Source of the DNA: Nitrosomonas sp.
GTDB lineage: Bacteria > Pseudomonadota > Gammaproteobacteria > Burkholderiales > Nitrosomonadaceae
Assembly (NCBI GenBank): GCA_008015595.1
Contig: SSFW01000051.1
Coordinates: 1-51,526 of the forward strand
Direction of reading: 5' to 3'
Length of the DNA: 51,526 nucleotides
Part shown: piece by piece, positions 1-51,526 of the stretch
Layout of the letters: every line of letters begins with the position of its first letter
Position numbering within the stretch: the stretch's first letter is position 1
Program-made: the position numbers and the translations under genes
The notes under the pieces: generated by a model
What the model saw: only the letters and a program-made list of their open reading frames with translations
The model's database searches: none
Told to the model about the DNA's origin: nothing

Positions 1-314
1 GTGATTATACAATACACACTAACCTTGATACGACCCCTAAAAAGGAATTGGTTGGATTTGTTTTCTAATGATCAGTTTTTGTTATAGATCTGATATCCCA
101 AAGTTCTGTTGACTATCTTGAGTTATTTCTATAAATCCTTACTTAAGGCCAATAATAAAATAATTAATATAGCGAATAGACTCAATTCGATATCCATTAT
201 GAATTCATTTACCGTTTTTTTCTTGAAATTTGAATAGAAAAGACAAGGCAAGGATGTTCATGGGGGCCTGTCAATTTAGCTGAGAACAATGAAATTACTT
301 AATCGAAGGGGGAA
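1..314. other. Left-edge non-coding stretch
   Basis: AT-rich sequence with no convincing gene on either strand. In relatives hpf usually follows rpoN, but no rpoN 3' end is recognisable here. It presumably holds the hpf promoter, yet I see no clear -35/-10 pair close to the start codon. Confidence 0.5.
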
Positions 315-656
315 ATGATGAATTTGAATCTTACAGGCAATCACGTAGAAGTTACGCCGGCTATGCGTGAGTACGTTGTTTCGAAGATAAGTAAAATTAC
401 GCGACATTTTGATCATGTAATCGATGTAAGCGTTATTTTGTCAGTAGAAAAACATAAACAGAAAGCGGAAGCCAATGTCCATGTCCGGGGTAAAGATATT
501 TTCGTTGAAGCGGATGGCGCTGATATGTATGCCTCAATAGATAGCCTGGTTGATAAGTTAGATCGACAAATCCTTAAATATAAGGAAAAAAATATGGAGC
601 GTCGTAATCACGACACGATCAAGAAAAAAGAAATTGATCAAGAACCAGAAGCGTAA
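315..656 (+). CDS. hpf: Ribosome hibernation promoting factor (short HPF/RaiA family)
   Basis: Small ribosome-binding protein that inactivates 70S ribosomes in stationary phase by occupying the mRNA/tRNA channel of the 30S subunit. The protein (113 aa) begins MNLNLTGNHVEVTPAMREYV, the typical first strand and helix of the HPF/YfiA fold, and ends in a charged tail. It lacks the C-terminal dimerisation domain of long HPF, so it is the short type. Two adjacent ATGs (315 and 318) follow an AAGGGGG ribosome site at 306-312; the second is better spaced. It sits directly before ptsN and hprK, the usual proteobacterial order in the rpoN region. Confidence 0.93.
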   Translation: MMNLNLTGNHVEVTPAMREYVVSKISKITRHFDHVIDVSVILSVEKHKQKAEANVHVRGKDIFVEADGADMYASIDSLVDKLDRQILKYKEKNMERRNHDTIKKKEIDQEPEA

Positions 657-750
657 TTACCAATCAATTTTTTTAATGATTTCATCGATCAGATTGATCT
701 TACACTAATCAGTAAGTAGTAGTTGTTTAAAGTAACTGTTTATTTTTCTT

Positions 751-1221
751 ATGAATCTTGTTTCTCAGTTTTTACCTGAATCGAATGTAATTATTGATCT
801 CGACGTTGCTAGCAAGAAACGTGTATTTGAGCAAGCAGGGTTATTATTTGAGAATACTTCGCATGTGGCTCGGAGTCAGGTGTTTGATAGCTTATTTGCC
901 CGAGAGAAGCTTGGATCAACGGGCCTGGGTCAGGGCGTTGCTATTCCACATGGTAGAATTAAAGGGTTGCGGGAAGCAACGGTTGCATTGGTGAGAATGA
1001 AAGAAGCGATTCCGTTTGATGCGCCCGATGGATTGCCGGTAAATATCGCTTGTATACTACTTGTACCTGAAAAAGCGACAGATAAGCATTTACAAATTTT
1101 AAGTGAATTGGCGCAAATGTTTAGTGATAAAAGCTTTCGTGAAAAATTACTTATGAGTAAAAACACTAAGGAAATTCATCAGCTGATTACTGATTGGATA
1201 CCTGATAATGTCCCAAATTAG
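751..1221 (+). CDS. ptsN: PTS IIA-like nitrogen regulatory protein PtsN (EIIA-Ntr)
   Basis: Phosphoacceptor of the nitrogen phosphotransferase chain (PtsP, NPr/HPr, PtsN), a regulatory rather than sugar-transporting relay. At 156 aa it is one complete EIIA domain. The phosphorylated histidine is H67 in the motif GVAIPHGRI, which is the family signature. It overlaps the next gene, hprK, by 14 nt, so the two are probably translationally coupled. No strong Shine-Dalgarno sequence precedes the ATG. Confidence 0.95.
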   Translation: MNLVSQFLPESNVIIDLDVASKKRVFEQAGLLFENTSHVARSQVFDSLFAREKLGSTGLGQGVAIPHGRIKGLREATVALVRMKEAIPFDAPDGLPVNIACILLVPEKATDKHLQILSELAQMFSDKSFREKLLMSKNTKEIHQLITDWIPDNVPN

Positions 1222-2149
1222 TATCACGCAATTATTTGAAGATAATAAAGAAAAACTTGGCTTGGTTTGGAATTTGGGACTGGAGTATGGCGGCAACCAT
1301 TTGAGTAATGATGATACCTCATGTTCTAGTCAAGGGTTAATCGGCCATCTCAATTTTATTCACCCTAATTGGATTCAGATACTCAGTAACCTTACCATTG
1401 ATTATCTGAATCAGCTCGATAAAGCTTCTTTTCAACAAAAACTTGATAAACTAGCGCAGAGTAGTTTGGCTTGTTTGGTTGTAGCTGATGGGGCGACCGT
1501 ACCTGAATTACTACAATCATTTGCCATCAAAACGAAGATTCCTTTATTCTGTTCATCTTCATCCAGTTTGGATGTTATTTGGGTACTACGGTCTTACTTA
1601 GCAAAAGTCCTAGCGCCAAGCACAAGTAAGCATGGTGTATTGCTCGACGTGCTGGGAATGGGTGTGCTTATTACCGGTGATAGCGGGGTTGGGAAAAGTG
1701 AACTTGCTTTAGAGTTGATAAGTCGTGGCCATGGTTTGGTTGCGGATGATGTTGTGGAAATCCATCGTATCGGTCCAGAAACATTGGAAGGGTGTTGCCC
1801 CCCTTTGCTTCGTGATTATCTTGAAGTTAGGGGACTCGGCATGCTAAATATTCGTACCATCTTTGGTGAGACAGCCGTTCGTCGGCGGAAGAATATGAAG
1901 CTAATTGTTCATTTAGAAAAAACGAGTGCTGCTGATATCGGTTCTTTTGAACGTTTACCCTTGAGTAACCTTGATGAAGAAATTTTGAGTGTGAAAATTC
2001 GGAAAGTAACCATTCCCGTTGCCGCTGGCCGTAATTTAGCAGTATTGGTAGAAGCTGCGGTCCGTAACTATATTCTACAGCTCAGAGGGATTGACAATAC
2101 GCAGGAATTTATTAAGCGCCATGAGCAGGAGATGGCAGGGGATCTGTGA
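1208..2149 (+). CDS. hprK: HPr kinase/phosphorylase
   Basis: Bifunctional enzyme that phosphorylates and dephosphorylates a serine in HPr and so tunes PTS-based regulation. The protein (313 aa) has the usual N-terminal domain (about residues 1-130) and a C-terminal kinase domain with the P-loop GDSGVGKS at 157-164. The KHGVLLDV strand lies just before the P-loop, and the [11 protein letters not shown] signature follows. It overlaps ptsN upstream; its TGA stop overlaps the GTG of the damaged ubiX. HprK in a Gram-negative beside ptsN is characteristic of beta- and some alphaproteobacteria. A second, divergent HprK-like kinase lies at 20613-21521. Confidence 0.95.
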
Positions 2150-2763
2150 TAGATAAGGCACCACCACGCACAATTACACTTGCTTTCACAGGAGCATCGG
2201 GAATGCCTTACGGTATCCGATTGCTGGAGCAATTGTTAGCGCAGCATATACGGGTTTATTTATTGTATTCACAAGTAGCCCAAATTGTTGCGCAATAGGA
2301 ATTGCAGCTGGCGCTACCTTCTCGTTCTCAAGATGCAGAGCATTTTTTCATTGACTACTTTAACGTATCCAAAGATCTGCTCAAGGTATTTGGCCGTGAA
2401 GAGTGGTTTTCGCCCGTTGCATCAGGTTCGAATCCAGCAGAAGCGATGGTTGTTTGTCCTTGTACGATGGGCACGCTTTCTGCTATCGCTTCGGGATTGA
2501 ATCAAAAGTTAATTGAGCGCGCGGCAGACGTTATGATTAAAGAAAACCGCAAACTAATTTTGGTACCCCGTGAAATGCCATTTTCAGCGATTCATTTGGA
2601 GAATATGCTTAGACTTGCGCGGTGTGGTGTCATCATTTTGCCTGCCAATCCTGGTTTTTACCATCACCCCAAAAATATCCAGGACATCGTTGATTTTGTA
2701 GTCGCTAGAATACTCGATCATCTTGGTGTTGAGCATTCCCTGATCCCGCGCTGGGGAGAATAA
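2146..2763 (+). pseudogene. ubiX: UbiX flavin prenyltransferase, interrupted by in-frame TAG
   Basis: UbiX makes prenylated FMN, the cofactor of UbiD decarboxylase in ubiquinone synthesis. Reading from the GTG at 2146 (overlapping the hprK stop) gives a typical UbiX N-terminus with [18 protein letters not shown]. The same frame meets TAG at 2296-2298, after about 50 codons, and then continues as a normal UbiX body to 2763 (NPAEAMVVCPCTMGTLSAIA, LVPREMPFSAIHLENM, PANPGFYHHP). A restart at TTG 2302 would give 153 aa without the GASG flavin-binding loop. The lesion is one codon with no frameshift, so a point mutation (for instance CAG to TAG), a sequencing error or readthrough are all possible. 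Confidence 0.85.
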
Positions 2764-2830
2764 AAGTAATTGATTTTTTCTTATATGCCCCTATATACAA
2801 ATATAGCTTAAGGTCAATGAATTGTGCTTG

Positions 2831-2859
2831 TTGCTCTTAGTCTGTTTAAAATAGAGCAA
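2831..2859. repeat. Inverted repeat between ubiX and the zinc-ribbon gene
   Basis: TTGCTCT at 2831-2837 pairs with AGAGCAA at 2853-2859 across a 15-nt loop, followed by GGTTTTAT. It could be a weak terminator for the hprK-ubiX transcript or part of the leader of the next gene. The U-tract is poor. Confidence 0.35.
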
Positions 2860-2911
2860 GGTTTTATGTAAGAAAAGATGGAATGTCAATTATTAAGATA
2901 GGAGAGCTAAG

Positions 2912-3415
2912 ATGAGTCACTCGAAGATTCCGGATGGATACCGCGCCATTACTCGCCATGATGGCATATTTAAAGAAGAGATACACGATACCTATCAATT
3001 AAAAAGCAAATTAGCTGAGCCAACGGTTTGTTCGCAGTGTCAGGCGGTGTACCATCAAGGTCGGTGGCAGTGGTTAGCAGCTCCGGCTAATGCACATCAA
3101 GGAATTTGCCCGGCATGTCATCGTATTCGGGATGATTACCCTGCTGGTTATTTGACTTTGCAGGGAGTGTTTTATTTAGCGCATCGAGAAGAAATTATGC
3201 ATTTAGTGAGAAATCACGAGAAACATCAGTGTACAGAACATCCACTTAAACGCATCATGAAAATTGAGGAGAGTGTTGACTCAACCCTTGTAACGACAAC
3301 CGATATTCATCTTGTGCGAGGAATGGGAGAAGCGATTCATCATGCTTATCAGGGGGATCTGGAATTTCACTATAACCCAGAAGAGAATAGGTTGAGAGTA
3401 TATTGGAAACGTTAA
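2912..3415 (+). CDS. Zinc-ribbon protein of unknown function (BCAM0308-like)
   Basis: Protein of 167 aa with two CxxC pairs (C40/C43 and C66/C69) that should form a zinc ribbon. A basic/histidine-rich middle follows, then an RLRVYW-type end. Similar proteobacterial proteins are labelled BCAM0308 family or, by resemblance of the zinc ribbon, NMD-like RNA-binding proteins; no function is established that I know of. A good AGGAGAG ribosome site lies about 8 nt before the ATG. It stands alone, with 148 nt before it and 150 nt after it. Confidence 0.7.
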   Translation: MSHSKIPDGYRAITRHDGIFKEEIHDTYQLKSKLAEPTVCSQCQAVYHQGRWQWLAAPANAHQGICPACHRIRDDYPAGYLTLQGVFYLAHREEIMHLVRNHEKHQCTEHPLKRIMKIEESVDSTLVTTTDIHLVRGMGEAIHHAYQGDLEFHYNPEENRLRVYWKR

Positions 3416-3565
3416 TTTCCAAGTTTTAGCAAAAATTCTCTGTTTAATATGCGCTGCAGCACAAAAAAAGTAAGTAAGAAATCAGTTATTTTGATCGCTA
3501 TTTTGTTTTCATAGCATTTACTGTATTTAATGTCGCTACGGAAGAACTGATCAGGGAATCGCTCA

Positions 3566-4249
3566 ATGAAGCAATTGTTGCTTGATCTTTCCCTAGAAAA
3601 TATTCCAACGTTAGAAAATTTTATTCCAGGACGTAATGTTGAGTTGCTTCATGCCTTGAATGAGTTTCTAGCCACATCGAGTTCTGGTAATTTTATCTAT
3701 TGCTGGGGTGGGAGCGGATCTGGTAAAAGTCATTTGCTCAAATCAGTTTGTGATGCTTGTATAAGATTAAAACGCTATCAAGTGGCTTATTTCGCATGTG
3801 ATCAATATACTGAATTTGAACTCAGTGACGATTTACCGGGTTGTATTATCGTTGATGATGTTGATCGGTTAGGCCCAGAAGCGCAAATAAAACTGTTTAA
3901 TTTGTATAATCAGGCACGTGATGATTGCCTGGCGCTGTTTTTGGTGAGTGGTAAAACAGTTCCAACCCAACTTCAGCTCCGGCAAGATGTAATAACCCGC
4001 TTGAGCTGGGGATTGGTTTACCAGATTCATGAGCTAACAGATGATGAGAAAGGTAAGGCGATGAAGAATCATGCGGTTAATAATGGATTCGAATTGCCTG
4101 CAGAGGTTTGTGATTATTTGTTGCACTACGAGAAACGAGATATGCCGTATCTGATCAAAATGATCGATGCCCTGGGTCGATATTCACTGATGCTGCAGCG
4201 TCCGATTACACTTCCGCTATTACGACAATTTTTAAATGAGGTGTTATGA
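3566..4249 (+). CDS. hda: DnaA regulatory inactivator Hda
   Basis: AAA+ protein that, bound to the DNA-loaded sliding clamp, stimulates ATP hydrolysis by DnaA and prevents re-initiation. The N-terminus MKQLLLDLSL matches the clamp-binding motif of Hda. Walker A is GGSGSGKS at 48-55 and Walker B is CIIVDDVDRL. The length (227 aa) is normal for Hda and too short for DnaA. The stop overlaps the ATG of the HAD phosphatase by 4 nt (ATGA), and in many betaproteobacteria hda is followed by just such a phosphatase. Confidence 0.92.
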   Translation: MKQLLLDLSLENIPTLENFIPGRNVELLHALNEFLATSSSGNFIYCWGGSGSGKSHLLKSVCDACIRLKRYQVAYFACDQYTEFELSDDLPGCIIVDDVDRLGPEAQIKLFNLYNQARDDCLALFLVSGKTVPTQLQLRQDVITRLSWGLVYQIHELTDDEKGKAMKNHAVNNGFELPAEVCDYLLHYEKRDMPYLIKMIDALGRYSLMLQRPITLPLLRQFLNEVL

Positions 4250-4908
4250 AACTAGCTTTGTTTGATCTTGATAATACATTACTAGCTGGCGATAGCGATT
4301 TCCAGTGGGCCCAGTTTTTAATCGAACAGAAAGTATTGGATCGTGAAGTTTATGAAGCGCGCAATATTGAATTCTATGAGCAATACAAGGCGGGTACTCT
4401 CGATATTCACGAATTTTTAGATTTTCAACTTAAACCCCTTGCACGACATCCGAGAGAACAGTTGAACACTTGGCGCGAGGAATTTATCCAAAAAAAAATT
4501 AGGCCGATCATTGCGCCGGGTGCGCTTGAGTTGATCGCAAAACATAAGCTTGAAAGGAATCTTTGTATCATCATTACAGCAACGAATAGCTTTGTGACCT
4601 CGCCCATAGCAAGAATACTGGGTGTAGATCATTTAATTGCAACAGAACCAGAGCAAAAAGAGGGTCAATTTACAGGCCGGGTTTCTGGTATGCCTTGTTT
4701 TAGGGAAGGAAAGATTACGAGGTTAGAGCAATGGCTTGATGCACACAATCTTACTTGGTTATCCTTTCTTGAAAGTTGGTTTTATAGTGATTCTTTGAAT
4801 GATTTACCACTCTTAAGGAAAGTAACACATCCAGTTGCGGTTGATCCCGATGCAACACTTGAGAATCACGCACGACAAAATGATTGGCCAATCATCAGTC
4901 TTCGATAA
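4246..4908 (+). CDS. HAD-superfamily IB hydrolase (phosphoserine-phosphatase-like)
   Basis: Haloacid dehalogenase-type phosphatase of 220 aa. Motif I is FDLDNTLL with nucleophile D7 and acid D9. Motif II lies in IITATNSF, the motif III lysine in REGKITRL, and motif IV in YSDSLNDLPLL. The cap sits between motifs I and II, as in subfamily IB (SerB-like). The true substrate is not clear from sequence. It is translationally coupled to hda by the 4-nt overlap. Confidence 0.85.
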   Translation: MKLALFDLDNTLLAGDSDFQWAQFLIEQKVLDREVYEARNIEFYEQYKAGTLDIHEFLDFQLKPLARHPREQLNTWREEFIQKKIRPIIAPGALELIAKHKLERNLCIIITATNSFVTSPIARILGVDHLIATEPEQKEGQFTGRVSGMPCFREGKITRLEQWLDAHNLTWLSFLESWFYSDSLNDLPLLRKVTHPVAVDPDATLENHARQNDWPIISLR

Positions 4909-5000
4909 TTAGTTTCATAGAACTGCAAATTAGATGCGTCACTTATTATTGCTATGTTGACAAGCGTCAATAGCGATTTTTGGACATTTACTATTACTAA

Positions 5001-5027
5001 AAAAACACCACGGACCTAACCGTGGTG
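5001..5027 (-). terminator. Intrinsic terminator read on the minus strand
   Basis: A perfect 8-bp GC-rich stem (CACCACGG at 5006-5013, CCGTGGTG at 5020-5027) with a 6-nt loop. Read on the minus strand it is followed directly by a run of seven U. No minus-strand gene is known to end here, so it may terminate a small RNA starting within 5050-5250, or act backwards on antisense transcription behind the HAD gene. Confidence 0.7.
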
Positions 5028-5041
5028 CATTCCAGTGTTTA

Positions 5042-5069
5042 TACAAAAGATGCTTTGTGATCTTTTGTA
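5042..5069. repeat. 10-bp inverted repeat, possible sRNA hairpin
   Basis: TACAAAAGAT at 5042-5051 pairs perfectly with ATCTTTTGTA at 5060-5069 around an 8-nt loop. On the minus strand it lies 14 nt before the terminator hairpin at 5027-5006, the spacing expected of a two-hairpin small RNA. Confidence 0.5.
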
Positions 5070-5508
5070 AGTGCTCAGCTTTCAATTTGATCCATTATTT
5101 TCTAGGAACTATTATTATTTTCATCTTATTTCGCATAAATTTGCGTTGTTGGATTCATTTATTCCTAAGCACGTATATTCATAAGCAAACCTCATGCCAT
5201 AACGCTGAAAGCTATTATTTCTGTTAGGATCAAGTCATTGTCAGTGCATAAGAAAAATCGTATGTAAGAAATATCGACAATATATAAATCGATAAGATAA
5301 GCAAGGAAGAAAGCATAAAATATTAATTTTGTTTGAATTTAGAATGGTTTTGCTGAGTAATTGTTAGCGCATACGATCCGTAAGTTAATGTTCATGTGTA
5401 AAAAAAATCGACAACTAATTTTCGATTAAGCTATAGTTAAGAAAGTAAGAAAAAAAGAAAGTATGCGGAATAGTTTAATATTTATAGTAAAGGAAAATAA
5501 GAAAAGCC

Positions 5509-5925
5509 ATGTTTAGCATGATGGTTGATATTAAAAGTAAAAGTTTTGTAGTAATTATTCTGGTTTTATTAATCAGCGGTTCGTTTTCTGAAGTGAATGC
5601 AACTCATATCTCTAAGCCGATTTTATCGGAAGCTAGAACAGAATATTCCCAAGGAGAAAAAATTGTAGTAAATGGGTGGGTTAATTATCAGGATCAGTCT
5701 ACATCCGATGTTTTGTTAAATGCTAAGTTGCTTCGCGCAGATGGAACAGAAGTGACCGAAGTGTTTAATATTAGCGACAAGCAGGGTAAATTTAGCTTTG
5801 AGTTTGAAACCAATCGTTTACTTCCCGGTAGCTATCAGATAATCGTTACCTCCCAATGTCTAGAGGTGCATCGGCCTGTTTGTACTTATCAGAGCTCAAC
5901 GCTTGCAATTGATGTGAAAGAATAA
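5509..5925 (+). CDS. Secreted beta-sandwich-like protein of unknown function
   Basis: The protein (138 aa) has a hydrophobic signal peptide (about residues 10-30, ending near VNA) and then about 105 residues that look like one immunoglobulin-like or macroglobulin-like sandwich. Recognisable pieces are EYSQGEKIVVNGWVNY, a central LLRADGTEV strand and a G-rich turn LLPGSYQIIV. Two cysteines (QCLEVHRPVC) near the end could form a disulfide. Possible starts are 5509, 5518 or 5521; an AAGGAAAA stretch upstream is a loose match to a ribosome site. I do not recognise a named family. Confidence 0.6.
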   Translation: MFSMMVDIKSKSFVVIILVLLISGSFSEVNATHISKPILSEARTEYSQGEKIVVNGWVNYQDQSTSDVLLNAKLLRADGTEVTEVFNISDKQGKFSFEFETNRLLPGSYQIIVTSQCLEVHRPVCTYQSSTLAIDVKE

Positions 5926-5965
5926 GCTTCAACGATCTTGCCAAAGCTCCATCCAGTATTGCCAA

Positions 5966-6037
5966 TACACGATGAGATTTTTTTTGATTAGAATCTAAAT
6001 CTTTTTTTCAGAAAATTTATCGTTACGTTTTCGTGTA
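5966..6037. repeat. Inverted repeat with internal T-runs upstream of the sugar cluster
   Basis: TACACGA (5966-5972) and TCGTGTA (6031-6037) form a 7-bp inverted repeat whose right arm reaches the A of the 6037 start codon. Between the arms lie two runs of 7 to 8 T around a short GATT/AATC pairing. This could terminate the 5509 transcript or sequester the next start codon, which has no visible ribosome site. Confidence 0.3.
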
Positions 6038-7422
6038 TGAGTCTAAATGTTGCAGAGACTGTTATTTTACCGTGTGAGACTAAATCACGAGAGTTTGATG
6101 CAAAACTACTATTGGCCTGTTTTATTGCTGAGAAGGGGATAAAGGCTATTGTGGGTGCAAAGAAAGTTATAGATGGGTTGGCGCTATCGTTACCCAGAGG
6201 TATTTATATCGGAAAAAGCTTGACTGCCAAAAGCGCTACAGTTTTGCGTATGTTGAGGCAATTAGGCTATACCGTTGTCGCGTGGGACGAGGAAGGTCTA
6301 GTATGGGCTACGCCAGAGTTATACCGATTGACAAAGCTGGATTCTGGGACCCTGAAAGAACTTGTCGGTTTGTTTGCATGGGGTGAAGCAAATGCATCGG
6401 CTATACGTGAGTATCCTGGGTTTTCTAATATTCCGATATATCTGACAGGAAATCCACGGACTGATCTACTGCGTCCTGAATTGAGAGGGTTATTTACTCA
6501 AGAAGTAGAGCAATTAAGCCGGCGCTATGGTCGATTTATACTTATTAATACTAATTTCTCACGTGTGAATCATTATTATGCAAACGAGAGCCATTTACTT
6601 AATCAGTTAAGAAGAGATGAAAATACAAATCTCGTTCGAAATGATTTGAAAATAGGGCTTGCAAGGCATAAAAAGCAACTCTTTGATCATTTTATCGAAG
6701 TGCTTCCACAGTTGGCAGATCACTTTCCTGAAATAAACATTATCGTGCGACCTCATCCATCTGAGAATCATCAGGCTTGGCATGAAGCAGCAAATCATAA
6801 ACAGAATGTGAAAATTATCTATGAAGGCAATGTTGTTCCTTGGATAATCGCTGCAGAAACGATTATCCATAATAGTTGTACGACAGCGGTGGAGTCTTTT
6901 TTACTTGATAAAATAGCACTTGCTTATTGCCCCATAAAATCAGAGGCATTTGATCATGAGCTACCGAACGGACTGAGTGTGCAATGTAACAATTTTCAGC
7001 AATTAGTAGAAAAAGTAGCAAATTCGCTTCAAGGAAATTCCCCGATGAATTCCATTAACCGAATGCAATATCATGAATTAGCAAAGCAGCATCTAGCTTC
7101 TTTTGAGCGTACATTTGCAAGTGAACGGATCGCCCAAATTCTCGAAGAATTATGCAAAAAACCGTGCCATAAAGTTCCTTTGTTTTCAAGAATGGCTGGA
7201 GTTGGCACTGCCTATTGGCGTTCGTCTATCAAGAAGCGAATTGAAGCAGTTATACCGAATCATCGTAACAATACGACTTATTTGAGGCATCTATTTCCAA
7301 TGACCTCTTTGCAAGAAGTTGAGAATAGAGTCAATCAAGTGAGTTCATTATTAGGACGGTTTCAGCACCTGCATGTAAATAATATTGCTGAGAATGTATT
7401 TCAGATTGAAGCTAGGCATTAA
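6037..7422 (+). CDS. Surface carbohydrate biosynthesis protein (GT-B-like)
   Basis: Protein of 461 aa resembling the surface-polysaccharide biosynthesis family related to CDP-glycerol-type transferases (GT-B fold). Visible landmarks are the TGNPRTDLLRPEL segment after the first domain and the second-domain motifs INIIVRPHPSEN and ETIIHNSCTTAVESFLL, where such enzymes bind the nucleotide sugar. No signal peptide or membrane segment is evident, so it should act in the cytoplasm. It opens a same-strand cluster with a dehydrogenase, a CMP-sugar synthetase and a NeuB-like synthase, so its donor may be the CMP-sugar made by them. That link is inference. Confidence 0.75.
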   Translation: MSLNVAETVILPCETKSREFDAKLLLACFIAEKGIKAIVGAKKVIDGLALSLPRGIYIGKSLTAKSATVLRMLRQLGYTVVAWDEEGLVWATPELYRLTKLDSGTLKELVGLFAWGEANASAIREYPGFSNIPIYLTGNPRTDLLRPELRGLFTQEVEQLSRRYGRFILINTNFSRVNHYYANESHLLNQLRRDENTNLVRNDLKIGLARHKKQLFDHFIEVLPQLADHFPEINIIVRPHPSENHQAWHEAANHKQNVKIIYEGNVVPWIIAAETIIHNSCTTAVESFLLDKIALAYCPIKSEAFDHELPNGLSVQCNNFQQLVEKVANSLQGNSPMNSINRMQYHELAKQHLASFERTFASERIAQILEELCKKPCHKVPLFSRMAGVGTAYWRSSIKKRIEAVIPNHRNNTTYLRHLFPMTSLQEVENRVNQVSSLLGRFQHLHVNNIAENVFQIEARH

Positions 7423-7452
7423 GAATACACGGTAATTAGAGTGCTCTAAAAT

Positions 7453-8550
7453 ATGGAAGTTAAAGTGAAAATATTAGGTGCAGGTTCGATTGGTAATCAC
7501 CTTGCCTATGCTTGCCGCCAGTTAGGTTGGAACGTTACGATCTGTGATATTGATCCTGCAGCGCTTAGGCGTACACGCGATAAAATTTTTCCTGGTCGAT
7601 ATGGAAAATGGGATGAAACAATTCGTCTAGTGCAGCCTGCTGAGGTAGCGGACGAAGCTTTTGAAGTGATTATTATCGGAACTCCTCCCGATAGCCACAT
7701 TGATCTTGCGCTGGAGTGTCTTGCAAAAACACCGCCACGAGTATTGTTGATTGAAAAACCCTTATGTACGCCCCTTCTACAAAGCTGTGAACAATTAATT
7801 CCTATAGCTAAACGGGTTGGAACCCGTGTCTTGATTGGTTATAACCATACCTTAACTAGCAATACGCTACTCGCAGAGGAATGGCTTCAAGAGGGGAAAC
7901 TTGGAAAAATTTTGACGATTGATGTGCAGATTCGTGAGCATTGGCAGGGTATCTTTAAAGCGCATCCCTGGATTTCTGGACCCGAGGAAACCTATCTCGG
8001 TTATACCCAACGGGGAGGAGGTGCACTAGCAGAACATTCTCATGGTTTGGCCATTTGGCAGCATTTCGCTCGATTGAGTGGGAATGGTCGCATTGTTGAA
8101 GTGTCCGCAATGCTTGATATGGTGCGTGAAGCGGGAGCCTATTATGATCGTTTGGCTCAGTTAAGTTTGCGGACTGAGACCGGATTGACGGGATTGTTAG
8201 TGCAAGACGTGATCACAGAGCCAGCAAAAAAATATTTAAGGATTCTGGGTTCAGGAGGATATTTAGATTGGTTTATTAATATAAAGCCAGGCGCTGATGC
8301 TGTTAAATTGTGGTCACAGGATGACGTAGAGCGCGCCCAGTATTTTGAGAAAACGCGACCCGATGATTTTTTACCAGAAATCAACCATATTGAACGTATC
8401 TTATCGAATCCAGCGCTTTCATCTCCAATCTCTCTGGAGTACGGTTTAGAGACGATGCTTGTTATTGCAGCGGCTATCAAATCCCATCAAGAAAGGCGTG
8501 TGATCAAGATTGATTATACGCGCCCCTATGGACTCGAATCGTTAACATGA
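7453..8550 (+). CDS. Gfo/Idh/MocA-family sugar oxidoreductase
   Basis: NAD(P)-dependent oxidoreductase of 365 aa. The Rossmann motif is ILGAGSIGNHLAYACRQLG near the N-terminus, and the family EKP motif appears as LLIEKPLCTP. A long C-terminal substrate domain carries GGGALAEHSHG. Members act on sugars and nucleotide sugars. The position between the GT-B-like gene and the CMP-sugar synthetase points to modification of the sugar precursor, but the substrate cannot be read from sequence. It begins 30 nt after the previous gene. Confidence 0.85.
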   Translation: MEVKVKILGAGSIGNHLAYACRQLGWNVTICDIDPAALRRTRDKIFPGRYGKWDETIRLVQPAEVADEAFEVIIIGTPPDSHIDLALECLAKTPPRVLLIEKPLCTPLLQSCEQLIPIAKRVGTRVLIGYNHTLTSNTLLAEEWLQEGKLGKILTIDVQIREHWQGIFKAHPWISGPEETYLGYTQRGGGALAEHSHGLAIWQHFARLSGNGRIVEVSAMLDMVREAGAYYDRLAQLSLRTETGLTGLLVQDVITEPAKKYLRILGSGGYLDWFINIKPGADAVKLWSQDDVERAQYFEKTRPDDFLPEINHIERILSNPALSSPISLEYGLETMLVIAAAIKSHQERRVIKIDYTRPYGLESLT

Positions 8551-8570
8551 GTTGAACTTGGGACTCTATT

Positions 8571-9638
8571 GTGCTAGCTCATCAAAAAATTCTAGTTGTT
8601 GTTCCTGCTCGTGGCGGAAGTAAAGGGGTGCCACTAAAGAATTTGCGCAAAATAGGCGGCATTTCTTTGGTCGAACGAGTTGGTTTATTGATTCAGAAGT
8701 TAGACTGGGTTGACCGTGCCGTGGTTTCAACCGATCATCCTGAAATTGCAAAGGTCGCAGAGGCGGTTGGGCTGGCTGTGCCATTTTGGCGTTCAGCAGA
8801 ACTAGCGGGAGACCAAGTGGGAGATATCCCTGTGCTCCAGCATGCGCTCCGTGCTACCGAGGCAGTGGACGAGACTCAGTATGATATTATCGTCATGTTG
8901 CAACCCACATCACCGCTAAGGCGAGTGGAGCATGTTGTTGCAACGGTGGAGAAGCTGATTGCAGGGAATTTTGATGCAGTTTGGACTATAAGTCCGACTG
9001 ATTTAAAATATCATCCGCTAAAACAGTTAAGCTTAGATGATAGAGGAGCATTAAATCTATGGGATAAGGAAGGTGCTCATATCGTTGCACGACAGCAGCT
9101 TCATCAAACCTACTACCGCAATGGCGCAGTCTACGGGCTTACACGCGACTGTTTGCTCAATCAAGCTTCACTATTAGGAACCCATAGTTCTGCAGTGGTT
9201 ATCCCTGAATTCATGCTAAGTATTGATACGGAAGAAGATTTTGCAATTGTGGAAAAACACCTTGCGATGAGGGAAAACCAGCATGATCTTAATCTTAATA
9301 ATGCAGCTATTAAGGAAACACATTCTCCTGGTTCCAAAGTGTTTGTAATTGACATTGATGGCGTTATTGCCTCACTCATTGCGAATAATGACTATGCACT
9401 TTGTCAACCAATCAACAAAAATATTGAAATGATTAATGCTTTATATCGGGCGGGACATCGAATTGTATTATTTACAGCGCGAGGCTCAATGACCGGTATT
9501 GACTGGTCTGAAATAACCCGACAACAGTTAACAGATTGGCAAGTGCTTCATCATGATTTGAAATTTGGTAAGCCGGCTGCTGATTTTTATATCGATGATC
9601 GGATGATTTTATTGGATGAAACGAGCCGCTTTATCTAA
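8571..9638 (+). CDS. CMP-sugar synthetase (NeuA-like) fused to a HAD-like domain
   Basis: Residues about 1-230 form a cytidylyltransferase of the acylneuraminate/KDO type with the nucleotide-binding signature VPARGGSKGVPLKNL and MLQPTSPLR. It activates a 2-keto-3-deoxy sugar acid as its CMP derivative. Residues about 248-355 are a second domain starting VFVIDIDGVIASL, a HAD motif I with DxDG, followed by LFTARGS and FYIDDRMILL, matching HAD motifs II and IV. The start is GTG at 8571, 20 nt after the previous stop. Such a HAD half could dephosphorylate the 9-phosphate product of a NeuB-type synthase; that role is inferred. Confidence 0.83.
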   Translation: MLAHQKILVVVPARGGSKGVPLKNLRKIGGISLVERVGLLIQKLDWVDRAVVSTDHPEIAKVAEAVGLAVPFWRSAELAGDQVGDIPVLQHALRATEAVDETQYDIIVMLQPTSPLRRVEHVVATVEKLIAGNFDAVWTISPTDLKYHPLKQLSLDDRGALNLWDKEGAHIVARQQLHQTYYRNGAVYGLTRDCLLNQASLLGTHSSAVVIPEFMLSIDTEEDFAIVEKHLAMRENQHDLNLNNAAIKETHSPGSKVFVIDIDGVIASLIANNDYALCQPINKNIEMINALYRAGHRIVLFTARGSMTGIDWSEITRQQLTDWQVLHHDLKFGKPAADFYIDDRMILLDETSRFI

Positions 9639-9672
9639 GTCAGTAGCGTAACTAAAAAATAATAAATGTGAT

Positions 9673-11184
9673 TTGATATCGAATATGGGTGAACTATTTG
9701 ATCGGCTGTATATTTTTGAAATGGCTAATAACCATGAGGGTTCTGTAGCGCATGGATTAAAAATTATCGATGTCGTTGCTAATTTAGCCAAGAAGCACCA
9801 AATTAAAGCGGCAGTTAAATTACAATTACGCGAATTAGAAACCTTCATTCATCCTGATTACAAGCAGCGAGAGGACATCAAGCATATTAAACGTTTTGAG
9901 AGTGCGCGACTAAATTTTCAGGATTTCGAGGAACTCGTAGAGGCTATCCACCATCATCATCTTATTTCAGTTGCAACTCCCTTCGATGAGTCATCTGTAG
10001 CTAATTGTCAAAAATTAGGAATCCAAATCTTAAAATTGGCAAGTTGTTCAGCTACCGATTGGCCTCTGATGACAGCAATGGCAGAAGTAAAAAAGCCAAT
10101 TATTGCTTCGACCGGGGGGCTCGGTATCTCTGATATTGATCATTTAGTCAGTTTTTTTTATAAACGAGTGCCAGCGTTTGCATTGATGCATTGTGTTTCA
10201 ATTTACCCGACACCGAATGATCGTATTCACATGAATTTTTTAGGAAAAATGATTCGTCGTTATCCTTACGTGAAAGTAGGTTATTCAGGACATGAGTCAC
10301 CCGAAAATAGAATGGGGGTAATGGCAGCGGTGGCAAAGGGCGCTCAATTACTTGAGCGCCATATTGGCGTGCCAGCAGCAGATATTAAATTGAATCGCTA
10401 TTCTTTAGACCCCGATCAGGCTGATCATTGGGTATCGGCTGCAGAAGAGATGAGAGAAATCTGTGGAGGTGATGATCATAAGTTTATCGGTGAAGACGAA
10501 ATAGTTTCGTTGCGCGAGCTTCAGCGAGGGGTCTATGTAAAGCAACAGGTAAAACAAGGTACACCGATTCTTGATGATGACGTTTTTTTTGCGATGCCAT
10601 GTGCTGAGGGTCAGTTGACTAGCGGGGAATTTGGGCAGCTTCGCGCAAAATTTATTGCCACACAGGACTATGTCCCAGGAGCGGCTCTCTATGAGAAAAC
10701 CGAACAAGACTCCATTCGAATGGTAAGGGAGATTGTACATGATACAAAAGGTTTGCTTTATGAAGCCGGGATTGAATTAGGGAAGGATTATCAAATTGAA
10801 ATTTCCCATCATTATGGTTTGTCAAAATTTCGAGAAATGGGATGTGTTTTGATCAATCTGATAAATCGAGAATACTGTTATAAGCTACTTATCATGTTGC
10901 CGGGTCAGAAACATCCTCCGCACTTGCATCAACAGAAAGAAGAAACTTTTTATTTATTATGGGGCGATATAACCGTCAATCTTCGAGATTCGGGTGAGGT
11001 TAGCATGAAGCCTGGCGATAGGCTGTTGATACATAGAGGAATATTGCATGATTTCATGACGAAATCCGGGGCGATTGTGGCTGAGATTTCGACGCATAGC
11101 ATTGTTGGAGATTCCTACTATGAAAACAAAGAAATAGCACGACTTGATTCGATTCAGCGAAAAACATTTGTTGAGAGTTGGTAG
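9673..11184 (+). CDS. NeuB-like sugar-acid synthase with SAF and cupin domains
   Basis: Residues about 10-265 match the NeuB TIM barrel, with FEMANNHEGS, STGGLGISDI, GYSGHE and LLERHIG. NeuB enzymes condense phosphoenolpyruvate with an aldose to give sialic-acid-like nonulosonates. An SAF/antifreeze-like domain follows (about 277-340, RELQRGVYVKQQVKQGTPI). A cupin occupies the end (about 390-490, PPHLHQQKEETFYLLWGD and LLIHRGILHDF), with the histidines expected to bind metal. At 503 aa it is far longer than a plain NeuB (about 340-350). The start is TTG 9673 or more likely ATG 9685; neither has a clear ribosome site. It closes the sugar cluster. No NeuC-type epimerase is in the window. Confidence 0.83.
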   Translation: MISNMGELFDRLYIFEMANNHEGSVAHGLKIIDVVANLAKKHQIKAAVKLQLRELETFIHPDYKQREDIKHIKRFESARLNFQDFEELVEAIHHHHLISVATPFDESSVANCQKLGIQILKLASCSATDWPLMTAMAEVKKPIIASTGGLGISDIDHLVSFFYKRVPAFALMHCVSIYPTPNDRIHMNFLGKMIRRYPYVKVGYSGHESPENRMGVMAAVAKGAQLLERHIGVPAADIKLNRYSLDPDQADHWVSAAEEMREICGGDDHKFIGEDEIVSLRELQRGVYVKQQVKQGTPILDDDVFFAMPCAEGQLTSGEFGQLRAKFIATQDYVPGAALYEKTEQDSIRMVREIVHDTKGLLYEAGIELGKDYQIEISHHYGLSKFREMGCVLINLINREYCYKLLIMLPGQKHPPHLHQQKEETFYLLWGDITVNLRDSGEVSMKPGDRLLIHRGILHDFMTKSGAIVAEISTHSIVGDSYYENKEIARLDSIQRKTFVESW

Positions 11185-11486
11185 TAGATTATTGGTTTCA
11201 TTGTTTATTTACTGCTTTTCAGATTCTTAATAAATAGTTTGTGAACTGTATCAAATAAATAAAATTTCCGAATCGAGCTGTTGCTATTAAACAACATTTA
11301 CATAATATCGTCTTGACAGGAAAATCACCCTTATATAAGCTCCAACGTCAACGAATATGAGACACTTGTGTTTATTTAGCAACGAAATAACAGTATATTT
11401 AAACCATATCCAGGTTGGGTTAGCGTCAGTATCTGTCGTGCTTATAAACATAAGATGACCAGCACTATTACTTCTAGGGGAAGATC
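11185..11486. promoter_or_regulatory. Intergenic leader before the acyl-AMP ligase operon
   Basis: About 300 nt with no credible gene. A TTGACA at 11313-11318 is followed after a short 15-nt spacer by TATAAG (11334-11339), a possible sigma-70 promoter. It would give a leader of roughly 140 nt. Apart from this I see nothing defined in it. Confidence 0.35.
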
Positions 11487-13325
11487 TTGAGTTCGACAAT
11501 AATCAAGCTGGGTGATCCAACAATGCAAGAATCTGATTTTCATCCTTCAGACGAAGTATCTGTAAAAATGATACCTACGCCAACGCTTAATGAATTAAGT
11601 CAAAGATTGGCCGATTTTGAGACATTAACAGATGCTTTAGAGTATGCCGCGAAGGGTGTTACGGGCTATAATTTTTATGATGCGAAGGGAGGGCTGCGCT
11701 CAGTACTTCCTTATCGTACACTTAAAGTGAATGCGCAATCTAAGGCAAGGAGATTGCTGTCACTGGGTTTTTCACATGGTAGTCGGGTTGCGCTTATTGC
11801 TGATACATCGCCCGAGTTTATCGAGTTGTTTTTTGCTTGCCGCTATGCGGGTTTAGTTCCGTTTGCAATGCCTATCCCTGTTAATCTGGGTAGTCATTCG
11901 ATCTATGTTCGCCAATTACAGGGAATGCTTGAGAGTAGTGGTGCAAGTGCTGCAATTGCGAATCTTGATTATCTAAGCTTTCTTAAAGAAGCAAGTGATG
12001 GATTAAGCAATGATCATCTAAAATGGGTTGGAACATCAGCTCAGTTGGACTTGCTTCCTAAGTCAGATAAGGCACTTAAATCTAATACACCGAGCGAAAC
12101 AGCATATTTGCAATTTACTTCTGGTAGTACCCGTATGCCACGGGGTGTTGTAATTACGGAAGAAGCTTTGATGTGTAATCTACGTGGTATCGTTCGTAAT
12201 GGTTTAGATGTTAATCCAGGCGATCGTTGCGCTTCATGGTTACCGTTTTATCATGACATGGGTTTAGTTGGACTTGTGTTGTCTCCTATGGCCGCTCAAC
12301 TTACGGTCGATTATTTAGCTACACGAGATTTTGCAATTAGACCTTTACAGTGGTTAAAGTTGATAAGTCGTAATCGTTGCACAATTGCATTTAGCCAACC
12401 TTTTGGTCTTAAACTTTGTGCTCTTCGTGTTCGAGATTCTGATTTGGAAGAATTAGATCTCAGTTGCTGGCGTGCTGCGGGCATTGGGGCAGAAATGATT
12501 CGTCCAGAAATTTTGAGGAATTTCGCAGATAAATTTGCTTCAGCTGGATTTAGTGATCGTGCTTTTTTACCTTGCTATGGTTTGGCTGAATCAACACTTG
12601 CCGTATCGTTTACCAAGATTAATCGTGGTATTGAGAGCTTGAAGGTCGATACCAAAACGCTCGTGGAAAAAAGAATGGCGGTGCGAGTGCAAGCTGAAGG
12701 TAGGAAGTTTAATGAATTCGTTAATTGCGGTCGGCCTCTGCCAGAGCATACAGTAAAGATTGTAGATGAGAATGGTCAAGAGTTACCACAAATGATGGTT
12801 GGTAGTGTACTTGTCAAAGGCGGTAGCATTATGACAGGATACTTCAATAATCAAGAAGAAACCGATAAAGCTTTAAAATCAGGTGGTTGGCTTGATACTG
12901 GTGATATTGGTTTTTTATTTGATGGCGATCTCTATATAACAGGACGCAAAACGGATGTTATTATCGTTAACGGTAGAAATATACGTGCTCAAGATATTGA
13001 AGAATTAGCTGAACAGCAATCAGAAGTTAGATCGCGCGAAGCATCGGCATTTGGTATCAGTGATTCAAATGGCGCAACAACTGTTGTATTAGTCGTTGAA
13101 TGTCGTCTCACTTCGATGGAAGAGCGACAATTACTGATAAATCGTTTACAACAGTTAGTGTATATGGCATTTGGGGTTAATTGCTTAGTTGAGCTGGTTC
13201 CTCCTCATACACTGCCTAGGACTTCATCAGGTAAATTATCTCGATTTGCAGCACGTCAGGGATTCTTGCAGCGTGCGAATATGATCGATCAATTACCAAC
13301 AGCTTCATTATCTGGAGATAGATAA
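11487..13325 (+). CDS. Fatty acyl-AMP ligase / acyl-ACP synthetase
   Basis: Adenylate-forming enzyme of 612 aa. Motifs are YLQFTSGSTRMPRGVVIT (A3), SWLPFYHDMGLVG, YGLAESTLAVSF (A5), and WLDTGDIGF with LYITGRKTDVIIVNGRN (A7/A8). It ends LPRTSSGKLSR, which carries the usual catalytic lysine. HDMGLVG and GLAEST are typical of the FAAL group, which loads fatty acids on ACPs rather than CoA. The TTG start at 11487 is supported by AGGGGAAG a few bases upstream. It is first in a four-gene operon (SDR 6 nt after, then ACP, then SPT-like enzyme). The partner in this reaction is most likely the ACP at 14269. Confidence 0.88.
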   Translation: MSSTIIKLGDPTMQESDFHPSDEVSVKMIPTPTLNELSQRLADFETLTDALEYAAKGVTGYNFYDAKGGLRSVLPYRTLKVNAQSKARRLLSLGFSHGSRVALIADTSPEFIELFFACRYAGLVPFAMPIPVNLGSHSIYVRQLQGMLESSGASAAIANLDYLSFLKEASDGLSNDHLKWVGTSAQLDLLPKSDKALKSNTPSETAYLQFTSGSTRMPRGVVITEEALMCNLRGIVRNGLDVNPGDRCASWLPFYHDMGLVGLVLSPMAAQLTVDYLATRDFAIRPLQWLKLISRNRCTIAFSQPFGLKLCALRVRDSDLEELDLSCWRAAGIGAEMIRPEILRNFADKFASAGFSDRAFLPCYGLAESTLAVSFTKINRGIESLKVDTKTLVEKRMAVRVQAEGRKFNEFVNCGRPLPEHTVKIVDENGQELPQMMVGSVLVKGGSIMTGYFNNQEETDKALKSGGWLDTGDIGFLFDGDLYITGRKTDVIIVNGRNIRAQDIEELAEQQSEVRSREASAFGISDSNGATTVVLVVECRLTSMEERQLLINRLQQLVYMAFGVNCLVELVPPHTLPRTSSGKLSRFAARQGFLQRANMIDQLPTASLSGDR

Positions 13326-13331
13326 TTCTAA

Positions 13332-14264
13332 ATGCATCAAGTAGTGGCGGTTACAGGTGCCACAGGGTTTATTGGGCAGAATCTACTTGATGCATTAATC
13401 CATGATGGGTGGTTAGTAAACGCACTCACTAGAAAGCAACCGTCTAAAAATCATCATAAAAATATCAAATGGGTTTTGGGTGATCTTGATGATCACACTG
13501 CGCTTCTAGAGCTTGTTACGAGAGCTTCTGTAATTATTCATTGTGCTGGTTTGGTTAGGGGAAACTCGCCAGAGGTTTTCTTCCACGCTAATGCGATAGG
13601 TACTGAGAATTTACTGAAAGCTGTAGCATCAGTAAAGCTTAACCCTCGTTTTCTCCTGATTTCATCGCTTGCTGCAAGAGAACCGACATTGTCATGGTAT
13701 GCAGAGAGTAAATCTAAAGCAGAACAAATTACGCTTCATTATTTGCACGATGTCGGTATTTCATATGCTATTTTTCGACCATCAGCTGTTTACGGACCCG
13801 GTGATAAAGAGTTGTTACCGGTATTCCAGGCATCTCGCTATGGTATCGTACCTGTAGTTGGTAATTTCGAGAATCGGTTTGGTTTGCTACATGTCAGTGA
13901 TTTAGTCGAGCTTATTTGTTATTGGTTAAATAATGAAAGCTTTACGAATGGAACTTACGAGATTGACGATGCAACACCTGGCGGATATAGTTACCAATCT
14001 GTCGCAGAAATCGCTCAGCAGATTCTCCATAGACCGGTTAGGTGTATTAAATTACCTGGAAAGTTAATACAGCAGATTGCAAGCATGAATTTATGGCTAT
14101 CTAAGTTTCTGAATTATTCGCCCATGCTGACACCAGGTAAATTTCGTGAATTACAGCATCCGAACTGGGTATGTGATATGAGTTTGTTTAAGCAGAAGGG
14201 AATCAACTGGGCTCCCCATACTTCGCTTCGCGAAGCGCTCCCCAATTTAATAAAATCTAAATAG
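13332..14264 (+). CDS. Extended SDR, candidate ceramide reductase (CerR-like)
   Basis: NAD-dependent epimerase/dehydratase of 310 aa. The dinucleotide motif is TGATGFIG near the N-terminus, with catalytic Y123 and K127 in SWYAESKSK and a serine pair in LLISSLAA. By sequence alone it could act on a nucleotide sugar. Its place between an acyl-AMP ligase and an ACP plus serine palmitoyltransferase matches the Caulobacter sphingolipid locus, where the equivalent SDR (CerR) reduces the 3-keto group of the ceramide intermediate. The function is therefore assigned by context. Confidence 0.75.
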   Translation: MHQVVAVTGATGFIGQNLLDALIHDGWLVNALTRKQPSKNHHKNIKWVLGDLDDHTALLELVTRASVIIHCAGLVRGNSPEVFFHANAIGTENLLKAVASVKLNPRFLLISSLAAREPTLSWYAESKSKAEQITLHYLHDVGISYAIFRPSAVYGPGDKELLPVFQASRYGIVPVVGNFENRFGLLHVSDLVELICYWLNNESFTNGTYEIDDATPGGYSYQSVAEIAQQILHRPVRCIKLPGKLIQQIASMNLWLSKFLNYSPMLTPGKFRELQHPNWVCDMSLFKQKGINWAPHTSLREALPNLIKSK

Positions 14265-14268
14265 AACT

Positions 14269-14526
14269 ATGAATGAAGTGACGCAAGAAGGAATCCTAAA
14301 GCTATTATGCCAGCGATTAACCGGTCTGACTAAAGCAGACTTCGAGATAACATCAGAAACTAATCTCATTACGCAATTGGCAATAGATTCGATAAAGCTA
14401 TTAAATTTGATTATGGAAATTGAGGATAATTTTGATATTTCAGTTCCTGTTAATGCACTTACTGATGTAATAACTGTTCGAGACTTAGCGGATTTGATTT
14501 ATCGAATTAAATCGGAGTCGAAATGA
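14269..14526 (+). CDS. Dedicated acyl carrier protein
   Basis: Acidic protein of 85 aa with the phosphopantetheine site DSIK at S41 (TQLAIDSIKLLNLIMEIE). It is clearly different from the housekeeping AcpP at 34835, which has [10 protein letters not shown]. It starts 4 nt after the SDR gene and overlaps the next gene by 4 nt, so it is coupled to both. It probably carries the fatty acyl chain made by the acyl-AMP ligase and hands it to the palmitoyltransferase-like enzyme. Confidence 0.85.
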   Translation: MNEVTQEGILKLLCQRLTGLTKADFEITSETNLITQLAIDSIKLLNLIMEIEDNFDISVPVNALTDVITVRDLADLIYRIKSESK

Positions 14527-15707
14527 GTCTGTTAGAAAAGCTCGATCAAGCTGCTGCAGCTAGAAAAGCACAATTGCCAGGTGGGATTGGTGCATTTGGT
14601 ATACCGATAGAAGCCATTTATTCCGCGACGGAAGCGCGTATTGAAGGTCGCAAAATATTATTATTTGGAACCAATAATTACCTAGGGCTGAGTTTTTCAT
14701 CAGAATGCCGAGAAGCTGCTCATGCAGCGATTGATGAAGAAGGAACTGGAACGACGGGATCCCGGATGGCCAATGGTAATTATTCTGGACATCGAGCGCT
14801 TGAAGCTGAGTTCGCAGATTTTTATCATTGCCGTTCCAGTATCGTTTTTACTACGGGTTATCAAGCGAATCTAGGAACTATTTCAGCATTATTAGGAAAA
14901 GGCGATGTTGCGCTCATCGATGGCGATTCACATGCCAGTATTTACGATGGTTGTATACTCAGTGGTGCAGATATTATCCGTTTCCGCCATAATGATAAGG
15001 ATGACTTAGAGAAACGATTACGTCGCTTGGGGGAACGAAGTAAAAATACGCTCATTATTGCTGAGGGTATCTATAGTATGTTAGGAGACCAAGCGCCCCT
15101 GGTCGACATTGTCAATTTAAAAAAACAATATGGCAGCTTACTTTTATTGGATGAGGCCCATTCCTTAGGGGTGTTAGGAGAAACCGGGCAAGGATTAGTC
15201 GAGAAAACAGGACTAAATCATGAAGTTGATTTTATAACTGGAACATTTAGTAAGAGTCTCTGTGGGATTGGCGGATATTGTGTTAGTAATCATGAGCAGC
15301 TTGATCAAATGCGCTATGTGAGTCATCCTTATATTTTTACGGCGTCTCCTTCTCCTGCAACCATTGCGGCTACTCGTGCCGCATTAAAAATTTTAAGGAC
15401 TGCAACAGAGTTAAGAAAAGTGCTTTGGCAGAATGCAGAACAGCTCTATAGCGCATTAAAAGATATTGGATATCAGTTAGGCCCTCAGCCAGGACCTATT
15501 GTGGCAATTATTCTCGATAATCCAGAACAAGCGCTTGCTCTGTGGAATGGCCTCATGACAGCAAATATTTATGTGAATTTAATTTTGCCCCCTGCGGCTC
15601 CTGAAGGAAAATCGTTAGTTCGATGTAGTATTAATGCAGCCCATACGCCCGAACAGATTCATTACGTTTCACAAGTGTTATCAGAGTTATATACTAAGTT
15701 GCATTAG
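14523..15707 (+). CDS. spt: Serine palmitoyltransferase-like alpha-oxoamine synthase
   Basis: PLP-dependent enzyme of 394 aa that joins an amino acid to an acyl thioester with loss of CO2. The PLP lysine is K244 in GTFSKSL, with D210 and H213 (LLDEAHSLG) and the ring-stacking H136 (GDSHASIY). The stretch GTFSKS followed by GGYCVSNH and PYIFTAS resembles bacterial serine palmitoyltransferase more than BioF or Kbl. The neighbouring ACP and acyl-AMP ligase support an ACP-bound acyl donor. The product would be 3-ketosphinganine, the first sphingolipid intermediate. BioF-like activity cannot be fully excluded. The ATG overlaps the ACP stop by 4 nt. Confidence 0.82.
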   Translation: MSLLEKLDQAAAARKAQLPGGIGAFGIPIEAIYSATEARIEGRKILLFGTNNYLGLSFSSECREAAHAAIDEEGTGTTGSRMANGNYSGHRALEAEFADFYHCRSSIVFTTGYQANLGTISALLGKGDVALIDGDSHASIYDGCILSGADIIRFRHNDKDDLEKRLRRLGERSKNTLIIAEGIYSMLGDQAPLVDIVNLKKQYGSLLLLDEAHSLGVLGETGQGLVEKTGLNHEVDFITGTFSKSLCGIGGYCVSNHEQLDQMRYVSHPYIFTASPSPATIAATRAALKILRTATELRKVLWQNAEQLYSALKDIGYQLGPQPGPIVAIILDNPEQALALWNGLMTANIYVNLILPPAAPEGKSLVRCSINAAHTPEQIHYVSQVLSELYTKLH

Positions 15708-15776
15708 TGTTATTTTACGTATATCGGGAATTACTTCATTGTTTTCTATCCGTCTATAAGATAGATTTTCTCTCGT

Positions 15777-16535
15777 ATGAAAGATTGGATTACACCAGAA
15801 TGGCCGTCTCCTGCTAATGTGCGAGCGCTATTTACAACTCGGCAAGGTGGTGTGAGTCAGGATGTTGAGGGGAAGTATGCTGGGCTGAATTTAGGTGATC
15901 ACGTTGAAGATGATCATGCGCTAGTTCAGCAAAATCGGCAATTATTGAGAAATTATCTTCCGAGCGATCCATGCTGGCTTAAACAGATACATGGATCTAG
16001 ATTTGTCTGGGTTGATGCATTGAAAAGTGAGTATCATGATTTTGAAGCCGATGCTGCCTTATCGCGGACTCAAGGGGTCGTATGTGCTGTTTTAGTGGCC
16101 GATTGTTTACCGATACTGCTATGTAATCGAGGAGGAAGCATTGTTGGGGCTATTCATGCAGGATGGCGAGGGCTAGCAAGTGGAGTGATCGAGAATGCCG
16201 TTTATGGGATGAATTGCAGAACTTCAGATGTCATTGCTTGGCTTGGTCCGGCAATTAGTAATCAGTACTTTGAAGTGGGTGAAGAAGTAAGAGACACTTT
16301 TGTTAATCAGGATGGTCAATCCAGCTTAGCCTTTTTTGCCTCGACAGATACTGGAAAATGGTTTGCAGATATATTTATGCTAGCAAAACAAAGATTGGTT
16401 AATTTAGGGATAAATCAAATATATGGTGGGGGTGAATGTACTTATAGTAATCCCTCCCAATTTTATTCCTATCGACGTGATAAAAGAACTGGACGGATGG
16501 CTGCATTAATATGGTTGTCAGCACTAAATGTTTGA
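15777..16535 (+). CDS. pgeF: Peptidoglycan editing factor PgeF (YfiH/laccase-domain)
   Basis: Purine nucleoside phosphorylase/laccase-domain protein (252 aa). In E. coli the homologue removes wrongly incorporated L-serine from UDP-MurNAc-peptide. Typical motifs are ALFTTRQGGVSQ near the start, WLKQIHGS, VLVADCLPILL with the metal-binding cysteine, and IHAGWRGLASGVIENAV. The C-terminus has GGGECTYSNP and FYSYRRDKRTGR. It follows the spt-like gene by 69 nt and is followed by a strong terminator hairpin. I see no metabolic link to the sphingolipid genes. Confidence 0.92.
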   Translation: MKDWITPEWPSPANVRALFTTRQGGVSQDVEGKYAGLNLGDHVEDDHALVQQNRQLLRNYLPSDPCWLKQIHGSRFVWVDALKSEYHDFEADAALSRTQGVVCAVLVADCLPILLCNRGGSIVGAIHAGWRGLASGVIENAVYGMNCRTSDVIAWLGPAISNQYFEVGEEVRDTFVNQDGQSSLAFFASTDTGKWFADIFMLAKQRLVNLGINQIYGGGECTYSNPSQFYSYRRDKRTGRMAALIWLSALNV

Positions 16536-16623
16536 GTTGGCGTACACTGACTTTGGTTAGATGGTCATGACTGAAATAAACTATATTAAGATTTAAGTAA
16601 TTCTGATCGTGAATGTATAGATG

Positions 16624-16667
16624 AAAATCCAGCACTCGGATGTTTACGTGCTGGATTTTGTTTTTTT
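16624..16667 (+). terminator. Strong intrinsic terminator hairpin just before the ZIP gene
   Basis: A perfect 12-bp stem (AAAATCCAGCAC at 16624-16635, GTGCTGGATTTT at 16648-16659) with a 12-nt loop is followed by GTTTTTTT. It lies 88 nt after pgeF and only 23 nt before the ATG of the ZIP transporter, so it may act as an attenuator for that gene as well as a terminator for the operon before it. Confidence 0.85.
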
Positions 16668-16690
16668 GATAGATAATTCTGAATAATTTT

Positions 16691-17479
16691 ATGATTTTAA
16701 CTTGGATCATCTTGGCTGGTTTGGCGGGAGGAATGTTAAGCGTTTTATTTGCGGCCTTCTTGACATTAAAAACGAGTAGTGCCTGGGTATCAACACTCGT
16801 TTCTTATGCAATCGGTGCATTACTTGGCGCAGCTTTTATTAATACACTCCCTGAGGCATTAGCAATTGCAGATGATTCACGATCCATTACTATCATCATA
16901 TTAATGGGAATATTGGCATTCTTTATTTTAGAAAAACTGGTGTTATGGCGGCATTGCCATTTAGATGAGTGTGAGGCGCATGATATTAATCAGCACACGA
17001 TGGTGAATATTCAACATGATCATGGTCGTAGTGGAATCATGATAACCCTCGGCGATATTTTTCATAACTTTGTCGATGGTGTTCTGATTGCTGCTGCTTT
17101 TTTAGTTGATGTTCAAACGGGCATTGTTACCTCGATAGCCATTATTGCACATGAGATTCCGCAGGAAGCGGGAGATTTTATTATTTTACTCAATTCGGGC
17201 TATAGTCGGCTGCAGGCCATATTATTGAATCTGCTGGCTAGTACTGCTACATTAGTAGGAGGGGTGCTTGCTTATTTTATGCTCAATCAACTCAATTATT
17301 TGATTGTACCGATGCTTGGCATTGCAACTGCAAGCATGATCTATGTGGCTATGGCTGATTTGATCCCGAGCTTACATAAACGCCCAGCAATTTCTGCAAC
17401 CATACAGCAAGTGGTTTTGATTATGATGGGTATTGGGTCTATTTGGCTTATCGAGGTTTTATTTAGCCATCATCACTAA
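16691..17479 (+). CDS. ZIP-family divalent metal transporter
   Basis: Integral inner-membrane protein of 262 aa with about eight hydrophobic segments. A histidine-rich loop follows the third (residues about 92-117, with HCHLDECEAHD and QHDHGR). The ZIP metal-site motifs are present as DIFHNFVDGVLIAA and IIAHEIPQEAGD. It should import zinc or a similar metal. The protein ends SHHH. The ATG has no clear ribosome site and stands 23 nt after a terminator hairpin, so control by transcript read-through is possible. A start at 16733 would destroy the first helix. Confidence 0.88.
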   Translation: MILTWIILAGLAGGMLSVLFAAFLTLKTSSAWVSTLVSYAIGALLGAAFINTLPEALAIADDSRSITIIILMGILAFFILEKLVLWRHCHLDECEAHDINQHTMVNIQHDHGRSGIMITLGDIFHNFVDGVLIAAAFLVDVQTGIVTSIAIIAHEIPQEAGDFIILLNSGYSRLQAILLNLLASTATLVGGVLAYFMLNQLNYLIVPMLGIATASMIYVAMADLIPSLHKRPAISATIQQVVLIMMGIGSIWLIEVLFSHHH

Positions 17480-17647
17480 GATGGGGATACCATCAGAGAC
17501 TACATTAACGGTTTCCTGATTGAATGCCCTAAAAATTCTTCCCCTCTCTTGCAATGTAGTAATCCACTGCGTGAGCGTTTATAACGGAGCGAGTCGCGAA
17601 GTTATTCTTGTTTTAAAAATGCCGCTATTTCTTTAGTTAAAAAGAGC

Positions 17648-17675
17648 TTGATTCTTGAAATTTGAAGACTATAAT
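17648..17675 (+). promoter_or_regulatory. Sigma-70-type promoter for the leader ORF and decarboxylase
   Basis: TTGATT at 17648-17653, a 16-nt spacer, and a perfect TATAAT at 17670-17675. Transcription would start near 17682 and give a leader of about 130 nt before the decarboxylase ATG, covering the whole leader ORF. Confidence 0.6.
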
Positions 17676-17723
17676 TCGTCCCTTTAACATATCCATTATT
17701 GTAGTGTTTGTAAGGAGGTCATC

Positions 17724-17789
17724 ATGAAAAGCAAAGTAATTTTTTCTATTCCAACAGACCTAGTTTTTATTCATATTCCTGAAACGTAG
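17724..17789 (+). CDS. 21-codon leader ORF upstream of the decarboxylase
   Basis: A short ORF starting ATG AAA AGC AAA and ending in FIHIPET followed by TAG. It is preceded by a near-perfect Shine-Dalgarno sequence AAGGAGGT (17712-17719) at ideal spacing, one of the strongest in the window. It ends 25 nt before the ATG of the decarboxylase, which has its own GGAAGGAAA site. The AGGTC of its ribosome site can pair with GACCT at 17757-17761 inside the ORF. The arrangement resembles a regulatory leader peptide such as SpeFL before E. coli speF, but the sequence is unrelated. It could instead be a minor protein. Confidence 0.55.
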   Translation: MKSKVIFSIPTDLVFIHIPET

Positions 17790-17814
17790 TGACTTTTGGA
17801 AGGAAATCAAAATC

Positions 17815-18990
17815 ATGAAAATGCATGCTGCCACTGTTCATCAAAATATCCCATCTGATGCGATTTTTGACACGCATCCAGAAATCAGCCTAGATTTATC
17901 CCACGTTGAAGCGGTCCTAAAAAAAGGATATAAAAAACCTTTTTTAATTGTTGATCGTGCTTTGATTCGCAATAAATTCCGACGATTTAGAGCGGTAATG
18001 CCGCGTGTGCATCCTCATTATGCGGTCAAGGCAAACCCTGATCCACGTGTTCTAGCAACCTTAATAGAAGAGGGGGCTGGTTTTGAAATTGCATCAATTG
18101 CTGAGCTTGATTTATTGCTTAGCTTAGGCGTGCCTGCTGCAGAAATCTTTTATAGTAATCCGATTAAATCTAGAGCCTATGTCGAGTACGCCGCAGCTAA
18201 AGGTGTTGAATGGTACGTGCTGGATAGCGTCGAAGAATTACGTAAAATTGTTAGTATTAAACCTGATGCAAAGCTTTATTTGAGAATCGATACACCCAAT
18301 ATCGGTAGTGATTGGCCCCTGGCCGGAAAATTTGGTTCTCATTTAGCAGATGTAAAAGAAATTATCAGTGAGGCTGTGAAATTAAAAGCAGATCTGGCAG
18401 GTGTAACTTTTCATGTAGGCTCACAATGTCGTAATCCTCAAAATTGGCGAGTAGGAATTGAACGCGCTAAAAGTGTATTTGCTGACATGGAGCAATCTGG
18501 ACTTAAACCTCGGCTACTTAATATTGGTGGGGGGTATCCAGTTAGACATACTAAACCCATCCCTTCGATTGAGGTTATTGCTGAAGTCATTAATGCTGCC
18601 ATTGAAGACCTTTCACCTGAAATTCATATCATGGCAGAACCTGGCAGATATTTAGTGTCTGATTCTGCCTATTTTGTTTGTCAAGTTGTGGGTACTGCAA
18701 CGCGTAATGGTAAGCGCTGGATGTATTGGGATGCGGGAATATTTGGCGGTATCATCGAAGTCAGTGAGGGATTGCGCTATGAAATATTGACAGACCGCAA
18801 AGGAAAGAAGGTTCCCTGGACTATTGCTGGACCAACTTGTGATTCGGTTGATATACTCATGCGTGATGAGTTATTACCGGAAGATCTCCAAGAAGGTGAT
18901 TTTATTTATATACCAAATGCTGGCGCCTATACTACGGCTTATGCCAGCAACTTTAATGGTTTTCCATTACCGGATGTAATTGTAATTTAA
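17815..18990 (+). CDS. Ornithine decarboxylase, alanine-racemase-fold type
   Basis: PLP enzyme of fold type III, 391 aa, expected to convert ornithine to putrescine in polyamine synthesis. PLP lysine K72 is in HYAVKANP. The phosphate-binding glycine stretch is LNIGGGYPV, followed by AEPGRYLV. The catalytic cysteine C342 with D343 in GPTCDSVDIL is the ODC signature. The related diaminopimelate decarboxylase is unlikely because of the short length and local motifs, though lysine or arginine-derived substrates are possible. It is monocistronic, with its own promoter, a leader ORF and a hairpin after the stop. Confidence 0.87.
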   Translation: MKMHAATVHQNIPSDAIFDTHPEISLDLSHVEAVLKKGYKKPFLIVDRALIRNKFRRFRAVMPRVHPHYAVKANPDPRVLATLIEEGAGFEIASIAELDLLLSLGVPAAEIFYSNPIKSRAYVEYAAAKGVEWYVLDSVEELRKIVSIKPDAKLYLRIDTPNIGSDWPLAGKFGSHLADVKEIISEAVKLKADLAGVTFHVGSQCRNPQNWRVGIERAKSVFADMEQSGLKPRLLNIGGGYPVRHTKPIPSIEVIAEVINAAIEDLSPEIHIMAEPGRYLVSDSAYFVCQVVGTATRNGKRWMYWDAGIFGGIIEVSEGLRYEILTDRKGKKVPWTIAGPTCDSVDILMRDELLPEDLQEGDFIYIPNAGAYTTAYASNFNGFPLPDVIVI

Positions 18991-19007
18991 GCGATACGCG
19001 TTATACC

Positions 19008-19048
19008 TAACCGTTCTAGTGGATTTAATCAATCACTAGAACGGGTTA
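19008..19048. terminator. Hairpin between convergent genes
   Basis: CCGTTCTAGTG (19011-19021) pairs with CACTAGAACGG (19034-19044), extended by TAA/TTA across a one-base bulge. It lies 18 nt after the decarboxylase stop and close to the end of the minus-strand gene at 19063. There is no T-run on either side, so it is a termination or RNA-stability stem shared by the two convergent genes rather than a textbook terminator. Confidence 0.5.
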
Positions 19049-19062
19049 GTGAGTTTGGATTA

Positions 19063-19443
19063 CTATTTTCTAGTGCTCAAATCGGGTTTGCAGTAATAGC
19101 GTGAAGTAAAAATCTCGCTCCGGCGCGAGTTTTTGATTACATCCCCCCCATTTTTTACACACGACATCGTTGACTGATCAAGGCTAGCAAAATATTCATT
19201 GGAGCCTGGCTGTGAATCAATGGGTGGTACTTCTTGCCGAATTTTCTTGCAAGTTTCAGGTTCATCGTCAGCAACAATATCGCTAGTCATAGCGGGTAAA
19301 GGGCATAAACGGCATGGATTCCCAGGGCAGAGGCATCCACTGCATGAAGCCTGGGCCTGAACTTGAGGAATATAACCAAACGGAAGTAGTGCTAATAATA
19401 GCGCGATGATCTGATTTACAAATATTTTGTGTTGTTTCTGCAT
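19063..19443 (-). CDS. Cys-rich secreted protein of unknown function
   Basis: Protein of 126 aa with a clear signal peptide (hydrophobic IIALLLALLPFGYIP, cleavage likely after AQA). The mature part begins with a tight cysteine/proline cluster, CSGCLCPGNPCRLCP, and has three further single cysteines (ETCKK, MSCVK, YYCKP). The eight or so cysteines suggest disulfides or metal binding outside the cytoplasm. The ribosome site CGAGG precedes the ATG. It lies 91 nt downstream of the nucleotidyltransferase of the kinase/PqqD set and may be a late member or a second substrate of that system; a TATAAT at 19512-19507 (minus strand) could give it its own promoter. Family not recognised. Confidence 0.6.
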   Translation of the reverse strand: MQKQHKIFVNQIIALLLALLPFGYIPQVQAQASCSGCLCPGNPCRLCPLPAMTSDIVADDEPETCKKIRQEVPPIDSQPGSNEYFASLDQSTMSCVKNGGDVIKNSRRSEIFTSRYYCKPDLSTRK

Positions 19444-19534
19444 TTAATACCTCGTTTTATCTGAATTTAATACTCAATTTACCAGCTATTCCACTTAGAG
19501 AGCAAAATTATACGTGAAGTGATTGTTGTTCACT

Positions 19535-20623
19535 TTATTTCCCTGGTTTGAATCGCAACATCGTTTTGTATAGCAGATGGGGTATGAGTAAGTAGAAAGG
19601 CATTCTGATCCAATGGCTCCGCAGGTAGAGCAAAAAACGTGCAAATTTTGCTCGCTTAGAAGCCTTATCAGGATGGAGTGGAAATAAGGCCAATGGGACC
19701 AGTTGTCGCATGATAAGCTGGGAAACTACTGAAGGTTTCTGAATTAGGCGTTGCTCAGTATTTTCAGGGATTGCTGTTTGAAATATCAATCGAGAATATT
19801 GCATGCCATAGTAAAGTGAATGGCCTAACCGGAGCTGATTGGCCCGTTCTATCAATTTATTCCAAAACGCTGAGTCATGGCTTGCGAAGTATTGCAATTG
19901 GTCATGCAAATCAAGTAAATCGCGTAAGTTATCTACTAAATCGTTATTTTGAAATAGATTAACAACGCAATGTAGAGCCATATCGGTAGGGTTAAGAATT
20001 TTGTGGCCGGATTGGCTTGCAATGGCTGCATCAATAAGCAAACGTGAATCAATTTTGATTTTGCTGGTAATGGGCGAGATCGTATGATGAATATCGATTT
20101 CAGTTTCTCTTTCTTGGTGAATCAGCGCGGGAATCTCATGGCTCCAAGCTCGATAATAATGTTCGTCATAAGCTGAAATTTCGCGATGCTTCCATCCTTC
20201 TTTTAATAACGCTTTCTCAACTTGATCCAGATCATCTTTGGGAACCAAAATATCGAGATCGACAAAAAAACGTCCCTCAGCAGTAGGTAATTTAGCAAGT
20301 TGATAAGCAACACCTTTCAATACGATAATGGGGACCCGAATAGATTTAAGAGCCCAATTTATTCTATCCAACTCCCAGAATGCAAGCTGTTGTTGCTTAT
20401 TTGCGCGAATTAAACTGGAACGTAATTGACTCACTACCCTTACCGGGATTGTATCTAGCAGCTTTCTTCTTTCCAGTTCCACCGCGAGAAAGCCTAATAG
20501 TTTGACTTTCCTTGCTAACCGTAATAGTAATTCCCATTGCGCATAGGTATACTGAGTCAATGTACTTGGATTAATGAGCGCATCCAGTAACAGTTGATGG
20601 TGACTAGATAAACTAAGCTTCAT
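19535..20623 (-). CDS. Nucleotidyltransferase-family protein (PF14907-like)
   Basis: Protein of 362 aa with the nucleotidyltransferase core: VPIIVLKGVAY, then EGRFFVDLDILVPKDDL carrying the acidic DxD pair that binds metal, and later EIDIHHTI. This type of uncharacterised nucleotidyltransferase occurs beside kinase and PqqD-like genes in peptide-modification clusters, including the phosphorylated lasso-peptide clusters of the paeninodin type. The ATG overlaps the end of the HprK-related kinase gene by 11 nt, so the two are coupled. Substrate unknown. Confidence 0.75.
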   Translation of the reverse strand: MKLSLSSHHQLLLDALINPSTLTQYTYAQWELLLRLARKVKLLGFLAVELERRKLLDTIPVRVVSQLRSSLIRANKQQQLAFWELDRINWALKSIRVPIIVLKGVAYQLAKLPTAEGRFFVDLDILVPKDDLDQVEKALLKEGWKHREISAYDEHYYRAWSHEIPALIHQERETEIDIHHTISPITSKIKIDSRLLIDAAIASQSGHKILNPTDMALHCVVNLFQNNDLVDNLRDLLDLHDQLQYFASHDSAFWNKLIERANQLRLGHSLYYGMQYSRLIFQTAIPENTEQRLIQKPSVVSQLIMRQLVPLALFPLHPDKASKRAKFARFLLYLRSHWIRMPFYLLIPHLLYKTMLRFKPGK

Positions 20624-21521
20624 CAGTAAGTTTATTGAACATAGCTAATGCGCTATCAAGATCAGAGTAAACAAGCTGATAACATTGACACTTTCTAATA
20701 AGGCGAGTTACTGCTCTGAACGCTGATTCGCCTAAAATCTCATAGTTGAAAGAATTGCTAGCAAGTAATAAAAATGCTTCAGATTGTGCGAGAGGTTCCA
20801 GTTTTAAAGGCGCATTTGCAGTCCATTTTGGGAAGATGATCCACTTCGCCCTAGCAACCTGATCTGTTTTAAAGATATGATCACGAGGGGGACGAACATG
20901 GGCAATGGTGCCTTTCTGAGTATTGTAAATTTCCTCACCTAGTACCGCTTCTGGTAAATAATCTCTAATGACCTGAATAGATTGATTCTTGAGTGGCATT
21001 AATCGAGGTATGGGTGTGAAAAAATCTGAAATGGGATCCATTAAACCAAACTCATCCGAGAACAACCGATATCCTCTGTGAATAAGCGCAGTGCAGAGCG
21101 TAGTTTTGCCACTTCCTGGCCAAGCAGGTAGTAGTATTAGTGATCCATTTCTTTCCACCGCAGCAGAATGAAACATTAACAAGTGATTGACCCTTACCGC
21201 AATAACCAAATTAATCCCCCATTCTAACGCAGCTAATGCCTGATCAGCCGGGAAAGGTGGAAAGGGCGATTGGCCATCTACGGTAAAGCGAACGAATGAT
21301 GAGAAAGGATTGTTAAATGAAAATTTAGGCAGAACATGCGTGTGAATATCAACGATTTCATTTTCGACAATATCGTAATAGGCATAAAGAAAATGAAGCT
21401 GTTTTGCTAGCTGGGGAACCTCGGTTCGAATTAGAACATTGATAGGGCCTAGTTTAACTCGGATTCCTGAATGAGATAACTGAGCTATGAACTGATCAAC
21501 CGGAATCTGCTCAACGATCAC
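20613..21521 (-). CDS. HprK-related kinase A
   Basis: Kinase of 302 aa related to the C-terminal domain of HPr kinase. The P-loop is PGSGKTTL at 135-142 (after LILLPAWPGSGKTTLC), with a following acidic residue in LFSDEFGL at about D156. It lacks the N-terminal HprK domain and the HPr-binding context, so it is not a second HprK. Related kinases phosphorylate a serine of lasso peptides such as paeninodin. The start is a GTG at 21521 without a clear ribosome site, 16 nt after the PqqD-like gene, so translation probably depends on coupling. It overlaps the nucleotidyltransferase downstream. Confidence 0.82.
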   Translation of the reverse strand: MIVEQIPVDQFIAQLSHSGIRVKLGPINVLIRTEVPQLAKQLHFLYAYYDIVENEIVDIHTHVLPKFSFNNPFSSFVRFTVDGQSPFPPFPADQALAALEWGINLVIAVRVNHLLMFHSAAVERNGSLILLPAWPGSGKTTLCTALIHRGYRLFSDEFGLMDPISDFFTPIPRLMPLKNQSIQVIRDYLPEAVLGEEIYNTQKGTIAHVRPPRDHIFKTDQVARAKWIIFPKWTANAPLKLEPLAQSEAFLLLASNSFNYEILGESAFRAVTRLIRKCQCYQLVYSDLDSALAMFNKLTDEA

Positions 21522-21537
21522 ACGAATTGTTTTATCT

Positions 21538-21873
21538 TTAAGAAATCTGCTTTACTAAACCTAATTCATCAAAGCGACGCAAGGTTTTATTGATTTGCTT
21601 AGGAAAAGCAGTATCAGTTTGTAGTTGAAATTTTTTGACTAAATAATCACATATATCCGCTGTTGATAAGGCAGCGGGAGCATTGTTCTCAATATATATT
21701 AATATCTGAACACTCATTTCATTCAAATAATGAGTTTTTCCCGCATCTGGCTGAAAAACAGTAAATTCACCATCCCATTCTTCAATAATTAAAGAACCAT
21801 AATTTAGTGTTTTCCAACATTCTTCCACGAATGAGCTATAGTGTGCTTGAGTCGGGTAAAACCCCTCTACCAC
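21538..21873 (-). CDS. PqqD-like peptide chaperone of the HprK-related kinase system
   Basis: Small protein with a PqqD-like winged-helix (RRE-type) fold, the class that binds leader regions of ribosomally made peptides. The recognisable core is EEWDGEFTVFQPDAGKTHYLNEMSVQIL, then an alternating helical part ending FDELGLVKQIS. The longest frame starts with GTG at 21873 and overlaps the Tat-signal gene by 38 nt. A GTG at 21828, 7 nt after the upstream stop, gives a 96-residue protein of more usual PqqD length and is more likely. It should bring the peptide or protein substrate to the kinase and nucleotidyltransferase. Confidence 0.75.
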   Translation of the reverse strand: MVEGFYPTQAHYSSFVEECWKTLNYGSLIIEEWDGEFTVFQPDAGKTHYLNEMSVQILIYIENNAPAALSTADICDYLVKKFQLQTDTAFPKQINKTLRRFDELGLVKQIS

Positions 21874-22267
21874 TTAAGGAAGTATAAGCCGTAGCTGAAA
21901 TAATGATACCGCCTCTTGTATTACACTCTAAGGCCTGATTTTCTAAATTATCAGGATCTTGATAATTTCCACTTACCATTGGTGCAGTTCCTAAATCATA
22001 GCGGCCATCACCTAGTGGGCCGCCATTGCTGCTATCAGGATGTACGCATAGGATATCGCCGCTACTCCCACCCGTAGCAGCTGCATTGATATCAGGAATA
22101 GGGGTCCCTATATTACTGGTTCTCGCAAGTGCTGCACCGCTATGCAGTGTCATTATGACTGGTATTGCAGCCGATTTTTTCAGTAATCGTCTTCTTGCTT
22201 GTGCTGGCTTATCCAGCAAAGAATCCTTTCCTGGTTCTATTTCTTTGTTTCTATGATTTTCAGACAT
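21836..22267 (-). CDS. Small Tat-signal protein, candidate substrate of the kinase system
   Basis: Protein of 143 aa. Residues 24-30 (ARRRLLK) match the twin-arginine consensus, followed by the mildly hydrophobic AAIPVIMTLHSGAALA, and cleavage is likely after A48. The mature part (about 95 aa) is rich in Gly, Ser, Asp and Asn, has two cysteines (ILC, LEC), and ends in the serine-rich tail GRGVLPDSSTL. No catalytic motif is visible. It is first in the operon with PqqD-like, kinase and nucleotidyltransferase genes, so it may be the protein they modify, which is inference. A good AGGAG site and an extended -10 promoter precede it. Confidence 0.65.
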   Translation of the reverse strand: MSENHRNKEIEPGKDSLLDKPAQARRRLLKKSAAIPVIMTLHSGAALARTSNIGTPIPDINAAATGGSSGDILCVHPDSSNGGPLGDGRYDLGTAPMVSGNYQDPDNLENQALECNTRGGIIISATAYTSLSGRGVLPDSSTL

Positions 22268-22348
22268 ATTTACGAAACTCCTAATGGCTATCGAGGAATT
22301 CGATTTACACGCGCATTAAAGTATTTAAATGCTAACTATTTACAATCT

Positions 22349-22358
22349 CTATCGATAG
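22349..22358. promoter_or_regulatory. 10-bp palindrome at the predicted transcription start
   Basis: CTATCGATAG is a perfect palindrome placed 2 to 12 nt downstream of the -10 box of the kinase/PqqD operon, where it covers the expected transcription start. A related sequence GGCTATCGAG lies about 65 nt further downstream at 22283. It may be an operator. Confidence 0.35.
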
Positions 22359-22360
22359 CC

Positions 22361-22369
22361 ATTATAGCA
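22361..22369 (-). promoter_or_regulatory. Extended -10 promoter of the kinase/PqqD operon
   Basis: On the minus strand the sequence reads TGC TATAAT, a perfect -10 with the TGn extension, about 95 nt before the ATG at 22267. No good -35 is present at 16 to 18 nt, which is usual for extended -10 promoters. Confidence 0.55.
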
Positions 22370-22534
22370 CTTACTTAAAGATGATCGAGTATTTCAAATT
22401 ACCTACAGATTATCAGTATCTTAGATCACTTATTCTCTAAGAGTTAAATCTTTTCAAAGTGGGATACTCATTAATATATTAATATTTATTTGTTTCTAGG
22501 TTTAATCAAGTCGAATCTTCATAACTTAAGGTAA

Positions 22535-22645
22535 TAACCTAAAAGCTTTATTTTTTAATACGCAAGATACATGCCATCCAATAGAATATTTTTGTAAATC
22601 AAATAGAAACAAGTGGATGGAAAGATATTTTTTTCCTTTAGGTTA
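22535..22645. repeat. Nested inverted repeats
   Basis: An outer 9-bp perfect repeat (TAACCTAAA at 22535-22543, TTTAGGTTA at 22637-22645) encloses an inner 7-bp one (CCATCCA at 22574-22580, TGGATGG at 22614-22620). A run of seven T follows the inner right arm. It could be a structured RNA, a remnant of a small mobile repeat, or chance in AT-rich DNA. Confidence 0.35.
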
Positions 22646-22702
22646 GTTAATAAAAAAATATGTAAAGAAATTCGACAGACTTATATCACCTAGTTACTAA
22701 AA

Positions 22703-25700
22703 TTAACTGCGATTATTACGATGTGTGAGTTGATAAAGCACTGGTAGCACGAGAAGGGAAAGAAGTGACTGAGAGACGGTACTGCCAATCATTACAGTTG
22801 CAAGTGTTCTCTGTACTTCTGCGCCCGTGCTTGTGCTAATTGCCATCGGCAAGAAACCAAGTGATTCTACCCAAGTTGTTATAAGAACGGGGCGGAGTCT
22901 TAGTAGAGAGCCGGTTCGAATAGCATCATTGAGTGGAAGTCCTTGTTGTCTGAGATCACGGATAAATGATATCAGCACTAATCCATCTAATACAGCAACG
23001 CCTGACATGGCAATAAATCCTACACCGGCCGAAATCGATAATGGAATATCGCGCAACCATAAGGCAACAATACCACCTGTAATGGCAAGTGGTACAGCGC
23101 TGAAAACGAGTAAACTGTCCCTGAGGCTATTAAGCATCATATATAAGAGAAAAAATACAAGGCCGAGCGCCAGTGGAATAACAATTTGCAAACGCTCTGC
23201 AGCTAAGATTAGCTGCTCGAATTGTCCTCCCCAAGCTAACCAATAGCCTGAAGGAAGCTTAACGCTATTGATAATTTGTTGCTCAGCTTCTGTTACAAAG
23301 CTACCAATATCGCTTCCACGAACATTTGCAGTAATAACGACCCGGCGTTTTCCGTTTTCGCGACTGATTTGATTTGGCCCCTTAACGATTTCTAGGCTGG
23401 CTATTTCCGCTAATGTTACGTAATTGGGTGTAAGCGCAGGTTGAACATTCTGACCAACGGCTGGGATTAAAACTGATGGTAACTTGATCGGTAAACGTTT
23501 CAGTGACTCGATATCACCTCGAATCGCTTCGGGTAATCTAACTTGCAGCTCAAAGCGGCGATCTCCTTCGAAAATAAGTCCTGTAGTTCTACCGCCAATC
23601 GCAATATTGATTGCATCTTGAACGTCATTTCCATTAAGACCATAGCGAGCCATTTTTTCCCGGTCCATTTGAATCGAAAGTACCGGTAAACCGGTAATTT
23701 GTTCAATTCGTACATCTGCAGCACCGGGGACATTTTTAATGATTTTCTCAATTCGCTCGGCGATGGTTAACATGACATCAAGGTCATCACCAAATACTTT
23801 TACCGCTACATCAGCACGCACGCCAGACAATAATTCGTTGAAGCGCATTTGTATCGGTTGCGTAAACTCAAAATTATTACCCGGCACTTCTCGTACGGCC
23901 TTTTCCATAGCGGCAATGAGTTCTTCTTTGTTGCGATATTTGCCAGACCACTCAGATTGAGGTTTGATGATAATAAAAATATCAGCAACGCTGGGCGGCA
24001 TCGGATCGGTAGCGATTTCAGCCGTCCCAATTTTAGAAAATACGCGCTTTACTTCCGAGAATTGCTTGATAGTTTCCTCTAACTCGTTTTGCATTTCGAT
24101 TGCTGTACTAAGACTAGTTCCAGGAATACGAAGAGCATGCAGAGCGATATCTTCTTCATCAAGGTTAGGAACAAACTCGCTACCCATACGAGTGGTCAAT
24201 AATAGAGACAATGTGATGATAACCACAGCGATGGTTACGGTGAGTCCTTTGTTGTTCATCGCGCTATCGAGAGCTGGTGCATAGAGTTTCTTAGCCCAAA
24301 GTACCGCTTTACCTTCTTTTTCCATCATCTTGCCAGAAAGAAATAGCGCTACTGCAGCAGGTACAAATGTGATTGACAAAAAAACAGCCCCGAGTAACGC
24401 CAATAAAACGGTGAAGGCCATTGGATGAAACATCTTTCCTTCCACACCCGAAAGTGCAAAAACAGGTAGATAGACCACCATAATAATTACCTGCCCAAAG
24501 AGCAAAGCACGTCGCACTTCTTTTGAAGCATCAAAAACGATCTCAAAGCGTTCGGCAGTAGTTAGCTCACGCCCTAATTTTTCTTGTTCTAGCGCTAGGC
24601 GTCGAATACAGTTTTCTACAATGATGACTGCACCATCAACAATAATACCGAAGTCAAGCGCACCCAAGCTGAGTAGATTGGCACTGACATTGCTGGCTAC
24701 CATACCGCTGATCGTAAATAGCATGGAAAGTGGGATGATTAGAGCAGTGATGAGTGCAGCACGTAGATTGCCCAGTGCGATAAACAAAACCACGATTACA
24801 AGCGCAGCACCTTCTAGTAGATTATTGGAAACGGTGCTAATGGTTTTATCCACCAAAGTTGTGCGATTGTAAACAGGCGTGGCAGTAATACCCGGAGGCA
24901 AACTGCGATTGATTTCAGCAAGCTTTTCGGCCGCAGCTTGCGAAACCACACGGCTATTTTCTCCAATGAGCATGTGGGCTGTTCCCAGCACGACTTCGTG
25001 GCCGTTTTGTGTGGCTGCACCCGTTCGCAATTCTTTGCCGATTAACACATCCGCTACATTCTTGATACGGATTGGGACACCTTGATTGCTGCCAAGAATG
25101 ATTTCGCCAATTTCAGTCAAATTAGCCACTTGGCCGGGTACTCTAACTAAGTATTGTTCTCCACTTTTTTCGATGTAACCCGCGCCTACATTAATATTGT
25201 TTCGTTCCAGTGCGGTAATGAGATCCTGTAAGGTAAGCCCATAAGAAATCAGTTTCTCAGGGTAGGGCGTTACATGGAATTGCTTCACGTAACCACCAAC
25301 TGAATTGACTTCGGTAATGCCTTTCACCATTCGCATACGCGGTTTGATAATCCAGTCTTCAATTTCTCGTAGATCAGTTGGGGTATATGATGTCCCGTCG
25401 ACTTTGCGTGCATCAGGTTCTGCATCAACCGTCCACATGAAAATTTCACCTAACCCTGTGGAAATGGGGCCCATGGTCGGAACAACGCCGATTGGTAGCT
25501 TCGTTCTAATTTCTTGTAAGCGTTGACTAACAAGTTGCCGGACTAGGTAGATATCGGTTCCGTCTTTAAAAATGACTGTCACTTGCGATAAGCCATAACG
25601 CGATAGAGAACGAGTATATTCAAGGTTAGGCAGCCCAGACATAGCCATCTCGATCGGAAAGGTAATGCGCTGTTCAGCTTCTAGTGGAGAATAGCCAGCG

Positions 25701-25858
25701 GCTGTCGTATTGATTTGCACTTGCACATTGGTAATATCGGGCACGGCATCAATCGGGAGCCTGAAGTAGTTATTCATGCCCAATAGCGCCATGGCCAATA
25801 CAGCAACAAGGATCAATCCACTATGATCAATGGATAGGCGTAGAATGCGCTCAAACAT
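22703..25858 (-). CDS. czcA: CzcA-type heavy-metal RND efflux transporter
   Basis: Inner-membrane proton-driven pump of 1051 aa, the normal length for HME-RND proteins. It forms the core of a tripartite exporter with CzcB and CzcC. The intramembrane signature LGALDFGIIVDGAVIIVEN fits the DFG...DGA...EN pattern of the zinc/cobalt/cadmium subgroup rather than the copper/silver (CusA) one. The N-terminus FERILRLSIDHSGLIL, the periplasmic hairpin PDITNVQVQINTTAAGYSP and PNLDEEDIA are also typical. It is last in the minus-strand operon, 38 nt after czcB. Exact metal specificity cannot be read from sequence. Confidence 0.93.
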   Translation of the reverse strand: MFERILRLSIDHSGLILVAVLAMALLGMNNYFRLPIDAVPDITNVQVQINTTAAGYSPLEAEQRITFPIEMAMSGLPNLEYTRSLSRYGLSQVTVIFKDGTDIYLVRQLVSQRLQEIRTKLPIGVVPTMGPISTGLGEIFMWTVDAEPDARKVDGTSYTPTDLREIEDWIIKPRMRMVKGITEVNSVGGYVKQFHVTPYPEKLISYGLTLQDLITALERNNINVGAGYIEKSGEQYLVRVPGQVANLTEIGEIILGSNQGVPIRIKNVADVLIGKELRTGAATQNGHEVVLGTAHMLIGENSRVVSQAAAEKLAEINRSLPPGITATPVYNRTTLVDKTISTVSNNLLEGAALVIVVLFIALGNLRAALITALIIPLSMLFTISGMVASNVSANLLSLGALDFGIIVDGAVIIVENCIRRLALEQEKLGRELTTAERFEIVFDASKEVRRALLFGQVIIMVVYLPVFALSGVEGKMFHPMAFTVLLALLGAVFLSITFVPAAVALFLSGKMMEKEGKAVLWAKKLYAPALDSAMNNKGLTVTIAVVIITLSLLLTTRMGSEFVPNLDEEDIALHALRIPGTSLSTAIEMQNELEETIKQFSEVKRVFSKIGTAEIATDPMPPSVADIFIIIKPQSEWSGKYRNKEELIAAMEKAVREVPGNNFEFTQPIQMRFNELLSGVRADVAVKVFGDDLDVMLTIAERIEKIIKNVPGAADVRIEQITGLPVLSIQMDREKMARYGLNGNDVQDAINIAIGGRTTGLIFEGDRRFELQVRLPEAIRGDIESLKRLPIKLPSVLIPAVGQNVQPALTPNYVTLAEIASLEIVKGPNQISRENGKRRVVITANVRGSDIGSFVTEAEQQIINSVKLPSGYWLAWGGQFEQLILAAERLQIVIPLALGLVFFLLYMMLNSLRDSLLVFSAVPLAITGGIVALWLRDIPLSISAGVGFIAMSGVAVLDGLVLISFIRDLRQQGLPLNDAIRTGSLLRLRPVLITTWVESLGFLPMAISTSTGAEVQRTLATVMIGSTVSQSLLSLLVLPVLYQLTHRNNRS

Positions 25859-25896
25859 ATTTTTTCCTTGTGAGTTTTCTATCCAGAAAAATTGGC

Positions 25897-27396
25897 TTAA
25901 TGATCATGGCTGGTTCCTGCTTTTTCCATATCAGCCTTAATGGCAAAACTATTGCCTGTTGCATATTGCTCCCCGGCAGACAAGCCTTTGATGATTTCTA
26001 CCATTTTGCCATCACTGCGTCCGAGCTCTAGAGGCCTTGCTTCTAAATAGTCCCCATAGCGACCAAAAACCACTGTCCAATCGCGCAAGGCTTGTAAGGC
26101 TTGTACCGGAACGGCAATAGGCACTTCAATTTCTTCAGAAACAAGTTCGATATTGACGAACATTCCTGGATGCCATCGGCCATCTTGATTATCTAAAATG
26201 ACACGGGCTGTGGCGGTACGAGTTTGCCCTCCAATGAGGGGGGAAACATAAGAGACGATACCGCTGCCTTCTACATCAAATGCAGTCGCTTTGATCGAAG
26301 CTTTCTGACCGATCTTTATGAGACTTAAGTCTTTTGGATAAACCGTAATTGTTGCCCAAACTGAAGCCATATCAGCAAGTGTGAAAATAGTTACATCGTC
26401 TTTAAGCGCAGCACCGAGTGCAATCGTTCTGGTTACAATAAGGCCAGAAATAGGCGCAAGAATTTCATATCGAGTTAGATCTTTTGCTTGTAAGCCAACT
26501 TTAGGCTGCACACCCAATGCACGTAGTTTTTCTGAGGATAAATCAGAAGCAATTTTGGCTTCATTCAGTGCAAGTTGTGCGGCTAGATAATCTTGCTTGG
26601 CTGAGATTTTCTCTTCCCAAAGCAACTTCTCCCTTTCATATACCGTTTGAGCCAGTGCAAGTCGTTTCTGAGCAGCAATATATTGGCTATGTAGATCTGC
26701 CAGAATTTGACTTTCTACGACTGCGAGTACTTGCCCTTTCTTTACAGTTTGTCCAATTTCAAAGTTTACTGCGATAACAACGCCAGGTAGGCGTGGTACG
26801 ACCTGTACCATCCGATCTGGGTTAAGAACAATCTCACCAGGTAATCTAAGGGTAGATTGAATCATTGCTGGCCCCGCAGTTTGGATTTCAACCCCGATCG
26901 TTTTTAACATTTCATTGGTCATTTCCAAGCGAGCTTCAACCTGACTCATTTTCCACCGCATTGTTTTACCGTTCCATTCTGCAGTAATGACTAGTTCAAA
27001 TGAGTGGGGTTCGTTAATGACTTGATCACCTAATAAGTAATCTGCTTCAGGTGAAAAGTAAATGAGTTGTATCGGTGCACCGAGGCGTGATAATGCGATA
27101 GATACTTTTGCAGCAATGGGAGGCAGAGCTTTACCTTTTTCATAAAGATAAATTCGGAATTGAGGCGGAACGCCCTGCTCAAAAATAGTGAGTTCCAAAC
27201 CAAATTCATTGTCGGAAAAGTAGCTGCCGCCCCGTGGTCCGGTATTGGATTGATTGGGTTCAAGTTGCATGGTTTTATTATCAGCAGCTTGCTCGGGTGA
27301 GTTTCCTGGGGATTTATCGACTGTTAGGATCAATGCTCCGAGGACTATGCCCACGATAATAACGATTAAGATTGGAATCAATCGCGCTTTATTCAT
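25897..27396 (-). CDS. czcB: CzcB-type periplasmic adaptor (membrane fusion protein)
   Basis: Adaptor of 499 aa that links the inner-membrane pump with the outer-membrane channel. It has an N-terminal membrane anchor (ILIVIIVGIVLGALIL), an extra N-terminal domain of about 130 residues seen in CzcB-type adaptors, and a lipoyl/hairpin core (VVPRLPGVVIAVNFEIGQTVKKGQVLAVVES with the coiled segment after it). Beta-barrel and membrane-proximal domains follow. The tail GTSHDH has histidines that could bind metal. It starts 27 nt after czcC. Confidence 0.9.
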   Translation of the reverse strand: MNKARLIPILIVIIVGIVLGALILTVDKSPGNSPEQAADNKTMQLEPNQSNTGPRGGSYFSDNEFGLELTIFEQGVPPQFRIYLYEKGKALPPIAAKVSIALSRLGAPIQLIYFSPEADYLLGDQVINEPHSFELVITAEWNGKTMRWKMSQVEARLEMTNEMLKTIGVEIQTAGPAMIQSTLRLPGEIVLNPDRMVQVVPRLPGVVIAVNFEIGQTVKKGQVLAVVESQILADLHSQYIAAQKRLALAQTVYEREKLLWEEKISAKQDYLAAQLALNEAKIASDLSSEKLRALGVQPKVGLQAKDLTRYEILAPISGLIVTRTIALGAALKDDVTIFTLADMASVWATITVYPKDLSLIKIGQKASIKATAFDVEGSGIVSYVSPLIGGQTRTATARVILDNQDGRWHPGMFVNIELVSEEIEVPIAVPVQALQALRDWTVVFGRYGDYLEARPLELGRSDGKMVEIIKGLSAGEQYATGNSFAIKADMEKAGTSHDH

Positions 27397-27423
27397 AATT
27401 TTTCCTTTTAATTCGGTAGCGCT

Positions 27424-28857
27424 TTAATAGTTTTTGCCAGACTGAGTATCATTTGTTTGAGAAGGCGAGATGGTGTCGATTGGTGCCGCAATTAGACGTT
27501 CGATATCATTGATGAGGCGCTGATAATTGGCTAGCGCACGAACATAAAGGAGCTGGTTTTGAAAGAGGACTCGTTGTGAGTCCAATAGCTCCAATAAGCC
27601 GAATTTGCCAAGCTCGTAGCCTCTGCGCATTACGTTAAAGGCGCTTTTGGCGCCAGGTAATATTTCATTCCGCAAAATATTTATTTCATTCCAAGCAGCT
27701 GTCAAAGATTCATAGGACTGTGTAAGCTCGGTTTTTAGTCGAAGCTCTAGCGCTTGGTGTTCATCTTCGGCTTTATTAACACGTACATGCGCTTCTTTTA
27801 AATTACCTTGGTTACGATCGAATAAGGGTAAAGGAATCATGAGTCCCGCAACCGCCGTGGTTCCACCCAATTGTGCGTGATGGACGATACCGGCACTTAC
27901 GGTGAGATTGGGTATGCGGCGCGTTTCTTCTACTTCTACGAGTGCTTTCCGGTGCTCAATATTCTTCATGGCACGGAGTGCCATTGGATTGGACATGACA
28001 AGCTCTTGCAATCGATGAAAGTCAGGAGGAGACGTGGATGTCTCTAAAGACCCTAGCGCTTGATCAAATTGTGGCAACGTACTACCCCACATTAATGCAA
28101 GCCTTTTACGTGCAGAAGCTAAATCGCGTTGCGCTTGTTCCCATTCAATGCGCGCGGCAGAAAGTCCTATTTTAGCTCTGGTTTCTTCAATGGGAGGGAC
28201 TTTTCCAGCCTGTACTCTTAATACAACTTTATCGACTACATTTTGTGCAAGTAATTTAGTTTCCTCTGACAGTTTGAGACGTTCTTGGCCTGCTAATACT
28301 TCGGTGAACACGTTAGCGACCCTTGCAATAATCTCTATTCGCCTGGATTCATAATCTCTTACTGCTAGCTCTTCGTTCAATTGAGCAGCTTGAACTCTGG
28401 CCATTCGTTTGCCGCCTAATTCAAGTAGTTGTCCTATCCTGATTGTAGTGAGCTGCTGAACAACCTCTTGAGCAACTGAATCCGGGGAGTTAATGTCGCC
28501 TCGTAGTTTCTGGATGTTTCCCGGATTTTCAACATTAAATGACAATTCTGGATTTCTGAATAACCCCGCTTGTAATGTTGCTCCCCCTAAAGCGCCGATT
28601 TCCTTGGCTAGCGCAGCTAGTTCCGGATTATGCAGTAAAGTTAAATTGATTGCGTTGATTAATGTAATATTTTTACCATCATCCGCATTTAACTTATTTT
28701 GCTCAGCTACTGTGGTTTTTACCAGGTCATTCATGAATAGCTCAGAATTGGCTTTTGCTGGTTGTAAGCAACTGATTACTGAGAATACCAGCAACCAAAT
28801 AATTTGCTTAGGTAGCAACCAATTTAACCTTAGCCGATTGAGATGTATACAACTCAT
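27424..28857 (-). CDS. czcC: CzcC-type outer-membrane efflux protein (TolC family)
   Basis: Outer-membrane channel subunit of 477 aa with a signal peptide (IIWLLVFSVISCLQPAKA). Two repeated helical TolC regions are visible: LLHNPELAALAKEIGALGG and FRNPELSFNVENP in the first, SAGIVHHAQLGG and GYELGKFGLLELLDSQRVL in the second. It is the first of the three structural pump genes, as in czcCBA operons. The next gene upstream is a CzcI-like protein, 195 nt away. Confidence 0.88.
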   Translation of the reverse strand: MSCIHLNRLRLNWLLPKQIIWLLVFSVISCLQPAKANSELFMNDLVKTTVAEQNKLNADDGKNITLINAINLTLLHNPELAALAKEIGALGGATLQAGLFRNPELSFNVENPGNIQKLRGDINSPDSVAQEVVQQLTTIRIGQLLELGGKRMARVQAAQLNEELAVRDYESRRIEIIARVANVFTEVLAGQERLKLSEETKLLAQNVVDKVVLRVQAGKVPPIEETRAKIGLSAARIEWEQAQRDLASARKRLALMWGSTLPQFDQALGSLETSTSPPDFHRLQELVMSNPMALRAMKNIEHRKALVEVEETRRIPNLTVSAGIVHHAQLGGTTAVAGLMIPLPLFDRNQGNLKEAHVRVNKAEDEHQALELRLKTELTQSYESLTAAWNEINILRNEILPGAKSAFNVMRRGYELGKFGLLELLDSQRVLFQNQLLYVRALANYQRLINDIERLIAAPIDTISPSQTNDTQSGKNY

Positions 28858-29052
28858 GCTATCCCTCTAATATGAAAATACTTAACTTGATGCGGATCCA
28901 ACAGATCTAATTCAGTTGCGTTGAAACCTAACCGGTAATGACTACTAATTTCTACTAACAGCGAAGGAAAGAATCAGTATTCGTATTGATGACGCAATAC
29001 CACAAAGCTGTATTTTGTAGAAACTTTAACTAGATCAACCAGTTTAACTAAA

Positions 29053-29451
29053 CTAGAAAAATGATGTATTTGATGAGATGGGGGGGCGGAGAAAAACTTC
29101 AAGGATTATCTCTGGAAGCAGTTTAGGGTTATTTACTAGTATGGCTTCAATTGAATTAAGAACCATGATAGCGGTGATAATTGGATTGAAGTAGAAGGGC
29201 TGGTATTGTCCGGCAGCATGGAGACAAAGATGGGTGGCCGCATCGATTTCACCATTATCAGAAAGTTCACGATGCAATTCGCGGTGATTCTCAGGATTAG
29301 CTGTAAACAGCTCACTATATCGAAGATGTTCTAGCTCATGGGTGTATACCTTGCTATTAAATGACCAACCTAACGTATTCGTTAGCATGGTTATAATGAA
29401 AAGCAAGCAGACCGTCTTTATTAGACAGGAATGGTAAGGTATAAGAAACAT
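29053..29451 (-). CDS. CzcI-like small exported protein upstream of czcC
   Basis: Protein of 132 aa with an N-terminal hydrophobic signal (CLLFIITMLTNTLGWSF) and a histidine-rich mature part (THELEHLRYSE, NHRELHREL, LCLHAAG). The C-terminus EVFLRPPISS resembles the PP-containing end of CzcI, a small regulatory/periplasmic protein encoded before czcC in other betaproteobacteria. The match rests on size, histidines, position and this tail, not on an alignment. The 195-nt gap to czcC shows no obvious terminator. Confidence 0.5.
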   Translation of the reverse strand: MFLIPYHSCLIKTVCLLFIITMLTNTLGWSFNSKVYTHELEHLRYSELFTANPENHRELHRELSDNGEIDAATHLCLHAAGQYQPFYFNPIITAIMVLNSIEAILVNNPKLLPEIILEVFLRPPISSNTSFF

Positions 29452-29560
29452 AACCTATTTTAATCGATCTGGTTTTTTTAGCGATGCTTATTATAGTATA
29501 GCGTTTGAGTAATCTAGATCACTTTTTTTAAGCGGTACTTCTTTAACCCTATAGCAAAAA

Positions 29561-30160
29561 TCAGAGTACTTCGACGTTTTCATTCAGTAACATGTCAACG
29601 AGTGCAATCAACGGTAGGCCAATTAGTGCATTAGGGTCGTCCCCAGTCATTTTTTCAATCAATGCAATGCCAAGCCCTTCTGCTTTAGCGCTGCCGGCAC
29701 AATGATAGGGCTGCTCCTTTGTTAAGTAATTTTCAATCTGCTGATCACTTAGGAGGCGGAATTTAACAATATAGCGTGTGATATGTTCTTGTAAATGGTT
29801 AGTTCGACTATTTAGAAGGCAAAGTGCGGTATAGAAATTCACTTCTTTTCCTTGCATCATGCTAAGTTGAATTTTTGCTTTAGCATGACTTAACGGTTTT
29901 CCTAGGTGAATATTTCCCATTGCAGCAACTTGATCAGCAGCAATAATGAGCGCATCGGGGTAGGATTGGGCAATCACGCTTGCTTTCTTTTTAGTCAATC
30001 GCATTGCGGTTACTTCTGGCGTTTCAAACGGCAATGGGTTTTCATCGACTTCCGGGCTAACTACCTCAAATGGTAGTTTTAATCGCGATAAGAGCTCTCG
30101 ACGATACTGAGAGCTAGAACCCAAAATAATTTTCGAAGCAGTGATAATTGAACGATTCAC
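29561..30160 (-). CDS. maf: Maf-family nucleotide pyrophosphatase, YceF type
   Basis: House-cleaning pyrophosphatase of 199 aa. The [28 protein letters not shown] start is the Maf signature, with SDQ-equivalent IIAADQV and the [31 protein letters not shown] end. The E. coli YceF branch prefers 7-methyl-GTP, and this protein's C-terminus fits that branch. It is transcribed divergently from yceD, 71 nt away, so the two share an upstream region; the same divergence occurs in many proteobacteria. Confidence 0.92.
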
Positions 30161-30231
30161 AGAAAATTCTTATTATAAATAGATGCGTTGTTTTTGACAC
30201 TGATTTCTAAAAAATATAGCATTGCAATGTT

Positions 30232-30729
30232 ATGGAAAATATTTTTATTATTGACCCTTTAAGTTTTGCTCAGAATAAGAGAATTCGGCATGGTAAAATT
30301 GCAGGGGATAAGTTAGATCGTCTACGTGAATTGATCGATTCTGATGAAGGGTTCGCTTACGTTATTGAGGGCGATACGGATAAACTTGCTAGACCTACTT
30401 TGAGGTTGCAAATAAAAGGAAAAATTGCTGTTCAATGCCAGCGCTGCCTTGATAAGCTAAATCATGAGGTTGATATCGATACGCTATTGATCTTGGCGAG
30501 AAATGCACGTGAGCTTGAGTTATATGATGCGGACAATACGATTGATGCGGTGTTAGCCTTGCATGAGTTAGACATGGGTGCATTAATAGAAGACGAAATT
30601 ATCCTAAGCTTACCTATTTCTCCACGGCATCAAGAGGGGGGGTGTAATAAAGATATTCAATCGATCTTGAAACGTGAGCATAAAGAAAGTCCGTTTTCTT
30701 CGCTTGTATCACTGAAACAAACACATTAA
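30232..30729 (+). CDS. yceD: DUF177 protein YceD
   Basis: Protein of 165 aa with the conserved CxxC of the family in VQCQRCLDKL and a second conserved cysteine near the end (GGCNKDIQ). The DUF177 family is encoded almost always just before rpmF. In plants and bacteria it is implicated in 23S rRNA accumulation. Here it opens the rpmF-plsX-fab operon with rpmF 25 nt downstream. Confidence 0.9.
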   Translation: MENIFIIDPLSFAQNKRIRHGKIAGDKLDRLRELIDSDEGFAYVIEGDTDKLARPTLRLQIKGKIAVQCQRCLDKLNHEVDIDTLLILARNARELELYDADNTIDAVLALHELDMGALIEDEIILSLPISPRHQEGGCNKDIQSILKREHKESPFSSLVSLKQTH

Positions 30730-30754
30730 TCAAATTAATTGGGAGTAGTATTTT

Positions 30755-30937
30755 ATGGCTGTTCAACAGAATAAGAAATCACCATCGAAGCGTGGTATGC
30801 ATCGTTCACATGACTTTCTGACAAATCCACCACTTGCTATTGAGCCGACAACAGGTGAAACGCATTTGCGTCATCATATCAGTCCTTCTGGTTACTATCG
30901 TGGTAGAAAGGTAATTAAAACCAAAAACGATGAATAA
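30755..30937 (+). CDS. rpmF: 50S ribosomal protein L32
   Basis: Basic protein of 60 aa with the typical [20 protein letters not shown] start. The zinc-binding cysteines of some L32 forms are absent (C-minus type), with [21 protein letters not shown] instead. The ribosome site GGGAG is 10 nt before the ATG. It lies between yceD and plsX, the conserved order. Confidence 0.97.
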
Positions 30938-31001
30938 AGCTTTTTAGAGACTTATTTTTCATTATCTTTTTATTGAATAGTATTTTGATAATCAACGCAA
31001 A

Positions 31002-32027
31002 GTGAACATTACTGTAGCGATTGATTGCATGGGAGGCGATCATGGTCCCCATGTTACAGTACCCTCTGCAGCAGAATATTTATTAGCTGATCCAGAAACA
31101 GACATTATATTGGTCGGTATACCTGATGCGATCGAAGCTGAGTTAAAAGCCATTGGTGTATCGTTAAGTACTCGTTTAAGAATCCATGCGGCAAGTGAAG
31201 TAGTTAGTATGGATGAAGTGCCGGCATTCGCTTTACGCTACAAAAAAAATTCGTCGATGCGAGTGGCGATCGATTTGGTCAAAAATGGTGAAGCTTTAGC
31301 TTGTATTAGTGCTGGTAACACGGGTGCGTTATTAGCAACCTCGCGTTTTGTATTAAAAACAATTCCAGGTATTGATCGGCCAGCGCTAGCAGTCGTTTTA
31401 CCGACGATAAAGGGGCATACTTATATTTTAGATTTAGGGGCTAATGTCAATTGTACTGCTGAGCATTTGCTACAATTTGGCGTAATGGGTGCGACGCTAG
31501 TATCTTCTGTTGAGAATAAAAAGATGCCCAGTATCGGTTTGCTTAATATCGGTGAAGAAGATATTAAAGGTAATGAAGTTGTTAAACAAGCCGCGGAGCT
31601 ATTAAGAACAAGTGGTTTAAACTTCTACGGTAATATCGAGGGTGATGATATTTATAAGGGAACTACCGATGTGGTCGTGTGTGATGGCTTTGTGGGGAAT
31701 GTGGCTTTAAAAACTTCTGAAGGGGTGGCGCAAATGTTGGCCACTTTTTTGCGCCAGGAGTTTAAACGAAATGTTTTTACAAAACTTGTCGGTATAGTTG
31801 CGTCACCAGTCATCAATGCTTTTAAGCAGCGAGTTGATCATCGTCGATATAATGGGGCTAGTTTGTTGGGTCTTAGGGGGATTGTGATTAAGAGTCATGG
31901 TTCTGCTGATAAATATGCTTTTACTGCAGCCATTAGGCGAGCAACTGATGAAGTACGTGGAGGTATGCTAAAGCATATTAGCGAGCGAGTGGCTGAATTA
32001 CAGCAAGGCATTGGAAAAAATAATTAA
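31002..32027 (+). CDS. plsX: Phosphate acyltransferase PlsX
   Basis: Peripheral membrane enzyme of 341 aa that converts acyl-ACP to acyl phosphate, the first step of phosphatidic acid synthesis with PlsY. The N-terminus [12 protein letters not shown] is diagnostic, and [11 protein letters not shown] and [10 protein letters not shown] are family motifs. The start is GTG at 31002. It is followed by fabH after 16 to 25 nt, depending on the fabH start. Confidence 0.96.
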
Positions 32028-32052
32028 ATTAAGCTCTTATTGAGTGATAAAA

Positions 32053-33015
32053 ATGGCAATGTATTCAAAAATCGCTGGAACTGGTAGCTATTTACCAGAG
32101 AAAATTCTGACTAATATTGAGTTAGAAAGTATCGTGGATACAAGTGATGAGTGGATACAAACTCGAACTGGCATTGCTCAGCGACATATTGCAGCAGATG
32201 ATCAAATGGCGAGCGACCTTGCCTTAGCGGCCAGCCGTCGAGCACTAGATGCAGCAAATCTTAAAGCACAGGATATCGATCTGATCATCCTTGCTACGAC
32301 TACCCCAGATATGATTTTCCCAAGTACGGCCTGTATTTTGCAAGAAAAACTCGGTATTACCGATGGTCCTGCATTTGATGTACAAGCTGTTTGCAGTGGT
32401 TTTATATATGCGCTTGCAACAGCGGATATGTTTGTTAGCTCGGGAAAAAGTAAGAATGCCCTTGTGGTTGGTACGGAGATATATTCGCGTATTATTGATT
32501 GGAAGGATCGGAGCACATGCGTATTGTTTGGTGATGGTGCCGGTGCGGTTGTGTTGTCGCAAAGTGAACAACCGGGGATACTCTCAAGCCATTTACACGC
32601 GAATGGGGGTTACAGCAAGATACTAGCTGCACCCGGCAGTATTTCTGGAGGAAAGATTCAAGGAACGCCTTTTATTGCAATGGAAGGGAACACGGTATTC
32701 AAGTTTGCGGTTAAAGCACTGGAAGAAGCGGCAATTGAATCTTTGGCAGCTAATAATTTGCAAGCCTCTGATATCGATTGGTTTATACCGCATCAAGCTA
32801 ATATTCGTATCATTAAATCGACAGCTCACAAGCTTGGAATACCGATGGAGAAAGTAGTCACAACGGTAGATCGACATGGTAATACTTCAGCTGCATCCGT
32901 GCCCCTTGCTTTAGATCTTGCAGTCCGTGATGGACGTATTCAGCCAGATCAATATGTTCTTCTAGAAGGAGTAGGTGGCGGTTTTACATGGGGATCTATA
33001 TTGCTTCAGTGGTGA
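32053..33015 (+). CDS. fabH: Beta-ketoacyl-ACP synthase III
   Basis: Condenses acetyl-CoA with malonyl-ACP to start fatty acid synthesis. The catalytic triad is visible: C114 in [10 protein letters not shown] in [11 protein letters not shown] and N in [10 protein letters not shown] place the start at ATG 32053 ([15 protein letters not shown]); GTG 32044 is also in frame and ATG 32059 is possible. The length (320 aa) is usual. The fabD start lies 4 nt after the stop. Confidence 0.95.
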
Positions 33016-33019
33016 AAAA

Positions 33020-33970
33020 ATGATTATTGCTTTTACGTTTCCTGGACAAGGTTCCCAATCGGTTGGCATGCTGAATGGCTACAGTGATCTGCCAATTATT
33101 AAACAGACATTTGATGAAGGCTCTGAAATTCTAGGCTATGACTGTTTTGAATTGGCAAAACATGGTCCAGTAGAACAACTTAATTTGACGATTCACACTC
33201 AACCAATCATGTTGATGGCAGGTATCGCAGTTTATCGAGCCTGGAAATCTTTAGGGGGGGGAAGTCCAGATTACTTAGCAGGACATAGCCTGGGCGAATA
33301 TACGGCATTAGTGGCAGCAGAAGCGTTAGCTTTTAGAGATGCCATTAAGTTAGTGCGATACCGTGCAGAGGTCATGCAGGAATGCGTGCCAAACGGAATG
33401 GGTGCAATGGCCGCTATAATTGGATTAGAGGATGCTGCTGTCAAGGTAATTTGTAATCAAATCGTTGGTGATAATGAGAAGGTTGTACTTGAGCCTGCCA
33501 ATTTTAATTCGCCTGGTCAAATCGTGATCGCTGGACATAAAGCTGCGGTATTAGAAGGGATGGCGCTAGCTAAATCGAAAGGGGCAAAATTAGTTACCCT
33601 GCTCCCTTTGAGCATCCCCTCACATTGTTCTCTGATGTATCCTGCCGCTGAAAAATTTCAGAAATTGCTTGAGCAAATTGATTTTTATAGCCCGAAAATA
33701 CCAGTTATACATAATGCTGATGTACAACAACATCAACAGAGTAATGAAATCAAAAAAATATTAATGCAGCAAATCCATAGTCCGGTTCACTGGGTTAATA
33801 CCATTCAATCTTTTGTTTCTCAGGGAGTGACGCATATTGTTGAATGTGGGCCTGGAAAAGTACTCTCTGGCCTTACAAAACGCATTGATAAAACCCCGAC
33901 CAATTATTCACTAACCGATAGTGAATCGATCCAGCAAGCGATTGAGAAATTGAATCAACCTGCTTTTTGA
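33020..33970 (+). CDS. fabD: Malonyl-CoA:ACP transacylase
   Basis: Transfers malonyl groups to AcpP. The N-terminus IIAFTFPGQGSQSVGM, the nucleophile S90 in AGHSLGEY and the catalytic histidine in SIPSHCSLM are as expected. The open frame extends upstream to 32975, but that part only overlaps fabH; ATG 33020 gives the normal 316 aa. The frame is clean and the gene lies 9 nt before fabG. Confidence 0.95.
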   Translation: MIIAFTFPGQGSQSVGMLNGYSDLPIIKQTFDEGSEILGYDCFELAKHGPVEQLNLTIHTQPIMLMAGIAVYRAWKSLGGGSPDYLAGHSLGEYTALVAAEALAFRDAIKLVRYRAEVMQECVPNGMGAMAAIIGLEDAAVKVICNQIVGDNEKVVLEPANFNSPGQIVIAGHKAAVLEGMALAKSKGAKLVTLLPLSIPSHCSLMYPAAEKFQKLLEQIDFYSPKIPVIHNADVQQHQQSNEIKKILMQQIHSPVHWVNTIQSFVSQGVTHIVECGPGKVLSGLTKRIDKTPTNYSLTDSESIQQAIEKLNQPAF

Positions 33971-33979
33971 TAAGAATGT

Positions 33980-34732
33980 ATGGAAAAAAAATTGCTTGAA
34001 GGAAATATTGCTTTTGTGACTGGAGCAAGCCGTGGAATAGGTATGGCTATTACGTTGGAGCTTGCTAAACAAGGTGCAATTGTCATTGGAACAGCAACAA
34101 CCCAGAATGGTGCTGATGGTATAACGCGCCAATTAGAAGAGATCAGTGCCCCTGGAATGGGTGTTGTCATGAATGTCAATGATGTTGATCAAATTGGTAA
34201 GGCATTTGAAATGACCAACAAACAATTTGGCGATATCTCAATATTGGTTAACAATGCCGGTATCACGCGAGATAATTTACTGGTTCGAATGAAGGATGAG
34301 GAATGGGATGAAGTCATGGCAACTAATCTTAAATCAGTCTTTCATCTCGCTAGAATAGCACTCCGAGCCATGATGAAAGCGCGTTCTGGACGAATTATTA
34401 ATATTTCTTCTGTTGTCGGAGCGACTGGTAATCCTGGTCAGGCTAATTATGCAGCATCAAAGGCTGGTATGATTGGTTTTACAAAATCTCTAGCGAGAGA
34501 GGTCGGAAGTAGAAATGTTACGATCAACTGTGTCGCTCCTGGTTTTATTGACACAGACATGACAAGTTCGTTAACGACTGAGCAGCGCCTTAATTTGCTC
34601 AAGCAAATACCCCTGGGTCGGCTGGGTCAGTCAGCGGATATTGCTGCAGCAGTGGTGTTTTTAGCTTCGCCTGCTGCAAGCTATATAACTGGAACTACGT
34701 TGCATGTTAATGGCGGAATGTTTATGGAGTAA
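33980..34732 (+). CDS. fabG: 3-oxoacyl-ACP reductase FabG
   Basis: NADPH-dependent short-chain reductase of the fatty acid cycle (250 aa). The cofactor motif is TGASRGIG, then NNAGITRDNL. The catalytic residues are N116, S144 (NISSVVG), Y157 and K161 (YAASK). It is followed by a small intrinsic terminator and then acpP, so expression of acpP is partly uncoupled from the genes before it. Confidence 0.96.
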   Translation: MEKKLLEGNIAFVTGASRGIGMAITLELAKQGAIVIGTATTQNGADGITRQLEEISAPGMGVVMNVNDVDQIGKAFEMTNKQFGDISILVNNAGITRDNLLVRMKDEEWDEVMATNLKSVFHLARIALRAMMKARSGRIINISSVVGATGNPGQANYAASKAGMIGFTKSLAREVGSRNVTINCVAPGFIDTDMTSSLTTEQRLNLLKQIPLGRLGQSADIAAAVVFLASPAASYITGTTLHVNGGMFME

Positions 34733-34750
34733 TCACGAAATCTTATTGAT

Positions 34751-34778
34751 AAACCTGATACGATTAGGTTTGTTTTTT
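34751..34778 (+). terminator. Intrinsic terminator/attenuator between fabG and acpP
   Basis: AAACCT (34751-34756) pairs with AGGTTT (34766-34771), loop 9 nt, then GTTTTTT. The stem is short, so it is probably leaky and only reduces read-through from fabG. Confidence 0.6.
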
Positions 34779-34792
34779 AAAAAACGAAATTT

Positions 34793-34801
34793 TGTTAAAA
34801 T
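34793..34801 (+). promoter_or_regulatory. Extended -10 promoter of acpP
   Basis: TGT TAAAAT: a TGn extension followed by a five-of-six -10 box, about 34 nt before the acpP ATG and just after the terminator. A dedicated promoter fits the high demand for acyl carrier protein. Confidence 0.4.
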
Positions 34802-34834
34802 CACTTAGTTAATTACTTCACAAAAGGATACCAG

Positions 34835-35080
34835 ATGGATAATACAGATGTAGAACAAAGAATTAGAAAAATTGTTGCTGAGCAGCTCGGTGTGAACGAA
34901 AGTGATGTAAAAAACGAATCCTCTTTTGTTAACGACTTAGGCGCTGATTCCCTCGATACAGTTGAACTGGTGATGGCGCTTGAAGAAGAATTTGATTGTG
35001 AAATTCCAGATGAAGAGGCTGAAAAAATCAACACCGTACAAGAAGCAATTGATTACGTAAATTCACATTCCTCCAATTGA
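34835..35080 (+). CDS. acpP: Housekeeping acyl carrier protein
   Basis: Acidic protein of 81 aa carrying the fatty acid chain on a phosphopantetheine arm at S39 ([11 protein letters not shown]). The four-helix pattern and the sequence [15 protein letters not shown] are standard AcpP. A ribosome site AAAGGA precedes the ATG. A second, diverged ACP for another pathway is encoded at 14269. Confidence 0.97.
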
Positions 35081-35115
35081 GATTATTTATATAGCTTTTT
35101 CTTCAGGAGATACAT

Positions 35116-36360
35116 TTGTCAAAACGCAGGGTGGTAGTAACGGGGTTAGGTATAATATCGCCTGTCGGCAATAATGTATCGGATGCTTGGCAAAATATCG
35201 TTTCAGGGAATTCAGGTATCACGCGTATAAATCGTTTTGACGCTTCAAATTTTTCTTCCCAAATTGCAGGTGAAGTCAAAGATTTTGATATTACTCATTA
35301 TTTATCAGCGAAAGATGCACGTAGGATGGATATTTTTATACATTATGGCATGGCTGCTGGTATTCAAGCGATTAGAGATGCGGGTATTGAAAAAATCGAT
35401 GGGTTAAATCCAGAGCGTATCGGTATTAATATTGGTTCTGGTATTGGTGGACTTACAATGATTGAGGACACTGATAGTGCCTACCATGCTGGAGGCCCCC
35501 GCAAAATATCACCTTTTTTTATACCCAGTACGATTATTAATATGATAGCGGGTAATTTATCGATTATGTTTGGCTATCAAGGACCGAACTTGGCGATTGT
35601 AACGGCTTGTACTACTTCTACTCATAGTATTGGTAGTTCTGCACGAATGATTGAATATGGTGATGCGGATGTTATGGTATGTGGTGGCGCTGAATCTTGT
35701 GTAACTCCTCTTGCAATCGGTGGATTCTCATCGGCACGCGCTTTGTCAGTCAGAAATTCAGAACCCGAATTAGCAAGTCGTCCCTGGGATAAAGATAGAG
35801 ATGGCTTCGTATTGAGTGAGGGTGCTGGCGTAATCGTACTAGAAGAGATAGAGCATGCTAGGCGACGTAACGCTAAAATTTATGCTGAGTTAGCTGGATT
35901 TGGAATGAGCGCAGATGCTTATCATATGACTGCTCCCTGTGATGATGGTAGTGGAGCTTCTCGATGTATGCTAAATGGGCTCAATAACGCGGGTATCAAT
36001 CCAGATGAGGTTGATTATATTAATGCCCATGGTACTTCTACTCAATTAGGTGATATCGCGGAAACCACCGCAATCAAACGTTGCTTTGCTGATCACGCTA
36101 GGAAATTAGCAATCAATTCTACTAAATCAATGACTGGTCACTTACTTGGTGCAGCAGGGGGAGTAGAAGCTATTTTCTCGATTCTATCGCTATATAATCA
36201 GGTTGTACCCCCAACTATAAATCTAATTGAACCAGATCCAGATTGTGATCTAGACTATGTTCCTAACACAGCTCGAGATATGAAAATGAATGTTGCAGTT
36301 TCTAACTCGTTTGGGTTTGGCGGAACAAATGGTACATTGGTATTTAGAAAATTTCAGTAG
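35116..36360 (+). CDS. fabF: Beta-ketoacyl-ACP synthase II
   Basis: Elongating condensing enzyme of 414 aa. The catalytic cysteine C165 is in VTACTTSTHSIG, and the two histidines are in NAHGTST and MTGHLLGA. The start codon is TTG at 35116, supported by the CAGGAGA site 5 nt upstream and by the conserved SKRRVVVTGLG N-terminus. It lies 35 nt after acpP and just before mltG. Confidence 0.95.
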   Translation: MSKRRVVVTGLGIISPVGNNVSDAWQNIVSGNSGITRINRFDASNFSSQIAGEVKDFDITHYLSAKDARRMDIFIHYGMAAGIQAIRDAGIEKIDGLNPERIGINIGSGIGGLTMIEDTDSAYHAGGPRKISPFFIPSTIINMIAGNLSIMFGYQGPNLAIVTACTTSTHSIGSSARMIEYGDADVMVCGGAESCVTPLAIGGFSSARALSVRNSEPELASRPWDKDRDGFVLSEGAGVIVLEEIEHARRRNAKIYAELAGFGMSADAYHMTAPCDDGSGASRCMLNGLNNAGINPDEVDYINAHGTSTQLGDIAETTAIKRCFADHARKLAINSTKSMTGHLLGAAGGVEAIFSILSLYNQVVPPTINLIEPDPDCDLDYVPNTARDMKMNVAVSNSFGFGGTNGTLVFRKFQ

Positions 36361-36372
36361 ATTACTTTGCAT

Positions 36373-37383
36373 ATGCCATGGCAGAAGCAAATCGTTAATA
36401 AATTCAAGTTTCTCATCATTTTTATTCTTCTTGGTATTCCTCTTGCTACTAGCTGGCTCTATTATCTAGCACATGCAGCATATGCATTGCCCTATAAACC
36501 TTATGAATTTTCAGTTGAACCCGGCAGCAGTTTAAAAAAAATTGCGGTAAAGCTTGCTGAAGAAAAGGTAATACCGAGTGCTTGGTTATTCTTGCTACTA
36601 TCAAGAATAACAGAACAAGAAACGGCGATTAAAGCGGGCGACTATTTGCTAAATAGCGATATTTCACCACTTCGGCTCCTGGAATACCTTGTCAAAGGCG
36701 ATAGCCAACGTAATGAAATTAGGTTTATCGAAGGGTGGACCTTCGCTCAAATCCGGGAAACACTCAATAATCACTCAGGGATTAAGCATGATACGTTGCA
36801 CTTGAGTGAAGCAGAGATTGCAGCGTTACTTGGCGCAAATCAAAAAAACTTAGAAGGCTTGTTATTTCCCGATACTTATTTCTTTATGAAAAATAGTAGT
36901 GATCTAAGTATTATAAAACGATCCTATGATAAGATGCAGAACCATCTCCAGGTTGCTTGGTCGTCAAAAAAAGAATCGCTACCGATTAAAAATGAATATG
37001 AGGGCTTGATTCTTGCCTCAATCATCGAAAAAGAAACAGGAAAAGATAGTGATCGAGAATTGATAGCAGCAGTATTTATCAATCGCCTGCGCCTCGGGAT
37101 GAAACTACAAACCGATCCAACAGTAATATATGGGTTAGGTGACAAGTTTGATGGAAATTTGCGAAAGCAGGATCTAGTTACTGACCATGCCTACAACACT
37201 TATACTCGATTAGGTTTACCCCCAACTCCCATTGCAATGCCTGGTCTTGCTTCTATCCAAGCAGCGCTTAATCCGGCTGAAAATAATTTGCTCTATTTCG
37301 TGGCTAAAGGGAATGGCGAATCACATTTTTCAGAAAACCTAAAAGAACATAATATGGCTGTACAAAAATACCAGAAGCGATAA
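36373..37383 (+). CDS. mltG: Endolytic murein transglycosylase MltG (YceG-like)
   Basis: Inner-membrane enzyme that cuts nascent glycan strands and so ends their elongation. One N-terminal membrane segment (FLIIFILLGIPLATSWLYYLAH) is followed by a LysM-like region and the YceG domain. The catalytic glutamate is expected in ASIIEKETGK, and RLRLGMKLQTDPTVIYGL and YNTYTRLGLPPTPIAMPG are diagnostic. TTG 36367 is also in frame; I prefer ATG 36373. In many relatives tmk and holB follow; here a glycosyltransferase gene does. Confidence 0.92.
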   Translation: MPWQKQIVNKFKFLIIFILLGIPLATSWLYYLAHAAYALPYKPYEFSVEPGSSLKKIAVKLAEEKVIPSAWLFLLLSRITEQETAIKAGDYLLNSDISPLRLLEYLVKGDSQRNEIRFIEGWTFAQIRETLNNHSGIKHDTLHLSEAEIAALLGANQKNLEGLLFPDTYFFMKNSSDLSIIKRSYDKMQNHLQVAWSSKKESLPIKNEYEGLILASIIEKETGKDSDRELIAAVFINRLRLGMKLQTDPTVIYGLGDKFDGNLRKQDLVTDHAYNTYTRLGLPPTPIAMPGLASIQAALNPAENNLLYFVAKGNGESHFSENLKEHNMAVQKYQKR

Positions 37384-37431
37384 TTGATTGTTTCTTATGA
37401 ATAACATAATAAATAAGGATGAATAAACCTG

Positions 37432-40047
37432 ATGCAATTCTCGGTTATTATTCCTACACTTAACGAGTCAGAAAATATTGATGCATTATTGACGCGTTTG
37501 TTTGCGCTCCAATTTTCTTCAGAAAACTATGAAATTATTTTTGTGGATGATGGCTCAACCGATCATACACAAGAAAAAATTAAGCAATGGTCATCACAAT
37601 ATACTAATGTTCATCTTATAGAAAGAAAAGGAAAACCTGATTTAACCGCCTCGATTCTTGCAGGGGTATCCGCAGCAAAAAGTGATGTGATTGCTGTTAT
37701 GGATGCAGATTTGAGTCACCTGCCTGAGCAACTACCGTTAATTTTAGAGCCAGTATTAACTGATCGATATGATGTTGCGGTTGGAAGTCGATATGTTCCG
37801 GGAGGAAGTACTAAGGGATGGCCTTTATATCGACAATGGCTTTCTCGTGCTGGTGGTTGGTTAGCGCGTCCTATTTGTGATGTTAATGATGCAACGTCTG
37901 GTTTTTTTGCATTTAAACGTAATTTGATCAGTAATATTCCAGAGATGGCGCGTGGCTATAAAATTCTTCTGGAATTATTAGTATCAAATCAAGAAAAAAT
38001 TCGAATTACGGAGGTACCGATTTGTTTTCATAACAGAACACAAGGTAGCTCTAAACTTTCAATTTCTCATCAAGTCATTTTTTTACATCGACTGATTATG
38101 TTAGCCGGTGGAATTGTATCTGTTGGAACTGCAAGTCGCTTTGCAATGGTGGGATTTTTAGGAGTGTTTGTTGATGCGGCGGTTTTTCACTGGCTGATAA
38201 GTTCAGGCGCTGGGTTAGCTTTGGCCCATATCACTAGCTTTCTAGCAGCTGTAACTGTCAATTATACATTGAATTCTAAGTGGTCATTTCGAGCGCATAA
38301 CGGAGGTCGATTAGATTGGTATCAGTTTAGTCGTTACCTGATCGTTGGACTTTTTGCTTTGTTGCTAAGGGGAGGGGTACTTGCGCTCCTTGTGTATACC
38401 TGGGATATACCCAATGGATGGGCAATATTTCCTGCAATTGCTGCGACTGCAATTGTAAATTATCTTGGTTCGGCTTTTTATGTTTTTCCTGAAAAAAGAA
38501 CAACACTATCACTGGATACTCGCTGGAGAGTTGCAGCAGTCGGGGTTGTTCTTTTTGTGATATTGTTGCGCCTTGTTTATATTGGATTGGCTCAATTATT
38601 GCCAGATGAGACTTACTATTGGCAATATTCCCAGCATATGGATCTAAGTTTTTTTGATCATCCACCCTTAGTTGCATGGTTAATTTGGATTGGAACTGCT
38701 ATAGCAGGTCAGAATGAATTTGGAGTGAGGTTGGGTGCGTTCATATGTGGTTTAGTGACGCTCATATATCTTTATGGTTTCGCACGTAACCTGTATAACA
38801 AATCAGTTGGTATGCGAGCCGTAATGCTTTTTTCTGTTTTACCATTTGGCTTTGCATCCGGTTTAATTATGACGCCAGATGCACCTCTGATTGCTGCCTG
38901 GGCTGCTACTTTATTTTATATGGAGCGGGCGTTGATTGCAGGTCAGAAAAGTGCATGGCTTGGCATGGGAATTGCTTTTGGCTTGGGTTTGTTATCGAAA
39001 TATACGCTCGGGTTACTCGGTATTGCCGCGTTAGTTTTTGTTATTTTGGATGCTACCGCGCGCCGTTGGATGATTCGGCCATATCCCTATTTATCTGCGT
39101 TGCTCGCTTTTGTTCTTTTTTTGCCTGTGGTCGTATGGAACGCTGAGAACAACTGGGTTTCGTTTTTGTTTCAAACTGAAAGAATCGGAGGTGGTGGCCA
39201 TGTGTTTTCTGTTCATTACCTAATTTTATATATTGCAATTATATTGACACCGGTAGGTTTGTTTTCAGCTGCTCATGCATTAGCTCGTGCTCCATATGAC
39301 AAAAATAGTGATTTTGAGCGTAGGCGTCGGTTATTCATTTATGTTTTTACAGGTGTTCCACTCGTCATCTTCTTAGGTCTTAGCACCTATGATACGCCTC
39401 GATTTCACTGGACGGGGCCGCTCTGGCTAGCAATAATTCCTGCGATGGCCTGGGTGATGGGACAAAATACACTTGATAAATTTTTTAATGGCCTACGAAA
39501 TGCATGGCAATCTACCATCGTTGTATCATTACTGGCCTACGCTTTCATTTTGCATTATGTCGTACTGGGTTTTCCTGGGGTACCCTACCAATTCTTAACA
39601 GAACATTATTTCTGGAAAGAAGCAACGATTGAAGTTGAGCAAATTGCCGAAGAAATCAAAACTGAGACTGGGCAAACACCAATTGTAGTAGGTATGAGTA
39701 AATGGTCGGTCGCGAGCGCGCTATCTTTCTATAACCAAAACGGTAATAGAATGGATATACGCTCACGTAACATGCTTGGGGATACTGGAGCGATGTATGA
39801 ATACTGGTTTCCAAGCGAGCCGCCCACAGATCGCCCTATACTATTGGTGGGAATGAATCGCTATGCACTTGAGCGAAGTCGGACTGGAAATCAGTTTGAT
39901 CATATGCTAAACCATCCTAGTTCAATACAACACCGTGTGGTTAGTCGACATGGTATTCCGGTAAGACCTTTGTATTATCGAATTGCTAAAGGTTATCTCG
40001 GTAGCGCAACCCCACATTTTGCAAAGAATGCAACTAGTTCTCCATAA
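37432..40047 (+). CDS. Three-domain glycosyltransferase: GT2 + GtrA + ArnT/PMT-type GT-C
   Basis: Membrane protein of 871 aa with three parts. Residues 1-225 are a family 2 transferase like dolichol-phosphate mannose synthase (VDDGST 38-43, DAD 91-93, VGSRYVPGG). Residues about 235-352 are a GtrA domain of four membrane helices (RFAMVGFLGVFVDAAVFHW), thought to help flip polyprenyl-phosphate sugars. Residues about 365-870 are a GT-C transferase of the ArnT/PMT_2 type, with the catalytic acidic pair D392 E393 (LLPDETYYWQY) and FDHPP at 408-412. One polypeptide could thus load, flip and transfer a sugar. The acceptor (lipid A, protein or polymer) is unknown. Confidence 0.88.
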   Translation: MQFSVIIPTLNESENIDALLTRLFALQFSSENYEIIFVDDGSTDHTQEKIKQWSSQYTNVHLIERKGKPDLTASILAGVSAAKSDVIAVMDADLSHLPEQLPLILEPVLTDRYDVAVGSRYVPGGSTKGWPLYRQWLSRAGGWLARPICDVNDATSGFFAFKRNLISNIPEMARGYKILLELLVSNQEKIRITEVPICFHNRTQGSSKLSISHQVIFLHRLIMLAGGIVSVGTASRFAMVGFLGVFVDAAVFHWLISSGAGLALAHITSFLAAVTVNYTLNSKWSFRAHNGGRLDWYQFSRYLIVGLFALLLRGGVLALLVYTWDIPNGWAIFPAIAATAIVNYLGSAFYVFPEKRTTLSLDTRWRVAAVGVVLFVILLRLVYIGLAQLLPDETYYWQYSQHMDLSFFDHPPLVAWLIWIGTAIAGQNEFGVRLGAFICGLVTLIYLYGFARNLYNKSVGMRAVMLFSVLPFGFASGLIMTPDAPLIAAWAATLFYMERALIAGQKSAWLGMGIAFGLGLLSKYTLGLLGIAALVFVILDATARRWMIRPYPYLSALLAFVLFLPVVVWNAENNWVSFLFQTERIGGGGHVFSVHYLILYIAIILTPVGLFSAAHALARAPYDKNSDFERRRRLFIYVFTGVPLVIFLGLSTYDTPRFHWTGPLWLAIIPAMAWVMGQNTLDKFFNGLRNAWQSTIVVSLLAYAFILHYVVLGFPGVPYQFLTEHYFWKEATIEVEQIAEEIKTETGQTPIVVGMSKWSVASALSFYNQNGNRMDIRSRNMLGDTGAMYEYWFPSEPPTDRPILLVGMNRYALERSRTGNQFDHMLNHPSSIQHRVVSRHGIPVRPLYYRIAKGYLGSATPHFAKNATSSP

Positions 40048-40156
40048 AATAAACATTTTCAGCTTAATAGAAATGGTAATAAACTATTCCTAGATCTAAA
40101 GCCAGCTGGAAGCGATTTACCTTGAAGATTACTATTTATTGCTATTAGGCATTTTT

Positions 40157-41275
40157 ATGATTCTTGTTTTAAAGCCAAATACTTTACTTGAGAGTTTGGA
40201 ATATAAGCAGCTACTTGCGCATCTGGGAAATTTGTCTGGTATTTCTACTCGAATTCATTCTGAAACTGGTATTGAACAAACGCTAACAGAGATTTACTTG
40301 ATCGGTAATACCAAAGTATTATCGATAGAAGACATTCAATGTTTCCCTTGTGTCGATCGTGTGGTCAGGGTTTCAGAAGAATATCGCGTGTTAGGGAGGC
40401 ACCAAAATGATGATCGTCCAACCTATTTTGAGTATAACGGGGTGCGCTTTGGTCAAGACACATTGAATGTGTTTGCAGGGCTTTGTGCAGTTGATACGTT
40501 AGAGCATGTAGAGCTCATGATGAAAGCGTTGAGAGACCATGGTCAGGTATGTACTAGAATGGGAGCCTATAAACCACGAACAAGTCCTTACTCATTTCAA
40601 GGTCATGGTAAATCTTGTTTACCTTATGTGTTCGATCTTGCTGGTAAGTATGGTATTAAAGTTATCGCAATGGAAGTGACGCACGAGTCTCATGTTGAGG
40701 AAATTCGTGAAGCTTTATATCAGACAGGAAGTTCTGCAGGGGTAATGCTGCAGATTGGAACGCGTAATACACAAAATTTTGAATTGTTGAAGATTGTTGG
40801 TCGTCAGCAGGATTTTCCGGTTCTTATTAAACGTGGTTTTGGAATTACATTGGACGAATCACTAAATGCAGCCGAGTATCTTGCTTCCGAAGGTAATCGA
40901 AAAGTGGTTTTTGGTTTGCGTGGAATGAAAACGAATATGGGTGATCCATACCGTAATTTTGTCGATTTTGCACATGTTCCTGTTGTCAAACGTTTGACGA
41001 GAATGCCGGTTTGTATTGATCCATCACATTCAGTCGGTATGCGTTCAATTGCGCCGGATAGAATTTTGGATATTATGCATGTGACTGCACAAGGTGTTAT
41101 TGCTGGGGCTAATATGGTACTGGCTGATTTTCATCCTGTTCCAAGTAAAGCGCTCGTTGATGGACCTCAAGCATTATTGATCAAAGAGTTGCCGCTTTTC
41201 CTAGAGGATATTCAAATCGCGCGTGAAGCTTATGAAAAAAGGGTAAGACTCGCTACCCGTTATCTGGAAGTGTAA
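40157..41275 (+). CDS. DAHP synthase, AroA-I-beta type
   Basis: 3-deoxy-7-phosphoheptulonate synthase, first step of the shikimate pathway, of the branch related to KDO-8-phosphate synthase. An N-terminal ferredoxin-like domain (about residues 1-80) precedes the TIM barrel. The barrel shows GAYKPRTSPYSFQGHG, QIGTRNTQNFELL, PVLIKRGFG, FGLRGMKT and CIDPSHSVG; such N-terminal domains often mediate feedback inhibition. The frame is open from TTG 40139, but ATG 40157 gives the expected N-terminus (MILVLKPN). Confidence 0.9.
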   Translation: MILVLKPNTLLESLEYKQLLAHLGNLSGISTRIHSETGIEQTLTEIYLIGNTKVLSIEDIQCFPCVDRVVRVSEEYRVLGRHQNDDRPTYFEYNGVRFGQDTLNVFAGLCAVDTLEHVELMMKALRDHGQVCTRMGAYKPRTSPYSFQGHGKSCLPYVFDLAGKYGIKVIAMEVTHESHVEEIREALYQTGSSAGVMLQIGTRNTQNFELLKIVGRQQDFPVLIKRGFGITLDESLNAAEYLASEGNRKVVFGLRGMKTNMGDPYRNFVDFAHVPVVKRLTRMPVCIDPSHSVGMRSIAPDRILDIMHVTAQGVIAGANMVLADFHPVPSKALVDGPQALLIKELPLFLEDIQIAREAYEKRVRLATRYLEV

Positions 41276-41317
41276 TTGAATTGATCTTTATCAGTGTATA
41301 ACTTTGAGTTTAACTGA

Positions 41318-42211
41318 TTGAGAACATACTCAATTTGTTTACTTCTCCTATTTTTTGCTGTGGGACTTGTTGTCGCTGATACTCAAGGAAACAGAAGCGA
41401 TTCCCTAAATCTCGCTAACCGTTCTAATAATATTGATTTTAATGCTGAGAGAATTATCTCACTTTCTCCCGCAATTACTGAATTAGTTTTTTCAGCTGGG
41501 GCTGGAGGTAAGCTAGTAGGCGTAAGTAGATTTAGTAATTTTCCTAGTGAAGCTCGATTGATTCCTGAAATCGGGGATGCATATAACCTCGATCTTGAGA
41601 AAATTATCGAAATTAGCCCTGAACTCATTATTGCTTGGAAGCAGGCTTCGATCCATAAAGATCTTGATCGATTGAATAATCTTGGTTTTCAGATACTTGA
41701 GATTGAGATCAAGAGCTTGGATGATATACCCAATTTAATAAGGTTAATTGGTAAACTGGCAGAGACAGGAGAACGCGCAGAATTAGCAGCAAGTCAATAT
41801 GAGAAAACTTTGTTTCAAATGAAGCAGAATTATGATAATAGAACGCTAATAAGTGTCCTTCAATTAATTTGGCTACAACCGCTAATAACGTTTGGAAAGG
41901 ATCATCTAATTAACGAGATATTAGATGTGTGTGGTGGGGAAAATGTAGCCAATTTTTATCCAGGTAGCACATTTGCAATCGCTACAGAGAATATTGTAGC
42001 AGCAAATCCTGAAGTGATTTTTGATAGTACAGCTACTATGCCAGAGGAACGGGATTTTTTTAGAAAGCTTTCATCGATTAGTGCAGTGAAAAACGATTAT
42101 ATCTACTTTATTTCACCTGATTTGATTTTTAGGGAAACTGTACGAGCTCTCGATGCCATTCAAATAGCTTGTAATTATTTTGATGAGGTTCGAGAAAAAA
42201 TGTATCAATGA
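41318..42211 (+). CDS. BtuF-like periplasmic substrate-binding protein
   Basis: Cluster-A binding protein of 297 aa (BtuF/FepB fold) with a signal peptide (SICLLLLFFAVGLVVADT). Typical motifs are RIISLSPAITELVFSAGAGGKLVGVSRFSNFP, the long linker helix after LDDIPNLIRLIGKLAETG, and a C-terminal lobe with EVIFDST. It resembles cobalamin-binding BtuF more than siderophore binders, but no permease or ATPase gene is adjacent. The start is TTG 41318 without a strong ribosome site. It sits 106 nt before ispH. Confidence 0.75.
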   Translation: MRTYSICLLLLFFAVGLVVADTQGNRSDSLNLANRSNNIDFNAERIISLSPAITELVFSAGAGGKLVGVSRFSNFPSEARLIPEIGDAYNLDLEKIIEISPELIIAWKQASIHKDLDRLNNLGFQILEIEIKSLDDIPNLIRLIGKLAETGERAELAASQYEKTLFQMKQNYDNRTLISVLQLIWLQPLITFGKDHLINEILDVCGGENVANFYPGSTFAIATENIVAANPEVIFDSTATMPEERDFFRKLSSISAVKNDYIYFISPDLIFRETVRALDAIQIACNYFDEVREKMYQ

Positions 42212-42257
42212 AGGCAACGTATAATATCTTATAATGCGAGTAATGTTCATAATAAAT

Positions 42258-42279
42258 AAAAAAGTTAGTTTTTCTAACT
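42258..42279 (-). terminator. Terminator-like hairpin on the minus strand before ispH
   Basis: AGTTAG (42263-42268) and CTAACT (42274-42279) flank a 5-nt loop; on the minus strand the stem is followed by a run of about six T. The gene on each side is on the plus strand, so it would stop antisense transcription entering the ispH leader. On the plus strand a second small stem AAAGC/GCTTT follows. Confidence 0.45.
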
Positions 42280-42309
42280 AAAGCTAAATGCTTTTATGGA
42301 GAAGAGAAA

Positions 42310-43281
42310 ATGATTAAAGTTTTGCTAGCTAATCCCAGAGGGTTTTGCGCAGGCGTTGATCGCGCGATAGAAATTGTAGAACGTGCGCTTAATATGCATG
42401 GCGCTCCAATTTATGTGAGGCATGAAGTAGTGCATAACCGCTTTGTTGTTGAGGATTTGGAGAAAAAAGGTGCAGTGTTTGTTGAGAATTTAGAAGAAGT
42501 GCCACAAGAGAGTATTTTGATCTTTAGCGCACATGGTGTTTCACATGCGGTTCGTCGTGAAGCAGCGGCACGAAAGCTTAAGATTTTTGACGCAACTTGC
42601 CCACTTGTTACAAAAGTTCACGTCGAAGTAGCAAAAATGCGTAAAGAAGGTAAAGAGATTGTTATGATTGGGCATCATGGGCACCCTGAGGTAGAAGGAA
42701 CGATGGGGCAAGTGGAAGGAAATGATAAAGGAATGTATCTTGTGGAAACAGAAGATGATGTTGCCAACCTTCAAGTTAGAGACGAAAAGAATTTAACTTA
42801 TGTGACTCAGACCACTTTATCTGTTGATGATGCAGCTCGTGTAATTGATGCTTTGAAGAAAAGATTTCCAGCGATTACTGGCCCAAAGAAAGATGATATT
42901 TGTTACGCGACTCAGAATCGCCAAGATGCAGTTAAAAAAATGGTACGGAATTGTGATTTAGTGATTGTGGTGGGCTCTCCCAATAGTTCAAATTCTAATC
43001 GCTTGTGTGAAGTTGCGCGAAATGCCAATGTTGAAGCATATATGGTTGATCGAGCGGAACAGCTTCAAGAATCATGGCTTATAGGAAAGAAATGTATAGG
43101 TATTACTGCGGGGGCATCTGCTCCAGAAATCTTGGTTCAGCAAGTTTTGGCTAGGCTTAAGCAGATTGGTTCTAATCAAACGGGTCAGGAAGTGAATGTC
43201 GAAGAGCTAAGTGGTGTTGTTGAATCAGTTGTTTTTCCTTTACCTAAGGCAGAAGCTATTGCTTTAGAAAAGCAATTTTAA
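42310..43281 (+). CDS. ispH: 4-hydroxy-3-methylbut-2-enyl diphosphate reductase
   Basis: Iron-sulfur enzyme of the MEP pathway that forms IPP and DMAPP (323 aa). The three cluster cysteines are C13 ([13 protein letters not shown]), the one in [11 protein letters not shown] and the one in [10 protein letters not shown]. The active-site glutamate is in [10 protein letters not shown], and [11 protein letters not shown] is the substrate-binding signature. The ribosome site GGAGAAGAG precedes the ATG. It converges with thiO, with only 3 nt between the two stops. Confidence 0.97.
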
Positions 43282-43284
43282 GTT

Positions 43285-44385
43285 TTAGGAGAATTCGATT
43301 TTTCCTAGCTGATTCCATCCCTTTTGATAAAAAGAAATATCAAAAGGCTGCGGCTTTCCCATTATTTCGTTTAAAAGGATTTCTGCACTTCCTGGGGCCA
43401 TAGTTACGCCATAGCGAAAGTGGCCGCTATTGATGAAGAGATTATGTAAATCTGGATGACGTCCTATGGTTGGAATATTAAAGGGCGAGGCTGGCCTTAA
43501 GCCAGCCCAATGTTTGATTAGGTGCTTAGTTTCTATTTCTGGAAGAAGTCGTGATGCTTTTTTATATAACTTATCATAGGCAGCCTGGGTTATTTGCTTA
43601 TTAAACCCAACATTTTCCATTGTGCTTCCAATCAATAAGTGCCCATCAAGTCTTGGAATCAGATACAGTTCTTTTTGGAGGAGAATAGACGGAATAGGTG
43701 GGGCATCAAATTTGTATAATAGCATTTGCCCTTGTATCGGGATGATATTGAGATTTAATGCGTATTTTCCTAGTATTTTTCTACTCCATGCTCCTGCAGT
43801 AATGATGTAGTCATCTGCAGAATAATTACCACTAGTTGTGCTGATAGACACAATGGACTTATTTTTTAGATTTAGTTTACTTACCTCACAAAATTCTTTA
43901 ATCACGCCTCCTCGCTTAATTACTTCACGCTGAAGTGCGGCTAATAAGCGTGGGTTGCGAATTTGAGCAACATGAGGAATAAAGATTGCTTCTTCTAGAG
44001 CAGATTGGTGAATCGTACTCCAGAAAGATTTATGGTTTATTTCTTTCTTGATATTGTGTGAAATACACCATTGATGTGCTTTTACTGAATCATAGGGAGG
44101 TAGCACTAACATGCCGCATTCGTTGAATTCAGGGTCTATTTCTGTAGATAACGAGAGCTCGTTCACCCACTTGCTATATATGCTTGTGCTGTAGCCTACA
44201 AGCTGCGTAACAGGTTCAGAATAATCCCACGGGGCTAGGGGCGATAGGATGCCACCACCAGCCCAAGATGATTCTTGGCCTACTTCTCCTTTTTCCAAAA
44301 CTGTAACAGAAAATCCCTCCTTAAGTAGGCGTACTGCTGATGTAAGGCCAATAATTCCAGCGCCAATAAGCAAGAATTGTGACAT
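43285..44385 (-). CDS. thiO: Glycine oxidase ThiO (FAD-dependent)
   Basis: D-amino-acid-oxidase-type flavoenzyme of 366 aa that makes dehydroglycine for the thiazole part of thiamin. The FAD-binding motif is GAGIIGLTSAVRLLKEG with LEKGEVGQESSWAGGGILSP, and the C-terminal GRHPDLHNLFINSGHFRYGV is typical of the ThiO group. No other thi gene is in the window. The 113-nt gap to the divergent pilin operon at 44498 should hold both promoters. Confidence 0.85.
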   Translation of the reverse strand: MSQFLLIGAGIIGLTSAVRLLKEGFSVTVLEKGEVGQESSWAGGGILSPLAPWDYSEPVTQLVGYSTSIYSKWVNELSLSTEIDPEFNECGMLVLPPYDSVKAHQWCISHNIKKEINHKSFWSTIHQSALEEAIFIPHVAQIRNPRLLAALQREVIKRGGVIKEFCEVSKLNLKNKSIVSISTTSGNYSADDYIITAGAWSRKILGKYALNLNIIPIQGQMLLYKFDAPPIPSILLQKELYLIPRLDGHLLIGSTMENVGFNKQITQAAYDKLYKKASRLLPEIETKHLIKHWAGLRPASPFNIPTIGRHPDLHNLFINSGHFRYGVTMAPGSAEILLNEIMGKPQPFDISFYQKGWNQLGKIEFS

Positions 44386-44497
44386 TTTTATTAGATGATT
44401 TTTCCGTTTTATTAAGTAGATGTCATTTTTTAATCAATTAAAGTTGATTTTTTAATAACCGTTACTTTGTGTGGATGAAGAATGAACGGGAATAATA

Positions 44498-45019
44498 ATG
44501 CATTTAATTGTAAATGATGGTTTTACAACGTTGGAACTGATGATAACGCTCAGTATCTTAGCTATCCTGGCTTCTGTTGCTGTGCCAAGCTATCAGAGCA
44601 TGATGGTTCAATCACGCTTGACGACCCAGACCAATGAACTTGTAACAACGCTTCACTTTACCCGATCTGAAGCAATTAAGCGAGGTTCAAGGGTGACGAT
44701 TTGTAAAAGCAATAATGGAGCTAGCTGCACGACAGGGAGCAATTGGCACGATGGTTGGATTGTATTTACTGATACGAGTGTTTCAGGAACGGTCGATGGG
44801 ACAGATCAGGTACTTCGAGTTTTTCCTGCGCTTAAAGGAAGTACACTAATGAGCGGTGGGAATTTTCAGAATTGGCTTTCTTATATGCCGAATGGCCGTG
44901 CGTTATCAGGTAATTTTCAGAACGATACATTTAGCTTCTGTGCTAGTACGAAAAGACGCGATGTTGTGATAAACGGTACAGGTCGTCCACAAATAGATAA
45001 ATCGGTAGCGACATGCTAA
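44498..45019 (+). CDS. fimT: Minor pilin FimT/GspH type
   Basis: Type IV pilus minor pilin or pseudopilin (173 aa). The prepilin peptidase site is G|FTTLELMITLSILAILASVAVPSY, with a short leader and the conserved E5. The GspH/FimT domain follows (TRSEAIKRGSRVTICKS...W..GW.VF.D). Four cysteines could give two disulfides. The start of pilV overlaps its end by 7 nt (ATGCTAA). FimT-type minor pilins bind DNA in some competent bacteria. Confidence 0.85.
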   Translation: MHLIVNDGFTTLELMITLSILAILASVAVPSYQSMMVQSRLTTQTNELVTTLHFTRSEAIKRGSRVTICKSNNGASCTTGSNWHDGWIVFTDTSVSGTVDGTDQVLRVFPALKGSTLMSGGNFQNWLSYMPNGRALSGNFQNDTFSFCASTKRRDVVINGTGRPQIDKSVATC

Positions 45020-45456
45020 GTGCCAATATAAAAAATCAAATAATTGCACAAAAGGGTGTAACGATGATCGAAGTGTTGGTATCAGTCATTGTTCTTTCTA
45101 TTGGTTTGCTTGGCCTTGCTGGACTCCAATCCGCAGGACTTACTCATAACCAGAGTGCAAGTTTTCGTTCAACAGCAACGATGATGACCTATAGCATTCT
45201 TGATAGCATGCGTGCTAATCGAACTGAGGCGAGTAATGGTAACTATAACATTGCCTTAGGAGCAACTAAACCTACTGGCGATGCAACATACCAGAAGGAT
45301 CTCAATAATTGGATGACTGAATTAGCATTAAGATTACCTACAGGGTTGGGATCGGTAAACGTGGATAACAATAATAATGTGACGATTACTATTCAGTGGG
45401 ATGACAGTCGAGGCTCCATGGCTGCTCAGCAATTCATGATGGCTACTCGGCTCTGA
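45013..45456 (+). CDS. pilV: Type IV pilus minor pilin PilV
   Basis: Minor pilin of 147 aa with the class III leader, KG|VTMIEVLVSVIVLSIGLLGLAGLQ, where the LGLAGLQ segment identifies PilV. It is needed, with PilW, PilX and PilY1, to prime assembly of the pilus tip. It overlaps fimT by 7 nt and is followed by pilW 7 nt later. Confidence 0.9.
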   Translation: MLSANIKNQIIAQKGVTMIEVLVSVIVLSIGLLGLAGLQSAGLTHNQSASFRSTATMMTYSILDSMRANRTEASNGNYNIALGATKPTGDATYQKDLNNWMTELALRLPTGLGSVNVDNNNNVTITIQWDDSRGSMAAQQFMMATRL

Positions 45457-45463
45457 GGTAAAA

Positions 45464-46495
45464 ATGAAAAAAGCAATTAAACAGCAGTATGGTTTTACAC
45501 TAATAGAGTTAATGGTTGCAATGACGATCGGACTACTGTTGTTAGGTGGTGTTATTACAATACTATCGTCTAGCCACCAAACATATAGAGTCAATGACGC
45601 ATTGTCTCGGCTACAAGAAAATGCTCGCTATGCATTCCAGCTTCTATCGCGCGATATCCGCATGGCGGGATACTTAGGTTGTGTAGGTGATGGAGTACCT
45701 ATTGTGAATACTTTAAACAATCCATCAGATTTCCTTTGGAAGCTAGGGCAACCCATAGAAGGATTTGAAGCAAGTAGTTCTTCGGCATGGACTCCTGCAT
45801 TACCATTGCCATCAGGGACTATTCCCAGCCCGCTGGGTGGGAGGGATATCATTGTGATTCGGGGGGTAGATGGTACTGATGTTAAAGTGATTCAACATCC
45901 GGGCGGAAATCCTCCAGGATCGGCTGATTTGAAGGTTACAGTAGGCAGCGGCCTTCAAGATAATGATATTGTATTGGTTACGGATTGCCTCGCAGCGGCG
46001 GTTTTTCAAATCACTAATGTGAATACGTCTGCAAACCAAGATAATGTCGTTCATAACACTGGAAATGCAACTGCACCTGGTAACTCTACTAAGAACCTAG
46101 GAAAAGAATTTACGGGTGGGGAGTTGATCAAAATTTCTACACGCTCTTATTTTATCCGAATGAATTCTAATCCAACACCTTTTCCTTCGCTTTATCGTAA
46201 GGTAGGTGCGAGTAATGCTGAAGAATTGGTTGAAGGCGTTGAGGATATGCAGATCGAATATGGGGAAGATCTGGATGGTAACTCAACAGCAGATATTTAT
46301 CGTACAGCAGACGCGGTTACGAATTGGGCTGAGGTTGTTAGTGTTCGAATAAGTCTTTTGATGCAGTCATTGGAAAATAATGTAGCCACTGATGCGCAAA
46401 CTTATACGTTTAATGGAACCACAACAACACCCAATGATCGGAGATTACGCCAAGTGTTTACTACCGTAGTTACATTGCGCAATCGTACTTCTTAA
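45464..46495 (+). CDS. pilW: Type IV pilus minor pilin PilW
   Basis: Minor pilin of 343 aa with YG|FTLIELMVAMTIGLLLLGGVITILSSS as leader and helix, then LSRLQENARYAFQLLSRDIRMAGYLGC, the PilW signature. A globular C-terminal part with EGVEDMQIEYG is also typical. It sits in the order fimT-pilV-pilW-pilX-pilY1 and shares a transcript with them, judging by gaps of 2 to 18 nt. Confidence 0.92.
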   Translation: MKKAIKQQYGFTLIELMVAMTIGLLLLGGVITILSSSHQTYRVNDALSRLQENARYAFQLLSRDIRMAGYLGCVGDGVPIVNTLNNPSDFLWKLGQPIEGFEASSSSAWTPALPLPSGTIPSPLGGRDIIVIRGVDGTDVKVIQHPGGNPPGSADLKVTVGSGLQDNDIVLVTDCLAAAVFQITNVNTSANQDNVVHNTGNATAPGNSTKNLGKEFTGGELIKISTRSYFIRMNSNPTPFPSLYRKVGASNAEELVEGVEDMQIEYGEDLDGNSTADIYRTADAVTNWAEVVSVRISLLMQSLENNVATDAQTYTFNGTTTTPNDRRLRQVFTTVVTLRNRTS

Positions 46496-46540
46496 AACAG
46501 ATTGTTGAACATCATACAAATGAGAAATCAAGAAATATCA

Positions 46541-47035
46541 ATGACTAATCAAAAAGGGGTAGTGCTTATCACGGGTTTGGTTTTTCTGGTCATGATGACT
46601 ATTCTTGGTGTAACGGCGATGCAAAATACCGTTTTAGAGGAAAGAATGGCTGGAAATCTTCGTGATGAAAATCTTGCGTTCCAAGCTGCTGAGGCTGCTT
46701 TAAGGGAAGGCGAGCGATTCTTGGAACAAATAACGCTACCTACTTTTAATGGTTCTGATGGGCTTTATCATCATGCATCGTCTCCTGCGCCCGACCCAAT
46801 GACATGGACAGGTTGGACGACTTCAGGAAAAGCAATAAGCACATCGATTACGGGAGCAGCGAGTCAGCCCCGCTATATTATTGAACAGCTTGTCAGTGTC
46901 CCCTTTCAGGGGAATAAAGGTAGCGCACAACAATCGCCAGTAACAAATATGTCTAATATGTATCGCGTGATTGCAAGGGGAGTCGGTGGTACAGATTCAG
47001 CAGTAGTCGTACTGCAAAGTATTTATCGTCGATAA
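46541..47035 (+). CDS. pilX: Type IV pilus assembly protein PilX
   Basis: Minor pilin-like protein of about 164 aa. The leader KG|VVLITGLVFLVMMTILGVTAMQNTVLEERMAGNLRD and QAAEAALREGE are diagnostic of PilX. In-frame starts exist at TTG 46502, ATG 46520 and ATG 46541; the last (MTNQKGVV) gives the usual short leader, though no ribosome site is strong. It lies directly before pilY1. Confidence 0.88.
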   Translation: MTNQKGVVLITGLVFLVMMTILGVTAMQNTVLEERMAGNLRDENLAFQAAEAALREGERFLEQITLPTFNGSDGLYHHASSPAPDPMTWTGWTTSGKAISTSITGAASQPRYIIEQLVSVPFQGNKGSAQQSPVTNMSNMYRVIARGVGGTDSAVVVLQSIYRR

Positions 47036-47053
47036 TTCAAAGGAGTGGCTTAA

Positions 47054-50000
47054 TTGAAGAATCAAGTTTTTACGGGATTTATTATCGTATTGCTAATCTC
47101 CTTGCTAATTCCATATCGAGTTCATGCAACGCTGGCGTTATCAGATGTACCTTTATTTCTGACTACAGCGGTTGATTCAAATATTATGTTTACGCTTGAC
47201 GATTCTGGATCCATGCAGTTTGAAATCATGCCAGAGGAGAAAATATACGGTGGGGTTGTTTATATGTTTCCACGTGCAGAGAGTATTTATAGTGGGAATG
47301 TTTATAGTAATGCTTCAGTAGATTTTGATTCAAATAACCCTTATGCAGTTGCATTGCGTTCCAGTTACGTTAATAAGATTTATTATGATCCAGCAATAAG
47401 GTACCAACCCTGGAGTAATGCAGATGGCTCACTGATGAGTAATGCATCAATTACCTGTGCACCCCATAATCCAACTAATACCGGTGTTGGTTGTAGGGAT
47501 TTGACAACCAATAATACGGAAACAGCCAGTTGGTTAAATAGTGATGCTAGTCTTTCAACCTCATCTAAAACTTTTTATCCTGCGGTATATTATCTTTATC
47601 AGAGCGGGGCAATATTGTCGACGACTAGTTATACGAAAGTAGAAATTAAATCTTCGATTGCGACTTATACAGGTAGTATTGATCGCACTGACTGTGCAAG
47701 CGCGCCCACTTGTAGTTATGCAGAAGAGATTCAGAATTTTGCTAATTGGTATACTTATTACCGTTCTCGGATATTGCTTTCACGTGCAGGAATTGGCAAG
47801 GCATTTGCCGCACAAGGGAGTAATATGCGGGTGGGTTTCGGCGCAATAAATAAAGGTAATACCAGTATAGATGGGGTAATGGCTTATACCATTGTAAGGG
47901 GCGTTAGACCATTTACTTCTAGTAATAAGTCAACTTTTTTTAGCGATCTTTATAATCATCCAATTTATACGTATGGCACTCCACTTCGATGGGCTATCGA
48001 TGATGTTGGCAGATATTTTCGACGAACCGATGATAAAGGCCCTTGGGGAGAGACACCAGGTTCAACCGGCGGGACACAATACGTGTGTCGTCAAAATTAT
48101 CATATTTTAATGACTGATGGCTACTGGAACGATGGATTTTCAGGAGTTGGTAATGCTGATAATACAGAGGGTAGCTCAATCACCAACGATACACCCAATG
48201 CTGCTCCTGCATCATATAAATATATTCCGACGCTACCCTATTCTGATAGCTTTAGCAACACATTGGCTGATATTGCAATGTATTATTGGAAGACTGATCT
48301 GAGGACTGATTTAGCCAATAAAGTTCCCACAAATGGAAAGGATCCCGCTTTCTGGCAGCATATGGTAAATTTTACTGTTGGACTTGGAGTTAGTGGAACT
48401 TTATCTGAGCTACCATCAGGTGTTGGGAGTTGGCCAGATCCAACTGCTAGTGATGGCGCCAAAATTGACGATTTATGGCACGCGGCGGTAAATAGTCGTG
48501 GTGAGTTTTTTAGTGCTCAGAATCCTACTGCTTTTGCAACCGGTTTAAGCCAGGTTCTAAGTAATATTTCAGCTAGAACGAGCTCTGCAGCAGCTGTAAC
48601 AACTAATACAAGTCGGCTTAACTCGGGTACTCGTATCTATCAAGCTAAGTTTAATAGCAGTGATTGGAGCGGTCAGTTATTATCCTATAATTTGAATTCC
48701 GATGGTTCCATAGGAGCTGTGCAATGGGAAGCGTCCGCGGTTATGCCGAACCATTCGAGTCGAAAAATTTTTACGCATGATGGAACCAATGGAATTGCAT
48801 TTACAACGAGTAATTTTTCTTTATTAACCAGTTCTCAGCAGAATGCCTTAAATACAAATATCGGTGGGGTTAATGATGGGCAAGGTGCTAATCGAGTTGC
48901 TTGGTTGAGAGGAGATAAGTCGACAGAATTAGCACAAGGGGGAAGTTTTCGTAATCGGAGTGCAGGAATACTCGGTGATATTATCAATTCCGATTTGTTT
49001 TTTGTTAGGTCATTAAATTTTGGCTATGATGGCCTCGTTTCAGGAACGCCAGGTCAAACCACTTATTATAATTACGTTCAAGCAAATGAAAGTAGAACTC
49101 CTGTTATTTATACAGGAGCGAATGATGGAATGCTGCATGCTTTTAATGCTGATACAGGCGTTGAGCTTTTCAGTTATGTACCAAGTTCAGTTTATTCAAA
49201 ATTAAGTTCTTTGACATCACCGAACTATACACATCGCTATATAGTGGATGGCAATGCGTATGCCGGAGATGCGTATATAGGAGCGACACCCTCGTGGAGA
49301 ACTATTTTATTAGGAACGACTGGTGGGGGGGGTAAGGGAATTTTTGCGCTTGATATTACTGATCCAACTAATTTTTCAGCTTCTAATGTTCTCTGGGAGT
49401 TTACAGATGCCGATCTCGGTTATGTGCATGGTCAGGCAAAGATTGCTATTTTGAATAATGGTGATTGGGTTGCGATTATCAGTAATGGCTATAATAGTAC
49501 GAGTGACAAAGCTTTTTTGTATATAGTTAATCTACAAACTGGGGCACTGATTAAGAAAATTGCAACTAACAGTACAACTAGTAATGGATTATCTGCACCC
49601 GCGCTTGTGGATACCAATGGCGACAAAATGATCGATTATGTTTATGCGGGAGATTTGCAAGGTAATGTGTGGAAATTTGATATTTCGCATACGAATACAT
49701 CGCAATGGGATGTGGCATATGGTAGTGGTGGAACCAAATATCCGTTATTTACAGCAAGGAACTCGAGTAATCAGGTACAACCAATTACATCTCCACTAGA
49801 AATTGGAGTGCATCCGAATGGTGGTTTTTTTATTTATTTTGGAACCGGTCAATTTATTGCATCCGGTGACAATACCAATACTCAAGTTCAGACTTTGTAT
49901 GGTATTTGGGATAATGGTACGAGAATAAGTGAAACGAATCGTAGTACATTGCAGCAGCAGACGATTGAAACTCAAACAACATCTTCGCCATTCAGACGAA

Positions 50001-50440
50001 CTGTCTCTACAAATGCGGTTAACTGGGCGAGTAAGCGAGGGTGGTATATGGATTTATTGAAACCTCCCAGTTCAAGTAATCAAGGAGAACGCTCTATTGT
50101 CATGCCACTCCTTAATTTTGGAAGAATCTTGTTTACAACTCTAATTCCTTCAAGTGATCCTTGCGCATCCGGTGGTAGCAATTGGGTGATGTTATTGAAT
50201 GGTGAAACGGGAGGGATGTTAACAGCACCTCATTTTGATACAGATAAAAACGGTCTACTGAACAGTAGCGATCAAATTATTGCTGGTGTAGGATCTGATG
50301 GGGTTCGAAGTGAGTCGGTTGCGATTAGTGCAGGTAACTTGCTCCATTTGATCGCAGGGACAACGACCGGTTCGGTTGAAACAATTACGGTTAGTGGAAA
50401 TCCACTGACTCCAAGACGTTCTTGGCGGCAAATTCAGTAG
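47054..50440 (+). CDS. pilY1: PilY1 pilus tip adhesin
   Basis: Large secreted tip protein of the type IV pilus, 1128 aa. It has a signal peptide (IIVLLISLLIPYRVHA) and an N-terminal von Willebrand A-like region with the MIDAS motif DDSGS (49-53). The C-terminal beta-propeller contains the PilY1 calcium site DTNGDKMID (853-861). A further EF-hand-like stretch DTDKNGLLNSSD lies near the end. The start is TTG at 47054, supported by AGGAG at 47041-47045. The length agrees with PilY1 of other proteobacteria. Confidence 0.92.
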   Translation: MKNQVFTGFIIVLLISLLIPYRVHATLALSDVPLFLTTAVDSNIMFTLDDSGSMQFEIMPEEKIYGGVVYMFPRAESIYSGNVYSNASVDFDSNNPYAVALRSSYVNKIYYDPAIRYQPWSNADGSLMSNASITCAPHNPTNTGVGCRDLTTNNTETASWLNSDASLSTSSKTFYPAVYYLYQSGAILSTTSYTKVEIKSSIATYTGSIDRTDCASAPTCSYAEEIQNFANWYTYYRSRILLSRAGIGKAFAAQGSNMRVGFGAINKGNTSIDGVMAYTIVRGVRPFTSSNKSTFFSDLYNHPIYTYGTPLRWAIDDVGRYFRRTDDKGPWGETPGSTGGTQYVCRQNYHILMTDGYWNDGFSGVGNADNTEGSSITNDTPNAAPASYKYIPTLPYSDSFSNTLADIAMYYWKTDLRTDLANKVPTNGKDPAFWQHMVNFTVGLGVSGTLSELPSGVGSWPDPTASDGAKIDDLWHAAVNSRGEFFSAQNPTAFATGLSQVLSNISARTSSAAAVTTNTSRLNSGTRIYQAKFNSSDWSGQLLSYNLNSDGSIGAVQWEASAVMPNHSSRKIFTHDGTNGIAFTTSNFSLLTSSQQNALNTNIGGVNDGQGANRVAWLRGDKSTELAQGGSFRNRSAGILGDIINSDLFFVRSLNFGYDGLVSGTPGQTTYYNYVQANESRTPVIYTGANDGMLHAFNADTGVELFSYVPSSVYSKLSSLTSPNYTHRYIVDGNAYAGDAYIGATPSWRTILLGTTGGGGKGIFALDITDPTNFSASNVLWEFTDADLGYVHGQAKIAILNNGDWVAIISNGYNSTSDKAFLYIVNLQTGALIKKIATNSTTSNGLSAPALVDTNGDKMIDYVYAGDLQGNVWKFDISHTNTSQWDVAYGSGGTKYPLFTARNSSNQVQPITSPLEIGVHPNGGFFIYFGTGQFIASGDNTNTQVQTLYGIWDNGTRISETNRSTLQQQTIETQTTSSPFRRTVSTNAVNWASKRGWYMDLLKPPSSSNQGERSIVMPLLNFGRILFTTLIPSSDPCASGGSNWVMLLNGETGGMLTAPHFDTDKNGLLNSSDQIIAGVGSDGVRSESVAISAGNLLHLIAGTTTGSVETITVSGNPLTPRRSWRQIQ

Positions 50441-50507
50441 ATTATTGCATCACAAATTTTTTAATAAGAACTTGATCTGAGTTTAAATTGCTCATTTGGG
50501 AGAAATA

Positions 50508-50984
50508 ATGAATTCCATTTATCGTCATCGTCCTAACTTTTTTACAAAGAGACATTTTTTGTGTTCAGGTTTTACCTTGATAGAACTAATGATCGCAGTA
50601 GCGGTACTCGGTATTATTGCAGCGGTTGCACTTCCATCCTATCAAGACCATGTGCGCCGAACAAATCGTGCTGAAGCTAAAAGTATTTTGCTCGAGATGT
50701 CACAATTATTGGAACGGAACTATACAACTGTGAATCGGTATGATCAGAAAAGTGATGGGACTGGTTTTACTTTATCAACAACACAATCTCCCAAAACTGG
50801 GACTGCAAAATATACGATTCAATTTGCAGCAGGTTCACTTACTCAGAATGCCTATACTTTACAAGCAGTTCCGACTGGATCAATGACCGGTGATGCATGT
50901 TCAACATTGATACTGACGAATACTGGTGTAAAAGGGGTAGGAGCTGGCGCTACTCTAGATGCGGCTACCTGCTGGCAGCGTTAA
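50508..50984 (+). CDS. pilE: PilE-type minor pilin
   Basis: Pilin of about 158 aa with a long leader of about 22 residues ending SG|FTLIELMIAVAVLGIIAAVALPSYQDHVRRTNRAEAK, a strong class III signal. The C-terminal pair of cysteines (ACSTL...ATCW) should form the pilin D-loop. ATG 50508 is preceded by GGAGA at good spacing; the in-frame TTG 50496 overlaps that site. It closes the minor-pilin operon, where such proteins are named PilE; it need not be the major subunit. Confidence 0.88.
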   Translation: MNSIYRHRPNFFTKRHFLCSGFTLIELMIAVAVLGIIAAVALPSYQDHVRRTNRAEAKSILLEMSQLLERNYTTVNRYDQKSDGTGFTLSTTQSPKTGTAKYTIQFAAGSLTQNAYTLQAVPTGSMTGDACSTLILTNTGVKGVGAGATLDAATCWQR

Positions 50985-51021
50985 GAATGATTCTTTTGTT
51001 ATAAAAATTACCCTAATTTGA

Positions 51022-51526
51022 TCAATAATCGCCCCAAAGAGCCTGGATACTTGCTAGTGCTGCTAAACCAGCGCTCTCAGTTCGCAACGTTCTTTGACCG
51101 AGGCGAATCGGTATAAATCCTGTAGTAATTGCTAGCTTTTCTTCTGAGAGTGTTAAACCACCCTCAGGTCCTACCAGTAAAATAAAAAAATCTTTGTTGT
51201 TGGGTTGGAGCTCTGACAATTTTATTTGAGCTGTTTGTGTGAGCATTAATTTGGTTGATGATGTAATTGAACGATCAGTTTGACTGTTTTTAAATTGGCT
51301 AAGCCAGTCAGTATATGAAACTAATGGCAAAAGCTCAGGTATTTTATTTTTTCCGCATTGCTCACAAGCCGAATGGATGATTTGTTGCCAGTGTTCGGCT
51401 CGTTTTTTAACTTTTTCTCCATGAAGATGAACGATGCAACGATTTGTCATAATCGGTTGGATGCGATTAACACCAACTTCGACTGCTTTTTGAATGATCC
51501 AATCCATTTTTTCATTTGTACAAATA
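51022..51526 (-). CDS. rsmE: 16S rRNA m3U1498 methyltransferase RsmE, cut by the window edge
   Basis: SPOUT-class methyltransferase acting on U1498 of 16S rRNA. Only the C-terminal methylase part is present: KMDWIIQKAVEVGV, then LLVGPEGGL, and the knot sequence RLGQRTLRTESAGLAALASIQALWG, the diagnostic end of RsmE. The frame stays open upstream of the internal ATG at 51507 to the window end, so the N-terminal PUA-like domain lies outside. It converges with pilE, 37 nt apart. Confidence 0.92.
   Translation of the reverse strand, partial: ICTNEKMDWIIQKAVEVGVNRIQPIMTNRCIVHLHGEKVKKRAEHWQQIIHSACEQCGKNKIPELLPLVSYTDWLSQFKNSQTDRSITSSTKLMLTQTAQIKLSELQPNNKDFFILLVGPEGGLTLSEEKLAITTGFIPIRLGQRTLRTESAGLAALASIQALWGDY

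Follow-up and report, generated by a model that had tools for sequence, protein, structure and literature searches.

Two groups of described systems come closest to the one considered here. Linear polyphosphorylated peptides (LPP) were reported from Bacillota (Popov et al., Nat Commun 2026, PMC13381572). As described in the accessible part of that paper, the kinase LppK phosphorylates S3 of LppA, the serine of the core AQSNWK, an RRE binds the LppA leader, and deletion of LppN led to no detectable change. The second group consists of the paeninodin/pseudomycoidin-type lasso clusters (PadeK, ThcoK, PsmK, PsmN), for which the accessible part of PMC9266682 reports phosphorylation of a C-terminal Ser by PadeK and ThcoK and addition of hexoses to phospho-Ser by PsmN. 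In addition, NCBIfam holds models for an HPr-rel-A system, naming a kinase A (TIGR04352) and a PqqD family peptide chaperone (TIGR04353); a literature search found no paper on these two families.

We analysed a stretch of 51,526 nucleotides from Nitrosomonas sp. (the window), in which a set of four minus-strand genes occupies positions 19535-22267. The original prediction had proposed an operon of these genes, and all four were found in place: a Tat-signal protein, a PqqD-type protein, an HprK-related kinase A and a PF14907 nucleotidyltransferase. We consider it likely that they form a dedicated modification-and-export module. The features are as follows.

21836..22267, minus strand: Tat-signal precursor, presumed substrate, 143 aa, with homologues in kinase genomes
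22124..22195, minus strand: precursor leader R25-R26...A48, twin-arginine plus conserved P36-V-I-M-T40-L-x-S43
22115..22117, minus strand: Ser51, candidate acceptor, invariant in 32 aligned homologues
21875..21898, minus strand: near-C-terminal motif S124-ATAYT-S130-L131 from a motif search of precursor tails, with Ser130 as candidate acceptor
21538..21828, minus strand: PqqD-type RRE-like protein (TIGR04353), 96 aa from GTG 21828 (listed as 21538-21873)
20613..21521, minus strand: HprK-related kinase A (TIGR04352), 302 aa; P-loop 21096-21119
19535..20623, minus strand: nucleotidyltransferase (PF14907), 362 aa; DxD 20252-20260
19063-19443: Cys-rich ORF, outside the system, with homologues across the host family irrespective of kinase

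Like LPP as presented in the accessible text of PMC13381572, which have no obligate cyclase, the system has a discrete RRE, an HprK-like kinase and an NTP transferase, and no cyclase was recognised by eye in its ORF lists. We also count as a likeness that LPP precursors (35-200 aa) are conserved at the N-terminus and variable at the C-terminus. A product that is modified but not cyclised, as originally proposed, has a relative already published from Bacillota. LPP are, however, described there as restricted to Bacillota and as relying on a SipW-like peptidase together with a transporter resembling MsbA, whereas the present system is proteobacterial and its leader is a Tat signal; neither such a peptidase nor such a transporter was recognised among the window ORFs or the recurrent neighbours. 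A term search of PMC13381572 for Tat, proteobacterial and TIGR04352 found no mention of them. With the lasso clusters the system shares the RRE, the nucleotidyltransferase homologue and an HprK-like kinase with catalytic His, Lys and Asp, but its kinase has Asp-Glu at the place for which Asp-Asp is given in descriptions of the lasso kinases (PMC9266682, accessible part).

Both the kinase (340.6 bits against a cut-off of 200) and the PqqD-type protein (48.9 bits against 35) exceed the curated thresholds and are thus members of the HPr-rel-A system. The latter has no match to Pfam PqqD (PF05402). With the listed start, GTG 21873, its ORF would overlap the Tat gene; judged by its relatives, GTG 21828, 7 nt past the Tat stop, is the more likely start. 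For comparison we used 110 kinase loci, reduced to 108 by removal of L123 (no ORF with the P-loop pattern) and L044 (a near copy). The P-loop lies at residues 135-142 (PGSGKTTL), as had been predicted, and H118, K139, D156 and E157 are each present in 108/108 loci. The nucleotidyltransferase (171.6 bits against 31.2 for PF14907) carries the predicted DLD motif at residues 122-124. It was found in 104 of the 108 loci, directly downstream in 101, and in each of these 104 G104, D122, D124 and D177 are conserved. It was not found in four loci (L093, L121, L125, L060), and in L115, L124 and L134 the match lies on the opposite strand only. A PqqD match adjoins the kinase in 106/108 loci.

The Tat-signal protein has no Pfam or NCBIfam match at useful E in profile searches, and the two precursors tested against the NCBIfam models (that of the window and that of L141) matched none of them. 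Nevertheless, it is a real gene, since a homologue directly precedes PqqD in all nine PqqD-containing relatives from the same bacterial family. The twin-arginine motif, the hydrophobic stretch, the AxA site and the presence of TatC in the genome (237 bits) mark it as a predicted Tat substrate. By the AxA rule, cleavage would presumably occur after A48. The mature part is predicted with confidence to be a small fold (mean pLDDT 88-94 over residue blocks 51-130, and 88 over 131-140), for which no PDB match was found; across the loci, mature parts are very diverse.

Its link to the kinase was examined in three sets of genomes. In the host family (61 genomes), the Tat protein is present in 10/12 kinase genomes and 0/49 others. 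In the order sample, the leader (E<=1e-3) was found in 34 of 40 kinase genomes, on the same contig and 703-2077 bp from the kinase; weak partial matches, all at E 2.1e-4 or weaker, occurred in 4 of 210 non-kinase genomes. In the phylum sample, the leader was present in 35/61 kinase genomes vs 10/337 others, and the 31 best matches (E<=3.9e-5) all come from kinase genomes. The remaining 26 kinase genomes of this sample gave no leader match at E<=1e-3; in part of them, divergent RR leaders can be seen by eye. Genomes within each sample are related, so these counts are not independent events, and the 108-locus set overlaps the order sample. Evidently, pairing of precursor and kinase recurs in many Proteobacteria. 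Co-occurrence with the kinase in other genomes had been proposed as a check of the original prediction; it is clear in family, order and phylum, and the counts bear out the view of the Tat protein as a dedicated partner of the kinase system.

Within the 108 loci, 98 leader ORFs were found in 97 loci, every one upstream of PqqD, and nowhere else among 9450 ORFs. Eleven loci lack a leader match. Four of them (L050, L058, L059, L061) have the precursor downstream of the nucleotidyltransferase, in genomes G223, G256, G146 and G186; four (L120, L121, L056, L057) contain divergent RR ORFs, recognised by eye; L132 is cut by the contig start; L129 and L139, two lineages, have kinase and nucleotidyltransferase with neither PqqD nor precursor nearby. 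In G065, precursor and PqqD both lie downstream, and in G555, G370, G423 and G323 they lie together on a different contig from the kinase. Since gene order varies and linkage survives rearrangement, the association is not mere frozen synteny. In these last four genomes, the contig that they share away from the kinase also links PqqD with the precursor.

More is conserved in the leader than a generic Tat signal would call for. Besides RR (98/98 leader matches) it has the consensus P-V-[IV]-[LM]-T-L-x-S, with T/S in 98/98, L in 90/98 and S in 90/98; P-x-[ILVAF]-x-[TS]-L occurs in 78/97 leaders. This conserved region falls inside the signal peptide itself, and the Tat signal may double as recognition leader for the PqqD-type protein. 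The motif of lasso and LPP leaders is a different one: the LPP leader carries YxxP (PMC13381572, accessible part), but [YW]xxPx[LVIAFY] was found in just 1/97 leaders here, not in that of the window.

Conserved serines of the precursor are Ser51, Ser124 and Ser130. The original prediction had taken the C-terminal PDSSTL as the modified element. This we reject, because it is not conserved among nine family relatives: the nearest, L018, ends in PDSSIL and the other eight end otherwise. Ser51 lies three residues past the predicted cleavage site and is followed by Asn52; by likeness to S3 of LPP it is a candidate acceptor. The other candidate is Ser130. A motif search over 73 nonredundant precursor tails gave a log-likelihood of 405 for the near-C-terminal motif (15 shuffles: mean 139.5, maximum 156), and its Ser130 column is 91% Ser. 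The motif is common to one precursor class and absent from GYW-type precursors (17 nonredundant; log-likelihood 93 vs shuffle maximum 94).

Taken together, recognition protein, kinase and nucleotidyltransferase probably modify the exported protein before export. The precursor would be synthesised with a Tat signal that has the conserved P-x-[IV]-x-T-L-x-S in its hydrophobic part. The PqqD-type protein would bind this leader and keep the precursor for the enzymes, perhaps delaying export. The HprK-like kinase would then add at least one phosphate to a conserved Ser, Ser51 or Ser130, and the PF14907 enzyme might put a further group (e.g. a sugar or nucleotidyl moiety) on that phosphate; this last step is weak, because LppN deletion changed nothing detectable in LPP. 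Finally, the modified folded protein would leave via the Tat system and the leader would be removed. We thus favour, with reasonable confidence, a proteobacterial, Tat-exported variant of the LPP/paeninodin-type systems. Gene set, catalytic residues, precursor-kinase pairing, conserved leader and conserved Ser are directly established; that the precursor is modified, on which residue, that PqqD binds it and that it is exported, we infer. Several points speak against this reading: there are two or more candidate acceptor serines, the near-C-terminal motif is absent from GYW-type precursors, the lasso/LPP leader motif occurs in 1/97 leaders, the kinase has Asp-Glu for Asp-Asp, L129 and L139 show neither PqqD nor precursor near the kinase, and 26 kinase genomes of the phylum sample gave no leader match at E<=1e-3.

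REMP proteins are a family of Tat proofreading chaperones, and the PqqD-type protein might be mainly such a chaperone, with kinase and nucleotidyltransferase acting on a carried cofactor or small molecule instead of side chains. It travels with the precursor where both enzymes are elsewhere, the conserved leader region sits in the signal peptide, and the mature parts are diverse and predicted to be folded, all of which would suit a chaperone. We nevertheless find this unlikely: conserved Ser in otherwise variable precursors fit side-chain modification, and in two systems described in the literature, precursor peptides are what HprK-like kinases beside discrete RREs have been shown to phosphorylate. 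Less probable still is that the trio modifies another substrate and the Tat protein is just a co-regulated exported partner, e.g. one that binds the product as a receptor or anchors it at the surface. In L016/L129 and L017/L139, the stretch examined does have kinase and nucleotidyltransferase with neither PqqD nor an ORF bearing the leader, but such an ORF is present in 97/108 loci, with four more having it downstream of the nucleotidyltransferase, and neighbour clustering of ORFs >=90 aa revealed no other small conserved ORF recurring beside the trio.

RRE, HprK-like kinase and nucleotidyltransferase together are typical of paeninodin-type clusters (accessible parts of PMC9266682 and PMC13381572), and a lasso peptide or other cyclised RiPP might be made with protease and cyclase encoded elsewhere. 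This is extremely improbable. The B2 protease, originally said to be absent, was not found genome-wide either: a search of the window's genome, from an assembly 89.6% complete, gave 0 matches to PF13471, on which ground we reject a lasso cluster proper. No asparagine-synthetase-like cyclase was recognised by eye in the ORF lists. In addition, lasso precursors are far shorter than the precursor here, whose mature part has a predicted fold.

With its partner identified, an orphan enzyme set becomes a testable system with a leader profile for substrate finding. Should the Tat signal serve as RRE leader too, RiPP-type leader recognition would be joined with folded-protein export, and the range of phosphate-type modification would widen from small peptides to proteins that are exported, across many Proteobacteria and among them ammonia oxidisers. 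More tentatively, and with slightly more doubt than belief, we propose that Pseudomonadota have a new class of export coupled to modification. The same sequence would be Tat signal and RRE leader alike, the PqqD-type protein would check phosphorylation of a folded protein, perhaps with further phosphate decoration, before Tat release, and precursors with at least two unrelated mature domains would share leader and enzymes and might supply a cell-surface matrix component.

The Cys-rich secreted protein at 19063-19443, which had been counted into the operon, is an unrelated core gene and was rejected as part of the system. Its homologues are present in 53/61 family genomes, with or without kinase, and in the nine other genomes having kinase and Tat protein they lie on another contig or far off. 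As to the surroundings of the loci, LPP genes often lie near capsular polysaccharide loci (PMC13381572, accessible part), and several of the loci here adjoin exopolysaccharide genes.

Three of the four minus-strand genes of the original prediction, all found at the coordinates assigned to them, belong by curated cut-offs to known families: the PqqD-type protein (TIGR04353), the HprK-related kinase A (TIGR04352) and the nucleotidyltransferase (NTase, PF14907). The fourth, the 143-aa Tat-signal protein regarded as the precursor, is without family match. The Cys-rich secreted protein encoded next downstream (19063-19443), formerly counted as an operon member, has to be placed outside the system, since its homologues occur irrespective of the kinase and at unlinked places. 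Within the ammonia-oxidiser family the gene is conserved, with a homologue in 53 of 61 genomes, and it is unlinked in the nine other genomes possessing both kinase and Tat protein. The same window also carries, at 751-2149, a PtsN-like protein together with an ordinary HPr kinase:

1208-2149, ordinary HPr kinase gene, aligning with kinase A across the stretch that holds the His, the P-loop and the Asp

Co-occurrence of the Tat protein with the kinase in other genomes, expected from the beginning, was borne out in the family sample (61 genomes, kinase above cut-off in 12): the Tat-protein profile matches ten genomes and all ten carry the kinase. The two kinase genomes devoid of the Tat protein (G020 and G008) have a divergent kinase, 38-39% identical to that of the window, and no PqqD gene was found adjoining it in the stretch examined, which in G008 starts at the contig end. 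In the order sample (250 genomes, kinase above cut-off in 40), a leader-only profile (A3, 33 positions, E<=1e-3), covering the N-terminal twin-arginine stretch, matches 38 genomes. The kinase is present in 34 of them, with the leader 703-2077 bp away, and the four matches in genomes lacking it are weak and partial. Six kinase genomes give no A3 match at this threshold; two (G272, G079) have a weaker leader beside the genes, one (G294) a doubtful leader (E 0.14), two (G108, G194) a divergent RR ORF recognized by eye, and in G265 no leader was found. In G265 a single ORF (L179:4162-5490) matches the kinase as well as the PqqD profile and may be a natural fusion of the two. In the phylum sample (398 genomes), leader matches occur in 35 of 61 kinase genomes vs 10 of 337 without kinase, and the 31 best matches all lie in kinase genomes. 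Fisher tests on this pairing gave very small p values, obtained from related genomes that are not independent.

The comparison took in 108 nonredundant kinase loci. Besides the window it drew on 28 order loci and on 79 named ones, whose sources include Nitrosomonas, Nitrosospira, Accumulibacter, Methylococcaceae and Chromatiales. PqqD profile matches lie beside the kinase in 106. Kinase and NTase without PqqD or precursor were seen in L016/L129 and L017/L139; a Sel1/lytic-transglycosylase-like gene follows in L016 and likewise in L140. For the survey, a leader profile was started from 19 close relatives and run on 9450 ORFs from all six frames; it detected 98 of these, spread over 97 loci and without exception upstream of PqqD. 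Two of them, belonging to different precursors, stand in tandem before a single PqqD gene (L114:3489-4762).

All 98 leaders have RR and, within their hydrophobic stretch, a Thr or a Ser; this latter residue is followed by Leu in 90 and by Ser two positions further in 90, and preceded by Pro in 79. Conservation of this kind within the hydrophobic part exceeds what a Tat signal requires. The conserved part of the leader is similar to one half, P-x-[LVI], of the motif bound by leader-recognition proteins (RRE) of lasso and linear polyphosphorylated peptide (LPP) systems, but 96 of 97 leaders lack the Tyr or Trp at -3. Loci L205-L213 (family f85) contain divergent precursors with RR-ALMLGAVGAS-type leaders, upstream of PqqD, and a conserved C-terminus GFTC[FY]ASLQMPR.

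Mature parts of the precursors differ widely. In one class an SGN...GYW region close to the N-terminus is conserved and the C-terminus shows no significant motif; a GYW-like precursor (L066:532-1161) weakly matches Pfam HpuA, below cut-off (E 0.0011). The others, including that of the window (S124-A-T-A-Y-T-S130-L), mostly carry [ST][SA][SAT][AC][WAYF][TA]S[LF] near the C-terminus. Over 73 nonredundant tails the motif Ser has a weight of 0.91, and the log-likelihood is 405 vs a mean of 139.5 (maximum 156) for shuffles. Ser 43, 51, 124 and 130 are invariant in 32 aligned close homologues. AlphaFold predicts the window precursor confidently from about residue 51, with a disordered leader and Ser130 in a short helix; the predicted fold has no match in PDB.

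Rearranged loci show that linkage goes beyond synteny, and PqqD tends to travel with the precursor. Both lie downstream in G065, both are on a contig separate from that of kinase and NTase in G555, G370, G423 and G323, and G481 has a second such pair on another contig. In G146, G186, G256 and G223 the precursor is downstream of the NTase. The link is only a tendency because of G382, with a precursor on another contig without detected PqqD, and four genomes of family f43, where PqqD is beside the kinase and not with the precursor.

Kinase and NTase both look active, judging by invariant residues (H118, K139, D156 and E157 in 108/108 kinases; G104, D122, D124 and D177 in 104/104 NTases). A comparable set, RRE, HprK-like kinase and NTP transferase without cyclase, makes up LPP systems. 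According to PMC13381572 these are described for Bacillota, have a SipW-like peptidase and a YxxP leader, show phosphorylation at S3 of the core and are frequently located near capsule loci. The present system is set apart from LPP as described because the YxxP motif is absent from the window's leader and its leader is a Tat signal; within the open-licence PMC literature we found no paper on it. The module nevertheless probably works like LPP. That the precursor is the partner of the system can be said with more confidence than this statement as a whole, and the exact chemistry with less; lasso kinases and the NTase homologue PsmN offer a chemical precedent, according to PMC9266682.

Counts of neighbours are minima, because order loci have short flanks. 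Near at least 13 of the 108 loci there is a glycosyltransferase homologous to the XrtA/PEP-CTERM one (TIGR03013, as tested on two members), and HtrA-like proteases recur in at least 12 (e.g. serine protease L117:13775-14683). No such exopolysaccharide or protease genes adjoin the locus in the window, as judged from its ORF list. Loci such as L141 encode TIGR02915 and TIGR02916 proteins above cut-off and a TIGR03015-like ATPase just under it (322.6 vs 324.5). XrtA/PEP-CTERM exopolysaccharide genes (EpsB_2, PrsK, PrsR) were seen as neighbours of kinase A in several Gammaproteobacteria, for instance at L141:1222-13615 and L113:11970-13517.
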